From [Phialemoniopsis] sp. UDSM-2020 (Eukaryota; Ascomycota; Sordariomycetes; Thyridiales; Thyridiaceae): 64,000 bases of DNA. Shown here piece by piece: positions 1 to 64,000 of the stretch; position 1 is the first letter of the stretch; each line of letters opens with the position of its first letter. A program made the translations under genes and the position numbers. The notes under the pieces are model-generated. The model worked only from the letters and a program-made list of their open reading frames with translations, did not search any database and was not told where the DNA came from. The stretch lies in the NCBI GenBank assembly GCA_018873225.1, contig JAEILZ010000006.1, positions 62,001 to 126,000 on the forward strand, given 5' to 3'.

Positions 1-461
1 TTGGGGGTGGTGAAACGCTCCTGTCGCTCATGGTGGCTACTTTAGACAGCAAGACGTCGTTGGCACTGACAGATTAGATGGTCGATGGAGGTCGGATCGG
101 TGAATATCGAGGGTGCAGTAGGTGCAAGTGATGAGATATTGAAGAAGTCAAAGTGGGATGGCAAAAGGTGAAGTCTCCAAAGACCCCTCGGAGTGGTGGT
201 CATGGGCTTGGGAAGGAGCATGCATTGAACCCCAGATCCCCACATTTTCTGGGGATCAGCCCCTGGTCGTTTAGTGGGTTCACTGTAGTTCGTAGGCCAA
301 TAGAGGGAAAGAAAAGGCGCTGATTCAGTGCCTCTAAACTAGCAGACCCACCCTCAACCCTGCCCTCGCGTGTCCCCGCGTGATCTTTGAGCATCGAGTT
401 GGGGACGGAGGGTGCAGTGGGACTTGGTCCGGAATTTCTACAAATATTGAGCAGAAGGCTA
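1..461. other. No gene seen
   Basis: Only short unconvincing frames on both strands. I see no splice-consistent gene and no recognisable domain. Confidence 0.6.
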
Positions 462-1502
462 TCCCACTATCACACTACCTGAATGATCGTAGCGCCGGCT
501 ACAAGCACGGATAAAATCGCTCTGGCCGATCAGGGCTGGAGGCGCTGGCTTCTTGAGTCCACTGCATAACATGATATCAAGAGATGTGGCATCACATCCA
601 GACTGGCGATAGGTGTTCAGACAAAGGGCACCATTGGCGAAACCAGGAAAGAAAAGATTTAATTATTTCTCTCAAGGTGATGCCTGATTTTTGTCTATCT
701 AGACTTTAAACCTTTTTTTTTGGTCTTCTGTTTATGACTTCCAGCCTGTATCGTGTTGCAGAAAGTGGATGTCGTGGCATCCTCGCGGGATGCATCTATC
801 AAGTGTGTTAGAGCTGGAAGAGCAAGGGAGAAATGAACAAGACACGGTAATCTTACAATGAGGCCACGGTCGCGCCGGGCTTGCCTCCTGATCTGCGATG
901 ACGTGTCTATGCAATCATGGAATCGCCTCGACCGGGGTTCAGCACCACCGGCGGGCGCTCGTTTCGGTATGATCCTTCCCCTCTGCACACACCGCATCGA
1001 CACCATCTCTATTCCAGCTCGCTCACAGTCCTGTGCGAGCTTGTCCAAGAAGCAGCGTCGTTTCTTACCGGCCCGCACCCTCAAGTTTTCGATACCTCTT
1101 CGGGCACATTGCCCTGGGCTATTGGCTTTTTGCACCTTCTGTAGCAGTTCCGTGCGCTAAGGGATTGCTAATCTCAATGTCGACAACGCATCTCTTGATT
1201 TTTAAATCAGCCATCGCTACCCCTACGCCGCCGGCTAGAGCCGCAATACACGTGAGTCGCCCTAGTACGCATCGCGCGCGATATTGATCGGCCTGGTTGA
1301 TTGTCCCGTGGACGCTTTGCAGGCCACAGTGTGTACCGGGCGGGAGGGCGTTTGTTTTAATGGTGCGCCGTCCTGTTTCGCGTTCTACTGACCACGACCT
1401 TGATTTGGATTCGGAGAATGAAATGATGAGCTCGGCCTTTGCAAACTTGTGGCGCTTTCTACTCAACGGGGCTATGTTCACGCAGGTAACTTGATAGTGG
1501 GA
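462..1502. mobile_element. 1.04-kb TIR element with TA flanks (MITE-like)
   Basis: The left end (462 onward) reads TCCCACTATCA, three differing bases, then TACCTG. The reverse complement of the right end (1502 backward) reads TCCCACTATCA, three differing bases, then TACCTG. Both ends are bordered outside by TA (460-461 and 1503-1504), the target duplication of Tc1/mariner-type elements. No transposase-like frame lies inside, so if real it is non-autonomous. A 73-bp piece homologous to the 3' end of the kinase-like gene at 13143-14390 sits just inside the left end. The assignment rests on the paired termini only; the family is not identified. Confidence 0.55.
497..569 (+). pseudogene. 3'-end fragment of a kinase-like (APH) gene
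   Basis: This stretch aligns with the last ~72 bases of the intact kinase-like gene at 13143-14390, in inverted orientation relative to it. It encodes the same C-terminus (WRRWLLESTA then stop, TAA here and TGA in the gene). Upstream of that it carries an indel and several substitutions, so the frame is not maintained. No more of the gene is recognisable leftward, where the element terminus begins at 462. It is a diverged paralogue fragment or a captured gene piece. Confidence 0.75.
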
Positions 1503-2359
1503 TAGTCCTGGCTCCACAAGGTCACTACATAACTTTGGAGTGGCTGGGGACCGGAGCGTGGCCGAAGTATGACTAGCCAGGTTAATGCACTGCATAATTG
1601 CTTACGGATCTTGCGCTTGCTTGTGTGGAGGGTGATGCAATACTAGCCTCAAAAGACAAGACAAGCACCAATTGGCCCGCGTCCGTAACGTCGCGCCAAC
1701 TCCCCTTTTAAGCATGAGCATGACCATGAGATCAAATGGTGCTGCAAAGGTTGAACCGGGGGTTATCCCACTATCCAACTTGATGCGGCTCTGCCCGGCG
1801 GCATGGGATTGACCTAGTACACATGCCATCGAAGATTCATGAGATGACCCACCGTGGCCTCATCCTAAGATTCCCTCATCGCGTTACAGCAGGAATTTCA
1901 ATTAGTCCCCATCAACTCTTTCCATTGCGATAGGTACCTGTATTGACTTATAATGCTTCCTACTTTACCGAAGGTACCTATCTATGCACTTAGGCTACGG
2001 TGGAGATGGAAGCCTCATCTGAGCTTTATAACATGGTGAGGACTTCGCCGAGTCCTCCTGACCACATCACGCACTGCTGGAGGGTCATGATTCCTCCCAC
2101 AGCCAACAACGCTGGAAGTGTCCTGCCGAACATGTCCACGGCATTGTCTTTTACAAGTACCTTGCTGGGACGGTGTAATAAATAACCTACGAATTTACGG
2201 CTGGTATGACTTGGGCTTTTCTCAGTGTCTTCTGCTCCCATCCCAGTTGATGCGCGGGGGACGATTCCTTACTTGTTTGCTTTTCTGCTGTAAGGTTGTC
2301 ATCAGTCATCGATGTCCATAATGGCGTGCACTTCAGATTTGAGTTTGGCACAGGCTGTC
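1503..2359. other. No gene seen; one extra TIR-like end
   Basis: No supported coding region. A further TA-TCCCACTATC terminus-like sequence lies at 1764-1788. Its best partner by eye is the inverted copy at 20663-20688, which differs by transitions. Confidence 0.5.
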
Positions 2360-4800
2360 TACAGTACTCCATCTCAGTCGAGATCCATCTCTTTGGCCAC
2401 CCCGAACCTTGGGACTTTCGGCAAGGTCAAGGCACTCGATGCACCCCAGCTCATCCGTCTACTCCTCAACTTGCAGTACGCCTCAAGTGGGTGACAATTT
2501 AGTCGACAGTTCTCCTTCTCGATGTACTTCAACTCTTAACTCACCATTTAGGCCCCTCCCATTACCTACCAACATTCTTATCTGATATTCATTTTCTCTA
2601 GATCTTCGTCAACCTTTGTCATTGCAATCATGTCGGGTTGGGAAGTTCACAGTAACGCGAGCGGCTAGGTTGGGTCGCGGGTGACTCCGCCCAGCCTGCC
2701 ACCGCTGAGGCCTCGACATTCGATGCTGCATGCCTTTGCAGTGGCGGTCCCTGACCAGACCGCTTCCACCGAGCAGACGGCATCCTCCGCCAAGGAGGAC
2801 AGGGTGAGCAGAAGGCTGTTGGCTAGGTCCCAGCAGTCCCCTATGACTACACCAAGTATGGCAAGGCTCCTTCGATCCCTGACCTGACTGCTGACTCGCT
2901 GTAGCTGCTCCTAATCAGTCCATGGAACGGGTGACTCCGCCCAGCCTGCCACCGCTGAGGCCTCGACATTCGACACTGCATGCCCTTGCAGTGGCGGTCC
3001 CTGACCAGACCGCTTCCGCCGAGCAGGCGGCATCCTCCGCCCAGCCTTCCACCGCTGAGGCCTCGACGTTCGACACCGCATGCCCTTGCAGCAGCGATCC
3101 CCGACCAGACAGCATCCTCCACCAATGAGGACCAGGAGACGAAGGCGTTGGCTAGGTTCCAGCAGTCCCTTATGACGACACCCAGTATGATGAGGCCCCT
3201 CAGACCCGGCTGCTGGCATTGACGCTGCGGTTGCGGTCATTCCAGCGGCCAGCAACGATCCTTGACCAGACTACTTCGGCCGAGCAGAGGACCAGGGTGA
3301 AGAGAAGGCTGTTGGCTAGGCTCCAGCGGCCCCTACGACTGCACCCAGTGTCGGGGCCCCAAACGCAGACCAGGCTGCTGCCCTCGACATCACAGCGGCC
3401 AGCCAGGTGCCACCAGTCCCTACGACTACACTCAGTGTGGCGAGGCCCCAAGGCCTGGCACGGCTGCTGCCCCCGACGTTGCGGCCACCACAGCGGGCAT
3501 CACAGCGGAAGGCGACGGTGCCTGATCAGACTGCTTCCGCCGAGCAGACTGCATCCTCCACCAACGAGGACCAGGGTGAGAAGAAGGCTGTTGGCTACGT
3601 CCCAGCAGTTCTTTACGACCACAACCAGCATGGTGAGGCCCCTCGCATCTGTGACCAGACTGCTGCCCTCACAGCAGCTGTTCCTCATCAGGCAGGTGAC
3701 TCTGCCCTCCCTGCCACCGCCGAGGGCTCGACACTCAACACTGCTACCATCGCTCCGTTTCTCGACTAGCCGTACCCCTCTACGCTCCGGTAATACTGCC
3801 GCCTACCTCACTACTTTGCCGGACGGGTCGATACTTAGGCAAGGCGACACGCCCCGGCCCAACCACTGGGGGGCCACATTGCCATCCTCTACGCCCCACA
3901 AGTAGGGCAACGTTGGCCCTGAGTATCCTGAGCTGGAGATCCAGCTCTTTGGCCAGCCTGAGAATAGGGAGTTATCTGGATCTTCCCAAGTACGTCCCTT
4001 CGTCCTTAAAGCTCACCTTCCTTGCTAACCTTTCTAGGATCGCTTCCATGGCGCTTCGGCGCGGGCGACATTTGCTGCCCTTGCAGCGGCGGTCCCTAAC
4101 CCGACCGCTTCCGCCGAGCAGAAGACCAGAGTGAGGAGAAGGCTGTTAGCCAATAGGCTCTAGCAGTCCCGTATGACTACACTCAATATGGATAGGTCCA
4201 TTTGGGCAGACCTCGCTGCCGCCCTCGTCATTGCGGCCGTCGCGCCGGCTAGCGGTGGTCTCTGACCAGCCTGCTTCCGCCGAGCAGACAGCAAGCTTCC
4301 CCACCAACGATGACCAGGGTGAGACGAAGGCTGTTGGCTAGGTCCCAGCAGTCCCGTATGATTACACTCAATATGGCGATGCCCCGCAAGCCGAGTCCGG
4401 CAAGGAGAGCTGGGAGGGTAATGTTGCAGTCTACAAGTGGGACGGCGAGCAGGACGACATTGGCCCTGGGTATCCTGAGCTGAAGATCTAGCTCTTTGGC
4501 CAGCCTGAGAATAGGGAGTAGTCTGGAATCGACCTTCCCAAGTATGTCTATATATCTCTAGAGTTTAGATTGGTTACTAAGTCTTATAGTCTCGCTTCCA
4601 TTGAACTTTAGCAGGAGGTCCCTACTCGAGTTAAGCCTGTTGTCGATTTTGACCAGGCTGGTCTACATCCTGGGATACATTGCAATGTGGAGCTTGATGG
4701 TTTCCAAGTGCCGGCACCCATTCAAATGTGTTGTCTGCCTACCATCAATGATAGCTACGATGTCATTGGTATCGCTCAGACTGGTAAGTACCAATGCCGT
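2360..4800 (+). pseudogene. DEAD-box RNA helicase pseudogene with amplified N-terminal repeat
   Basis: The 3' part (about 4609-4792) reads in one frame as the start of a DEAD-box helicase core: TRVKPVVDFDQAGLHP, then NVELDGFQVPAPIQ (Q motif), then DVIGIAQTG (start of motif I), ending at a plausible donor GTAAGT. Upstream are at least six diverged copies of a unit reading VPDQTASAEQTASS, EDQGE.KAVG, VPAVPYDYTQYGEAP, at about 2740, 3000, 3255, 3520, 4090 and 4270. Exon pieces ending in ELEIQLFGQPENRE occur at about 3915 and 4455, with a weaker copy at 2364. Frames are broken by many stops and shifts. The introns after the LFGQPENRE exons (about 3988-4037 and 4541-4590) are kept, so the amplification was at DNA level. 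Helicase motifs after I are absent, so the gene is dead. Confidence 0.7.
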
Positions 4801-4905
4801 CGACACAGCAAGGTGGATCCCCAGACACCCGATGCGAGTTGGGCCCGTTGACAACCTTGGCCGGTACGGCGAAGTCACTGATGTTGATACTGGCGAGGAT
4901 AATTG

Positions 4906-5890
4906 AAAGGATAATCACGCCGTATATTGATTAGAAGGGAACTTTGGCATCATAGTGACGCACAAATCCGAGACTATTGTTGAATGTTTACGACAGCCTT
5001 GCAGTGTACGTGACGCCACATCTCGTCCGAGACTAGGAGGTACTGATCGCCTACAATCCGAAATGCTTTGATTTGGTACGGCGATACTTTTGGGTCCCGC
5101 CCACCTCTAAACCTTGACCCTCTATCATACGAACGGCACCATCATCAGGAAGTTGAAACATCGTTTCGTCGAATCTTCCGTAGCCAGACTCAGAGTAAAA
5201 GACAACGGCCACCGAGAACTCCCTCCCATGCTGTCGGAGTGACCTTGGCGTGATCGAGAACGTGTCGAGGGATCATGTCTTCTATTTCCGCGGTGTACTA
5301 CGCAGGATAGCTCCAACGGCAAGGAGGAAGTAATTAGCTGACGGTCAAGGGATAGCAAAAGAAGGCATACCCAGGAATACCGGCCACTGGCACATATTCG
5401 CCGATTGAACGGAATGATGGCCGGCGATCTTGCAGATGTCCAAGGTGCTATCGGAAAGCGGGTTCGGGGCCACTGCGAGGGTTTCTGGGGCTGGCGAGGT
5501 GACAAAGGAGCCGTACGAGGCTGCGGGTGCTCCCAGCGTGCCAGGCTGCATAAACCTCCTGTTTGCTGTGCCGACGGAGGCCCGCAAAAACTCGACAGCA
5601 TCCATCACCAAGGCCAAGTCTGACAGATATATCGACGCTGGTACCACCTGGTTGATGAGCTGCTATTGACGACACGGGGCATGGAATAGTATAATGGAAA
5701 GAGTGTCTGCGTGAGATGGCCGGTGAAAGATCCGGCGGCCATCTACATACACCACCGAACGCCTCAATTGCGACTAGTCATGTTCTCTGGCTGTGCGTGG
5801 AAAGATCACCCATTCTGCCGTGCTTGGCCATTTTCGGTATGATACCGAAGCTGGTCTGGAGGTCCATTGGGAGGACGGCGGAGCTGGAGA
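4906..5890. other. No gene recognised
   Basis: Overlapping frames exist on both strands around 5345-5675, but none has a recognisable domain, intron signals or a credible start. Possibly decayed coding sequence. Confidence 0.4.
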
Positions 5891-6627
5891 GGTGAAGCTT
5901 GTTGGACTCGTCCTTGCCACGAGATGACTCTTATGCGACTCTAACGACGTTTCCAGTGCATGCCTCCAGTACTGCCACGCTCATCGTCCGAATTCAAGCC
6001 AGTAACAGGCCACCAACACTTCCCCTTACCAGCATGAGACTGCGTGGCCAGCTTCCTGGACGGTTGTGTCCCGTTCACAGCGACCTCTGCTATCGCTGCC
6101 GTCGCTGCCGTCGCTGCCGTCAATGCCGTCGCTGCCGTCGATGCCGTCGCTGCCGTCGATGTCTAGGGGTCGAATCGGTTAGCCCAACATGGCTGAGTCG
6201 ATCATCGGTGGTCTGCTTGGTAACTGCGTCATCAACGGCTGCAAGGTGGATATCGAGGAGGACATCGCAACTTACTGAAGCCGCTCTTGCTGTTGAACAC
6301 GAACCGACAGCGGCGGTAGCGATGGTACGACCGGGCTCGCTACATTGGAGACTGTTGAACTCGAGGCTTTCGGCGTCAAGAAGATCATGGAGAATCGTGA
6401 GAAGTCAAAGTCCCAGGGATGTGACTGTGCTCGTGGCTACGACAGCCACGACATTTCGCCAGCCAGACGCCACAGAAATCGTAGTAGAAGTGCAATCGAC
6501 TCGGCATGGCGCAGTCGTGTCGAGTTTGGCATTGGTAGAGACTCTGCTAATGACGATTGAGTGTGACACCGTTGCTGGCGTCGCCGGTTCCGTTGGCGTC
6601 GCTGGCAAGGAGTTGACTCCAATATGA
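5890..6627 (+). other. Coding-like, frame-broken sequence of unknown origin
   Basis: Short stretches look like real protein in different plus-strand frames: GAGEVKLVGLVLAT near 5880, MAESIIGGLLGNCVINGCKV near 6190, and VELEAFGVKKIMENREK near 6350. They are separated by stops and a GC-rich trinucleotide-type repeat. I do not recognise the family. Best read as a decayed gene. Confidence 0.3.
6094..6161. repeat. Minisatellite, CGCTGCCGT-type unit
   Basis: About seven tandem 9-bp units of CGCTGCCGT with a few substitutions (CAATGCCGT, CGATGCCGT). In one frame it encodes alternating Ala/Val. Confidence 0.85.
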
Positions 6628-6629
6628 CT

Positions 6630-8290
6630 GAACGGGTATACTCGGACGTTGCATCGTCATTATTTCCGTCATCGTCGTCTTAATTAGAGGTGGCAGGAGT
6701 GGCGACGTCGTTTCCATGGTCTTGTTCGTGAGCTCGGTGTCAGATCACTCGATGGCGGGACATTGCTGGTTTTGCGAGGTAGTCTTGGGCACGAGACTCG
6801 CTACCTGGGGTGCGTGTGTGTCCATCTGGTAGGCGCTTTTAGCTACTAAGCACAATTGGACTTCCCAATGACGAAGACGTTGAGATGAGCAAGTAATGAG
6901 GAGGATAGTTGTTGGCCAAGACGCGAGGCATCACTTGGGCGGTGGTTTCAAGCCCCGACAAGGCGCTGGGGAGGGGCGTCAATGCCATGCAATGCGGCTC
7001 GATTTAGTCGCTCCACAGGCCCCACACTCCATATGCAACGCAATGGTAGCTCCAAGCAAGGCTTCACACCAACTTCAATTGGTTCCTACTTTAAGGGGCC
7101 ATGCCCCCACAACACTTGGCCCTCTTGCCACGAGGGCCTTCGATAAACATATTAGCTCTCGGACAGGCACTCGATCATCAAATACAGAACCTACACGTTG
7201 TTTCCCCACTGAGGTAGTAGCACCATTGGCTTGATGCCCCTTTTACTACGGCGCGTGGCGAATGGATCTACACACGATTTTGCCCCGTTTGCATTAGTGC
7301 GGTACCTGTCTGCGGATTCACTGAAGTGTCTCTCAGCCTTAAATGGTGGGTCCCACTAGGCCTGTTGAACGGTTCCACTTCCAACAACTAAGTGCTTATG
7401 CAGGGCGCGCGCGCGCTGACAACCGATCGAATTGGTAACAGCCAAAAGATCATTTGTCAAGCCATCGTCTCCGTCGAAGTCCCGCGCTCCAGTCCATCCG
7501 ACCCCAGGCTGGCTCGTTGATCTTATCAAGCGACCTGCAATCCTCGCCCTCCGCCGTGTCCATCACACGGTGTTCGGCGACGCAGAGACGATATGTTGCG
7601 CGCACCGGGAGGATGAGCTCAACAAGCTACTCTCTGGCACCGGTAAATGATACTATTCCAGTTCCTGTCTCTAGTTCTGTCTTTGCTGACACATACGGCG
7701 AAACCGTCCAGAAGCGCTGCGCCTCAATTCGACTTGATCGACACCATGCCACCTGCTCATACGATTGTTCTCGTATACCCTCCCGAATTCATAGACCTCT
7801 TGGTGAAGATTTTCATGTACTTGAGCCGAAATTTGTGGTGGGGGAGTGCTTGATTCGTCAGTTGGCTGCGGATCTTCAACGAGACTCGGAGACCGAAACG
7901 TTTCCGTATCGTCCGCAGATTGATGCGTCCGTCTGAGCCGAGCCGGTCTTAGCCTTCGATAACACTCGAAATAGGCGGTACCATCTCTGGCAGGCTGACC
8001 GACTAGATCGCCTGGACGAAGCACTGGATCTGGCAGTCTACTCAAGTTGGAACGAGAGCCAGGCCCAGTCACATGAGGTAAATGGGCTTATGCGATTTCA
8101 ATGTAGTAGAGACTGCCCCGTACAGCATACATAAAAACCCGTATTCGCTGAGGCTACCCACTGTTCATTGACGGCCGGAGGTTGCTTGACATTCATGGCA
8201 AGCTGGCAAATGGTTCAGGCACTGGCCAATATGCCCAAGCTGCGCAAAACCTAGAATGATAGTACTAAAAGCTAGCTCGATAGTTCAACA
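6630..8290. other. No supported gene; coding-like patches near 7430-7940
   Basis: Plus-strand frames at 7432-7650 and 7454-7936 contain protein-like runs (GWLVDLIKRPAILALRRV; EPKFVVGECLIRQLAADLQ) but in different frames with no clear splice sites. Part of this is the diverged repeat described separately at 7501-7560. The GCGCGCGCGC run at 7405-7415 is a simple repeat. Confidence 0.4.
7501..7560 (+). repeat. Diverged repeat, copy 1 (encodes LVDLIKRPAILAL)
   Basis: Copy of a dispersed repeat also at 9284-9330 and 10286-10340, both on the opposite strand. The shared translation is a short block ending in IKRPAIL or IERPAIL followed by similar residues. Confidence 0.55.
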
Positions 8291-8359
8291 GGCGCAATGG
8301 TCAAGTGGTACGACACCGCTCTATATGGAGCGGAGACACGGGTTCGACCCGTTTGCGCC
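8291..8359 (+). tRNA. tRNA-like sequence, probably a pseudo-tRNA
   Basis: The seven-base ends GGCGCAA and TTGCGCC pair perfectly. The box A-like run TGGTCAAGTGG and box B-like run GGTTCGACCC are both present at tRNA spacing. The D arm (GTC/GAC) and an anticodon-type hairpin (CCGCT/AGCGG) form. However, the anticodon loop would be eight bases (or six with an extra pair), and the T-loop is two bases short if the stem ACGGG/CCCGT is used. No confident anticodon can be assigned. It may be a decayed tRNA or the head of a tRNA-derived SINE. Confidence 0.4.
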
Positions 8360-9283
8360 CTCGAGGCTCTAGGCTCCGTGATTAATTTCGTGGGCCTACA
8401 GTCTCGTTTTGCCTTTTTGATGGGTCCTGGACTCTTCACAGTCTCGCCAACTTTTGTCGGCAACTCACCTTTCTTTTTGGCCATGGCGAGGTATCAATGA
8501 AATATAGGTCAGGGTATTTGATGAGTTAATGCTGCAAACGTCTCATTTCTGTATGGTATTCCAAAGGAGGCAGTAAGTCGACGGTTTTGTTGAACCAACG
8601 TATCAAGGCACGGACCTCTTGGAGGTAAGAAGCTGTTACTTACCACACTCTGTTTGGAATAGAACTGGACGTTCCCGGACACGTTTTCCCGTTCAGAACA
8701 TGGTCACAAAGTCTGTTTAGAAAAGGCCCTGGCCTGGATGTTCTCTTCGTGACAGCCGCCCGTCTGAGAACGAACCATTCTGGACGCGCCCCTCGACGGC
8801 GTGCCCACTCTACCCCACCAGAGAAAAGTCTCCGCTCTTCTGCCGGGGTAAGGTAAGCCTTCGAGCGTCGGAGCCGCACTGAGTGGAGCAGCTGATCATC
8901 CATGTTTCAAAACAGAGGCACACTTTTGCTCGGCGTGCATGTACAGCACATGTCAACATGAATCGTCAAAATAAATCGTCACGATAGGTACACATACGGG
9001 TAGTGGGACAGTTTGAGAAGCATGCAGTCATGGACAAACGAAATCTGGTTAACTAGACTAGACTGAACGGGTCGGACGTGTAGCAAAGTTGATGGTAACG
9101 GGGCAAACTTCTTCGAATTGATTGAAGTGCGGTACCTACGGGAAACTAAAACGGCCACACGGAATCGGACGTGGGTTTCGGCGAGGCGAGTCGTCTTCAG
9201 AGATCATCTTGTTGAACCTTTGGTCCCAGTCAATGCGCGGCAATGTCGTCTGCTAGCATGTTGTGTAATACCGTAAACAGCCG
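8360..9283. other. No gene recognised
   Basis: A minus-strand 87-codon frame (8640-8903) has no recognisable domain. Nothing else is supported. Confidence 0.45.
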
Positions 9284-9330
9284 AGGGCAAGGATGGCCGG
9301 TCGCTCAATAAAGTCGACAGCCATCGCGAA
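9284..9330 (-). repeat. Diverged repeat, copy 2 (encodes VDFIERPAILAL)
   Basis: The minus-strand translation VDFIERPAILAL matches copies at 7501-7560 and 10286-10340. It lies almost exactly 1 kb from copy 3 in the same orientation, suggesting an old tandem duplication. Confidence 0.55.
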
Positions 9331-9475
9331 ATCACAGGTTAAACATAGCAGGCTTCGGTCAGCCTGGTCAGGAAACGGACCACAGCCAGACACGTCGTAC
9401 TTTTATTTGCGGCGCAAACCACAATATGATGCGGTGACCGAACTTGCTTGTCTCGTAGAAGGTTTGGATCGCAAC

Positions 9476-10280
9476 TCACGGGTCGGAGAGACAACGATCA
9501 CTGAATACAATGCTCGGACTCGAGAGATTTGGTTCCGGCCCGGAACGAAACAGCATGCTGGGCCGCGGCGCCACCAGCCTCTTCACCTTCGCCAAGGATC
9601 TCATCTGACACTGGGCAAGCTGCAGTACCTCGCGGAGAATGGGCTGCATGGGCGGTTTCGTCTCTGAAATGGCCAGATTGACTTTGAAGACGATGCAATC
9701 ATTGGAAAAAGCGACGCCGTTCTGATCGGTAATATTGGAGGTGATTCGCTCCGCGGGGCACAGGTCGACCGACACGAGCTTCGCCTGCTCGACAACGTAC
9801 AGGTCAAGAAGAAAGCGTATTCCCTCTCTCGTCAAAACGTGTTTCCATTGTGACGCGGTTCGCGTATGAATCGTTCCTAGAGGAGGTAGATGTGACAGAT
9901 AGATACCAGGAGTAAAACGTCCACTTTTGGTCATTGTAGACCAAAGATGGAAGCAAACTCCAGCTCGCAATCCTCTTCGGCCCCTTCGACATGGCGCTCG
10001 CCAAATCCTCCAACTCGGTCGAATCCAGATCTCTGCGGGACCGGATCGTGTTCTTATTGGGATCGACGGTCCACGTATCACCGTCACGAGGTGTGGACTG
10101 ACAAAGTGGCACTCTGGATGGCAACCCCCTGTCAGTATCACGTCGGGACAAGGTGAAGAGGACGGGAGACATGTTGGAAGATGGGACTTAGACGGAGAGG
10201 AAGACGAACGTGGAAAGTCGCACGTCGCCCTGCGGAATGATTGAGTAGATAGCAATATGATGCACGATTGGTAAACATAA
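9476..10280 (-). other. Possible decayed minus-strand gene, unknown family
   Basis: Two overlapping minus-strand frames look protein-like in succession: one with RSRRDLDSTELEDLASAMSK and SLVYNDQKWTFYSWYLSV (within 9804-10172), the next with FLLDLYVVEQAKLVSVDLC and SNDCIVFKVNLAISETK (within 9476-9850). They are in different frames and I find no clean intron joining them. No domain recognised. Confidence 0.3.
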
Positions 10281-10285
10281 TGGTA

Positions 10286-10340
10286 AGGATGGCCGGTCGC
10301 TCGATGAAGTTGACAAGCCGCCCTCGGCTGGCATCCACAG
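10286..10340 (-). repeat. Diverged repeat, copy 3 (encodes RLVNFIERPAIL)
   Basis: At DNA level AAGGATGGCCGGTCGCTC is identical to copy 2 at 9289-9306. The similarity extends on both sides with substitutions. Confidence 0.6.
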
Positions 10341-10456
10341 AAGCGCATGGATGCTCTGGCCACATGGTGCGCTCGCAAGTCCGTCGATTTCGAGCCTAGT
10401 GGGAGATTTGAATGACTGGTGCCATGAGGATTCGCATTTGATGCGGTATCGAACAA

Positions 10457-11354
10457 GACATCGAATAATAATGAAATGTGGCTGAGATCAGTAGAAGAGG
10501 TGGGAGAGTTGGAAGCATCGGAGCCAGTGGGGGCAGTGAGGGCAGTGAGGGCAGGGCATTAGGCAGTCGTGTTGTGTTGCAAGAGCGCTTGTTGGCGGCC
10601 CCCCAAAACGTTTGAGCACTGTGACAACTGATTGCCCACTGTCATGATGCCATCTAGGGTGCAGCCTTGGCGTCTTGCTTCCAAGCATTGGATTAAGCCA
10701 GAGATTTGCGGGCACGGTTGGTAAACCGGTCGCAAAGCGAAGTCTCTGAAGCATTACCAGTGGGTGTAAATGTTATGGATGCATTATAGATGCATTACCA
10801 AGTTGAGTCTTGTATCGCTTCGGATCATCGATACGGCTGGTAGATTGACGCTCCGTTTTGAGGCGGATAGACATATTCCGAGCCATGCATTGACGGACTG
10901 CGTGATTGTCTACGTCAGGGAGAAACTGGGAGGGATTGTCAACGGCGGCACGGAGATGGCCTCATCGTAAGTTTCACTGCCATAGAAATTAATTAACCAT
11001 CTACTAACCCGAAAAAAAAGATGCCTCTACGCCCCTCGTCCTCGGTTCGAACCAAGAGCCTCGAGAAGATGCCTAAAGCAGAGCCTAGAGTCTCGAATAG
11101 TAAGTTCCTTCCTTCCTATCTGTCTCTTTCCTTGTCGTTGTCTAATTCCTAGTAGAAAAAACCGCGTCGAGCCGCTCGACATCGTATGGGCCCAGGAGGC
11201 AGCATGGCAACCTGCACCGCCTCGCATCGGATGTCCTCCCTCTCCCGCCCACCCGGGGGGAGGACATCCACAACCAAGAGACGCCGTCTACAAAGCCTCG
11301 CACCTCCTGCTCCCCACCCGGGACACCACTTAGGGCCACAAGGCGGATGGTGTT
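10457..11354. other. No gene seen
   Basis: No supported coding frame. A short GGGCAGTGA-type tandem run lies near 10528-10557. A T-arm-like hairpin near 11030-11060 lacks the rest of a tRNA. Confidence 0.5.
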
Positions 11355-11432
11355 GGAAGTTAGGGTTGGAGCTGGTGGATTAAAGGGGTAAAAACATTAA
11401 GTTTCTAAAATAAAATCTGTTCTTTTTTTTTC
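11355..11432 (+). repeat. Direct repeat, left copy
   Basis: Reads GAAGTTAGGGTTGGAGCTGG, then a TTAAAGGGGTAAAAACATTAA block and a TAAAATAAAATCTG-like tail. It matches 13071-13143 over its length with scattered substitutions and a small indel. The two copies bracket the bacterial-like patchwork and the truncated promoter/exon. Confidence 0.75.
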
Positions 11433-11641
11433 CCTAATGCAACCCCCTATGATACCCCCTCCTAGAAAAGCAAGCGAAGTAAACAGCCTCTACTGACTGC
11501 ATTGACGGTATGCTGCATAGGGCGCAGCCCTTCCTCGGCTCGGCAGCTGACAGAGGAGCACCGACTGCAGCAACGTCTTGTGAGTGTAGTCACTCCCACA
11601 AATTCAGGCGTCGGCGCTGGCTGCGCGGCTGAACGCACCCG

Positions 11642-11707
11642 ATCGACTTCTATGTCCAAGTGCTCGCCGAGAAGACCGGCTCGCTGATCGCCGCCGCCAC
11701 AGCGTGA
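11642..11707 (+). pseudogene. Polyprenyl diphosphate synthase-like fragment
   Basis: Translation runs DFYVQVLAEKTGSLIAAATA then stop. It resembles the helix of bacterial trans-polyprenyl synthases in which a KT.SLIAAA segment precedes the second aspartate-rich region. Only about 21 codons; nothing before or after continues the family. Confidence 0.4.
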
Positions 11708-11743
11708 CGACTGTCGGCCTGCCGCAGCTGCCGCGCCTCGCAG

Positions 11744-11806
11744 CTGATGTCCTTCTGCGGGCTCGATCGCACGCCGGTCGAGGAAGCCCGCGCCGGCAAC
11801 ATCATC
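11744..11806 (+). pseudogene. TypA/BipA GTPase-like fragment
   Basis: GLDRTPVEEARAGNII resembles the domain-II segment of bacterial TypA/BipA (G-L-x-R-x-x-V-x-E-A-x-A-G-D-I-V). The usual Asp of AGDI is Asn here. About 21 codons long. Confidence 0.5.
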
Positions 11807-11904
11807 ATGCCTTGCACCTACCCCCAGTTCACGACTCGTAAACTATGGGCCGCGAAACAAAGGCGGCGAGTAGGGAAGATCGGCAGGGCCGCAGCATGCA
11901 ACAT

Positions 11905-11964
11905 CACAGATCCGCGCTGGAACAGCGCGGTGGCGGCGAGCAGGTTGTTGCAGAGCTTCAGCAC
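11905..11964 (-). pseudogene. 3-hydroxyisobutyrate dehydrogenase-like fragment
   Basis: The minus-strand translation VLKLCNNLLAATALFQRG resembles the K-x-x-N-N-x-L helix of the beta-hydroxyacid dehydrogenase family. About 20 codons, with no neighbouring family motif. Confidence 0.4.
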
Positions 11965-12234
11965 CTACACCTGCCCTGCGTCCTTCCCGCAGAAACGGTG
12001 ATCTCTAGATACGCAGAATGTTCGGATCTGAACATCACCGTCGGTCGGCCTTCAGCGCAGCTGACCACGATGAACTCGGCGCGCCGCCGCCAGATCAAGC
12101 TTGTCGCACCAGCTGCTCGCCGAGTGGGCGCCCGATCAGGCCCGCCCCGCCGTGCCGATCGCCCACCCATATCCAGCGGGTCGCGAGCTGGGCCGCCAGC
12201 GCGGCGAGCGTGCCGACCGCCCCCGCTCCGTTCC

Positions 12235-12288
12235 GGCTTCGCCGACCTCTACAAGGCGCTGAAGCTGCCGGTCGTGCCGATAGCGTTG
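12235..12288 (+). pseudogene. PlsC (acyltransferase)-like fragment
   Basis: GFADLYKALKLPVVPIAL resembles the Y-x-x-x-x-LPVVPVAL segment of bacterial 1-acylglycerol-3-phosphate acyltransferases. Eighteen codons only. Confidence 0.4.
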
Positions 12289-12301
12289 TGCGTTCACAGC
12301 C

Positions 12302-12397
12302 CCGCACCAGCTGCAGCTCGGTATCCATCTTCGTCACCGGATCGTCGAACCGGCGGCCGACCAGGCGGTTCACCTTGACCGCGACGGCGGGCAGGAA
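12302..12397 (-). pseudogene. DnaK (Hsp70)-like fragment
   Basis: The minus-strand translation AVKVNRLVGRRFDDPVTKMD resembles the ATPase-domain segment AVKRLIGRRFDDP.TKKD of bacterial DnaK, with two extra residues after AVK. About 32 codons; no other DnaK motif is present. Confidence 0.5.
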
Positions 12398-12559
12398 ACG
12401 ACGCTGTTCAGCATTTATCATGAACCTGCTCCAGCTGCGGCGTGGTCGGTTCGGTCGTTCCCGTGCGCCATACCTTGAGCGACAGGTTCGTCGGCGAGGT
12501 TCCCCGCGCCGACAGCAGTGGCGCCAAGCGGGTGCAGTGCACGAAGGCCCTCGGTTTGT

Positions 12560-13068
12560 GTTGGATTTTGCACTCCAAGCTACTTACATAAATATCTGCC
12601 TGACCTGTCCTCGAAGCATCTTCCCTTCTCCCTCGATTTTCTCCCCATAACCATCGCATTTTTCCCCCCCTCCTCAACCTATTTCTCCTGGCCAACCCCC
12701 AACCTTACACACCACGATAACTTTTCCCACCCTACCTTCGAGAAGATCTCGCCACCGCTATAATATATAACTTCACTCTTTCATCCTAGAGCGACCCTTT
12801 GATTCCTTTGACACTCCAATCCAGATCGACTTATCCTCCTTCTGCACCAGCAGCCATGGCTGTCAACAGCACCGCCGCGGCCACAGTCGCGAGCGCATCC
12901 TATGACAACGTACGTCCCTATCCCCCGCATCTAGTCCCTGGCTCAACCAACCTTGCTGGGCGGCTCGAAGCGCCCTGTCGCAGGCATCTCTCAAATGTAC
13001 ATAGACTGCCCCTCAGCTCAACATAAGTACGACGTTCTCTGCAAATTGTACGGGCGTCCGGTCTGGGA
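12560..13068 (+). pseudogene. Truncated 5' end of a fungal gene (promoter plus first exons)
   Basis: A pyrimidine-rich promoter/leader of the kind common in constitutive fungal genes (12600-12855) leads to an ATG at 12856 (MAVNSTAAATVASASYDN) and a donor GTACGT at 12910. A candidate second exon after CCTCAG near 13018 gives [15 protein letters not shown]. Coding then runs into the direct repeat at 13071 and stops. The product is not recognised. It looks like the head of a gene cut off by the repeat. Confidence 0.45.
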
Positions 13069-13070
13069 TC

Positions 13071-13143
13071 GGAGGTTGGGGTTAGAGCTGGTGCCTTAAA
13101 GGGGTGAAAATATTGAATTTTTAAAATAAGTCTGACATTCTTT
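13071..13143 (+). repeat. Direct repeat, right copy
   Basis: Partner of 11355-11432. It abuts the stop codon of the kinase-like gene on the opposite strand, so its insertion or recombination boundary lies at that gene's 3' end. Confidence 0.75.
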
Positions 13144-14390
13144 CATGCAGTGGACTCGAGAAGCCAGCGCCTCCAGCCCTCATCAGCTAGAATGGATCTT
13201 GTTCGTGCTTGTAGCCACTCAGTGTTTCCCCACCAGCCCCACGAGGCCTGAAACCGGGACCAATCCACCAATGCACACTCCCAGTGGCGTACAAACACTT
13301 CCCAGCTGTACTCAGGATGGGGTACATCGGCTTGAGACTCAAGAAGCAGTTCCCTATACCGCTCGAGAAGCTGTTCCTCGCCATCCAACATGGGAAGTGC
13401 GTGGCCTATTATTGTGCCCCCAACTAGCATATCCAATGGCACGGAACAAGTAAAGAGCTTTGCCAGATCGCAGACTCCCAGTCCCATACCGACATACTGA
13501 AAGTCAAAGAAGGCGACCTGCTCGCCCGTGTCCGAGGAGAACAGGTTCTCCGACTTGACATCTCCATGAATGTACGTCTCAAAGTCTCTGCCCCTGGGTG
13601 TGAGAAAGCTGGCTACTGCTTCTGCCGTGGACTCCTTTCGACCTGTTGCGACTGGCGTGCAGAAAGCGCTCGACCATTCTGAGTACCCGTCGTCTGCGAG
13701 ATAGTCGTACTCCTTTCGCCTGGTCGCGAGATAGGTATACCCACCATTCAGCCAGAGCGCATTCCCCACAGCTTGGCCATTTACTTTCCGTCTCTTCGAT
13801 TCCTCAAGCGGCGGCAAGAGCAGATGATCAAATTTGGGTGTAGGAGAGTTCCAGTAGCTGCGGTGGAAGTGCGCAAGCCAACTCAGAGCGGCTGAGACTT
13901 GTTCCGTATTGAGCGTGGCTCGCTTCTCCCCCGCGATGGCAAAGTCAGGTCGTAAATCAGTGAGGATCGTTGCCGTCACACCTTGGAGACCAGCTGCCTC
14001 GGCTTTGCTACGGAAGCCACGTGTGGACGCTATGCACTTGGCCACGGCTGTGTTGCTGTCTAGTCGCGGGGCGACCTCCTCGTAGAAATACTGCTCTACC
14101 TCGTAACTCAGGATCTTGCGCAGGTGGCCTTCATCATCAGAGTCGACGTTTGGGGGCGAAATGAACTTCAAGACTAGGTTGAATGTTCCGCGCTCTCTGC
14201 AGTAGACGCCGTCGCGCAGCTCTCGTCGTAGGCGTTCCGAAACGTCCTCGGACTTTGGCCGAGCTTCGACGGCGCAGATCGAACCGTAGCCAGCCCAAAG
14301 CCTCTGGAGCTCGGTGCACGAGACCAGCTCAAGGTCAAGCCACGATAGCATCAGCTCGGCTACCTGCCGAGAGTCCAGTGACTTGACCAT
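13143..14390 (-). CDS. Kinase-like phosphotransferase (APH/choline-kinase-like)
   Basis: A single-exon 415-residue protein of the protein-kinase-like small-molecule kinase superfamily. The catalytic loop is YIHGDVKSENLF (HGDxKxxN), followed by the metal-binding FFDFQYVG (DFQ in place of the DFD/DFE more usual in APH) and GVCDLAKLF. The order and spacing are those of APH, choline kinase and CHK/ecdysteroid-kinase-like proteins. The substrate is unknown; it is expected to be cytosolic, with no signal peptide or membrane span. The start MVKSLDSRQ is the first ATG of the frame. A diverged copy of its last 24 codons lies inverted at 497-569. Its 3' end touches the direct repeat at 13071-13143. Confidence 0.9.
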   Translation of the reverse strand: MVKSLDSRQVAELMLSWLDLELVSCTELQRLWAGYGSICAVEARPKSEDVSERLRRELRDGVYCRERGTFNLVLKFISPPNVDSDDEGHLRKILSYEVEQYFYEEVAPRLDSNTAVAKCIASTRGFRSKAEAAGLQGVTATILTDLRPDFAIAGEKRATLNTEQVSAALSWLAHFHRSYWNSPTPKFDHLLLPPLEESKRRKVNGQAVGNALWLNGGYTYLATRRKEYDYLADDGYSEWSSAFCTPVATGRKESTAEAVASFLTPRGRDFETYIHGDVKSENLFSSDTGEQVAFFDFQYVGMGLGVCDLAKLFTCSVPLDMLVGGTIIGHALPMLDGEEQLLERYRELLLESQADVPHPEYSWEVFVRHWECALVDWSRFQASWGWWGNTEWLQARTRSILADEGWRRWLLESTA

Positions 14391-16128
14391 TGGATGTGAG
14401 CGGGAGACGGGATTGGGGTGTATTTATGACCGAGACAGGGCGTGGTCGAGAGGTGAAGTCGGAGTTCGCGATGTGATTTGTTCGCTTGTTTTGCCTGGCT
14501 TGATTGGTGGGGCGGGTTGCTGAGTAAGAATTTTGGGTGATTGGGTTGACGGAACGGGCGCAACAATTTTTACGCGACCTACCTGCGCAGCATCGCGTCG
14601 ACTCCGAGCCAAGTCGCTCGGTCCCGTGTTTCTTACAGACAGTTTGTGCATGCGATGGATCGACGCCATCAGTCCATTGCCAGGTTACGTTCCGGCCCTT
14701 CTCTACCGAGCTGTGGTCCTACAGAGTAGACGAGTGAGGCCCGGCTTCAGACTTGATCTACCCAAGCCATCGCGCGTATGCCGATCTCGCTCGATCTCGC
14801 GAGAAGGAAGACATGTCTCGGAGTACGAATACCAGAGACAACGGATATAAATTCTTAGGATGTTGATAGAAATGGAGGGCTGGCCGGGATGAAGGCATGC
14901 ATGGGCGACCTCCGGGGCTGTTGGCTCCATGGCGCTAAACCCCCCGACCACCAGCCCTGGAGGGCTCACTGGGCAGCGCTAAAGATCATAGCTCAGCCCT
15001 GTTTTGGGGCTGTCCCGCCCCTGGGCCTACTAGCGCCAGCAGGATGCAAATAGTTGCTGTATCGGCGTTGGTGCCAGTGGGAATAATGAGACGAGCGAGT
15101 GAGCTAGGCCTGCAGGAAGAGCAGAATCCTTTTATCAAACCCCGACCAAATCGGCGTAGATTGTCCTGCTCGACTGTTAGATGCCTTCAAAGGAAGGAAC
15201 TTGAAGTGTGGCGAGAGTGGAGGTGCAATCTGGTAAGCCACTAGATAGCCGACCACGGCTTTCACCTGTGCGACCAAAGAAAGAATTGACAACATTCCAA
15301 CTTTTCAAGTACTTTAGGTAGACAGCCGTGATGCTTGCCACCCACCACGGGCTGAAGTGCTAAAACAATAGACGAGTGAGCTTAATTCCAAGCTTAAATT
15401 GCCCGAAGCCAGCCCTGAGGTGGCCGTCGTGCGCCCCGTGCCGTTGGCTTGGAGCGCTAGCCCTAGAGGCTGCGGCCGGGCCAGACCACGAGGTTCAGCT
15501 CCGGAGGTAGCGTGGCTCGCTGGCCAGGACCATGCAGCCAGGGACGGGACATTATTGATTCATCATTTCGTTATTCGTTCTTGAGAGGCAGGTCTCCCAA
15601 GATCTAGAGCGACTAGCTCTACTCCCCGCAAGTAAACCGTCTCGCTTTCCCAAAACGTCGCCACACTAATGAGGGATTGGCAGTACGCCGGCATTCTTCG
15701 ATGGCGACTCCATCAATCTGATCCCGCAGGAGATAGCATAGATGCTTGCTTCTTCCAAGTCAGACCCCTGCACTGTCAAAGAACTGAGACTAGTGTGCCG
15801 TGCGCAACCTGGGCATTTGTGCTTCCCGCGCAATCTAGTACAGGAGCCGGAGTCATTTCCCAGTAAGGTAAGGTACGCCAGGCGCGAGGCATCCTCTTTT
15901 GCCCGATTCAGCCAAGCCACGAAGTTGTTGATCGAGCTGACGATGTGCTAGTTTTCCAGGTCGACGAGGCGGGGGCTGGCTGTCCCTAGCCCAAAGGGCA
16001 ACGTCTGGATGGGATTCTTCGTTTGCCATGTATAAGAGAGAAGTTTTCTCTTGCAACGGACCCCGTTTCTGATCCGCTCATCCACACCTTTCCTCATAAG
16101 ATTGTCAAGTTGCTGCCAACTCTCAAAC
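14391..16128. other. Intergenic; no gene supported
   Basis: Upstream region of the kinase-like gene (leftward) and of the secreted protein gene (rightward). A run at 14990-15030 (CAGCCCTG, GGGGCTG, CCCGCCCCTGGG) is palindromic. Minus-strand frames at 15666-15920 and 15853-16056 have no recognisable domain. Confidence 0.5.
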
Positions 16129-17354
16129 ATGAAGTGGTTCTCTGTATTTGTCACTGGCGTGACCCTGGCAAATGCCAGCCCTTTTGCTCTGCCAGACCTG
16201 TTCGAGCGCGGTAAGCACCCGACGCTACGCCTTAATTCACCCCTCCACATCGGCGATAACTAACAAGACTTCTTGATTCTTCCTAGAAACGGGCTGCAGT
16301 GCCAACAATTGCTTGAGAGCTGTCCGGGGAGCACTTGCCGACGTCGCCAACCAGTTCTGCACGGCTGCCCTGGGCAAGAGCCCCGTCACCAGTGACATCA
16401 CCGTGACGGCCACGTCTACCGTCACTGCCTACGAGACGACGATTGCATCGGCAACCACCCATGTCATCACGGGCACTACCACGACTACCATCACGGCGTA
16501 CGACCTGTCCCCCCCCCCCTCCCCCCCCCCCTTTTCATCTTGCCGGAAGAGAACTAACATGGCAATCCAGAGTACCCCAGATCGACAAGCGAAAGACATC
16601 GGCCTACTCGGACTACACCAACAACTTTAGCGCCGCGTGCTCGTCGTCGACATCCAAGCTCTCCAGCGCCTGCAGCTGCTATCTCGCCACGGGAACCACC
16701 TCGACGCTGACCGTCTACACCACCGTGTCGGCGACCTTTACTGCCCAGACCATCACGGTGAGTCATGGCTGATGATTCCCTCTCAGCGAGACAACCAACT
16801 GACACGCACTCTGGCACCCACAGGTATCGACCGCCACCACATCGACCGTCCAAGACATCGCTACCGTCACCTCCGTTGTCACTCCCGTTGTCTGTATCCC
16901 ATCCCGTGCCAACGCCCTCCGCAACGGCGACTGGGAAGACACCTCCGGCGCGCCGTGGGCCTTCGCCGGCACCCGCGGCGGCGCGACGTACGAGATCGTG
17001 ACCGACACTGCGGGAGGCGACAGCACGCACACGCTGCACGTGATCAACAACAACGACGGCTCCAACGAGTACAGCGGGCAGGACTGGTCGCAGTCGGTCG
17101 ACACGTGCGTCGGCGCCGTCTACACAATCTCGTGGCGCCTGCGCATCACGGGCTGGGACGTGGTGAGCTACGCCTATGCCTTTGTCAACGACCAGATGAT
17201 CTACAGCAACAACGGGTTCAGCGGCTCGTACGCCGACTACTCTGTGCAGTTCACGGCCACAACATCTATGACCAAGATCGGCTTTGGCGCGACGGTGACC
17301 TCGTACGCGAATGGCGGGTTCTTCTTTGACGACATCTCTGTTGTCGCTAACTGA
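16129..17354 (+). CDS. Secreted protein with C-terminal beta-sandwich (CBM-like) domain
   Basis: Four exons: 16129-16210, 16287-16497, 16571-16757, 16824-17354 (336 residues). All joins keep frame, and the second intron has the branch-like CTAAC. The N-terminus MKWFSVFVTGVTLANA is a signal peptide. A Ser/Thr-rich middle (TVTATSTVTAYETTIASATT and similar) looks O-glycosylated. The C-terminal ~170 residues (CIPSRANALRNGDWED to GFFFDDISVVAN) have the layout of carbohydrate-binding CenC/CBM4-9-like modules common in fungal secreted proteins: N-G-D/S-W start and F-F-D-D-I end. No catalytic domain. Function is inferred to be cell-wall or surface binding. The second intron holds long C runs (16508-16531). 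Confidence 0.8.
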
Positions 17355-17464
17355 AGTAGGCTCAATGCTGGAAAATAGATAGACCGTCATGAAATGAAAT
17401 TAAAATTGAACGTTCTCAAGTGTCTTTGCTGGCAACATGGGGTAATCTATCGATCGTTCCACCC

Positions 17465-18308
17465 TCACATCTTCTTCCTATTGTGACCCGACCATCGTAT
17501 GATCTTTTTCCACACTTGGCAACCATCATGTGGGCTCTGCACATCTCTCAAGACGATGTCGGGATTCGGTGTGGTGTTTGCTGCGTAGGTTCCATCGTCC
17601 GTATCCAACAAGCCCTGTGCAATCTCGCCTGACAACTCGGGATGGCTTTGGACGGTCAATATCCGGCCTGACTGAGACAAAAAGATCTCGTTCTGCTCTG
17701 CCAACAGGACAAAACCTGGAGCAGCCGAAGACACCTCGCGTTTGTGGAACTTGTGCAGTCGCTACGGGTAACGCTGTCAGTTTCAAACCCATCTCGATGG
17801 AAAGGGGGACCGCAACGGACCAGGTTTGGTGCATCTGTCTCAAAGAACCGCTGTCCTTCCGATGTGAGTTTGATCTCTTCGACACCGACCTTTGGATGCA
17901 CTTCATATTAGCGCGCATGCAGCGAAATACATTGCGCTCGAGGGAGATTCTTACCCTTGGCCCTTCAGCGACAAGCCTCAGTTCTCCACCAAGCGCATAC
18001 TGGATAGCTTGGTGTCCCCAGCAGAGACCCAGAAGCTTGGGGCTTTTATCCTGCGATGCAATGGCTCGGATGAGGTCCAGCGCCATTGTCACCCACACGG
18101 GATGAGGCGTCTTGGTGAGGTCGGCCGTGCCGCCTGTTATGACGACGAGATCATATTCGGAAATATTGTCGAAGGTGTCGCTCAGTAAAGAACAGACGTC
18201 GATCTCGTCATCGGCGTCGACCTGTCGGATGTGATTCTTGAAGGATTCCTCCATCGACACGCCCCACGCGTGCGGAGTGGCGTACGCCTTTGCGATCAGA
18301 ACCTTCAT
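17465..18308 (-). CDS. Class I glutamine amidotransferase-like protein
   Basis: Three exons on the minus strand: 18308-17955, 17889-17821, 17761-17465 (239 residues, the normal size for stand-alone GATase1-like proteins). The nucleophile Cys96 lies in LGLCWGHQAIQYALGG, and His181 and Glu183 of the triad in VQSHPEL. The partner is unknown; relatives include fungal and plant peptidase-C26-like proteins. The start MKVLIAKAY fits the family better than the upstream frame. The donor of the second intron (GTCCGT) is weak, but the frame join NL/RLHKFHKREV fits the family. It converges on the secreted protein gene and is divergent from the MFS gene at 18854. Confidence 0.85.
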
Positions 18309-18853
18309 TGTTGCTGCTCTACACTCGTGCCTTTCTACGCTCGGAGTCTCGATCAAGAGAGAAGCAGGCGTTTGCCAGTTCTCGACATCTCGAAAGCAGT
18401 GTCGAAGCGGACCAAAGTCCGACTGAAAGCGGGGGTGCAGTTTAGTGAACAGGCTGCGAAGGCACCGCACCGACCCGCGAGCGGGGAAATGCTGCTGATA
18501 GGCAAGTCAAGATACGACTAACGCAGCATCGCGGAGATAGAAAACTTGCTCCCTTTATCATGGGAGCATAGCCATTGGAGTCCTAACCGCGGTCTCCTGT
18601 TCGCCCTCATGACCGCGGTTCGGGACCGCGCTGTGGGGCGGATGTTTATCTTGCATGCCGATCTTGGCTCACCTGCATCACGACCAAGCTGCGGGGCGAG
18701 GCCTATCTCTACCCATGCCCCGGGAATGCCCTTTGAGGAGAGTCTGTGATTATATATGTGGCCCTCTCCGCAAAGTCTACCCCAGGTTGCTGTTTGGCAG
18801 CCCATCCACCACCCAGAACTGATCGTCGCTAGTTCCCTCATCAGATTTGCAAC
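18309..18853. other. Divergent promoter region
   Basis: Lies between the amidotransferase-like gene (left) and the MFS gene (right). A TATATAT run at 18751-18757 is about 100 bp before the MFS start. GACCGCGGTTCGGGACCGCG near 18610-18630 contains two CCGCGG/CCGCG-type motifs. Confidence 0.5.
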
Positions 18854-20520
18854 ATGGCCAAGCTCAAGCCCGTAACAAGTGAACCCAATGACCCGATGCC
18901 TGAGAAGGTCGGCGAGGTCGATGCTGTTCATACAGATATCGGGTTACAGTATTTCTTGCGGTCGCAGCAGATGGACCCGGCTGAACGGGAGCTGATCGCC
19001 AAAAGAGTGCTACGGAAGATTGACTTCACGATCCTGCCAGCAGTACGTTCTCCCGACCCAGTCAGTCCTGGTCACATGCGTGGAATTGACTTGATTCTCT
19101 GTCTAGATGTGTCTCATCTATCTTCTGTCCTTCCTCGACAAGCAGACTCTCAACTATGCCAGCGCCTACGGCCTCAAGAAAGATCTCGGTCTAGTCGGTA
19201 ACCAGTACTCCTGGATTGCCTCGGTCACGAACATCGGGTACCTGATCGGCTCCTACCCGTCCAACTTTTGCCTGCAAAAGTTCCCCATTGGCAAATTCAT
19301 CTCCATCATGTTGCTGTGTTGGGGCATCTTGCTTGTCGCCACCGTCGGTGCCAAGAACTTTGCTGGCATCATGGTACTCCGCTTTCTGCTGGGTGCCCTC
19401 GAGGCCGGTATCGGGCCTGCCTGGATGTTGATCACTTGCATGTTCTGGACAAGAGAGGAACAGCCTTTGCGTATGTGTGTTTGGCTCGGCTGCAACGGTA
19501 TTTCGTTGATGCTTGGCAGTGGCATCTCTTGGGGCCTAGGTCACACTCACAACACCGCTCTTGCTTCCTGGCAGCTGGTGTTCCTGGTGAGTTATTGGTC
19601 TGTAAAAGTAGAAGTGACTTGACTGACGAAACCTGCTCCAGACCATCGGTGTGGTGACGCTTGCAGTTGGTGCCGTCGCCCTGTTCTTCTTCCCTTCCAG
19701 CCCTCTCGACTTCAAGCTCTTCTCAGAAGAGGAAAAGATCGTCTCCGTGTGGCGCGTGTCCAAAAACCAGACTGGCATCAAGCACGGCAAACTGCTTCCC
19801 TACCAGATCAAGGAGGCCTTCCTCGAGACGCGCGTCTGGTTTGTCGCCGGACAGCAGTTGGCTATTGGCATCATCAACTCTGCCATTACCAATTTTATGA
19901 GTGCCCTCCTCGCTGGCTTTGGATATGACCCGCTGCAGACTGTGCTGTGGCAACTCCCGAACGGCGCTTTCCAGCTCGTTTGCACCATCGTCGCCGGCAT
20001 TATTGCGTCAAGGTTCCGGAATACGTCCGTACTCATGTCAGTCATTGTGCAGTTGCCTTCGCTGGCAGGGGTGATCGGTATCGCTCTCATCCCCATCGAG
20101 CATCGTCTGGCCTTGACTGCATGCTGCTGGCTGCTTGGCATTCTAGGTGCAGCTATCATCCTCAACTGGTCCATCATCGGCGCCAACTTTGCCGGCCATA
20201 CGAAGCGGATGACGATCAACGGGCTCAACTTCGTGTGCTATGCTGGCGGTAACGTGATTGGTCCATTCATGTTCACCCCTGCAGAGGCGCCACGGTACAT
20301 GTCCGCCATCAAGGCACTGTGTGGCGTATATGCCGCGTCAATCTCCTTCACTGCCTTGATTGGTCTATGGATGTGGTGGCAGAACAGGAAGCGCGATGCC
20401 GAGGCTAGGGCTGCGGGCTTGGACAACGGGGCTCAGGAGGCTTTTCCGGAGGAGTCGGACGAGACTGGCTTCCACGACCTGACTGACAGGGAGAACCACA
20501 ACTTCCGCTATAAGCTTTGA
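18854..20520 (+). CDS. MFS transporter, ACS (allantoate permease) family
   Basis: Exons 18854-19042, 19107-19586, 19642-20520 (515 residues; both introns phase 0). The N-terminal cytosolic tail ends in RVLRKIDFTILPA. TM1 carries MCLIYLLSFLDKQTLNYASAYGLKKDLGL, the anion:cation symporter signature in which D-K/R-x-x-L/I-x-Y/N-A is conserved. About 12 membrane spans follow, with the GAxEAG-type motif (LGALEAGIGPAWM) in TM4-5 and NWSIIGANFAGHTKR in TM10. Family members move anionic organic substrates such as allantoate, ureidosuccinate, nicotinate, pantothenate or oligopeptides. The substrate cannot be read here. Next downstream is the acyltransferase-like gene. Confidence 0.9.
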
Positions 20521-20988
20521 GTTACTAAAACGTAGCAGAATGTAGTGATAAGCAGCCAAAGACAGTAAAGGTCTTGTTGCGAAAGTTATGGGATAGTTTC
20601 GAACAAGTAGATGTGTAGATGCCCCGAGCTCCAAGGGCTAGCCAAGTAAGAAGACCTTCTTCACCATTCGAAATTAGACAGTGGGATAACCCGTTATTGA
20701 GAAACTGCTGTGGAGGCCGTCAGACATCTTTGCACTCCTAAGATGCTGTCGTTAGCCGCGCTACTTGGCGGATGTTTAATGGATACCGGGACCGCCGTGC
20801 GGGGAAGGAATGGCACGCGAGCGATAAGATGTGCGCGTAGGTCCGAGATGCGCCCTTACGTCTCGGAGATTGACGCTGCCCTCACTGTAGAACTACCATA
20901 ACCTGCCGTCTGCATTCTTCACCCACTGAACTTGAAGCCGCATAAAGGAGTCTTCACCAGGCTCTCCAGATCGAATTGAGCCCTCAAG
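20521..20988. other. Intergenic with a TIR-like end at 20663-20688
   Basis: Promoter side of the acyltransferase-like gene. The reverse complement at 20688 reads TA-TCCCACTGTCTAA, a relative of the element termini at 462, 1502 and 1766. Confidence 0.5.
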
Positions 20989-22104
20989 ATGCAGCTACTT
21001 CGTTTCTCTGGAACTCCTTACGAGGTACGTCACTGGTCTTCCCCCTCCTAAACATGATTTGACACGGTGCCTCAGATCGGACACCAACATGGGTTACAAG
21101 CCAAGGACAAGGTGCACGGGTCGCTCGCCTTCTATCGACAGTTGTTCAAGTCAACATGCTCGATGGAGTGGGACGCAGTCACTAGGGAAGCTGCAGCATA
21201 CGAGACGCCCCTGAAAACAACATGTCCAGAGTACCTTGATGAGCTCCGTGGCCTAGCGGACGGCGCCGAGGTCTCTTTTCTCGACATCCTGGCCCTGAAC
21301 GTGCGGACGGAGATCACCTTTGGGCTCTTCACCGAAAAGCCCGACACAGACGTCAAGCTCGACGGATGCACAAGTCTCGGCTTCAAGCGGCAGGGAGGCG
21401 ATTCATTCCTGTGCCAGAACTGGGACTGGCAGGTCGAACAGAGTCCCAATGTCTTTCCGTGTCACATATCGCAGCCGGACACGGACATTCCCGATCTTGT
21501 CATGGTGACCGAAGGCGGCATCATCGGCAAGATTGGCCTGAATGCCAATGGAGTAGGAGTCTGTCTGAATGCTATCCGCGCGCGCGGCTTGGACCGGTCC
21601 AAACTGCCAGTCCATCTTGCACTTCGGAAAGTGCTCGAATCCGCGTCGAGGCAGGATGCCATCCAGACCCTTGAGTCTCTCGGCGTGGCAGGGAGCGCGA
21701 ATATTTTGCTTGGCGACCACACAGGATCAACCAGTCTAGAGTGCACCCACATCGGCATCAAGAACCTTGAGATGGATAGAGATGGAGTTGTCGTGCATGC
21801 CAACAATCTACTGCTCGACCATCCTGGAGTCGATGAACCGGGCTGGTTGCCGGACTCATCGAAACGCGTGGTCCGGATGCAGAATCTCGTAGGACAGGAG
21901 AACCTCGGTGAGCTCAACTTTGATACACTCTTCGAGCTGTTCAAGGATGAGGAGGGGTTTCCGGGAGCGATCAACAGATGTCAGGAGGCTGGATGCGAAA
22001 CGCAAACGCTCTTTACCATCCTGATGAACCTGACCGAGAAGAAGGCGCTCGTCAGCTTTGGACGGCCAACAGCATCAACGTGCAAAACCCAGCTTGCGTT
22101 GTGA
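20989..22104 (+). CDS. Isopenicillin-N acyltransferase-like Ntn hydrolase (peptidase C45)
   Basis: Exons 20989-21024 and 21076-22104 (354 residues, against 357 for fungal PenDE). The N-terminus is MQLLRFSGTPYE then IGHQHG. The autoproteolytic Gly-Cys lies in KLDGCTSLGF (Cys110), and NWDWQVEQSP follows as in the acyl-CoA:6-APA acyltransferase family. Downstream family blocks include TEGGIIGKIGLNANGVGVCLNAI. The family cleaves itself before Cys and then transfers or hydrolyses acyl-amide groups. Homologues are widespread in fungi without beta-lactam genes, so penicillin synthesis is not implied, and no ACVS or IPNS is in the window. The C-terminus (CKTQLAL) is not a peroxisomal PTS1, unlike PenDE. 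Confidence 0.9.
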
Positions 22105-22206
22105 GACTGAATAATATCACACTACTAGTCCATATCGTGTAGTTGTTACGTAATTTTATTTGGCAACTATCGTGAATCTATGCTACAATAATAAATACTC
22201 TCTGGA

Positions 22207-23387
22207 TCAGGGAATCGTCGCAAGAATATCCCCACCCTCTGGGATTCTCAGATACTCTGGCGGCAGAGAATCCTCGGGCGGTGCCTATGATTGTGAGATT
22301 CTTATCGTATTATTTGCATATGCTTGGACGTACCTGTATCTTCTCCGCAAACTGCCTCACGGCATCATAGTTCTTGCACTTGTGATCGGTGTTGAAGTCT
22401 GGGAAAGCGGCCGGCTTATCCGGGTTCGCCCAGACCTGGCCGAGCACACCAGTATCGACATTGCACATGAGCGTCTGCCGTATTATGTCGACACAGTGAC
22501 CTTGGTGTTTCCCGTTAGTAGAGTTCAACTGCCTCAACAAAGCTCAACTTACTGATGTGCAACCTGAAGTCTCTGGTTAGTACGTTCCAATACCCTCAAC
22601 AAAGCCCCGATGTCGACTTACTGAAGTATACGCTCCTCGTTCTTGAAGGCATGCATGCCCATTTCCTTGTAATAGTCGTAATTGTAGTAAAGAGACTTTC
22701 GAACGAGGTTCTGCGTCACAGTTAGCGCATGTTCCTCTTCTTTCAGATATGCAACGGCACTCACCAGACAATGTAGGTGGTGCATTCCTTCGACATTCAC
22801 AAAGAAGCCGCCGCCGTACTTGTCCGCGCGCTGAACATGGGCCGGTGTGAGACCGCTTCGCAGGCCGTCTTCGACTGTTATGATACCCGCTCTATCTTTA
22901 GAGTTGTCAGTGATTGCGTCTGGCATCATGTTTGATAGAATACGCACAGTTCACTCCGAGCGCATCCCAAGCCGCATCCGTCTCCGGGTTTGCCGCTCGC
23001 CGGTAGACGTTTTCCTGCATGAAAGAGCCGTTGAAGGGGGTGACAGAATATTGCATGTCGACATTGCTCAGGACAGGAGCTGTGGTGTCGTGTCAATAAA
23101 GGTCTTTTTCTTGGCAAGATCTGATCAGTCTTACATCGCTGCGAAGTGAATGCCGCGCATCGCCGGTCCATGTCCAGAAGCTTGCGCGCAGTGACTCCTC
23201 CGAGGAAAGCAAAGAAGATGGAGGACAGTATCCAGGCAACCCAGATGAGGACGAAGGATCTCCGCCGCGATTTGCTTAGCGGAACCTCGATCTGGGGTGA
23301 TTCGAGCACTTCATCGATATCCTCGAAGCGATCGGTATCGTGCTGCAGTGGCACGTACTGTGCGTCTTTGTCCCTGAAGGCACTCAT
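22207..23387 (-). CDS. UstYa-family (DUF3328) oxidase
   Basis: Seven exons: 23387-23135, 23079-22948, 22895-22765, 22710-22622, 22572-22553, 22500-22334, 22284-22207 (289 residues). All six introns are 49-55 nt and keep frame; exon 5 is only 20 nt. There is a cytosolic tail, one membrane span (SFVLIWVAWILSSIFFAFLGG), then the luminal domain with WDALGVN, the first metal-type motif MHHLHCL, and the second, SHCVDIIRQTLMC. This H-x-x-H-C pairing defines UstYa/UstYb-like enzymes, which oxidatively cyclise ribosomal peptides (ustiloxin, asperipin, phomopsin) or act in cyclochlorotine-type pathways. The start ATG at 23387 is the first in frame. It is divergent from the Tyr-rich peptide gene at 25021. 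Confidence 0.92.
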
Positions 23388-25020
23388 ATTGTCCAAGGTG
23401 TATTGGGACGGTGTTGACGCTCGTCGCTCTTGTCTCTTGGGGAACTTTGGAGTAAAAAAAAATGTAAGATGCCGTAGAGTAGTGGGAGAGGAATGTTTGC
23501 GCCAGCCGGGCCGCCTGGTGAGACTTGGGAGTGAGCTCGAGTAATGACACTTATCCCGCCATCAATGAGCATCTGATTAGTCTGAGCCGGCACACGTTAC
23601 ATCGGGCAGGGCATCCATCGTTTACAGCACACGACACGACCGTCGCGGTTGTAGGGCTGACACTAGGTGGAAGGGTCCAGGCTGGATGGGGGGACGACGC
23701 CACAAAACCAAACTAGCTCCAGCTCGCCAATTAACCTTCCCGCCAACAGGATTGACTTTGGGCATTCCAACCTTAAACGCCAACCCATCTCGTATCTGAG
23801 TGGCCAGGAAGGCTAGCTTCTCAGGGTGGTCCCTAGTGTGGGGGAGGAGCCTGTCAGACTGTGCCGTCCTGGCATGCTGGCATGGGCATGGGCATGGGCA
23901 AATACGAATTGCCCTGACTTGTCCTCGCATTCTGGCAATGCTGCCCGAGTACTACCTGAGAGTACACTTTACACATCATATCTTACCTCGTCTTCAGCTG
24001 GCACTTACAAAACGCTGCGGCCACTCAAAGTGTAGGTTAAGCGAGATAAAAAGGGTGGATGGCATCGAGGGTTGGCAGGAGCGCGTCTCCTGTACGTAAC
24101 GTCATTCCCCCACGGCCGTAAGATGGCACCTGCTGTCTTTGCAGGACGCTTATGCAGCCCCGGACCCCGCAGATTGGTTCTCGCTAGCGAGCCTCATGCA
24201 TGTTTTCGGATTTGGTACTGGCGATGATTGGCTGGTGACTGACGACGAGAATAGCTCGACCATAACGACAATGCGGTACATTACCCTATTCCATCACCGA
24301 GGAGCCACAAGTATTCAGGGAGAATGGTATAATTGAAGATATTTCGATGGCAATTGCCGTTTAGAAGGGCCGTTTCGTAGCCAAATTCGACAGCAGAACG
24401 ATCCACTTTCGGCTTGCGCTCGGCCAATATGAATCGTATTCACCGTTTATGGGCCAGCTGTCAAAACGTGGGTGAAAGGTTAACATTCGCACGCCATTCT
24501 ACGCTGACAGTAAGGCCCATGGGGTATGGCGGTAGCAGACCCTGCAAGCTATGCCTGTCCGCGCTCTCTTCCCCACGTGGGGAAGTCCCATCGAGTCATT
24601 CCTGGAAAATAAGCTCAAAGGGAAGCGAAGAGCTAAGTCCAAGTGGCTTCGTCGCCTTGTCCGAAATGTTGCATTGGCTTTGGTGATTGTCCATCTTGGC
24701 TCTGGCCTAGAAGCAATAGACCGGCCAGCCTGACGTAGGGGGCTGCTTGCATGCTCTCTTGCTCAATCGACCAGGATGCTGAGGTGCTTTGCTAGGTATC
24801 GTGCACCAGATTGAGTATGATTCAGGCATGAGACGTGATCCTCCTGTCGTTTCTATAAAGACATCCCTGTTGTTTCTGCCAGCCTCCGATTTTATGACAC
24901 AAGTTCCCTCACCTCCTCATCCCACTCTTGTCTTCGCAACATCCAAAGCCTTCGCGGGTATCATCAAATACAAATTCATATCCGGACTTTACTGTTATCC
25001 CGACTCAAATCCTCACCAAG
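23388..25020. other. 1.6-kb divergent promoter region between UstYa-like and Tyr-rich peptide genes
   Basis: No gene supported. It contains a GGCATG microsatellite (about 23877-23900), a TATAAAG at 24854-24860 roughly 165 bp before the peptide gene ATG, and many short spurious frames. A second small gene could be missed here. Confidence 0.5.
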
Positions 25021-25323
25021 ATGAAGCCCTTCACCATCTTCGCCATGGCCCTCGCCACCGGCACCATGGCCGTGCCCGTCCCCGACGCTGCCGCCGATGT
25101 TCAAGCCCGAGACTACGCTGATTATGGCGACTACCCAGAGTCCTATAGTGACTACAAAGACTATGGTGATGCCGCTCCTCCTCCTGCGGCAAAATACGAG
25201 TCGTATGGGACGTACAAAGATTATCCGCCCTCATACTCGTCGTATACCGACTATCCTTCCCACTATTCAACCTATGGAACATACAAACGATTCGCCGAAT
25301 GGGTCAAGAACGTCTTTACCTAA
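25021..25323 (+). CDS. Small secreted Tyr-rich repeat protein, possible RiPP precursor
   Basis: A single-exon 100-residue protein. MKPFTIFAMALATGTMA is a signal peptide, followed by a short pro-region ending in DVQAR. About 60 residues are then dominated by Tyr, Asp, Ser, Gly and Pro, with the repeats DYGDY, SYGTYKDY and STYGTYKR, before a charged tail (FAEWVKNVFT). YGTYK occurs twice, the second time directly before a dibasic KR Kex2-type site. Precursors of fungal dikaritins are signal-bearing peptides with repeated Tyr-containing cores cut at KR, and their genes sit beside UstYa genes as here. Against this, there is only one KR, so it could instead be a structural cell-surface peptide. Confidence 0.7.
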   Translation: MKPFTIFAMALATGTMAVPVPDAAADVQARDYADYGDYPESYSDYKDYGDAAPPPAAKYESYGTYKDYPPSYSSYTDYPSHYSTYGTYKRFAEWVKNVFT

Positions 25324-25784
25324 GGGAGACCTGGCTGGTCTACTGGGAACCACAGCGTAGGGATGGGAGCTAGTCTGTGATCTTATGTTGGATTCGGAGT
25401 TTTTGATTTGGGATGGTATTCATCCGAGTCGTACATAATCACTTTTCACACAATCAAGATTGACCAGATTATCCATATTCTTCCCATGAATCCATATAGA
25501 ACCTGTGAAGTGACATATGTATTGACCAGTGGCACACTTTGAGAACCTTATGCTTTTATGTCCCCCCTTCAAGCTCAGCCCCAAGGGTAGTGAGATCGAC
25601 GCCGGCTGCTTGGCACGTGATGTCCCAATCATGTCCTCGTGCGAGTCGTAGTATATCTCTGTGCGACGCGGGAAGAGTTTTGTGCTAGGAGAGTTGAATG
25701 GATAGGGCTTGTAGTAGTCGAATCTCAACCCTCTCCTGATTCGCCAGCTTAAATCTAGACTACTCAAACGTTTCAGTGGTCCGG
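25324..25784. other. Intergenic, convergent
   Basis: 3' regions of the Tyr-rich peptide gene and the MFS gene. Nothing further seen. Confidence 0.5.
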
Positions 25785-27233
25785 TCAAGCAGAAACACCT
25801 GTTTCAGCCTCTCGATCTTTCAGATGTAGAAACATCCACAGCATCATGAGGTCGTAGAGAGCCTTGAGAATTCCTGCACCCCCAAGCGCGACTATCCATA
25901 ATGACGCATTGGCAAGAAGGCCTGTCGAACCAATTCCAATCGCTTGGGCTAGGGTTTTGATAATGTTGACCACGCCCAAGACTGCTGTCCTCTCAGCAGG
26001 CAAGACTGCTGCTGTGAGGAAGGCCTGCCGCGGCGCCTGGTCCATGCTTTGCGTAGTTGCTCGTAGCGCGAGAAGTCCCATGGCAGCCCATGTACCAGCG
26101 GCGGATGAGGCAGGAGGCAGAGGTATGGCGGCGAGGCAAAGAGCTGACGGCAGATGTGTGAAGACCATCGTCTTGAGTGGTCCGATCTTGCGGGCTAGCG
26201 GCAGGGCAGCAAGGTTCGAGACCGTTGCCAAGAGGTTGGTGACAAGGAATAGCGTGCCCAGAGATGAGGGCTGCAGCGAGTGTACCGTGGTGAAGAAGTA
26301 GGTCAGCCAAGACGGTGCCGCCATACCGGAGGCGAATGAGTCGACGGTGAAGAGGAGCAAGAGCCGCCATAGAATGGAGCGCGACTCAGGCGAGATGTTT
26401 GGCAGAAGACGCCGCAACAATAGCTTCCGAGATGGAGAGACTGCAGATCCTCTCTGAGACGGCTTTGGTTGGGTAAAGGTACCGTTGTCTCCGGTTTCTT
26501 CTCGTTCAGCTGCGTCACCAGAAAGCAGACCTCTTTCCGCCTCCTGGTCATGATCGCCGTCTACACGCTCAGCTTCGACTGCTGGGGACAGGGCGAGTGT
26601 GAAACACAGCTTCAGTAGCCCAAGCGCAGCGTAAGCCAGAAAGACCGCACGATAAGCCCTGACACCCTGCCAGCCCTCTGTGTGCAGCAGCGCCTGCACC
26701 ATCCAGCCACTAGTCAGCGTGCCCAGGGCTGCACCTGCAGTCCCAAACAGCGTGTACCAGGCAAAGATGTCGCTTCGGTTTTCCTTTGGCGTAAGCTGGG
26801 CGAGGACGGACTCCTCCACAGCACGAAAGGGGCCAATCTCGTTGCCGCTGGGACTGATGACGCCGAGCACGCTCACAACGAGGAGGACCCAGTAGTTGTC
26901 ACAAACAAAGAAGACGACGCCGCTGATGGTCATGAGCATGGCGCCGACGGCAAGGACGTTCCGACGGCCAACAGCGTCAGTGATGGTCGTCAACACGAAG
27001 CTGATCAGGACATCCCCGAGCAGCGTCAGCGTCATGAACAGGCCGATGCGGTCGTCAGGAATGTCTAGGCTGGACAGGAACTGGACGAGGATGAGGAAAG
27101 ACGCCCCGTATGCGAAAAGCCGGACCATCCGCTGCAGGCACAGGAGCTTGGTGTCGCGACATGAGCCCGCGATGGCGGAGAAGCCGCTCTCTGCGGCGAG
27201 GCGAGAGGCCCACGATCGCATTCGTCTCAACAT
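25785..27233 (-). CDS. MFS transporter, DHA1-like
   Basis: An intronless 482-residue membrane protein with about 12 spans. The loop 2-3 motif is TTITDAVGRRNVLAVG (the classical D-x-x-G-R-R/K motif A). TM4-5 carries ISPSGNEIGPFRAVEESVLAQ, and the long central loop is acidic (about residues 245-300). The C-terminal half has QAPRQAFLTAAVLPAERTAVLG. The P-x-G-x-E-x-G-P-F-x-x-x-E-x-x-x-x-Q-x-T pattern and the start at MLRRMRSW suit an MFS group shared with prokaryotes. The substrate is unknown. It shares its strand with the proline-racemase-like gene, whose stop is 422 bp upstream of this start. Confidence 0.85.
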   Translation of the reverse strand: MLRRMRSWASRLAAESGFSAIAGSCRDTKLLCLQRMVRLFAYGASFLILVQFLSSLDIPDDRIGLFMTLTLLGDVLISFVLTTITDAVGRRNVLAVGAMLMTISGVVFFVCDNYWVLLVVSVLGVISPSGNEIGPFRAVEESVLAQLTPKENRSDIFAWYTLFGTAGAALGTLTSGWMVQALLHTEGWQGVRAYRAVFLAYAALGLLKLCFTLALSPAVEAERVDGDHDQEAERGLLSGDAAEREETGDNGTFTQPKPSQRGSAVSPSRKLLLRRLLPNISPESRSILWRLLLLFTVDSFASGMAAPSWLTYFFTTVHSLQPSSLGTLFLVTNLLATVSNLAALPLARKIGPLKTMVFTHLPSALCLAAIPLPPASSAAGTWAAMGLLALRATTQSMDQAPRQAFLTAAVLPAERTAVLGVVNIIKTLAQAIGIGSTGLLANASLWIVALGGAGILKALYDLMMLWMFLHLKDREAETGVSA

Positions 27234-27655
27234 CTTGGAAGGTATGGTATTTGCATAGTGACAGTGCTTTCGTTTGTGGCTCGCCGGTGCCAGGACAGGT
27301 TGACCGACTTCTGATATATCGATGGGCTGCTGTGGGTGAAAAGTGCTGCAGCTCGGCAAACACCGACCTCCGAGCCTGCGGCGTTGAGGCTCCACTCTTG
27401 GCAGATCGACGGACCCGGTTTGGTGGGTAATTGTGGGGCCTGCCCTGGCGCGTCATCGTCGGATTTACGAGCTTTCACCAAACATTCAAGCACCTCACAG
27501 CATCCAGTCGAATCACGATTTCCATATTTGAGCCATGAATGGGGTGACGATCATTCCATGCTATCTACGTATGTCGCTTGTATCGGATCGGTTTTATCAT
27601 CTACTCTATGCTCCAATCCGTACCTGTGAGAAAATCATAATGTCCAGCAGAGGGT
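27234..27655. other. Promoter region of the MFS gene at 25785-27233
   Basis: No additional gene seen. Confidence 0.5.
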
Positions 27656-28693
27656 TCATGCCGTGGGCACATGCCATTGGTCCCCTACCCTGAACCCAGT
27701 CGGAAACGGGTCTTCAGGGTCAAGCACCACCTGTTTGTATGCAGTGATCCACCCTCTGCCCTTGACCGTCGGCAGGACAGCGTCATACTCCCCGACCTTG
27801 GTTGTGCCGCGAATGTGCGTCTCGAACTCGGTCCCGATGATACTTCGGTGCCTGAATATTTCTCCCACTTTGATCTGACCTCTCGCGTGCAGAACAGCAA
27901 GACGAGCGCTTGTGCCGGTCCCACAGGGGCTGCGGTCGAAGCGGCCCGGCGACACCACGACCGTGTTTTTCGCTATCTTGCAACCATCACCTTCCTCCAA
28001 CGGCTCGGTAATGGACAGAATACTGACGCCGCGGATATCCGGATTCTCGGGATGGACGGGCGTGAATTGAGCCTGGACAGCCCGCTTGATCTTCTCGCCG
28101 ACCTCAACAAGCTGCGGCCCGTACCGGTTCTCCACCTTGAGTCCCACGGACGCGGCGTCCACGAGGACATACCACATTCCCCCATAAGCCACGTCGACCG
28201 TCACCGTGCCGAGCCCCGGAACAGAGACTGGCAAGTCTAGCGCGGCAACGAAAGATGCGACGTTGTCAAAAGACACGCTCTTGCACTTGCCGTTCTCACA
28301 CGCCGCACTGATGGCGACCAGCCCCGCCGCGGTGTCGAGCGAGAAGTTCGTGGTCGGGTAGGTCATCGGGATCATGCCCGTCTCGAGCAGCACAGTCGCT
28401 GTGCAGATGGTGTTTGACCCCGACATGGGCGCGTACTCCTCGCTCTCCATGATGAGGAACCCGGCGTCGGCGAGCGGGTTGCAGGGCGGCAGGACCAGGT
28501 TTGTGTTCATGGACGCCCTGCCGCGCGGCTCGTTGAGCACGAGCTGTCGGAGGTTGTCTTTCCTGTCCCGGAAGTGGACGAGCTTGTCGTACATGGTCTT
28601 GCCGGGGACGTCGAGGACGCCGCCGACGATGACATCGCCCACCTCGCCTTCGGCGTGGCATCCGACGACCGATATGGTGCGAAGAGGTCGCAT
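27656..28693 (-). CDS. Proline racemase superfamily enzyme (hydroxyproline epimerase/dehydratase type)
   Basis: An intronless 345-residue protein, normal length for the family. VGCHAEGEVGDVIVGG is the N-terminal signature. The first catalytic position, usually Cys in MCGHG, is Ser here (APMSGSNTICTATVLLETG). The second catalytic Cys is kept in DRSPCGTGTSARLAVL. In this superfamily Cys/Cys pairs go with proline racemase and hydroxyproline 2-epimerase, and Thr/Cys with trans-3-hydroxy-L-proline dehydratase. Ser/Cys has been linked to hydroxyproline-active enzymes. So a role in using (hydroxy)proline or a related imino acid is more likely than proline racemisation. The neighbouring MFS and Zn2Cys6 genes on the same strand could supply uptake and control. 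Confidence 0.88.
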   Translation of the reverse strand: MRPLRTISVVGCHAEGEVGDVIVGGVLDVPGKTMYDKLVHFRDRKDNLRQLVLNEPRGRASMNTNLVLPPCNPLADAGFLIMESEEYAPMSGSNTICTATVLLETGMIPMTYPTTNFSLDTAAGLVAISAACENGKCKSVSFDNVASFVAALDLPVSVPGLGTVTVDVAYGGMWYVLVDAASVGLKVENRYGPQLVEVGEKIKRAVQAQFTPVHPENPDIRGVSILSITEPLEEGDGCKIAKNTVVVSPGRFDRSPCGTGTSARLAVLHARGQIKVGEIFRHRSIIGTEFETHIRGTTKVGEYDAVLPTVKGRGWITAYKQVVLDPEDPFPTGFRVGDQWHVPTA

Positions 28694-28920
28694 GGTGTTG
28701 GAAACGAGGAGCTGGTGAACTTGAATAAAGTATAAAGAAAAGGAGTAGTTTGATCACAAGGAAGAGGGACAGCAATGCTGCCTGGACTGCTGTGAGGTTG
28801 GTCGACGACATGTGCAGCGAGAAGAGAGAGCGACCTGGTAGCCCCACAAGCCGATCTTCGGCCCCGCATGTGCAGCATCGGCCCTCCCGCTCATCAGTGT
28901 GCGGTCCTAGGTCACAGCCA

Positions 28921-31155
28921 TCACAGGTTCTCGTTGGTAAGATCCTCGGCCAGATTCAAAATCTCTGTCGGCGACAATGCAAATCCCCCTTGCGTATCAA
29001 GTAGGTCCCAGGTCACGAACTGCGACAGAGACGCATCGAGGCTTTCCTGGTCGGTGTCTGTGCTCTCCAGCTGCTGTAAGGCCTCGGCTTCCAGGGCAAC
29101 CTCATGCTGGTCATCAGCCGTTCCTCGTCCGGTATGAGCGCTCATTACTCGCTCAAGTCGCTGCAACTCTCTTTTTCTCAACTTTGCAGCTGGACTTCCC
29201 TTGAGGATCATCTGGTCGAGGATCTCGTGGGCTGTTGGGAGCCAAGTCCAGTCTGGCAAGAACCCCGGTGACACGGTCTCAATGACGTAGAGCAGGAACG
29301 CGGATGAAAAGGCGGTCTCCATCTGGAAAGGAAGGAATGAATCTGGAGCGGTAGCACTGACGTCAGCATATCCTGAATTCGGAACAGCAAGAAGTCGCGG
29401 CCCCCTACCGAGCAGGTTCGTATCGCTCAACGCCTTGAGTGTCTTGAGAATGTTCAGAGCGGATGATGTGCAAGACTTCAATAGGGAAGTGATTGGACCC
29501 TCGGAACTCAACCTGGCGGGTCTGTCCTCACCAACCTGGCTCTGCAGGATGCACATGACCAAGGGCCGAGTTGTCAATACCACGCACTGTCAAGCCTTAG
29601 TACCTGTACACGCAGCGATGATGTGAAGCATTACTTACGTGGTGATACGACAATATTAACCTAGTCGCAATTTTCGAAGTGCGAATGTCGGACGTGTGGA
29701 AAGAGCTGTCCAAGAATGCGCTTAAGTCTCCAGCAACGGCGGCGATGTTACGGAGCACCGCTTGCGTGTCGCGGAGCAGATCGAATTCCGAGTTACTGTC
29801 GGCCTTATACACCCCTAAATCTAACTGTCAGCACAAGGAAATCCCCATAATCTCCTGTCTGTACTCATACAACATGGCCGAGAGAGCACTCACCCGAAAG
29901 AATGGATGCGGTCAACCGCCCGAGTCGGAGCTGCAATGTCAACGCCCGGGAAAACACAGAATGCGGCTCAATCTCGCACGGCAATTTCGTAGTGATGTCC
30001 TCATCCCTAATGGAACTAGGGGCGCCGACGAGGGTGCCGAACTCACGGTCGAGGATGTAGCTCGTCCAAAAGATGGTGTTGCACCTTCGCGCATGCTCGA
30101 CATCGACGTGCTTGCTTGTCATGTCTCGGTGCCAACCCTCAATGATGCTGATGCGCAACGCTTGGCCGACCTAGATAAGATTGTCAGTCTGCAAGCTCAT
30201 ATCGGCAATGTTGTCGTTACGTACCAGTTGAAAAGACATGAGCCTTAGATCCACGGCCTGGAGGTATACGCCCGCCAGACAAAACGCCTCGACAGCACTG
30301 GGCGAGTCCCGCGTGATCGGCACCATGCATGGCAACAGAGATAAAGCCCTAGAGGCAAAGCCAAGACCCGGAACTGAGCCAGATCCTTCGGCCGAGTTGA
30401 AAGCTTTACCAAAGGCGATGACGAGCAGGAATTGCGCGTACCAATACCGAGCTCGGAGTGCCACCTCCGCAGGCGACTTGTAGAACCTCTCCATCTCCTC
30501 GTGGAACGACTTGTGGTTGATGATGCCGCACAGAGATCCGAGGTGATACTGAACAGTTGATACTAGGAGGCGAGCATAGTCATAAGACGGCAAGCCGTCG
30601 GTCTGGGGTGGGTCATTCAGTCCGATCGGAGTCCATGCAATATTCAACGTCTCCAGATCCCAGGGGTGGACCGGCGGCTCGAATGTCGGCATCTGACTGC
30701 CTATCAGAGCGATCACTCTCCTGCAGAATGCCCATGATGAGGTTGGTCCCATATACCCTTGCAAGTGTGAGTCTACAGGGCCGATTCAGGTTGATAAGAC
30801 AACGAAGGTCGGTCTTACAGTATTTCCCGTGATCATCCGGCGCAAAAGTCTCACCACTGTCAACCAGTGGATTTCGACGGAACTCCGGGACGATAGCTTC
30901 CGTTGAGAAGTCAACTCCCGGAGGCTTCTCTACGGGCGCATCGAGGTCTGTGTCACCAGAGAGAGGTGCTGCAGGCTGCGGGTCCCGTCCCTGATGCGAG
31001 TCTGCAGCACCAAAGGAGCAAAGCTTCCTCCTCTTTTGACACCTTGTGCAAGGGAATGTCCCAGAGCAGCGGAGCTTCGAAGCACGACACCGTAAACAGC
31101 TAGGGCGACTTGAGCTTAGTACGAACGATCCGAACCGAAACATCGAATGGAGCAT
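28921..31155 (-). CDS. Zn(II)2Cys6 transcription factor with Fungal_trans domain
   Basis: Five exons: 31155-30819, 30772-30225, 30170-29894, 29814-29639, 29586-28921 (667 residues). The binuclear cluster is CLRCRASKLRC-SGTFP-CTRCQKRRKLC with spacing 2-6-5-2-6. A linker follows, then YSHLQGYMGPTSSWAFCRRV and the middle homology region (YWYAQFLLVIAFGKAF; HARRCNTIFWTSYILDREF). The second exon join (GKY/SHLQGY) and the GT-AG borders all keep frame. The start could be at 31155 or 31143, or at an upstream in-frame ATG near 31176. Nuclear regulator; the proline-racemase-like gene and MFS gene downstream on the same strand are obvious candidate targets. Confidence 0.88.
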
Positions 31156-31693
31156 CAATCTTACGCCTCTAAGCATCTCCGAGGTTTCCTGCCCGATGCT
31201 GGTGGACTGTGCGGGTCCATGTCGGGTACCCGAGAGAGCGACTTTGTCTCCTCCTTTCAACGAACACAAGATTTTCGCCTTTGAATAGTAATGAGGCCCA
31301 CGCCCCGAACTGGAGGCATCTCGTTGCAAAGAGACTGTGATGAGGTGGGAAGGTTGTGAAGGGGCCCACATGCCGAACCGAACCGACTCATGACTTCAAC
31401 CATGTGAGCTAGTGTGGCCGCCATGCGTGGGCCGCCACCGCAATAAGGACATGCGGGGCACCACCTGAAGAAGACCTCGGAGAGAGCAAAACGATTCATC
31501 GGGCTTCTATGGTCAGGTATCAAACGCTTGTTGGTACTCGTGTGTCTGTTGACCCCCAGCCAATCTAAACGCAGGGCTCTCATATATATATTATATACAT
31601 ACTATCTCAAACGAATCGCAAGAATGATATCTACTAACTACCAGAGATATCTAGCCACTCTCACAAATAAGAATTGCCCTCGGACTTCTTTAT
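31156..31693. other. Intergenic; regulator promoter and esterase 3' region
   Basis: An AT-rich TATATATATTATATACATA run lies at about 31580-31600. No gene seen. Confidence 0.5.
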
Positions 31694-32830
31694 TCACCGC
31701 TGCTCTTCCAAGAATTCTCGAGCATCCTCCAGGACCGTTGCAATCTCGTTTGTCATCTCGAATCCTTTTTGTGACATCAGGAGATCGTGAGGAGCCAACG
31801 GAGTCGATGTGTATCTGACAGTCTTTCCATTCAAGGACATCATCTCATTGGCGAATTCCTTGATGTACTTATGCAAGGCCTCAGCTTCTCCAGAATGGAT
31901 GAAAAGGGGCACCGAAGTCTTGAATGGGTGATGAAGTGGCGAGATGTAAGCCTCGATCTCGCTTGAAAGATCACCCAGAGGCCGGTAGGCACGAGCACCC
32001 CATTCCAGCAGAGACGCGTCCAGGAAGTCCGTCTTAGCTTCTGCAGCCTCATTGTAGAGCTTCCCAGCATCCAGGGTAGGGTTGACCCAGGGAGACCAAG
32101 CGAGAGCGCCGCCCGGCAGGGGGAGAGAGTGGGTTGCGCCCTGGTTCTGGCAGTCTTCGAGATATCGTAGCAGCGCGATGACAACATTACCACCAGCCGA
32201 GTCGCCTGAGATAATGATATTCTTAGGATTATATCCCATTGATAGAATATGCTGATAGAAAGTCACGGCATCCTGGATGGAGGCAGGGAAGCACGTATCT
32301 GGGCCCTCGGCAAGGCGGTATTGCGCCCAAATGGTCCTTGTGTTCTTTAGATGCTTTGCCATTATATCGGCGCCGTCCTGCCCAGCCTCATCGTGACCGA
32401 ATGCCATGATGAAGGCGCCTCCGGGGTAGTGAAGGATTAGCTTCTCATCCTTGAGATTGGCGGTCGTAGGAGAAGGGACCGGATCTGGATACCACACTGC
32501 ATCCACAGGTCCGGGCTTGACTGTATCTGAAGGGGCAATAACACCGGTGTAGAGCTCGACCGGAGCCACCTCGATATGCTGATGACGATCTTTAGCCTTT
32601 GCAGGATCTGTGTACATGAGGCGGGCTGAACGGGTGGCGGCGACGTATTTAAACATCATCACCAACACGGCCCGCAGGATGTTCTGCTTGATGCTCCATT
32701 CCGGTACGCGACGTAGAGGCTTAATGAGGTATTGTAAAAATAGTAGCGTCAGATGAGCCGGGGCTTTTAGGAGCAAGAATATCGTGTACACCGACTTCAA
32801 GGGCTGGGATGACCAGACCGGGGCGGCCAT
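31694..32830 (-). CDS. HSL-type alpha/beta-hydrolase (esterase/lipase)
   Basis: An intronless 378-residue protein. A hydrophobic N-terminal stretch (VYTIFLLLKAPAHLTLLFLQYLI) may anchor it to a membrane. The oxyanion motif is HYPGGAF (HGGG variant), the nucleophile Ser211 is in SGDSAGGN, the acid is probably in HSGEAEAL, and His is in APHDLL. The ATG at 32830 (MAAPVWSS) is taken as start because the upstream in-frame codon is TTG. It probably hydrolyses a small ester or acyl group; the substrate cannot be inferred. The order oxyanion-GDSAGG-acid-His is complete, so it should be active. Confidence 0.88.
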   Translation of the reverse strand: MAAPVWSSQPLKSVYTIFLLLKAPAHLTLLFLQYLIKPLRRVPEWSIKQNILRAVLVMMFKYVAATRSARLMYTDPAKAKDRHQHIEVAPVELYTGVIAPSDTVKPGPVDAVWYPDPVPSPTTANLKDEKLILHYPGGAFIMAFGHDEAGQDGADIMAKHLKNTRTIWAQYRLAEGPDTCFPASIQDAVTFYQHILSMGYNPKNIIISGDSAGGNVVIALLRYLEDCQNQGATHSLPLPGGALAWSPWVNPTLDAGKLYNEAAEAKTDFLDASLLEWGARAYRPLGDLSSEIEAYISPLHHPFKTSVPLFIHSGEAEALHKYIKEFANEMMSLNGKTVRYTSTPLAPHDLLMSQKGFEMTNEIATVLEDAREFLEEQR

Positions 32831-35800
32831 GGTGACCAATATTGCCTGGGGAATCGATATGAGGACACTGTTTTTCTACCGAGTGCGGGTCCGAGAAGGA
32901 GCAGCGGTAGCAAGTACCATTGATTCTACCAACTCGATGAGAGTGCGAGCAAGGCGTGGCAATGTATGGATTTCGAAGTTTTGATGTATTGTACAATAAC
33001 CTCTAGAATTTTGATTCAGCGACTGGCTGATTGAATAAAGGGGCCGCAGTCGCACCCGGGACACACTCAAAATCTGACAGGATTTGCTGCTTTTGGTTGC
33101 AGGATCAAACTACCAACCTTACAAGACCACTTAATTAGCCCAGAGGATGGCGCGACACGGGCTGTCCAGATCCTAGCGGACGCCAAGCCGGCATCTTATT
33201 GGCTTGATCGTCAATTCAGAAATTTACTGCTTACTTTTGTTCCTGACTTGTCAAATGCCAGTCCACTTGTGGGGCATGAGTGTGGAAAACGATATCCGGG
33301 TAAGAGCACTGGGCTTCGGTGGCCGGCCGGGAGAGATGTTTGCGGTTTTCGCTTGGTATGGCTCACATCAGCAAAGGAAAGGATTACATGGAGCAAGTGT
33401 ACGAAGCAGCGAGCAATGAGCATCGATCAGGATTGTATTTCTACTGTGGGGTAGGCCCCTGTCCTGAGACAAGCCCTAGAAGCGATCGTCGCTAAACGAC
33501 TGGCCTACCTCGCAGATGTAACCATCTGCTACCAAGTCGACACACTGAACGGAGAACGCTCACCTCGACAGAATATGTCATGCACTATTCCCTTCAGCGA
33601 ATCCACCAAGCTTTGGGGGACGAACGAGGTGGCCCGAGCTTTTGGCGAGAAGGTAAAGCCCAGCCTAGAATAAGGAAACTCGTTTGATTCCTCCAGGCAA
33701 TTCGGAGTGAAACCAGAATATCGCGCTCATCAACAAGTCTCTATGCAGCAACTTATGCCAGTTTCAAGTCGCAAAGGCAGCAGTCGTGATTGGCGAGGGG
33801 TAAATGAGCAAACTCAACAGCAATACACCGGGGAAGATCTCGGTGTGGATCGGAACCACGATGAAAAGCGAAATTGAATTGTGAACAGATGCCACGCACT
33901 CGGAATCGACACTGGAAACGTAGTAAGCTACTATGACAACGCGACATTCAAAAGAAAATAATTCTGTCAATTATTACAACGAGATTGATTTTCGTCGGAA
34001 CATTCGAAGACCCCAAGAAACGTTATGTTTGTGGCCGATGGGTGGACTGATTTTCGCGACCTTCATGGCAATCAAGAGCCGTTATTCAATGAGCATGGAA
34101 GAGACGTATTATACGGACCGCTTGCGACTTGCTGCAGGACTTCAGCTGGAAATCATTGAAGGCACAACGGAGGGATTGCACTCAAGAAGTTGCGTGGCGT
34201 GCGTAGCGAGGCGCGATTCCTCATGCTGACAGGAAGATGGATGGGTCCGCCATAGAGTGTTCTGCAGGATCGGCAGTCAAGGGTCAAATATTGGACATTA
34301 TATCTAGGATTTGAGGGAGCCTACGGCTCAAGTCACTTCCTATTGTTCACAGCGCAGCCAAGCTTTGTCGGAGACAACCTGCGTCCAAGAACAGATACTT
34401 GGGCAAGAAAAGCTAGCCGGCACGTGATAAATACAGGACCTTCAGACCTAGTATGAGGCTGTGGTAATGAAATAGCTTCCCTGGTCGACGCTCCCGCCCT
34501 TGCTGCAATACAAAGCATCACTCCGCTTGTACCCCAGGTGCCGGCAGGCTGCATAAAGCGATAGTACCAGCCACCAGAGCCAACAGACTAGATCGATGCA
34601 TACGAGTCTACATGATGGAACTCCGTGAACTGCTGAGGGCTCGGAAATAGATGATTGAGGCCTAATGTAACCCTAGGTTAGGCTTTTGAAAGCAGGCTCA
34701 TGGGCTGAGCGCTCGATCTTTGCGCTAATCCATGTAGTTTTAAGCTGCCAGTATATCAACCTCGGAATCGAATTTTGATCCCGTTCTCGGTAAAATTTAG
34801 GAATATCACCTACACGCCAAATGCTAGTCTCTTCTCACCTCCCCTGACTAATGGCAGACCCCTTTAACTTCAACATCGACCGCGAGCTGAGTGGCAGTGT
34901 GACTGGGCAAGTAGATTTTGCACTGCGGCTGAGGACTTATCCCAGGGTTCAGAAACTCTCATGCCCAGGAGTATTTTGAAACGCCCTTAGTTTATTAGAC
35001 ACAAAAACATGCAGGTAACTATTGTACATTGCGCAAGATTGCAATGCTACTTGATATATAGTATCGAGGGCAGCTCGGGCCCCCTCACCGAGCCGGGGGA
35101 ACATGTATCAGAGCACCGAACGCCTCGAGGAAGTTTGGTACGGATGTCTCGCACAACTCCACGGCCCGTGGGCAGAGCCTCACCTGCCCCTCCAGCGCCG
35201 GCGTGGGTCATGTGGTCGCGGGTCTTGACGCCCCTACGCATACCCGCCGCTCGATCTGCCCCGGCAGGGCATCGTGCGTAACACGGAGTAGTCGGCGTTC
35301 CTCTTGTCCGTTAGCCACGAAACGCAAAACTCGTCCGCGGCTGGGTTGTCGTGCAGCCTTCACGCCGCAATCGATGCGAATTCGCGGGCTTACAGCAACA
35401 GGTCTTCGTGCAGCAGCTGATGACAAGCGTGTACCTCGACGCGACCAGCTTCGGAATGTAGGTCATGCGCACCCGCGTGCCCGTGTAGGTGAACTCCTGG
35501 TCACTCACTTATGAGCCACGTTAGGTTGCAGTATTTATGTACATCACTACAGGTTCTGCTGGCGACCCTCTATCGTGCTTATTTGTATCACCATCGGGAC
35601 GATGTGTTGCCGTCTCTCCCCATCCATTACACTATTACACTCCATCCGATACCCTAAAACCCGAGACGAGCAGTCATAAACCCTTCCAGCTCTGACTCTT
35701 AGCAACGTTGCATCCATCTCCGTTGACCCCTTCTGGCAAGGGAGATATCCGATTTGATCTTCGAGGCCGTCCGCCTGCTCCACTCGGCGCGGACCTCCGC

Positions 35801-36031
35801 AGCCAAACACAGGTGCAGCTGACGGGAAACAAACTTTGAGCCACGCGGGGTCGACGCGGGGTACAACATGACGAGCATTCCAGCTCTTCCCAGGCCTTCG
35901 ACATTCTAGATAGCTTCTTGGACCAGATTTCCCCTCTTAGAACGAGGTGCACTTGATCTCACCAGTATCTCTGTGATCTACTACATCGTGACTATCCCAC
36001 AAAGACGAGTCTCGCAGTCCCCGCTAGAAAT
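32831..36031. other. 3.2-kb gene-poor stretch
   Basis: No supported gene. Frames are short and without domains. A GC-rich, frame-broken island (35050-35530) is described separately. The rest is ordinary intergenic or decayed sequence. Confidence 0.5.
35050..35530 (-). other. GC-rich coding-like island, frame-broken
   Basis: Minus-strand frames contain protein-like pieces such as EFTYTGTRVRMTYIPKLVAS, FVANGQEERRLLRVTHDALP and GVKTRDHMTHAGAGGAGEAL. They are in different frames and interrupted. Base composition is visibly higher in GC than both flanks. The family is not recognised; possibly a decayed or transferred gene. Confidence 0.3.
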
Positions 36032-36850
36032 ATGACGAGCAGCCACGCCATCTACCCCAGTCTACGGGGCAAGAACGTGCTCATTACCGGCGGCGCGGAA
36101 GGGATCGGTGCGGCTACGGTGGAGCTCTTCGCCCGACAGGGGTGCCGGGTCATCTTCTTCGACATCGCCAAGGATTCAGCGCAGCAGACGATCGATCGCA
36201 TTGTTGCCCTATCTAAGGAGCCCAAGCCCCCAGGCGGCAACGACATCCTCGCGCCCATCTTCTTCTACTGTGACGTCTCCAACCTGGACGAGCTGCAAGC
36301 CACCGCCGCCAAGGTGCTCCAGGAGTATGGCATCATCCACGTCCTGGTGAACAACGCGGCCACTGGCGCCAAAAATGCTCGACGAGGCACGGACAAGGTG
36401 ACGTCGGACGACTGGGACTTTGGCATCAACGTCAACCTGAGGCACATCTTCTTCCTGACGCGGGCCATCCTGCCCGCGATGAAGAAGGCCGGCAGCGGGA
36501 GCATCATCAACCTCGGCTCCATCACCTGGCGGATCCCGGCCACTGGCACGCCCGTCTACGGCGCTTGTAAGGCGGCCATCATGGGTCTGACCCGGATCCA
36601 GAGCAAGGAGGTTGGCGAATACAACATTCGGATCAACAGTGTCATGCCGGGGGCGATTGCGACCAAGAGACAGAGGGAGGAGGTCTTGACTCCGGAGTAC
36701 AGGGCCGAGGTGATGAGAGGTCAAAGCTTGCAGCGCGACTTGGAGCCTGTAGAGGTGGCCAAGGTCATCGTGTTTTTGGGAAGTGACGAGGCCAGTGCCG
36801 TGACTGGGAGCTCTTATGTTGTCGATGGCGGTTGGTGCAGTGACCCTTGA
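36032..36850 (+). CDS. Short-chain dehydrogenase/reductase (classical SDR)
   Basis: An intronless 272-residue protein. The cofactor loop TGGAEGIG lies at residues 19-26, with FFDIAKD after beta-2 (Asp, suggesting NAD(H) preference). CDVSN, VNNAAT, the active-site LGSIT and YGACK (Y-x-x-x-K) follow, then NSVMPGAIATKR and a C-terminal TGSSYVVDGGW. All catalytic residues of the classical SDR family are present. Probably a cytosolic alcohol/ketone oxidoreductase. It is followed on the same strand by the ACS-family transporter gene, 663 bp away, so the two may serve one pathway. Confidence 0.92.
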   Translation: MTSSHAIYPSLRGKNVLITGGAEGIGAATVELFARQGCRVIFFDIAKDSAQQTIDRIVALSKEPKPPGGNDILAPIFFYCDVSNLDELQATAAKVLQEYGIIHVLVNNAATGAKNARRGTDKVTSDDWDFGINVNLRHIFFLTRAILPAMKKAGSGSIINLGSITWRIPATGTPVYGACKAAIMGLTRIQSKEVGEYNIRINSVMPGAIATKRQREEVLTPEYRAEVMRGQSLQRDLEPVEVAKVIVFLGSDEASAVTGSSYVVDGGWCSDP

Positions 36851-37513
36851 TTGTCTTCATAGATATCCATGGACTCTAGCATGGGACCATGGTCTGAAGG
36901 CATCCTATCTACCTCACCTGACACGTGTCAATTGATGACAAACTTTTCTTTCCTTGTTTCAATGAAGCCATCTTGTGTCATTTTATCAACATGGCGGCTA
37001 CGCCTCGGAAAAAGCAAACGACATTTACGACAAATATTTACGTTTTCACATGAACAACACCCCCACGGTGCTCGAAAGCCATGATCTTGGTAATTGCTAA
37101 CAATTCAATGGCGACATGAAGGCTGTGTTCGCGTGTGGTCCCTTGCCCAGCCGCCAAGATACGCCTCAGACGAAGTTCGCCGTGATACCAAGGCGCCGAG
37201 ACACGACCACGCCGCGAAGCGGGCGCCCGCCCAGAATACCAAGAGACCAAGACTCCAATAAAGGCATGCCCATGTCTGATAAATCCATAATTGCGTGCTT
37301 GAATTGAGGTGTTTCGCAATCGATCCAGCTCCTTTGCAAAATTCGATTCCGCAACCCACGAAGATGAACATAAGAACTGGAAGCCGTCCCATGGAACTGT
37401 GCGGACATCGAGTCCCCATAGACTCTTTGTTATGGGTCCAACTAGCTTTCTCTCTTAGGACGGACCAGACCACCAAATTTGCAACACTTTGTTTTGCCTG
37501 AAAGCGACTAAGC
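36851..37513. other. Intergenic between SDR and transporter genes
   Basis: No gene seen. None of the TCGGCCGA-core palindromes found further right occurs here. Confidence 0.5.
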
Positions 37514-39349
37514 ATGTCGGAACCCAAAACCTCGAATCAGGGTGGTATCCACTCGCCCGTGGGGGACGACGAAGAGCCTCTCACCCGGGTGGTGGACTGG
37601 ACAACTGCAGAGGAAAGCAAGGCAAAGAGAAAGTAAGTAATAGCCGTCGTGCTTGATTTTCTTCAGAGAGCCACTGACAAGAATTTTATTCAATAGGTTG
37701 GATCTTATCATCATGCCAATTCTCACACTCGGCTTCTTCTGCCTGCGTGAGTCCCTCCACATTGTCGACATCTTTCAATCCTGCTACGATGCCCTGAACA
37801 GTCGTGACTAATAGGAGTCATGTCATAACAGAATTGGACCGTGGCAACATGGCCAATGCCATCACCGACCGTTTCATGGAAGATGTCGGAATCAACCAAG
37901 ACCAGTTCAACGTCGGCCAACAAATGCTGTCGCTTGGCATTGTGCTCTTCGAAATCCCTTCGAATATGATACTGTACAGGGTGGGACCTGGCAAGTGGCT
38001 CACACTGCAGCTCTTCCTGTTTGGCATCGTCAGCACCTTTCAGGCCTTCCAACGCGGCTACGGCGCCTTCATCGCGACACGCTTCCTCCTCGGCATCACA
38101 GAGTCGGGCTTCATCCCCGGTGGCCTGTGGACTCTGTCGACCTGGTATACTCGCGACGAGACAGCCAAGCGTGTGATGATATTCTACTTTGGCAACCAGA
38201 TCGGCCAAGCATCCGCGAAGCTGCTTGCGTACGGAATCCTGCACATGCGCGGTGTCGGAGGACAGCCCGGCTGGTTCTGGCTGTTTGCTCTGATGGGAAG
38301 CTTCACTGTGCTCGGCGGGTTCGTGTTTGGTTTCTTCCTCCCCGATTCCTTCAGGAGGCCGCAGAGCACATTCCTACCGAAGGTGACGTTCTTTACCGAG
38401 CGAGAACTGCATATTCTGCAGACGAGGGTGTTACTTGATGACCCCATGAAGGGAAAGAAGAAGAACAAGATCGGCCTAGATGCATTCAAGAGGGCAGTGA
38501 GTAGCACCCGGCCCACCCAGTGTCCTTGCTGTAACTGACATGGTGCTCTCTGTAGTTCACGAACTGGCGTCTCTGGCTACACTTCCTCATCACGCTGTCG
38601 AACAACGGCCCTCAGCGTGCCTTTGATACTTATGCACCATCGATCGTCACGAGCTTCGGCTTTGGCAGCCTCGTCAGCAACGCCATGGCTTCCGTTGGTC
38701 TCTTCTTGCAGGTACCGGTATCATTTGCCTTTAGCTGGGTGTCCGACCACAAGAACCGTCGAGGCGAGACCGTCATGCTCGGCTTCTTCTGCCACTTGCT
38801 CGGCTACATCTTCAACCGTGTCTTCACCGACGTGCCGAAGCGCGGAGTCCGCTACTTCGGCGTGGTCTGGACGCAGACGTTCGGCACGTTCTCGCATCCG
38901 CTCAACATTGCCTGGTTGTCACTCGCGTGCGATGACTCGGAGCAGCGAGCGCTTGCCATGGCCGGGTTAGTTAATAGCACTTCTTCAATTCTCCCAAATA
39001 CATGCAGCTAATCACTTGTCTCCTACGTAGTGTCATCATGGGTGCCAACATCGCTGGCATTTACGGAGCGCAGATCTTCCGAAGCGATGACCGCCCGCTG
39101 TACCGCCGCGGCTTCAGTGTCGCTATCGCCGTGCTGGCTGTCGGCTTGATTATGGCCATCGCCCGATGGGTTGACGATGTGCTGACCCGACGGAGGCGCA
39201 GGGCTACCGACGACATCGATGCCGTGCCGTCACACGATGAGCAGGTACTTGACAAAGGCGAGGTAACTCCGCCGCCCCCTAGTGATGTGCAGCCCGCACC
39301 TGTGCTGCTGGGCGATCACCTGAAGCCAGTTGTATCCAAAGCTGTCTAG
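37514..39349 (+). CDS. MFS transporter, ACS (allantoate permease) family
   Basis: Exons 37514-37632, 37697-37746, 37832-38496, 38556-38965, 39031-39349 (520 residues); all five joins keep frame. The 50-nt second exon carries LDLIIMPILTLGFFCL and is followed by LDRGNMANA, the ACS TM1 signature. LLGITESGFIPGGLWTLSTWY covers TM4-5, and the C-terminal half includes SWVSDHKNRRGETVM. Twelve spans are expected at the plasma membrane. Family substrates are small carboxylate or ureide compounds. It lies 225 bp from the 3' end of the first dioxygenase gene (convergent) and may import a substrate for that locus, though its promoter lacks the shared palindromes. Confidence 0.9.
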
Positions 39350-39574
39350 ATCTGCCCGAGGGTACTTGGTGACGAGATCAGGTTTGTTGGATGGACATCC
39401 CTGCTCACTCACGGCGGTGAAGCTAGGAGAACTTGGAGGATACACTTAGGATAGACGCGATCGGACTATGTCGTTCCTCATACAATTCCGTGTCCAGTTA
39501 TTATCCCACCTTGAAGGCTCTTTTCATTTATATGTGACTATGCTATCTCGCTTTGTTTGATGGTAACTGCACTC

Positions 39575-40977
39575 TCAGCCTGAAGGATGGTCACTCGCTG
39601 CTACATTACACTGGTGCATGACTCTTGGGCCGTATGACTTCGGGAACTCCGTCTGGATGTCCGATTGTTAGGGAATTTCCAGAAGCAATGAAGGCGAGAA
39701 GACTTACGATACTGTGCCACAACGCACGGTTATACCAGAGTATCACATCTTGCTCCTCGTGACGGTGCGCATAGATGTTCTCCGGTTCCAGTGCAGGTCG
39801 GATCAGCCTAGACGTGGTGAGTACAGTGTAAAGCTGCAAGCCTGGCTCAAATGAGTTGCTTACTTGTTCATGAATGCGCGCACTTCCTTGAGGTCATCAA
39901 CCACCATTTCTTGCCCGTCTGGGCTGTCCTTGAGGTACAATTTAAAGGCAGCTTGGCCATGGACTTGTAGCGACTTCTCTCCGGTTGTGGGGTTCGTCCA
40001 GACCATGGGATAAATGCAAACCTTGTCTTTGTCCCACGGCGGGAGCTGATCCAAGGGCTTCTCCAGGCCTTCTGTCTCCAGGAGATGACCCAGCCGCGTA
40101 CTGTGCGCCGTCGACATCCAGACAAAAGCATGCGGCGCATACTCGATCCGGCTGTGCATGACAAGCTTCCTGGTCTCCTCATCTAAAAGCTCTAGGGCCC
40201 GAGAGCCAGCGACCATAGCTGTCGCTCCGGGAGCAATCTTCATCTCGGTGCCGGTGCCGTCATCCCACCTGACCGTGACGTCCGGACCCTTCGGTGTACG
40301 CACTGCAAGGAGACATCCGACGCGCGGAGGAGGGATGTTGTAGAGCGAGCCGTCAAAGTGCCATTGGTAGAACCGACTAGCGCCCTGCTCGCGTTCTTCT
40401 GGAGAGATGTGGGGTGGCAGATGGAATTCTTCATGGTCAATGCCCTGGACCTCAAAGCCCGGTGGGAAGCCATAGTGTTCGTCGGGCAATGGTCCGCGGC
40501 CGAGGATATGCACTTGCGGCTGCACGGGGATCGCTGGCCTTTTTGGAATGCCGTAAATCTTGAGTCCCTTGTGCGATGTCAGGAATGGGTCGGCGCCGTG
40601 TGCGAAACCGCCAGTGGTCTCTTCAGGGTCGAAACTAAATCTGTTAGCCGAATGCTTGAGACTCGAGGGGTCACTGTAGCTTACCTAGCTGTAAGGCGAT
40701 ACTGCTGCTGAGGACTGAGCATACGCGGCTGCTCCTTGAATACCAGCATCTTATGTCTGTGCAAAGCATCGGAGATGAAATCGAAATCGGCATCGGTAAA
40801 GTTGTTCAAGTCAATGCCGTACACTGACGCACCAAAGTCCACTTTGCTCTCCGGCCCGTGGTCCATGGGGACCACCCGTCCAGTTGTCTGCTCGGCATGA
40901 GGAAGGTCAAAGACAGCCTTCTCAGAGACGAGATGGACGTCTGTTGTCTCTGCCGTGATTACTGATGTGACAACCAT
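39575..40977 (-). CDS. 2-oxoglutarate/Fe(II) dioxygenase, TauD family, XanA-like
   Basis: Exons 40977-40685, 40634-39864, 39807-39708, 39652-39575 (413 residues). The metal ligands are His190 and Asp192 (YQWHFDGSLYN) and a distal His386 (NRALWHSI); the 2-oxoglutarate Arg is in YGPRVMHQCN. Blocks such as VTVRWDDGTGTEM, IEYAPHAFVWMS and YPMVWTNPTTGEKSLQVHG resemble the layout of fungal xanthine dioxygenase (XanA), which hydroxylates xanthine to urate, rather than bacterial taurine dioxygenase. No signal peptide. Its paralogue is at 47365-48674. It is divergent from the alpha/beta hydrolase over a 432-bp promoter holding two identical palindromes. The substrate is unproven. Confidence 0.88.
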
Positions 40978-41204
40978 TGTAACAACGTGAGGCACTTAAG
41001 CACTAGGTTCGGTGGCGGTTGATTGGTGTCAAGTATTAGCCCGAATCAAAGAGCCTTCTTCTATTTGCATCAGGTCAGGCGTTATAATACAACTACACGC
41101 TAAGCTGAAATCACTAAAGCTCTCATATAGAAAGTCTTCTTTCAAAGTAAGGCGACAAGTAGTGGCGATGGTGGTAGATACGAAGCCACCCGAGGTGGCT
41201 CTCT

Positions 41205-41218
41205 GCCTCGGCCGAGGC
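41205..41218. promoter_or_regulatory. Palindrome GCCTCGGCCGAGGC
   Basis: A perfect 14-bp palindrome made of TCGG/CCGA half-sites with no spacer, the kind of inverted CGG triplets bound by Zn2Cys6 dimers. It is 228 bp from the dioxygenase start. Confidence 0.65.
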
Positions 41219-41278
41219 TTATCGTCGAACTTCTACTGATCGAGATTAGGCTCGGGGACGAAACATCTCCAACCCAGG

Positions 41279-41292
41279 GCCTCGGCCGAGGC
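41279..41292. promoter_or_regulatory. Palindrome GCCTCGGCCGAGGC
   Basis: Identical to the site at 41205, 74 bp away, and 118 bp before the alpha/beta-hydrolase start. Confidence 0.65.
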
Positions 41293-41409
41293 TCGCTGAA
41301 TGCTAGCCAGGAGCAACAAAACAATGGAAAGCTGAGAATATGAGCCCGTGAACCATTCGAAGTTCTCAAATTTCTACCCGGACGACGTACATCTCACAAA
41401 TTACACACC

Positions 41410-42331
41410 ATGACGGTACCACAGCTGACATCGCATGTTTTCCTCGCTCCGACGGGCACAGCAGTACATTATTTGCAAACGGGGAATTCCAATGGGCCTC
41501 TGCTGATATGTCTGCATGGTCTCGGTGGCTCGACGGAGACATTTGTGCCACTCTTGCCATACCTACCAAAGTCTTACAACATCACTCTTGTTGACTTCCA
41601 AGGATTCGGCCAATCACCACTGTCAGCCGAAGGACCTTTGTCTGTCGCGGGCCATGTCGCCGACTTACACCATCTCATCGCATCTCTGCAAGCAACTGCT
41701 CCTGGCGCGAAGGGAGCGGAAAATGTATGACTCCGCACCACGGCTTTAGGCGCGGCTGGTTGAGTAAGTACTGACCCTTCGCTAGATTGTCATTATCGGA
41801 CACTCGCTCGGTGCCATCGTCGCCCTGCACTACGCCGCGGAACACAGCGACTCCCTCAACGGCCTCGCCATGCTCAGCGCCGGACGCTGCGCCGCACAAA
41901 TCCCGATCGTGCGCCAACGAATGTCGGACCTGGCCATGAATACTCGCAAACAAGGCATTGCATATGCTGCGGATCTTGCAGCCACGACCAATTTCCCATC
42001 GGACGAGCAGCGAATGATCCCTTCCAAGACGAGACAAGCTGTGCGGGATGCAGTGGCGGCTTCTGATCCGGAGGGATATGCGCGGACTTGCGAATTGATG
42101 GTGGACCCGAACCACACGGACCCGGACTATTCAAAGATCACTTGCCCTGTGATATTTGTGTCAGGAGACATGGACGGCATCAGCCCGCCGGCAAAGGCAG
42201 AGGAGTTAGATAAGCTAGTGGCCGGAGAAAGCTCGGTGTTCATCGTCAAGAGTGGCCATCAAGTGATCTTGGAAGATCCAGAGGCTACAGGTGCGGCTGT
42301 GAAAGATCTTTTTACCAAGCTTGGCATATAA
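41410..42331 (+). CDS. Alpha/beta hydrolase (enol-lactone-hydrolase-like)
   Basis: Exons 41410-41724 and 41786-42331 (286 residues). The oxyanion HGLGGS comes early; the nucleophile Ser112 is in GHSLGA, the acid in SGDMDGISP, and the His in KSGHQVILE. The overall build resembles 3-oxoadipate enol-lactone hydrolase (PcaD) and related ring-fragment hydrolases, with a short cap. No signal peptide, so cytosolic. As the divergent partner of an XanA-like dioxygenase, it may open or hydrolyse a ring product formed there; this is inference from context. Its stop is 33 bp from that of the convergent Zn2Cys6 gene. Confidence 0.9.
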
Positions 42332-42364
42332 ATGTTATTAGATCGATTCAAGGTATTGTTGCTG

Positions 42365-44654
42365 TTATGATACAGAGAAGTCGTGATTAGCCAAGTACAG
42401 CAAGCTCTCAAAACCCGTCGAGCCGTCCATCCCTAGTGTAGAGAAGAAAGGATCATATGTCATGTCCCGAAGTCCATCTTGTGGTCCGATGTTGAAAGTT
42501 TCAAGGTTCTGTTGGTCGCAAATCGTAGATACGGGATTCTGGGTTGAGATAGCTGCACCTGGCGCCTGCGCCGCCGATACTGCCCTGGTCGCTGATAGCT
42601 GGGGTCCATCGCCACAGTAAGACTTGACAAAGTTGGTGACGTCGAACTGACGCTGTCTTTTCTGGCTTCTCCTACTTCCCTCTGGCATGGGGTCTGTATC
42701 ATCCGCCCCACGCTTTCTCCAGTGGCTCGCCGAATCCACTGCACCCGGGAGCTCTTTCAACAATGCTGACAAGAGCTTGACTCCGCGCGAGGCAATCATG
42801 CTGTTTCGACAGCCTTTCAGTATTTTCACAGTACCCTCAACCAGCTGCCTGTGGTCGGAATAATCACTATCGGAAGGATCACGATGTAGCAGATCGAGCA
42901 GAAGAATGATCGATGCCGCCACGGCAAATGCTTGATGGATCCAAAGGATAGGTCCATCCTCCTTCACTACCAGCTTGTACTCTTTGATGATCGTCTTTGA
43001 CGCCGCAAGGCATGTGGATCTGGTAAACGCAAAGGCCGGGTTCTTGAAGCTCTCCGAGAGGAACGACCGGTGAATCATGATGATCTTGTGTGCAGAGGAA
43101 ATTGCCAGCGATCGCCTCGCCCACGGTATGTATGCCGGCCACGTTGGATCGAGCGGCACATGGCCGAGGAATGCCGGCCGTTCTTTCGTAGCCAATGCCC
43201 GAAGCCGCTTGTCCCAGAAGAGTACTTGCTCGTACCTCGTAAAGACCGTGTTGCAAGACATCAAGCCGTCTTGAAGCTGTGGCATGATGTACGCCACGCG
43301 ATTGAGAAACCGGCAGTAGCTTGTAATGGTAGGGACGCTATCGGGAAGAGATAACAGGTCTTCGTCGTGACAGTTGATGGGAGGGTCCGACTGGCAGTAG
43401 ATGGGGTTGACAAGATAAGTCTCTGAGAAGGGAAGACTGAACCAATCTTGGCTGCATAGCTGGGACCACACTCTCTTTCCCGTCTCCTTCTCTAGGGTAC
43501 TGCCGCGAGAGTCTTCGTTGAGTCGGTGAAGCCCTAGACTTTGCGCGATGCGCACTGCTGCAGCCAGATGGATTGACTGCATGTTTGAGTACCCGAGCAG
43601 GTGGGCCGATATTGTGAGAGTTGCTATAGCTTGCACCGAAAGTATTGACTGGTTGGCAGTGTACTCGGCGCGATTGAGACAGGTGATGACGGCTCGAGCC
43701 CAGCGCCTCGACAATGTCTCGATCTCTTGATCCCGGAACCCCCAAGCATGTGCCTTCTCCACTGGCGCACAAGTGATGGTACCAGCCAGTATGGAGAACA
43801 GGAGTGCAACCCATTGCAAGTCTACGCCGACATGCTCGATTGAGCCCCGGAACCTCGTATAAAAGTCGTGAAGCTGCTTCCTGAACGTCGGTGAGTAGTA
43901 GCTACCGTGATACCACAGCAAGCTTTCGTCATGATAGTCTAAAAGTTGCCAGACGAGCCGCTTGGTCGGAAGCAACATCTGAAGCGTGGCGAGCGGGCAT
44001 GGGTCATTGAGACTGTCGGCGAAGTGATCTTGCAAATGCGCATCCCCGATATCATCAGTCACTCCTGCTCCCTTTGCTAACGCTTCGGGAGACGCAACGG
44101 AGTGAAAGTCGGGGTTCTTCCGTCTGCCCCAGGCCAGGAACTCGAGAATCGACGCCGCATCGTTGACCACGGCATCATCGGGATTATTATCGGGATTATT
44201 AGTCGACTCGTCTCCTGCATCCGTCTCGGTGACTTCAAACCGAGTCATAGAGTCTTCTGTCCTCGAATCGAGCAAAGGATCAACTGGGTATGCGGCGTGG
44301 GTTCGTGTTCTAGATGGTGGTACTATAGAAGGCGAAAGGGCGCGGAAGTCGTGAAGCTCGGCCTCAAGCTGCACCACTCGCGCTCTCAAAGCATCAACAT
44401 CATGACGATGAGTTTCAGGCGAGATCGTGACATCCCGGACAGAAGTGGCCTGTAATCCATGAGCTATCGGCGAATCTGCGCCTTGGTAACATATGTCCTG
44501 TTCACCTCTTCGAGACGCGTCAGTCAGTACTCACACTTTCGCAATATGGTGGGGCTTACCTGCGGATGCAGTTGGTACAGGGCACCGTTTTTGAGCACTT
44601 CACCTTCCTTCGAGTACAAGCCGAACAGGCGAGCCGGCTCCGATGAGTTGACAT
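42365..44654 (-). CDS. Zn(II)2Cys6 transcription factor, likely regulator of the dioxygenase locus
   Basis: Exons 44654-44560 and 44507-42365 (745 residues). The short first exon carries the cluster CSACTRRKVKC-SKTVP-CTNC, completed by IRRGEQDIC across the intron. A coiled-coil linker follows (DALRARVVQLEAELHDFRA), then a Fungal_trans region (YSNMQSIHLAAAVRIAQSLGLHRL; KRVWSQLCSQDWFSL). The C-terminal activation-type tail is rich in Ser, Gln and aromatic residues. A palindrome CTCGGCCGAG lies only 36 bp before its start codon, suggesting autoregulation. It is divergent from the NCS1 permease gene. Without the first exon the DNA-binding domain would be missed. Confidence 0.88.
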
Positions 44655-44689
44655 GGCCAGTTTACTCGACACAGTGGGCTTTAAACTTG

Positions 44690-44699
44690 CTCGGCCGAG
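44690..44699. promoter_or_regulatory. Palindrome CTCGGCCGAG
   Basis: Same core as the sites at 41205, 41279, 48942 and 48985. It is 36 bp from the regulator's ATG and 599 bp from the permease ATG. Confidence 0.6.
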
Positions 44700-44755
44700 G
44701 ATGGAAGCACAAAAAGGGACAATTCAACCTGCTGTCCGGGCAGTTGGAAATTGAG

Positions 44756-44765
44756 GTCGGCCGAC
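44756..44765. promoter_or_regulatory. Palindrome GTCGGCCGAC (variant)
   Basis: Shares the TCGGCCGA core. It forms a pair with 44690, 66 bp away, as in the other two promoters. Confidence 0.5.
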
Positions 44766-45297
44766 TGGCCTTATTATTTACATGCCCACTTGCCCAATTC
44801 TCCATTTCGTCTCCTAGTCTCAATTCGCTGGGGCTTTAGTGTAGCGTATCGGGCATGGTGAGAGCCACTAAACGACATGTCTTCGTCGAATCCTCCTATC
44901 ATATTGTCCGCAGCTATCGCGTCTCCAACCCCGGACTGATAAGCGTCAACCCTCCGGAGTTGTGTCAGATAAGCAGTAAAGCCACAAACCTACAGCACCG
45001 AGTGGATTTGCAATCGTGTCAAGGCCCCGGCTGAAGTGAGGAGGCGATAAGCCACCAGCCTGTGATACCCTGGAATGCAGTGCAACCCCAGACCGTCATG
45101 CTCATCACATATCTACATAACCCGGCGTCAAAAGAACACGGGCCCATTGACATGTCTCCCGCTATGGAAGTGGCAAAGATCCCTGGACCCTGTAGACGCA
45201 GTTTGACCGAAGCCAAAGTGCCTGAGTGAGGGTGTCTTCCCATCCTGAACCTCTTTGAAACTCGAAACATTTGTCGTGCTTACCAGACTCTTCAGCC

Positions 45298-47129
45298 ATG
45301 GATACTCGCGGACTGCGGCAGCGGGGGACGCAAATCAAGGACAAGGTGCATCAACGCCTTACACAGCCCAGTAGCTGGCTGCTGCCCAAGCAGTCGAGCA
45401 GTGTAGCCCCGCCATACGTTTGGGCCAATGCAGGTGAGTTGAGTAGACGACAAGATACATTTTGGAGACAGTGACTAACTGTGTGATAGATCAGGATCCG
45501 GTCCCGGAAGACAAGTGGACATGGACAAGCTGGACCTTCATCACCTACTGGTACTCTGACTTGGTCACCATCTCGACATGGACGGCAGCTAGCTCCATCA
45601 TGACCACCGGACTGACGGCGACGGATGCCATTCTGATCACCTTGGTGGCTGCCATATGCAACGCAATACCAACTGTCTTGAACGGAGCAATTGGCTCAGA
45701 TCTGCACATCCCGTTTCCCATCGCAGTCCGTGCTAGCTACGGTTACTGGCTCAGCTACTTTGTTGTGATCTGCCGCGGTATTCTTGCCCTTTTCTGGTTC
45801 GGTGTTCAGACTGCTGGTGGGGGAACATGTGTCAAGCAGGTAGGTATTTATCTCCCATGATTCATGCTCAATGCTAACTATCTGGCTCACCAGATGCTTA
45901 TTGCTATATGGCCAAGCTTCGCCCATCTCCCAAATCACCTGCCTGCTTCAGCCGGAACAACGAGTCAAGGACTCATATCGTATGCCATATACTGGGTCCT
46001 GCAGTTCCCGCTCCTCCTCATTCCGACCCACAAGCTGCAATACATGTTCTGGGTGAAGACGGTCCTGGTCACTCCCATGGCATTGGCCATGGTGATATGG
46101 ATCACGGTCAAAGCCGGGGGAAACGGATCGTTCTTTTATGCTCCGGCTACAGTCCACGGCTCCAAACGGGCTTGGCTTTGGTTAGCAAATCTTACAAGTA
46201 TCACGGGGGGCTACAGCACCCTGGCTTGCAACATCCCCGACTTCAGTCGTTTCTCTCGTACGCGGGGTGCGCAGCTTTGGCAACTACCCGTCATCCCATT
46301 CTTCAAAGTTCTTGTCAGTACCTTTGGCATTGTAGCTGCGTCCGCCTCTCAGGTCGTCTACGGCAAGACGTACTGGAGTCCGCTCGATATCACGGCTCAG
46401 TGGCATGACACGTCTGGTGGCCGTGCCGCGGCCTTCTTCTGCGCGGCGATCTGGCTACTCGCCCAGATCTGTGTCAACATTAGCAGCAACAGCATCTCGT
46501 TTGCCAACGACATCACCACGTTGATGCCGAAATACTTCAACATCCGCCGCGGTGTCATCTTTGCCTCACTGATCGGCGGATGGGCTCTCTGTCCGTGGAT
46601 CATCCTTGCCTCAGCAAAGGCCTTTCTCAATTTCATGTCCGCTTACGCGATCTTCATGGCGCCGATTGCCGCTACAATGTTTGTGGACTATTGGATCATC
46701 AAGAAGCGCAAGTATGACGTGCCGGCACTCTACGATCCCCGTGGCATCTACCGTTATCAGTATGGTGTCAACTGGCGCGCTCTTGTCGTCTTGGTCATTA
46801 CCATTGTTCCGCTGCTACCCGCATTGGCCAAGGCGGTCACGCCCAACAATGTTGATATTGACCAAGGTCTGCAAAATCTGTTCACGTTCAACTGGCTTTA
46901 CGGTTTCTTTCTTTCCTCTCTTTTTTATTGGGTCCTCAACTACTTCTTCCCGGACGAGAAAACCTTAATCAGTCATGTCATACATGGTTACGCTATTACT
47001 CCTGGTATCGAAGGAGATAGCGAGAGCCAGACTACTGATCCCACTCGGAAAGGATCAGGGCAGTTCCACGAGAAGGACGGTCCGGGAGTGCAATCAGCCG
47101 TGGTGACTGGAGGTTCGACTATTGTATAG
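45298..47129 (+). CDS. NCS1-family nucleobase/allantoin-type permease
   Basis: Exons 45298-45433, 45490-45839, 45894-47129 (573 residues). The cytosolic N-terminus precedes TM1 with WTWTSWTFITYWYSD; NAIPTVLNGAIGSDLHIPFP and RASYGYWLSYFVV mark TM2-3 of the nucleobase:cation symporter-1 family. ISSNSISFANDITTLMPKYF and IRRGVIFASLIGGWAL mark TM8-9. Fungal members (Fur/Fcy types, Dal4, Fui1) import uracil, purines, cytosine, allantoin, uridine, nicotinamide or thiamine-related compounds at the plasma membrane. Its place between the two XanA-like dioxygenases, with a shared palindromic promoter motif, suggests it imports the substrate of this locus. Confidence 0.92.
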
Positions 47130-47364
47130 CTAGCATGGCGTTTAGGTATACATTGGAACGCAAACAGGGACACCTACCTTGACAAGATTCATCAATTCAA
47201 CGTATATCAGAAATTTCAATGTCATGAAAACAGCTATACTTTTATCCAAGTGAGATAGATGATTTGTGCTAACAAGATGAAGTTTGGGTGGTCACTCAGG
47301 CCTCAAAACGTCGGAACATGAATTAAGCTAGGCTACAAATAACAACCCCCTTGCAATTTCATTA

Positions 47365-48674
47365 CTAGGCTGCAGAAGAAATCGGAACTGGCCCGACAGG
47401 TCCGGTGCTAGCCCCGATGTTTGCCTGATGCATCGTCCGAGGCCCAAGGGAGTCCGGGTAGTCCACAGCAGTGTGGAACATCTGATAGTTTGCCCACATG
47501 ACAATGTCGCCCTCGTCGAGAGCTGGGATCATAATGTACTCGGGCTTCAGGATGCGTGATTGGATCTGGTGCAGAAATTCCCGTATCTCGACAACGTCGT
47601 CGACGACTCGAGGCTCTTCATCGGGTGACGACCGGAGGAAGAGCTTGCGTGCACAAATTCCATGCACCATGAAAGCCTTCTCCTCTGTGACTGGGTTGAC
47701 CCACACCATCGGATACTTCTTGACGTTCTTTGGATCCCAGTCACTGATGTCCTCGATCTTGCGCTCCTTGCCCTGAGAACAGAGGCCAAGGCCAGTGGTG
47801 TTGCCCTTGCAATCGGTGATCCATTGGTATGGGTGGGGAGCGTATTCCACCCACGAATGACCCGCCATGTCCTTCTCTTCATCGCTCATCATGTCATACA
47901 TCTGCACACAGCTGAAGAAGGCTGTCAAGCCCGGCTCGGTGTCCATGGTAGTGCCTGTACCGTCATCCCAGTGGATGGTGAGGGGAGAGGATCCGGAATG
48001 CTTTGGCCTCTTGATGCACCTCAATGTAGTGAACCAAGCCGGATCCCTTTCGTATAGCGGCGCGTCAATGTGCCACCGCTGGAAACGTGTGTGCCCCGCG
48101 TTGAACTGGTCAAGAGGCAGTTCAATGGCGTGCCAGTCGTGAGATAGGGCATGTTTGATAGTAGTGTCCTTCAGTCCGTAATGATCTGGGCCTTGGAACC
48201 CCTTGCCGATGAGTCGCACATTCTCTGCTCCCGGGATCGCGTAGACATCTCGGCTTTTCTGGTAGCCAGTCAGAAACATTGTAAATATCCTCCCGATGTG
48301 AAAAATAACGTACGGACAACACACCACCCTTCTTGTTGAAATCTTTGATGTTGCCATGTGAATGCACCTGAGGTGCATCAGGGTCGAATCTGGTCACGAG
48401 TTCCCACTGTTTGATTGGCACCAAGTCCTGCTGGCCCTTGACTACGACAACCTTGTGTTCCCAGATGGCGTCTCGGAGTGCTGCAACATCCGCGTCTGAG
48501 GCCAAATTGTTAGTAATAACACAAGTAAATGGAGCTTTTCCCTCTTGGTTTACCTGATATGTCATTCAGGTTTAGACCAGTGACGATGGCTCCAAAATCG
48601 TGCTTCTCCTTGGGGCTCTTGTCCATTAGAGTGAGCTCAAAGCTCGGCCCTGTAAACAGCTTGCTTGGTGACAT
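47365..48674 (-). CDS. 2-oxoglutarate/Fe(II) dioxygenase, TauD family, XanA-like (second copy)
   Basis: Exons 48674-48554, 48495-48314, 48258-47365 (398 residues). The ligands are His164 and Asp166 (RWHIDAPLYE) and His363 (MFHTAVDYPD); Arg is in GPRTMHQANIGAS. Shared blocks LTIHWDDGTGTTM, VEYAPHPYQWI, YPMVWVNPVTEEKAFMVHG and VVEIREFLHQI tie it to the paralogue at 39575-40977 and to fungal xanthine-dioxygenase-like proteins. The two differ in intron positions and broadly in sequence, so the duplication is old; different substrates or sequential steps are plausible. The upstream region has two CTCGGCCGAG sites. It converges on the permease gene. Confidence 0.9.
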
Positions 48675-48941
48675 GGTAAAGTAGACACAATTTTGAGGAT
48701 GTATCACGACTGTTAATGACGACTCGGTAATGCAATACTGCCCAAATGATTGTGTGATACATCGAACTTAGTCGAGTGAGCCCTGGCCGTATTTGTGGTG
48801 CCTCGTGATCCCCAGACTCCCGTGTGGAAGTGCGGGGAGCAATTGGGGACAGCGTCTCTCGGGTTTGGGACAATGGCTTATCAAGACTAAGTCTCAAAAC
48901 TATCTGGTAGATGTAGTATTAGAGAGCATTGGCCGTCGAGC

Positions 48942-48951
48942 CTCGGCCGAG
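48942..48951. promoter_or_regulatory. Palindrome CTCGGCCGAG
   Basis: 268 bp upstream of the second dioxygenase start. Confidence 0.6.
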
Positions 48952-48984
48952 CTCCACTTTCGCTGTCCTGACAAGATGGACGAC

Positions 48985-48994
48985 CTCGGCCGAG
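48985..48994. promoter_or_regulatory. Palindrome CTCGGCCGAG
   Basis: 43 bp beyond the 48942 site. Both share the longer context CCTCGGCCGAGCTCCA. Confidence 0.6.
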
Positions 48995-49512
48995 CTCCAA
49001 TCTAGATCCCCCCCACCGATTGTGCAAGCAGATGATGACTTGTGAGGTAGCCGATCGAGAAGATGACAATGGACAATGTGACTCTCTTGCTCATGGCGTG
49101 ATTGGCTAGTGTCACAACGCATGCGCCTTTATCAAGTAGTCGCAGTTTCTGTATGTATTCTCAAGCTGATGCTGGGTCCGACTAACTCTAGGACTACCCG
49201 TCTATTATCCTTAAATCACGAATGTCCATTGGTTTCTTAGAATGGGCAAGGGAAGTTCTTATCAGCTTCGTCCGTGTTATCAGCATCACCCTCGAACGAA
49301 TGGGTTCCGTTATCACTGCTGTCTGCATAGAGAATGAAGTATGACTTTGTGACGGTCGTCTTCGTCTTGCCTTTGACATTGAGGCTTGTGAATACTATCC
49401 TTCGAACAAGGTTTTACGGAGATACAATATCAAGATGATATGAATATCTAGAGTACATGAGTCTAACGCTAGAGCAATCAGACAGTATCAGCCACGCTAC
49501 CCGACGGCTTGT

Positions 49513-50882
49513 TTAGGCAAGTCGGTTCTTGACTAGGGTTGTGAGAAGCTAGTAAAAGACTTATCAGCAGAGGCCCATTTCAACTTAAGATGAGAAATGG
49601 GGTTTGACATACCTCAAAGGTAAACTCAGCCGCAGCCACTCCCGTGATTTCCGCGCTGTCCATACCCGGAAGTACCTCGACGACATCGACGCCCACGATG
49701 TCCAGTCCGACCAAGGCGTCAATTATGATCTGGATCACCTCACGCGGCGTCCAACCACCGGAAGCGGGGCCCGCAGTGCCAGGAGCGTAAGCTGGGTCCA
49801 GGACATCCACATCAAGCGACACGTAGACAGGCTTGTCACGTGGCACGACGGACCGAATGCCATCAATCACAGCGCGCACGCCTCCCTCACGGAGCATTGC
49901 CGACGCAGGGATGATGGAGAAGCCGAGCTTTGAGTCCAGCTCGACGTCGGCAGCGGAGTCGAGGGTGCTGCGGATGCCAGCGTGGACCGACGAATCCTTG
50001 GCGAGGAGACCCTCCATGCCAGCCCAGTAGTATGGAGTGCCGTCGGCAACAGCGGCTTGGCGGCTAGGGGACCCGTTGGAGCCAGCAAAGACTTTGGGAG
50101 ACCAGGTGTCGATGTGGGCATCGATGTGGATGGCCGACATGGGCCCGTGGACGGCGTGCAGGGCGCGGAGGATGGGCAGGGAGATGCTGTGGTCGCCGCC
50201 GAGGGCGACGATTTGCGGGTGCTTCTTGCCGGTCTGTCACATGTCAGCTATGAAGTAAGGGACTAGCCGTCGATATCTGGGAGACTGTTACTGACGATCT
50301 TGGAAGTGATGCCGCTGGCGTCGTTCTTCACCTCGCGGTGCAGCAGGCGTGAATACCACTCTTCCATCTGAGCAAAGGCCAGAGCATTGTCAAACGGAGA
50401 GATGGGGAAGTCTCCGCAGTCGACGATGGAGATGTTTTGGATGAAGGGGTTGATGGACTGCCTGAAGTTGTAATGGCCGCTGTCGCGAAGAACAAAGCGT
50501 GTTAGCTGTGATTGAATTACAAGGATGTTAAGAGTGGCAACACAACATACGCAAGAGACAGAGCCCTCGATCCTTGCCGAATCGCATTGGGTCCAAACCG
50601 TGTGCCGGTTCGGTAAGAGGTGGCGGTGTCAAAGGGGAATCCGACTAGTAAGATATCATCCACCGGCCCTTCGGTGGTCAGGCACTGGGAAGTAGGAAGC
50701 TGGGCGAAGCTGGTGACTCCTGCAAAGGCATATTTGGCTGTTGGCTCAAGATCAAATTCCTCCTTGTCCTCGTGTGCCTTGGAAACGAAGGGGTGCTGGT
50801 CAATCAGCGAGGACTTGGACAGTGCCGGGATCGCCACCGCGCCTCCCAAGAAGGTGCCCGCGAGTAGTAAAAGACGGTGCAT
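49513..50882 (-). CDS. Secreted ureohydrolase (agmatinase/arginase family)
   Basis: Exons 50882-50551, 50479-50296, 50233-49613, 49548-49513 (390 residues). The signal peptide MHRLLLLAGTFLGGAVAIP predicts secretion or a vacuolar route. The dimanganese motifs are complete: GGDHSISLP, DAHIDTW and SLDVDVLDPAYAPG, then VEVLPGMD. The substrate-contact SGGWTPRE fits agmatinase or guanidino-acid ureohydrolases more than arginase. These release urea from guanidino compounds. The 12-codon last exon (LLTTLVKNRLA) continues the usual C-terminal helix. A TATAAA on its strand lies about 80 bp upstream of the ATG. It is divergent from the MATE gene. A link to the neighbouring dioxygenase locus is possible, but the palindromes are absent from its promoter. 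Confidence 0.9.
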
Positions 50883-51377
50883 TGTGAGGAATTGGAAGAC
50901 ACATGCAGGATTTGGTTTGAGAGGTCGAAGATGGTCGGTCATCCACAGGAGATGCGATTGTTTATATTAATCGGGAGGTAATCCTACCGGGAGAACAGAA
51001 CCATGTTGAACCTTCTCCGAAACACGTAGATTAGTAACCCGCGAAAAGACGATTGTCACTGAAATGGTCAAGTTGGGGTTCATCATCGTAGCCTAGACTT
51101 GCCTCAATAGGCAAAGATGCGGCAGCATCACCACATCGGCGGCTTGCGACTCCACCGAGGGTTTTGGTGGAGAACAGCTACGCTAGGAACAGGAAAGGTC
51201 CAAGACCATTGCGCCTCACACCGGCTCTCAAATTCACGGCAAGTAAGATACAAAATCAAGCCTGGATCTCAAGGCCTCTTTGGCCAATCTTTGCGAGAGA
51301 GACCCGTGAATTGCCTTTCCTACACCTCGCCAGACCTATAGACCTCCGTCCATTGAACTCAGCTCTTCGTAAACACA
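50883..51377. other. Divergent promoter, ureohydrolase / MATE
   Basis: 495 bp. TTTATA at 50961-50966 is a TATA-like box for the ureohydrolase strand. No other gene. Confidence 0.5.
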
Positions 51378-52946
51378 ATGTCTTCACAATTCAACTCGGA
51401 AGAAACGCCGCTGCTGGCGAGAGCCAGAACTAGATCCTCCGAAAGCCTTCCGAAACTACATGCCGAATGTCTAAACCTCAGCCGAGCAACAGTCCCGATC
51501 TCAGCATCCTTTGCCCTGCAAAATATTGTGCAAGCCTTCAGTGTCGTCACTGCCGGGAGTCTTGGACCGGCGCAGCTAGACATCACTTCATACGGATTCA
51601 TGTTTGCAACATGCACTGGCAGCATGGTCGCTATCGGCGGAGCAACGGCTCTCGATACCCTGTGTGGCCAGGCCCTGACCTCAGTCAAAGCGCAGAACGA
51701 TCCGACAATACTAGGAAAGCATCTACAACAGAGCCTACTAGTTCTCAGTGCTATCTTCATCACCCTCATCACGCCGTTGTGGATCGTGTCCGGCCGTGTC
51801 TTCCTCCTCCTTGGCCAGGAGGCCGGACTCGCACTCGGAGTCGGCAGGTTTCTGGTGCTCCTGTTGCCAGCCGGTTACCTCCAAATGGTAGCAGAGACTC
51901 TCAAAAAGTTCAGCCAGGTGCAAGGAGACAGCTATGCAGTTGGATGGATCACGGGAGTCGCCGCTGCAGTCGGCGTTCTGTCCAACGTTATTCTCGTCAA
52001 ATTCTCGCCGCTGGCCGGCGATGGAACTGCGGTGTCCTTCTTCATATACCAGCTGTGCACGGTCTTGCTCCTGCTGATCCTGATCGTGCGCCAACAAAAG
52101 AAGAAGAGGACGATTAGACCCATCTGGACACCTGCCGAGATCTTTCCAGGCCTGTTCGCAAATTTCGCCTTTGCAACTACGGGTATCCTGACTATTGCGA
52201 CAGAGTGGTGGAGGTATGTGTCTGCTTCCCTCCTTGGCTTCCCAACTTGCTGACGTTGAGTAGCTTCGAGATACTGGCCATCATGGCAGCCCGCCTTACG
52301 CCAAACGAAATCAGTGCTCAAAGCGTATGTATCGTGGTGTTGACCCTGAACAAGTAGGATGTCGGAGCTGACCCAGAAGATCTAGATCCTCATGTCTGCC
52401 GACCTCATATTCACCACCATGTCGCTGGGCCTCGGGGTCGCTGCGAGTCACCGCATCGGAAGCCTACTCGGCGCCAATGAGCCCTTTGCCGCTCGCCGAG
52501 CTGCTCTGGCACCATACATCGTCGCCTTCATCTTAGGGGTGGTAGAGTTCGTCGTCATTCTTGCCTTCCGCTCCCAATTCGGTCGACTATTCACCTCCGA
52601 CCCAGACGTTGTGGCAGCCACGTCCAAAGTGCTACCCTTCATGGCCGCCTTCCAGTTGCTAGATCTATCCAATGGCGGTGCTGGTGGCATACTTCGCGGG
52701 TCTCGCCGCAATCACTTGTCTGGAATGTGCAACTTCCTCGCATACTACGGTGTCGGTCTGACCACAGCGTGGTGGTGGTGCTTCCGGTCCGGGTTCGGAC
52801 TCGCGGGTTTGTGGTGCGGCATCATCACGGGCAGCGGGGCTCTTCTTGTGTTGCAGACGACTTGCGTGCTTCTATTGCCTTGGGAAAGCGCGGCACGAGT
52901 GGCGTCTGAAGGGCACGATCACGATGGCGAGGAGCGTGTGGAGTGA
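51378..52946 (+). CDS. MATE-family multidrug/metabolite transporter
   Basis: Exons 51378-52213, 52264-52324, 52386-52946 (485 residues). About 12 membrane spans in two similar halves. The first half carries GGATALDTLCGQALTSVKAQ and LGKHLQQSLLVL, the family block for eukaryotic MATE proteins (yeast Erc1, plant DTX). The second half has the matching GLGVAASHRIGSLLGANEP and GGILRGSRRNHLSGMCNFLAYYGVG. H+- or Na+-coupled export of organic cations or metabolites from the cytosol, to the outside or the vacuole, is the family role. The last exon's charged His/Asp/Glu tail is cytosolic. Divergent from the secreted ureohydrolase. Confidence 0.93.
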
Positions 52947-53577
52947 TGACTCGGAAACCCCGTCGAGCCTGCGGACAGGCACAACGGGTCTAGGCACAAC
53001 AAACAGGAGAGGTGGATGCGGGGAAACTGTTTAGCGGCTCCACCTGCAACAGATAAAGACTTGGAGTCAGGTGGGGAAGAGTTGATTCGTTACGCGATAG
53101 ATTAGACCGCAGGGAAAACGAGAGGAGATAGGCTTTGATAACGCCTAATGTGTATGGTTGCAGAACTCATAGATCCCGAAACACATTGTCTTGACGTTAC
53201 GAATCCTACGCGGGACGGAGCTATGTGAGTTGGAGTCGAAGATCTCGGTCCAGTGTTGATAAGAACCGACCGGAGGCTTGGTTAGCGGAGACTAGACCGA
53301 CAGAGATTGCGAGGCACTAAACCCTAAGGGGAATGTCTAGCCTACGGTGATGAGTTATCTCTTCGCCTTGCCCTAGTCTCGTCATCCCCGCAACATCCCC
53401 AGTCTGGGGGGCCAAGGTCATGATTCGGCTTCTACTTTAATCTTGCGACGCCCAGGCTCTCAACTGCGCAACTATCCACCTGCTTAAGGAAACAATAGCC
53501 TCTCTGGTCTTTGTTCTCAGACTTCAAATCACAAACTCGGCTATTGACCCCGCTATTGTTTCGAATCCTCCATCCCC
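52947..53577. other. Promoter region of the Zn2Cys6 gene at 53578
   Basis: No gene seen. Confidence 0.5.
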
Positions 53578-55261
53578 ATGTCGCAGACGAGCAATCCCCG
53601 CACCAAGATACGGCGATCTCGGCAAGGCTGTGCGGAATGTCGTCGGCGGCACCAGCGATGCGACGAAGCTAAGCCGATCTGCTCTTACTGCAGGGGTGCC
53701 GGCGTCGCGTGTGCTTATACGCGCAGCCTCAATTGGGGCGGCCGGTCGTTTGACAAATCACGATTCGGCGTTTGCCGGAGCAAGGGCTCGGACGTTGTCC
53801 AGATTGCGTCTGACCCTGGTATGGGACTCCCAGTCTTGTTTTGTTTCGGTCATGTCTTTGGTATCCTTGACTAATCTCGTTGCGAAAGCCCCTAATGCCG
53901 GGTTTGTGTATGGCGTCCGACCTGGGGCCAGAGTCAGATCACCTCGGGCCAAGTCTCCTATCTCGGATCACATGCAGGCGGCTATGACAGAGCTGTCTCC
54001 CATTTCACTCACTGAAGATATCTCTTCCCCAACCACTCCCGATCCTATCGATGATCATTCAGGGGATCCACCAGAACAAGACCGGGACGAAGCGGACTCG
54101 TGCCTTGCACCACGGGGTCTACAGGATCGCAACCTCCTTCCCGAACTGACCATCGTGCCAGTCCGATTCCGGCCACTACTGGACTACTTTCATGATGCCG
54201 TGGCGAGATCGTTATCTTGCCACAGGGGCATTCAGCATGACATATGCTCATCACTCATTCCTATCGCGGTGGAGTCGTCTCACCTCCTTGCTGCGGTTCT
54301 GTGCGCGTCGGCATGTCACAGACGCTCAGCCGGCCTAGACCAAAGCCTAGACGAGATTGGCCAACTACAGTCTACCGCTATTCAGTCATTGAATATAGCG
54401 TTAGCTTGCTCCGATCCACGTGAAACGGAAGCTGCACTGGCTACCACGCTGGTATTGTGCATGAGCGAGGTCGTATCGGTTGAGTCTCAGAAGGACACCT
54501 GGCGACTGCATCTGTCAGGTGCTACTGCTCTCCTGAAGAAATTGGAAAGCGACCAGAAACATGGCGGGCTCAATACGTCACTCGCCTACATGCGGAGGTT
54601 CTACATGTCGCTGAAAGCTATCGCAGTAGGCTGTGGTATGGTACACGGCAACCAGTTCCTGGACGAGCCATCGGGTAGTGATGACTACATCGATGACCTT
54701 GCCGGGTTCTCGACGTCGCTACTACCCGTTTTTGACGCCATCAACTGTTTGGACATGCTCGAACAGAATCGCGGGCCCATAGGCCTGAGCGCACTCATCT
54801 CTCCGGATGTTCTGATTGAGAGAGTGCGCAAGATGTTGATTGTCCGAAGCTCGAGGCTTCGGCCTTCACTCGAGCTCTCGGAACAGATGCAGACGGATTT
54901 CTATTTGCTGGATGAAGCATATCACCACATGGCATTGTTGCAGCTCTATCGTCGGTCCTCACAGCCTGCGGCTTTCGCTCAGATCTCCATCCGACGCATC
55001 ATCTCGTGCATCTCGGACATGGAGATACACTCTGGGCCGTGCCCTGCAGTAGCTTGCTTGCCACCCCTTTTCACTGTTGGTCGCGCGGCAACATCAGCCA
55101 CCGATCGTTCACGAATCTTGAAGCTTCTTGATACCGTATGGACTGGGTTTGGAATGGGCAATGTTCTTGCTACAAGACAGTATCTGGAACGAAGTTGGGT
55201 AGACACGGATCAAGGACTCGGCGAAAAGGGTACTGAGGCTTGGGGGTTTCTGCCTTATTGA
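53578..55261 (+). CDS. Zn(II)2Cys6 transcription factor (Fungal_trans_2 type)
   Basis: Exons 53578-53818 and 53889-55261 (537 residues). The cluster is CAECRRRHQRC-DEAKPI-CSYCRGAGVAC (spacing 2-6-6-2-6), followed at once by YTRSLNWGGRSFDKSRFG, a linker typical of the C6 regulators with a Fungal_trans_2 domain. The C-terminal domain contains HDICSSLIPIAVESSHLLAAVLC and ATTLVLCMSEVVS, the usual helices. It stops 30 bp before the convergent nitrilase gene. Targets are unknown; the MATE gene upstream and the nitrilase/permease pair beyond are candidates. Confidence 0.88.
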
Positions 55262-55291
55262 GTATGATACATTTATTAGTGTGCAGCAATA

Positions 55292-56250
55292 TCATGCAAG
55301 AGAACGGCTCTCCTCGGTGGCACTCCCGTACTCCCAACCACTACGCTCCATATCCTGGCGAATCTTGTAATTCGTCTCTGCAATCCGGAGCACGTTGAAA
55401 TCGACATCCACGAGACTCGTTGTCTCGACCTCTGGCTCCAACTTCCCCAGCCCGCCCAGCATCGGCATGGCGAGCTGGCTAAACCCTCCCGAGTTGCAGA
55501 GTGCTATTGCACACGTGTTCTCATACGCCCGTGCGATGGTAACACTCTCAAGAAACACCTTTTCCGAGTTTGGGTTGAGCATTTTACCGTCTTCGTCAAG
55601 GTCCGAAAGGTGCCAGAAGGACGGGATGATGACCAGGTCTGCCCCATCAGCAACAAGCTGGCGGCATGCCTCCGGGAAGGCGAGATCCCAGCAGATGAGC
55701 AGCCCCGCGCGGAACTTGCGTCCGTCCTCATCCGTCAGCGGGAGGTCAAACGCTTTGTGCGGATCATGACCAGCTGCAAGGTACGGACGTTCTGGATGCC
55801 AGAGGTTTCTCTTCTGGTAGGACGCAGTCATCTCACCTGTACCAGCGGCGATGAAGTAGGCAATGTTGACCATTTCCGTTCGGCTTTCACTCTCGGAGGA
55901 ATTTGCTACGACATCGCCGTTGACATGACAGATCGTTCCTGGAACGATACTAATATCAAGATCCTTTGTGAGGGACTGGTATCTGGAGAGATACGAGGCG
56001 GACTTTCTGGTTGCCACGAGAAAATCTGGGTGCTCTGGCACCCAAGAAGTGAGGTGGTACTCTGGCAACACCGCTAACTGAGCCCCTTTCAAGGCCGCGT
56101 CCCTGATCAGGTTCGCAGCCCTCTTGTAATTGTCTTCTACATCTAGGGGCTGAAAGTTCCTGTTAGCGTGTAGCTCTCATGCCTGACGGCCTTGTGAATA
56201 CGTACCTTTGGTTGGAGTTGGATTAGCGCAATTCTATACGTCGGACTCAT
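55292..56250 (-). CDS. Nitrilase-superfamily amidohydrolase
   Basis: Exons 56250-56206 and 56149-55292 (300 residues). The carbon-nitrogen hydrolase triad is intact: Glu45 (AVLPEYHL), Lys128 (YQKRNLWHPE) and Cys168 (LLICWDLAFPEA). The protein starts MSPTYRIALIQLQPK, the usual first strand. The family hydrolyses nitriles, amides or N-carbamoyl compounds. The branch cannot be fixed by eye; aliphatic-amidase or carbamoylase-like enzymes are as likely as true nitrilases. Cytosolic. It is divergent from the APC permease at 56742, so uptake and hydrolysis of a nitrogen compound may be paired. Confidence 0.9.
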
Positions 56251-56741
56251 TGTGGCAACGATAAGCTTTCTTGATTGATGGTTGGATGCCTCTAACATGT
56301 CAAAGGGTATTATATCCAAGGCGAACAAGGGCTCACAGATAACATGTGAGCTTGTCTGGAATGTTGATAGCCAGGTCCCCACATCAGTGATGGCGTTGAC
56401 ACCGAAAGACCCCATGTGGGCCTAGGCTCTTCTCTTCAACTTTCCCTTCTGGGTATGGCTTGTCAAGCATCCCGCCACTCGAAAGCTAGGCGAGTCGCTC
56501 GTAGCCGATAACCTGCTTGTTTCGTTCGACTTCCCCAGGCTGTGCAGATGGAAGCCAACCCCAGTGTGATGGATGGGAGTCGGCCATGCTTTACTTGTCC
56601 AACATTCATGGCATAAGAAGACATATAATGGCACTGATATCGCCCATCTTCTGACCACAGCAGCCCTGCAGAGGTCAGGAGCCCAAGCATCCTCCTTCCC
56701 TGAAAGAAATAGTCATCTCGCGTCAACCAAACCTTCAAGAC
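56251..56741. other. Divergent promoter, nitrilase / APC permease
   Basis: 491 bp, no gene seen. Confidence 0.5.
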
Positions 56742-58492
56742 ATGGCCGTCCCCACAGAGACCAAGGGTGTTGAACCCTATGGCAAGATGGAGCAGGGGCA
56801 AGTCACCGACTGCAGTGATCTCCAGGCTGTCAACACCTATTCTGAGGGGTTTGTCGTCGACAATGGACACGCGGCTGCTCCCCAGAGGCCTCGCAAGCAG
56901 TTCAGCCTCGTGTCGCTGGCAGGCATCGGCCTCGTCGTTGGCAACACCTGGCCTGCCCTTGGAGGTGCCATTGGCACATCGATCTTCAACGGCGCTGCCC
57001 CGGGCGTTCTGTACGAGTTCATCGCCGTTTCGATCTGTTACTTCTGTATTGCTGCGACACTTGCTGAGCTTGCGTCCGCGCTCCCTTCCTCCTCTGGAGT
57101 CTACCTATGGGCATCAATCACTCCGGGCAACAAATGCGGCAGATTTGTGGGCTACTTTGCCGGCTGGTGGAATTGTCTTGCCTGGGTCTTTGCCGAGGCG
57201 TCCATGTCGATGATATGCAGTGAGTCAATAATACCAAATCTCTCATGGCCTCTACACTATTGCTAACTACGTGTGCGTGCCAGGCAACTTGTGTGTACAA
57301 ATGTATGCGTACACGCATCCAGACTTTGTACAGCAACCATGGTAAGTGTCCAGTCCAACAAGCGACGTCTACTCCGTCATTTGTCACTAACTCACACTTC
57401 GACAGGCATGTCTTTGTCTGCTACCTTCTCATTACATGGCTAGCCTGTGCTATAGTGTGCCTTGCTCAGTTCTTCATCGCACGACTCAACATCGTCGGCT
57501 TGGTCTTGATTCTTGCCGGAGCTCTCGTAACGATCATTATCTGCGCTGCCATGGTCAACAACGGACCCGGGGCCGGGCCCGCATCAAGCGCCACAGTCTG
57601 GACAGACTGGCAAGCAGATATCGGGTATCCCGGTGCCTTTACATTCCTAGCAGGCATGCTCAACGCCAGCTTCGCCCTCGGCACTCCTGACGCGGTGAGC
57701 CACCTGGCCGAGGAGATCCCGCACCCCGAGAAGAACGTGCCCAAGGCCGTAGCCATGCAGTACCTCCTCGGCTTCGTCTCCGGGTTCTCTTACCTCATCA
57801 CCATCCTGTACTGCATCACGGACTACGACGCCATCGCCGGCTCCGCCTTTCCCATCGCCGAGGTGTACAACCAGGCTACCGGTCACCGGGCAGGCGGCTC
57901 CGCTACCCTGGCCCTGCTTGTTCTCATCCTCCTGCCCACCTTCGGCTGCACGATCGGCTGCTACGTGACCTGCGGCCGCACGCTGTGGGTTCTGGCCCGT
58001 GACGGCGCAACGCCTTTCCCCATGCACCTCGGCCGCATCAATCCCAGGCAGGGGATGCCGCTCGCGGCGACGCTGACGTCCGCAGTCGTTGTCTCGCTGA
58101 TGGGCTGCATCTCTCTCGGCAGCGTGACTGCCTTCAACGCCTTTGTCGGCAGCTACATCCTGCTCTCGACGTCCTCGTACCTGGCCGCGGCGGTGCCGTA
58201 CGTCCTGTACAGCCGGCGCGGCGCAGGATCATCCGTCGAGGGAAAGACACGGCAGGTGGAGCGCGGGCCGTTCTTCATGCGTGGCATTCTCGGCTGGGTT
58301 GTCGGCGGGTGGGCGTGCATCTACATGACGGTGTGGTTCGTCGTCTACTGCTTCCCGTACTCGCTGCCGACGACGGCGCAGGATATGAACTACACTTCGC
58401 TCATCTGGGGTGGGCTGACGGTCGTTGTGGCTGCGTGGTGGTTCATTGCTGCTCGGCACAAGTGTGTTAAGCCAAAGAGGGTGCCTACTTGA
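56742..58492 (+). CDS. APC-superfamily amino acid/choline/GABA permease
   Basis: Exons 56742-57219, 57284-57341, 57406-58492 (540 residues). The first span region reads FSLVSLAGIGLVVGNTWPALGGAIGTSIFNGAAPG, the family start for fungal GABA, choline (Hnm1) and related carriers. LAELASALPSSSGVYLWAS follows, and PDAVSHLAEEIPHPEKNVPKA is the conserved loop after TM6. Twelve spans at the plasma membrane are expected. The 58-nt middle exon supplies NLCVQMYAYTHPDFVQQP, matching the family's extracellular loop. Proposed substrates are amino acids, amines or quaternary amines. It probably works with the divergent nitrilase. Confidence 0.92.
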
Positions 58493-58657
58493 ACCGACGG
58501 TGAAGCATGATAGAACCTGGCATCTTATATATGAAGTGGAATTCAAGTCTTTACATGAAGCTTACTAAAGGCAAGACGATATCATTCTTTCCCTGGTGAG
58601 TTGTGATATGTCCAACCGACTTTGTGATCTGTCGCAATTTCCATATCGTGGGCAGTA

Positions 58658-59721
58658 TCATAGCCAATCCTCTGTATCATCCCCACGCATCTGCCGCCAC
58701 CACTGAGAGATCTCAGTCATTTCGCGGTTGTCTCCAAGTAGGAACCACCACTTTTTCAGAAACCAGGGCTTTGCCTCCCAGCTTCGCATATCCCAAGGCA
58801 CACCGCAGCCTCGACCTCCGTTACCCGTTTCAAGATTTCCCCAGCAAGTCAGTCCACCAGCCAACATGTCGTTCATGAGGGCTTCTTGATCAAGCAAACA
58901 GGGATCATTGGTGGCAAAAACGACGGCTCGCTCCCTGAAATGCGGAAAGACGATAAGATCTAGGTATGAGGCGTGCGGCCTGGAAAGCTGAGTAAAGCTG
59001 GGCTGGAGATGGGGCTTGACTATCTGCTGGAAATACTCTGCCGCAAGCTGAGTCGTCATCGACTGGCCGAGGAGATAGAAGGGTGAGGGACGGTCATTGA
59101 GATAGTCCTCGGCGGTAACATTGATCGACTCTGCTATCGCCAACGTGGCCGCCAAGAAGGTCATGTCGTTCAACCGGATGTGGTTCGTGAAGAGGAACGT
59201 CGCCGGAGGTAAAGAGCTATGTTGATGTGATGCACCTGGAGTGACTTCGATGTTACTCCATGTAGCGTGCGGCAACGGGTCGGCAGGTCCCAAGACCCCA
59301 GATTCGATGTCCAGATCGATCAAGCCGGCACTTAAACTCCTGGGGCTAGGCAGGCTTGTGTCAAACTCAATCAACTGGCTATCTGACAACAGATGTGATC
59401 TCTCGGGTACGATTTCAGGATGCCCTATTCGTCGTGTTGGCTGATCTGGCGGGGAGGGATATGCTGGCCCAGCCTGTTCCGCTGCTGAAGTAGCGTCTCC
59501 ATGGTTGTTGACTGCACTGTCTAGTTCTGCAGCTATACAGCCCTGTTTCAATCCTAGGGAAGTTGGTTAGGGTCTCGTGTTTGAGTTCATAAGCTTAGGG
59601 ATGAAGTACTGTATCTAGCCTGCGATGCCCGATTCTGTTCTCTCCTAGCTGGCGTCAATTTCCTTCGTCGAGTCACACGAGTATTGGCATTCGACAGCGG
59701 CGATGTTATTGACATCATCAT
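58658..59721 (-). CDS. bZIP-like regulator with DUF3425 domain, disrupted zipper
   Basis: Exons 59721-59610 and 59553-58658 (335 residues). Exon 1 holds RRRKLTPARREQNRASQAR, a bZIP basic region (N-x-x-A-S-x-A/R-x-x-R). The usual F-R-E-R-K and leucine-heptad stretch is missing: the join leads into YRLKQGCIAAELDSAVNN instead. The C-terminal part (ASYLDLIVFPHFRERAVVFA; PWDMRSWEAKPWFLKKW) matches DUF3425, the domain typical of this fungal regulator group. Either an intron or exon was placed wrongly, or the zipper has been lost and DNA binding is altered. Start is the first of three consecutive ATGs. Exact splicing is uncertain. Confidence 0.72.
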
Positions 59722-60017
59722 TGTTGGGGGATTGCATTACTGGGTGGTGCGGATGCAAGATGTGTTGGTCAGTAGAGATGGAGGGGCTTTGTGAAAGTAC
59801 TTTATTTACTGAGCGGCCTAGCCAGGGGCTTAGTCATGAGGTGGCTTGAGATGGCTCATTACAGCTTCACATGCATTACAAGCTAGGCACTATCGCCCAC
59901 AAGGGCATTTCTTCAGAAAAAGGGTTATCGGGACACAATTCATTACTAATAATACACGGTAAGACCTGCATGGTCTTCTGATGCCTCCGCTCTGTCTCGG
60001 CATAAGAGACCTGCATT
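59722..60017. other. Intergenic
   Basis: Upstream of the bZIP-like gene and 3' of the DHA2 carrier; nothing seen. Confidence 0.5.
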
Positions 60018-61691
60018 TTAAGCCTCTCCCTTTTTGACCTTTCTCTCCTGTCCGAACTCACCCGACATTCGCCCCCACGGCATCAATGCTATGAATATTA
60101 CTGATAGCACTGACATCACAAGGATGAGGACGAAAACAGCTTTGAGGCCGTTCATGTAGCACTCGACGATTCTTGGGACCATTGTTGGCTCAAATACATG
60201 CTTGAAGTCTGTGGCTCCAGCAGAGATTACCAGCTTAGGGTCCACGGATGGGACCGACTGTCTCAGGAATCGCACTGTGGTGTTTGCAAAGGCAGCTTGA
60301 GCGGCAGCGACCATGTAAGCTCCACCCACGACCAATACGAAAAGGGCCATGGCGGACATCACTGACACGTCCTGTACGGCAACTATGGACTGGGTGACTG
60401 AGATTGGGACCTGGAACCCAGCTCCAGCTCCAACACCAGCCAGAGTCTGATAGCCTATCCAGTGTCCTGTCGGACTGTGAGCATGAAGAGTGTAGAGCAT
60501 CCCACAGCCTACAGAAAGCAGGACGCTGGCGAAGAGAAGCACCGGGACGAAGTGGCCTGTGGCGCTGATAACGAAGCCACTAGCGATCGTGGCGAGGGTG
60601 CAGCTGATAATGAACGGCAGTGTGCGAACTCCTGACTGCGTTGCCGAGTATTTACCAACAACCTGGAAGTAGATGGGCAGGTAATAGAGGAGCACGTACT
60701 GAGTTGCTCCGCAGAAGAAGGCATAGCCCGCCAGTGTCCAGATCAGTCGCTTCCGGAGCAATCGAGCCAGCAGCATCGCCCTGTCACCCTGGAAAATCTC
60801 GACGATCACAAAGGCGACGAGTGTTAGGCCAGAACATATGAGCGTAGCCAGAACGTCTTTGTCTTTCCAGCTCTTCTCTATGCCTGCCCACTGCATGCAG
60901 AGGAAGAAGCATGTTGCTGAGACCACGATCATGGCAACCCCCGGTGTATCCATTTGCAAGAACTTTTCGGTCCAGGTTGCAGTTGGTCGAGAGCGTTGAG
61001 GGGGGGTTTTGAAGAAGAAGAGTATCGCAGCAGCAGTAACTCCACCGATGGGGAGGTTGATGTAAAAGCTGTACTCAAAGAATCAGCGCATGTTAGCGGG
61101 AGGAACTCTGAAAAAAACTTACCACCATCGCCAGCTCAAGCTATCCGTCAACACACCGCCGAGCAAGGGTCCAGCAACACTGGCAACGCCTGCAGAGGCG
61201 CCTAGAATACCCGCATACACAGGACGCTTTCTGGGAGGTGCAGACAGAGCCACGATGGTGTACAGTCCTGAAGATACCCCTGATCCTCCGAGACCTGCAA
61301 TTGCACGTCCCGCGATCAGCATCGGACTGTTCCTCGCCACGGCGCAGAGGAGACTCCCGACCTCAAAGACCCCTATGGCTGTCAGGAAAACTGTCTTCAA
61401 AGGGAAGAACGTGTATGCCTTGCCCCAACTTGCTTGGAACGTGGCGAAGGTGAGGAAGAAGCTCGAGCCATACCAGCTGACTTGGCTCAAGTAGTGGAAG
61501 TCGTCTGAGATACGTGGAATTGCCGTTGCAACTATCGTGATGTCTAGTGCAATTAGTATGTTGGTCAGGATGAGAGCGACAAAGATGACCACAAGCCGGA
61601 ACCCTGTAGGGTATTCAGTATTGGTGTCAGGTGATATCGCGGGACTGTCTACTTGAGACTTGTCGTCTGCGGGTTCGGTCGCTCGGTCCAT
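60018..61691 (-). CDS. MFS efflux transporter, DHA2 (14-span) family
   Basis: Exons 61691-61123 and 61068-60018 (539 residues). TM1 carries LIALDITIVATAIPRISDDF (the DHA2 L-D-x-T-I-V-x-x-A-L/I-P motif). Loop 2-3 is SWGKAYTFFPLKTVFL, and motif C is GLGGSGVSSGLYTIVA. The exon join forms SWRWCFYINLPIGG, a family hallmark. Fourteen spans; the C-terminus is basic. Such carriers export toxins, antifungals or secondary metabolites. An in-frame ATG at 61793 would add 34 residues, but the usual fungal N-terminus fits the ATG at 61691. Divergent from the GFA-domain gene. Confidence 0.9.
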
Positions 61692-62343
61692 TGTCTGGTA
61701 ACAAGGTCTTTCTATGAGAAAAATGAGAGAATCAAAGTATCTGGTAATGTTGCTTGTGGTAGTAACGATGATGAGTCGAGAAAAGCAAAACATTGTTAAA
61801 ACTGATCTGAATTTAAATGTCTTTTGTTGACGATGGATTTCTCAGGCATCCCGTATGGAAACTCAGGACCCGCGATTACAAATTGCCACTGATATTCCTT
61901 AGACTACCTGACAAGGAGGTCTTTAAATTGAATAGATGCTCGCCATGCAAGACAATAAGCCAAACAGCGGTTTCGCACGCTGGCTTTGAACGTGGAGAGT
62001 TGTGCACCTCAAATGTTACAGCGCACTAGTCCACAACAGGAAGTAAGCCATCCCCACTCTCAACATGGCTTACTGCCTGCGCAGGAAAGGCTTCATGACA
62101 TGAGGTGACATCCGAGCCTAGGACCTCATGGACAACAATAAGATTTGTCATGTTAGATGGAGTAAGCTCATTTGTTCATGTTGCAAATCATTATTTGCCC
62201 TTCCAGGCTCTGAGTATCAGGACCTTAACCTGGTTGCGTCTCTCTCCGTATAAGGTTGGGGGTATCGCCTTCAGCCGAATACAACCCTAACTCCTCCTTC
62301 TAACACATTCAGATATCCGATTCGAACTTTCAAGGCGTGTGCC
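61692..62343. other. Divergent promoter, DHA2 carrier / GFA protein
   Basis: 652 bp, no gene seen. Confidence 0.5.
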
Positions 62344-63102
62344 ATGCTTGTAACTGCTGTTCGGCAAACCCGACTGTCTATTCGTCAATCCCTGTTCAAG
62401 TTCCATACCCTCTCTGTTCGTAACGCTTCAAAACCAGTGTTAATCTTTCCACAAGTGAGTGCTTGCTCATTTCACCGGGATTGGGAAAAGTGATCATGAA
62501 CTATAGCTAACCATATGCATTGCTAGAACGCATTCCAATCTCGCAGCACTCGGGTCACCTTCTTCTCGAACTTCTCCCAACACATACCTGCCCGCGGCAT
62601 GTCTACCAACCTATCTTCCTCGGCTCAGGGGTCTAAACCGGACTCTGACGTCTATGTCGGATCTTGTCACTGCGGTCACGTCAAATATTCTGCATCGTTA
62701 TATCTGACAGGCGACTCAACTGTCCTCACAAAGTGCAACTGCTCCATCTGCCGCAAGGCAGGGTACGCACTCTTGACCGCCCAGCCCGACTCGTTCAAGT
62801 TGGTCTCTCCCAGGGAGGGCCTTGCCAGTCTTTCTGACTACCAATTCTATACAAAGTCGACGCATCACTACTTTTGTCCTCACTGTGGCATTCGCTGCTT
62901 CTTGCTTGCCAAGATGGGAGGGGATGGCGGCGAGCAGGCGACGGAGGATGTGTTTGTCAATGCGGGCACTCTGGACGGCAAGACTGAAGGCGGTGGTATG
63001 GGGTTTGAACTGAGCAAGCTCAAGTCCAGATATCTGGACGGCAGATCCGAGGCCTGGTCCGAGCCGCCGGCTGAATGCCCGTATGCTGGAGGTTTAGCGT
63101 GA
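62344..63102 (+). CDS. GFA/CENP-V zinc protein with mitochondrial presequence
   Basis: Exons 62344-62454 and 62527-63102 (228 residues). The C-terminal ~150 residues form a GFA (glutathione-dependent formaldehyde-activating/CENP-V) fold with Zn ligands in SCHCGHVKY, CNCSICRKAG and CPHCGIRC. The N-terminal ~65 residues (from MLVTAVRQTRLSIRQ to PARG) are rich in Arg, Ser and hydrophobic residues with no acidic residue, as in a mitochondrial targeting sequence. An in-frame ATG at 62599 (MSTNLSSS) starts the conserved protein, so cytosolic and mitochondrial forms could arise from one gene. The substrate is unknown; many family members bind thiol adducts or have no known reaction. Confidence 0.85.
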
Positions 63103-63899
63103 GCATTGTCAGTAAACAAGATTCTTAGTGTCAGACATGCATGATTTGGCAGAGGACCCTCGTTGTGAAACGAACGAGACGTTGGTTTTGGTGTTTAAAC
63201 ATCTCGTCGCTATAACCTATTTTGTATGGAACAAGTCTATTGTCATTCGAACAAGAGAAGACCTCGATCTTGAATAGCATTCAATCTCTACTTACTGTAC
63301 TCGAAAAGTGTGCTCGGCCACTCGGCACCATGCACCTGTTCCTCCTGCAAGGTGCACCCATCTATCAAATCTTAGAGCACATTAAGTCTATTTTAGCACA
63401 CCCTTTTGGTGCCCCAGGCCTTGCTTTTAGTGGTCGCCCGCCACCAACCTTGGAACCTTAAGAAAGTTTAGCGCCAGACAAGGCGCAGCCCTGAGGGCGT
63501 GCAGGGATCGGCCGCCGCGGGGTGGTGGGGTTTCCACGGGTGCGTCTTTACAGAAGGCGTTAGGGCGGCCCAGAGCGTACGCGGCCTCCCCTAAATTGTG
63601 CTGTACGGGGTGGAGAGCACTAACTCGACTCTGCTCTAGTCGCTGAACCAAACCCATCACTCAATCTGTGCTTGATCCATCAATCTTGAACTCAATCTCC
63701 TCCCCTCCTCTCAACACTCTCTTTGACATTTTCTGCCTTTACTTGACGAGCGTCGCCCGCACTCTGTATCGATTCCAATTTGTGCGGCGGCTCGTTTCTT
63801 CTCTTTTCGTTCTCCCTTCATTTCTGCTTTGCCTGTCTCTCTCTCGAGCTGCCGTCCGCTCTGCGACAGGCGCTGGGAGACCGACTGGCGCCACCCGCC
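63103..63899. other. Intergenic, with pyrimidine-rich promoter at its right end
   Basis: 63660-63899 is C/T-rich (CCTCCCCTCCTCTC, CTTTACTTG, TTCTCTTTTCGTTCTCCC), typical of a fungal core promoter/5' UTR feeding the gene at 63900. The GC-rich part at 63470-63600 shows no coding signal. Confidence 0.5.
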
Positions 63900-64000
63900 A
63901 TGCTCTCTTCCTTCATCCGCTTTAGGTCGAGGCGTCTGGTCGTGGCGATAGTGTTCGCCTTTGTCTTCACGTCGGCCTGGTTCGTGTATACGCCCCGCAC
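63900..64000 (+). CDS. N-terminus of a type II membrane protein (partial)
   Basis: The ATG at 63900 begins MLSSFIRFRSRR, then the span LVVAIVFAFVFTSAWFVY, then TPR, running off the window. A short basic tail followed by one membrane span is the usual start of Golgi glycosyltransferases (for example mannosyltransferases). That identity is only a guess from topology. No other ATG in good context occurs in the preceding leader, and the C/T-rich upstream sequence supports this start. Confidence 0.65.
   Translation, partial: MLSSFIRFRSRRLVVAIVFAFVFTSAWFVYTPR

Follow-up and report, generated by a model that had tools for sequence, protein, structure and literature searches.

A paired zero-spacer palindrome is the predicted element of a pathway-specific Zn2Cys6 regulator in a fungal dioxygenase and permease gene cluster

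In Aspergillus nidulans, the purine regulator UaY is a Zn2Cys6 protein with the consensus TCGG-N6-CCGA, and purine catabolism in this fungus also involves the nitrogen GATA factor AreA, purine permeases and XanA, which is under UaY control. The hxn cluster of the same species includes a 2-oxoglutarate (2OG)-type oxygenase and, to our knowledge, no NCS1/TauD set. For a Zn2Cys6 dimer, a CGG/CCG inverted repeat without a spacer is unusual. As reported in PMC5746545, XanA is a 2OG xanthine dioxygenase, and hxn is a nicotinate cluster in which N-heterocycle catabolism genes are grouped under AreA control and a specific regulator, the Cys2/His2 protein HxnR. The element of Neurospora PDR-1 is a TCGG inverted repeat with an 11-base spacer, and the promoter of the regulator itself carries sites (PMC5469009).

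In this study, we analyzed a window (the whole 64-kb stretch of DNA) in which five genes on contig C8 lie in the order dioxygenase A, hydrolase B, Zn2Cys6 regulator C, NCS1 permease D, and dioxygenase E, a cluster that probably imports and oxidizes a nitrogen-rich compound. Similar to the UaY/AreA system, the locus brings together a Zn2Cys6 regulator, TCGG half-sites, a putative GATA factor input, a permease, and 2OG dioxygenases; in contrast, the spacer is 0 instead of 6, each promoter region holds two palindromes, and the genes are clustered with their regulator. Of the resemblance to UaY sites proposed in the original prediction, the TCGG half-site stands; the TCGG-N6-CCGA arrangement is absent from all three intergenic regions. 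The locus also resembles hxn in its clustered catabolism with a specific regulator, its predicted AreA-type control, and a 2OG-type oxygenase, and differs from it in the regulator class (Cys2/His2 for HxnR, Zn2Cys6 here) and in the other enzymes. PDR-1 shares the TCGG inverted repeat and the sites in the regulator's own promoter; in contrast, its element has the wider spacer and serves pectin and rhamnose genes.

Table 1. Genes, palindromes, and GATAAG sites of the cluster, in window coordinates
Feature	Position	Strand	Details
Gene A, TauD/TfdA-family 2-oxoglutarate dioxygenase	39575..40977	-	Spliced model, 4 exons, 415 aa
Palindrome 1, CTCGGCCGAG inside GCCTCGGCCGAGGC	41207..41216		230 bases to gene A ATG, 194 to gene B ATG
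GATAAG (AreA/NIT2-type)	41218..41223	-	One base from palindrome 1
Palindrome 2, CTCGGCCGAG inside GCCTCGGCCGAGGC	41281..41290		A-B region
Gene B, alpha/beta hydrolase	41410..42331	+	2 exons, 286 aa; PF00561 2.3e-22
Gene C, Zn2Cys6 transcription factor	42365..44654	-	2 exons, 745 aa; Zn cluster CSACTRRKVKCSKTVPCTNCIRRGEQDIC
Palindrome 3, CTCGGCCGAG	44690..44699		Upstream of gene C; starts 36 bases from its ATG (44654), 35 bases between
Palindrome 4, variant GTCGGCCGAC	44756..44765		533 bases to gene D ATG
Three GATAAG between C and D	44938, 44968, 45046 (44938..45051)	+	
Gene D, NCS1-family nucleobase/allantoin-type permease	45298..47129	+	3 exons, 573 aa
Gene E, second TauD/TfdA-family dioxygenase	47365..48674	-	3 exons, 398 aa; PF02668 1.3e-25
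Palindrome 5, CTCGGCCGAG	48942..48951		Upstream of gene E, 268 bases to its ATG; CCTCGGCCGAGCTCCA common with palindrome 6
Palindrome 6, CTCGGCCGAG	48985..48994		Upstream of gene E, 311 bases to its ATG

The assignment of the three intergenic regions to both dioxygenases, the hydrolase, the Zn2Cys6 gene, and the NCS1 permease holds. For gene A, a 423-aa draft model matches PF02668 at 6.6e-26, and the best full-length homologue among the matches listed is 83% identical. Several homologues of gene A bear the source-given name xanthine dioxygenase, and xanthine is a candidate substrate of A and E from such source-given names. Gene E is 35% identical to A, and in both models HFD/HID, WHS/FHT, and GPR motifs are visible by eye, which supply the HxD...H and C-terminal Arg of PF02668. 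Comparison of gene E with solved structures returned weak neighbors, none naming a substrate. Gene D matches PF02133 at 3.9e-93 and scores above the TIGR00800 cut-off, which places it among the NCS1 permeases. For gene C, PF00172 scores 26.7 bits against a cut-off of 21, and a six-cysteine binuclear cluster lies near the N-terminus. In a Zn-cluster alignment of 27 rows, cysteines 1–5 are invariant and the sixth is present in at least 90%, the gene C row being exon 1 only, without the sixth cysteine. Additionally, 26 homologues hand-chosen from the best 120 listed all share R16, K17, and V18 of the cluster with gene C. A putative Fungal_trans middle homology region of gene C gave only a PF16846 score of 20.9, below the threshold of 22.5, and PF04082 or PF16846 is present in some homologues among the matches listed.

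As predicted, a string search of the window gives five copies of CTCGGCCGAG and no further exact one, the variant GTCGGCCGAC lies at 44756–44765, and each of three intergenic regions holds two sites, all six being intergenic; the first two coordinates had been given one base too high. The core common to all six sites is TCGGCCGA, which occurs eight times in the window: in the five copies of CTCGGCCGAG, in the variant (44757–44764), and at 3276 and 30388, where it reads as Ser-Ala-Glu in open frames 249 and 204 codons long. The copy at 44690 lies 36 bp from the regulator ATG at 44654, in agreement with the original prediction. This distance is odd for an activator site; palindrome 3 may sit at or past the transcription start of gene C, and it could equally repress gene C or serve the divergent permease gene D. 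Autoregulation, as suggested in the original prediction, would be one reading of this site.

To weigh these sites against background, we compared them with shuffled sequence and with the genome. The mean CTCGGCCGAG count in 100 dinucleotide shuffles of the window is 0.09, and none of the shuffles reaches five. The expectation of about 0.06 copies per 64 kb given earlier proved too low, as the 44.18-Mb genome holds 225 copies (0.33 per 64 kb), a rate at which five copies in one 64-kb window have a P of about 2e-5. The 10-mer is 3.5 times commoner than its reversed control palindrome (225 and 65 copies genome-wide), and 11 of 15 fetched genomic copies lie in open frames of at least 189 codons. 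Because most of the fetched copies are in long open frames, single-copy enrichment was dropped as evidence, and only the pairing and placement of the palindromes were used. Eight open frames flanking five single copies (L002–L005, L015) gave no informative Pfam match.

Pairs are rarer than single copies. Genome-wide, TCGGCCGA pairs with a 10–70 base spacer number eight against 2.25 expected from 1277 single sites, and three of the eight are the regions described here, where 0.0004 would be expected in a stretch this long; control spacer bins hold six pairs at 71–131 and none at 132–192, with 2.25 expected per bin. Exact CTCGGCCGAG pairs at about the same spacing number three genome-wide against 0.07 expected, and two of them are here. 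Moreover, the 6- to 8-mers present at least twice in each of the three regions all belong to the palindrome, and no 8-mer attained two copies in all three in 2000 Markov resamples. The potential refutation named beforehand, commonness across the genome in unrelated promoters, is answered in part: single copies are fairly common (225), most of the fetched ones in long open frames, and close pairs are rare (8). A regulatory role of the paired palindromes is nearly certain. An origin by chance or without regulatory function, through Ser-Ala-Glu coding words, local duplication, or a DNA hairpin, is extremely improbable: the long open frames around most fetched copies, and the 15 and 16 bases shared by the copies within two of the three pairs, fit coding words and duplication, respectively, but all six sites are intergenic, three pairs are found where almost none are expected, and the flanks differ among the three regions, the C-D pair sharing the 8-base core alone.

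Given a regulatory role, the question is which protein reads the sites. We consider it likely, although well short of certain, that TCGGCCGA, mostly in the longer form CTCGGCCGAG, is the predicted element of a pathway-specific Zn2Cys6 regulator that coordinates A–E; the gene C protein is most likely the binder. Binding by a FarA/FarB/CTF1-type fatty-acid regulator appears quite unlikely. The motif of these proteins is reported as CCTCGG (PMC5068947 and PMC10512302), CCTCGGCCGAGG is two abutting inverted copies of it, and five of the six palindromes contain at least one such half-site, two of them both; however, the core common to all six is TCGGCCGA, palindrome 3 has one CCTCGG only, and the variant GTCGGCCGAC has none. 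Furthermore, CCTCGG is a frequent word (57 copies across the window), whereas what is paired here is the palindrome, an abutting inverted repeat, and the cluster holds other catabolic genes, not lipid genes, and encodes its own regulator. That another Zn2Cys6 protein, UaY-like or the product of a gene C paralogue on contig C7, binds the sites while gene C uses other DNA is unlikely. The half-sites TCGG/CCGA are those of UaY, and the genome indeed encodes the paralogue, at 39% identity, along with further weaker matches. TCGG is also common to the PDR-1 and Pho7 elements (PMC5469009 and PMC5559640). Against this, the UaY arrangement is missing from the three regions, the sites cluster at the single locus encoding gene C, its promoter included, and the C7 paralogue locus lacks TCGGCCGA and has one 1-mismatch copy of the 10-mer. 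If the gene C protein indeed binds a zero-spacer CGG/CCG inverted repeat, this would be an unusual geometry in a well-studied fungal regulator family.

The three regions are also rich in GATAAG. Seven copies occur in their 1980 bases; the remainder of the window predicts 0.57, a background that, like the one from 15 loci (the surroundings of single 10-mer copies), overstates the contrast because coding DNA is included. Markov resamples give an expectation of 0.96, none of 1000 reaches seven, and the count ranks first against 60 letter permutations. The upstream stretches of 20 other NCS1 genes hold 47 GATAAG in 32 kb compared with a mean of 16 in 60 letter permutations, and none of the 20 contains the 10-mer. 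With composition kept, the excess is thus about sevenfold at the locus and about threefold in the NCS1 upstream stretches. The regions show the clustered GATAAG of AreA/NIT2 nitrogen-regulated promoters, and such a role is predicted for them from sequence.

In the mechanism that we propose, an N-containing compound resembling a nucleobase, once imported, or a product made from it, would activate the gene C regulator, which would bind in dimeric form to the paired palindromes, alongside an AreA/NIT2-type GATA factor. The paired sites would coordinate the NCS1 permease, the two TauD-type dioxygenases, the alpha/beta hydrolase, and the gene of the regulator itself, presumably by activation rather than repression. 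With the regulator and the GATA factor acting jointly, the cluster would therefore be on only with inducer and without preferred nitrogen. The palindrome offers a sharp and cheap test of the cluster regulator and a handle on the cluster substrate.

The element may also bring into the regulon, in trans, a related gene group on contig C9, which comprises a thymine-dioxygenase-like 2-oxoglutarate oxygenase, an NCS1 permease, and a second 2OG oxygenase, with a nucleoside hydrolase further on. A TCGGCCGA pair, its second copy being CTCGGCCGAA, lies 254–284 bases upstream of the thymine-dioxygenase-like gene beside the permease. The pair is suggestive through its gene context only, because the control spacer bins hold six and zero pairs, and as proof of a wider regulon it was rejected as within the chance range. 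On C7, a TauD paralogue next to the regulator paralogue has the 1-mismatch copy CTCGGCCGTG at 267 bases upstream. The one-mismatch copies on C9 (L017:8770) and C7 (L045:5335), each with an expectation of about 0.04 per promoter, were searched for after the fact. These candidates point to nucleobase and nucleoside oxidation. The proposed five-gene regulon is partly supported, as each of the five genes has a pair in its promoter region, and it may be too small, because 2-oxoglutarate oxygenase genes on C9, and perhaps C7, carry the element. A broader possibility, less likely than not, is that TCGGCCGA, a palindrome without a spacer that mostly comes in pairs, is the mark of a regulon of 2OG dioxygenases directed at nucleobases and of their NCS1 permeases on several contigs: the TauD cluster on C8, the thymine-dioxygenase-like cluster on C9, and weakly the TauD paralogue on C7. 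An uncharacterized Zn2Cys6 family, widespread in ascomycetes, would read it together with a nitrogen GATA factor. Outside the cluster, the C9 pair is one of two that look non-coding; the other, an exact pair at C8:3792213 (L016), falls in an open frame of 165 codons that looked non-coding on inspection by eye, and could not be tied to any gene. Longer open frames enclose the pairs on C5, C6, and at C8:2244655, which were set aside. With relaxed criteria, the pair search gave a further one on C10.

Among the literature matches listed, no title describes this cluster, and a search of viral contigs returned 11 pattern matches and no relatives. The cluster of regulator, two TauD dioxygenases, NCS1 permease, and hydrolase has putative relatives in three ascomycete classes, judged from the linkage of the regulator, A, and E; Thyridium, Neoarthrinium, and Kalmusia are among the genomes concerned. 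By locus-tag numbers of the regulator, A, and E among the best 120 matches listed, at least two of the three genes are neighbors in 18 of 19 comparable ascomycete genomes; the regulator adjoins A and/or E in 13 of 13, and A adjoins E in 9 of 10. The genomes with adjoining cluster genes include Sordariomycetes, Dothideomycetes, and Eurotiomycetes.

Based on the analysis below, the palindrome CTCGGCCGAG is a real cis-regulatory element with clear limits. It belongs to a gene cluster conserved among ascomycetes and is most likely the site of the cluster's own Zn2Cys6 regulator, gene C. Possibly, it also marks a wider oxygenase regulon. The element is ordinary in kind and sharply testable.

As in the original prediction, CTCGGCCGAG occurs five times in the window, in each case within 41207-48994, although two of the coordinates had been placed one base too high. 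The predicted variant GTCGGCCGAC lies at 44756 as a sixth palindrome and keeps the TCGGCCGA core. The two other TCGGCCGA copies in the window, at 3276 and 30388, read Ser-Ala-Glu within open frames that run to 249 and 204 codons. Gene models were spliced from sequence, and dioxygenases A and E are 35% identical. The third palindrome region serves E alone because the 3' end of the next gene, of the arginase family, faces E. By eye, the N-terminus of this arginase-family protein resembles a secretion signal; a secreted ureohydrolase adjoining the cluster would be odd.

Genes and palindromes of the cluster and related units elsewhere (C7 and C9, contigs; L numbers, stretches extracted from them)
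Feature	Location	Strand	Description
A	39575-40977	minus	TauD/TfdA-type dioxygenase
B	41410-42331	plus	alpha/beta hydrolase
C	42365-44654	minus	Zn2Cys6 protein, 745 residues
D	45298-47129	plus	NCS1 permease
E	47365-48674	minus	TauD/TfdA-type dioxygenase
Arginase-family gene beyond E	49580 to ~50882	minus	3' end toward E
Palindromes of A-B region	230 and 304 bases from A; 194 and 120 from B		
Palindromes of C-D region	36 and 102 bases from C ATG; 599 and 533 from D		
Palindromes upstream of E	268 and 311 bases from E		
C9 cluster and palindrome pair	C9:719-728 kb; L017:4894-4933, 5187-6302, ~6500-8432, 8940 on; L022:2786-3844		
C7 regulator-dioxygenase unit	C7:3672-3676 kb; L045:2960-6783		

When 6-, 7- and 8-mers were counted on both strands, so that one palindrome yields two copies of its asymmetric words, only parts of the palindrome occurred at least twice in every one of the three regions. 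Two genuine copies of TCGGCCGA are present in every region, and none of 2000 Markov-1 resamples produced an 8-mer with two copies in all three. Across the whole genome (44.18 Mb in 11 contigs, with the window at C8:62001-126000), CTCGGCCGAG occurs 225 times and TCGGCCGA 1277 times; 0.33 copies of CTCGGCCGAG are thus expected per 64 kb, and five are observed (P ~2e-5). The nearest two copies are 1854 bases apart on contig C1 (among its 41 sites) and 6822 bases apart on C4 (among the 8 matches listed). The genome contains eight TCGGCCGA pairs separated by 10-70 bases, versus 2.25 expected and none in the reversed control. Three of the eight are the pairs of this locus, one per region, against an expectation of 0.0004 there. 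For spacers of 71-131 bases, there are six pairs (control, 0), and for 132-192 bases none in the genome (control, 1). Exact CTCGGCCGAG pairs number three versus 0.07 expected, two of them at this locus. The pair at C8:3792213 (C8:3792212-3792270; L016:4913-4971), whose copies start 49 bases apart, is the sole exact pair found outside the locus at such spacing; no gene could be assigned to it in the surrounding stretch, and an MFS transporter lies nearby. Three of the five pairs outside the locus, on C5, C6 and at C8:2244655, were set aside as lying within long open frames. A relaxed pair search added one looser pair at C10:2142885-2142945, where the DNA is GC-rich and CTCGGCCGAG is accompanied by TCGACCGAG. 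Among the first 15 of the 225 genomic sites, 11 lone copies sit inside open frames of at least 189 codons, so lone copies elsewhere mean little; for eight of the 15, Ser-Ala-Glu is what the longest frame encodes at that position. From the counts of pairs and of shared words, a regulatory role of the element is nearly certain.

The three regions also contain seven GATAAG motifs in their 1980 bases, whereas the remainder of the window predicts 0.57 (P 2.5e-6); Markov resampling gives an expectation of 0.96, and none of 1000 resamples reaches seven. GATAAG is the commonest of 60 permutations of its letters there (permutation mean 1.3), and one copy is a single base away from palindrome 1. The stretches preceding 20 other NCS1 genes (L025-L044) contain 47 copies versus a permutation mean of 16, an excess of about threefold, and GATAAG therefore behaves in this genome as a mark of nitrogen-source genes. 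This is a hint that the NCS1 set of the genome is under nitrogen control.

The half-sites had been likened to those of UaY, whose consensus is TCGG-N6-CCGA; this arrangement is absent from all three regions. In excerpts of published work, CCTCGG is the motif of CTF1, FarA and FarB (PMC5068947, PMC10512302), and TCGG half-sites belong to PDR-1, with an 11-base spacer (PMC5469009), and to Pho7 (PMC5559640). Five of the six window palindromes resemble two abutting CCTCGG elements; the variant lacks CCTCGG. No fungal regulator with a CTCGGCCGAG or TCGGCCGA site was evident from titles in the literature search, and none of the titles listed in searches on the gene set (15 of 69 and 15 of 38 papers) described the cluster; a paper on fission-yeast recombination hotspots contains TCGGCCGA once (PMC6827382). 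In the most likely mechanism, the imported compound would give rise to an inducer that switches on gene C, and gene C would bind the paired palindromes, presumably as a dimer, with an AreA/NIT2-type factor acting nearby. Any sign given to gene C autoregulation would be presumptive: because the copy 36 bases from its ATG may fall within the 5' leader, auto-activation is no likelier than auto-repression or a role in serving the divergent permease.

The cluster is old. Among the best 120 matches listed, the closest named relatives of gene C are from Thyridium curvatum (71% identity) and Pleurostoma richardsiae (56%). Linkage was judged by locus-tag numbers, as a stand-in for positions, in the lists for the regulator, A and E (best 120 each); 19 serial locus-tag prefixes occur in two or more of these lists. 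Within these lists, the regulator is at most four tag numbers from A and/or E in 13 of 13 comparable genomes and A at most four from E in 9 of 10, giving an overall linkage of 18/19; the two matches of the sole exception, LTR53, lie on contigs of 19,947 and 3,022 bases. All three genes appear together, among the matches listed, in four genomes: Verticillium (ACHAQA_009558/009560/009562), Neoarthrinium (JX265_012335/012337/012339), Kalmusia (N0V90_010568/010569/010571) and Fusarium sp. DS 682 (IL306_006270/006271/006272). In Curvularia, the regulator and TauD are fused within one gene model (P0041). Among the genomes compared are Sordariomycetes, Dothideomycetes and Eurotiomycetes. Three Zn-cluster residues, R16, K17 and V18, do not vary between gene C and 26 homologues selected from 120 listed, which suggests that its DNA preference is probably conserved.

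About 24 NCS1 loci were grouped from 56 exon matches, and 1.6 kb upstream was inspected for 20 of the 22 that lie outside this cluster and the C9 cluster described next. None of these 20 stretches contains CTCGGCCGAG; one carries TCGGCCGA and one a one-mismatch copy. At C9:719094, CTCGGCCGAG is paired with CTCGGCCGAA. This pair precedes, by 254-284 bases, the gene of a 2-oxoglutarate oxygenase of 352 residues; among solved structures, thymine dioxygenase is the best match to this protein (5c3p, E 4e-23). Adjoining it are an NCS1 permease and a further 2-oxoglutarate oxygenase, with CTCGACCGAG in their shared promoter, followed by a sugar-type transporter and a nucleoside hydrolase (PF01156, 5e-71). 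This cluster looks like one for pyrimidine nucleobase/nucleoside catabolism. On C7, a gene C paralogue (39% identity, residues 210-619) directly adjoins an E paralogue (40%), whose ATG is preceded at 267 bases by the imperfect palindrome CTCGGCCGTG; the regulator-dioxygenase unit is thus present twice in the genome. These C9 and C7 findings came after the fact, with an expectation of ~0.04 for each one-mismatch copy. They suggest, and do not prove, that the regulon is wider and takes in 2-oxoglutarate oxygenases whose substrates resemble nucleobases. A cutinase-domain gene (L022:4980-5615) lies ~1.1 kb past the C9 nucleoside hydrolase and is notable only since CCTCGG is the cutinase-regulator motif.
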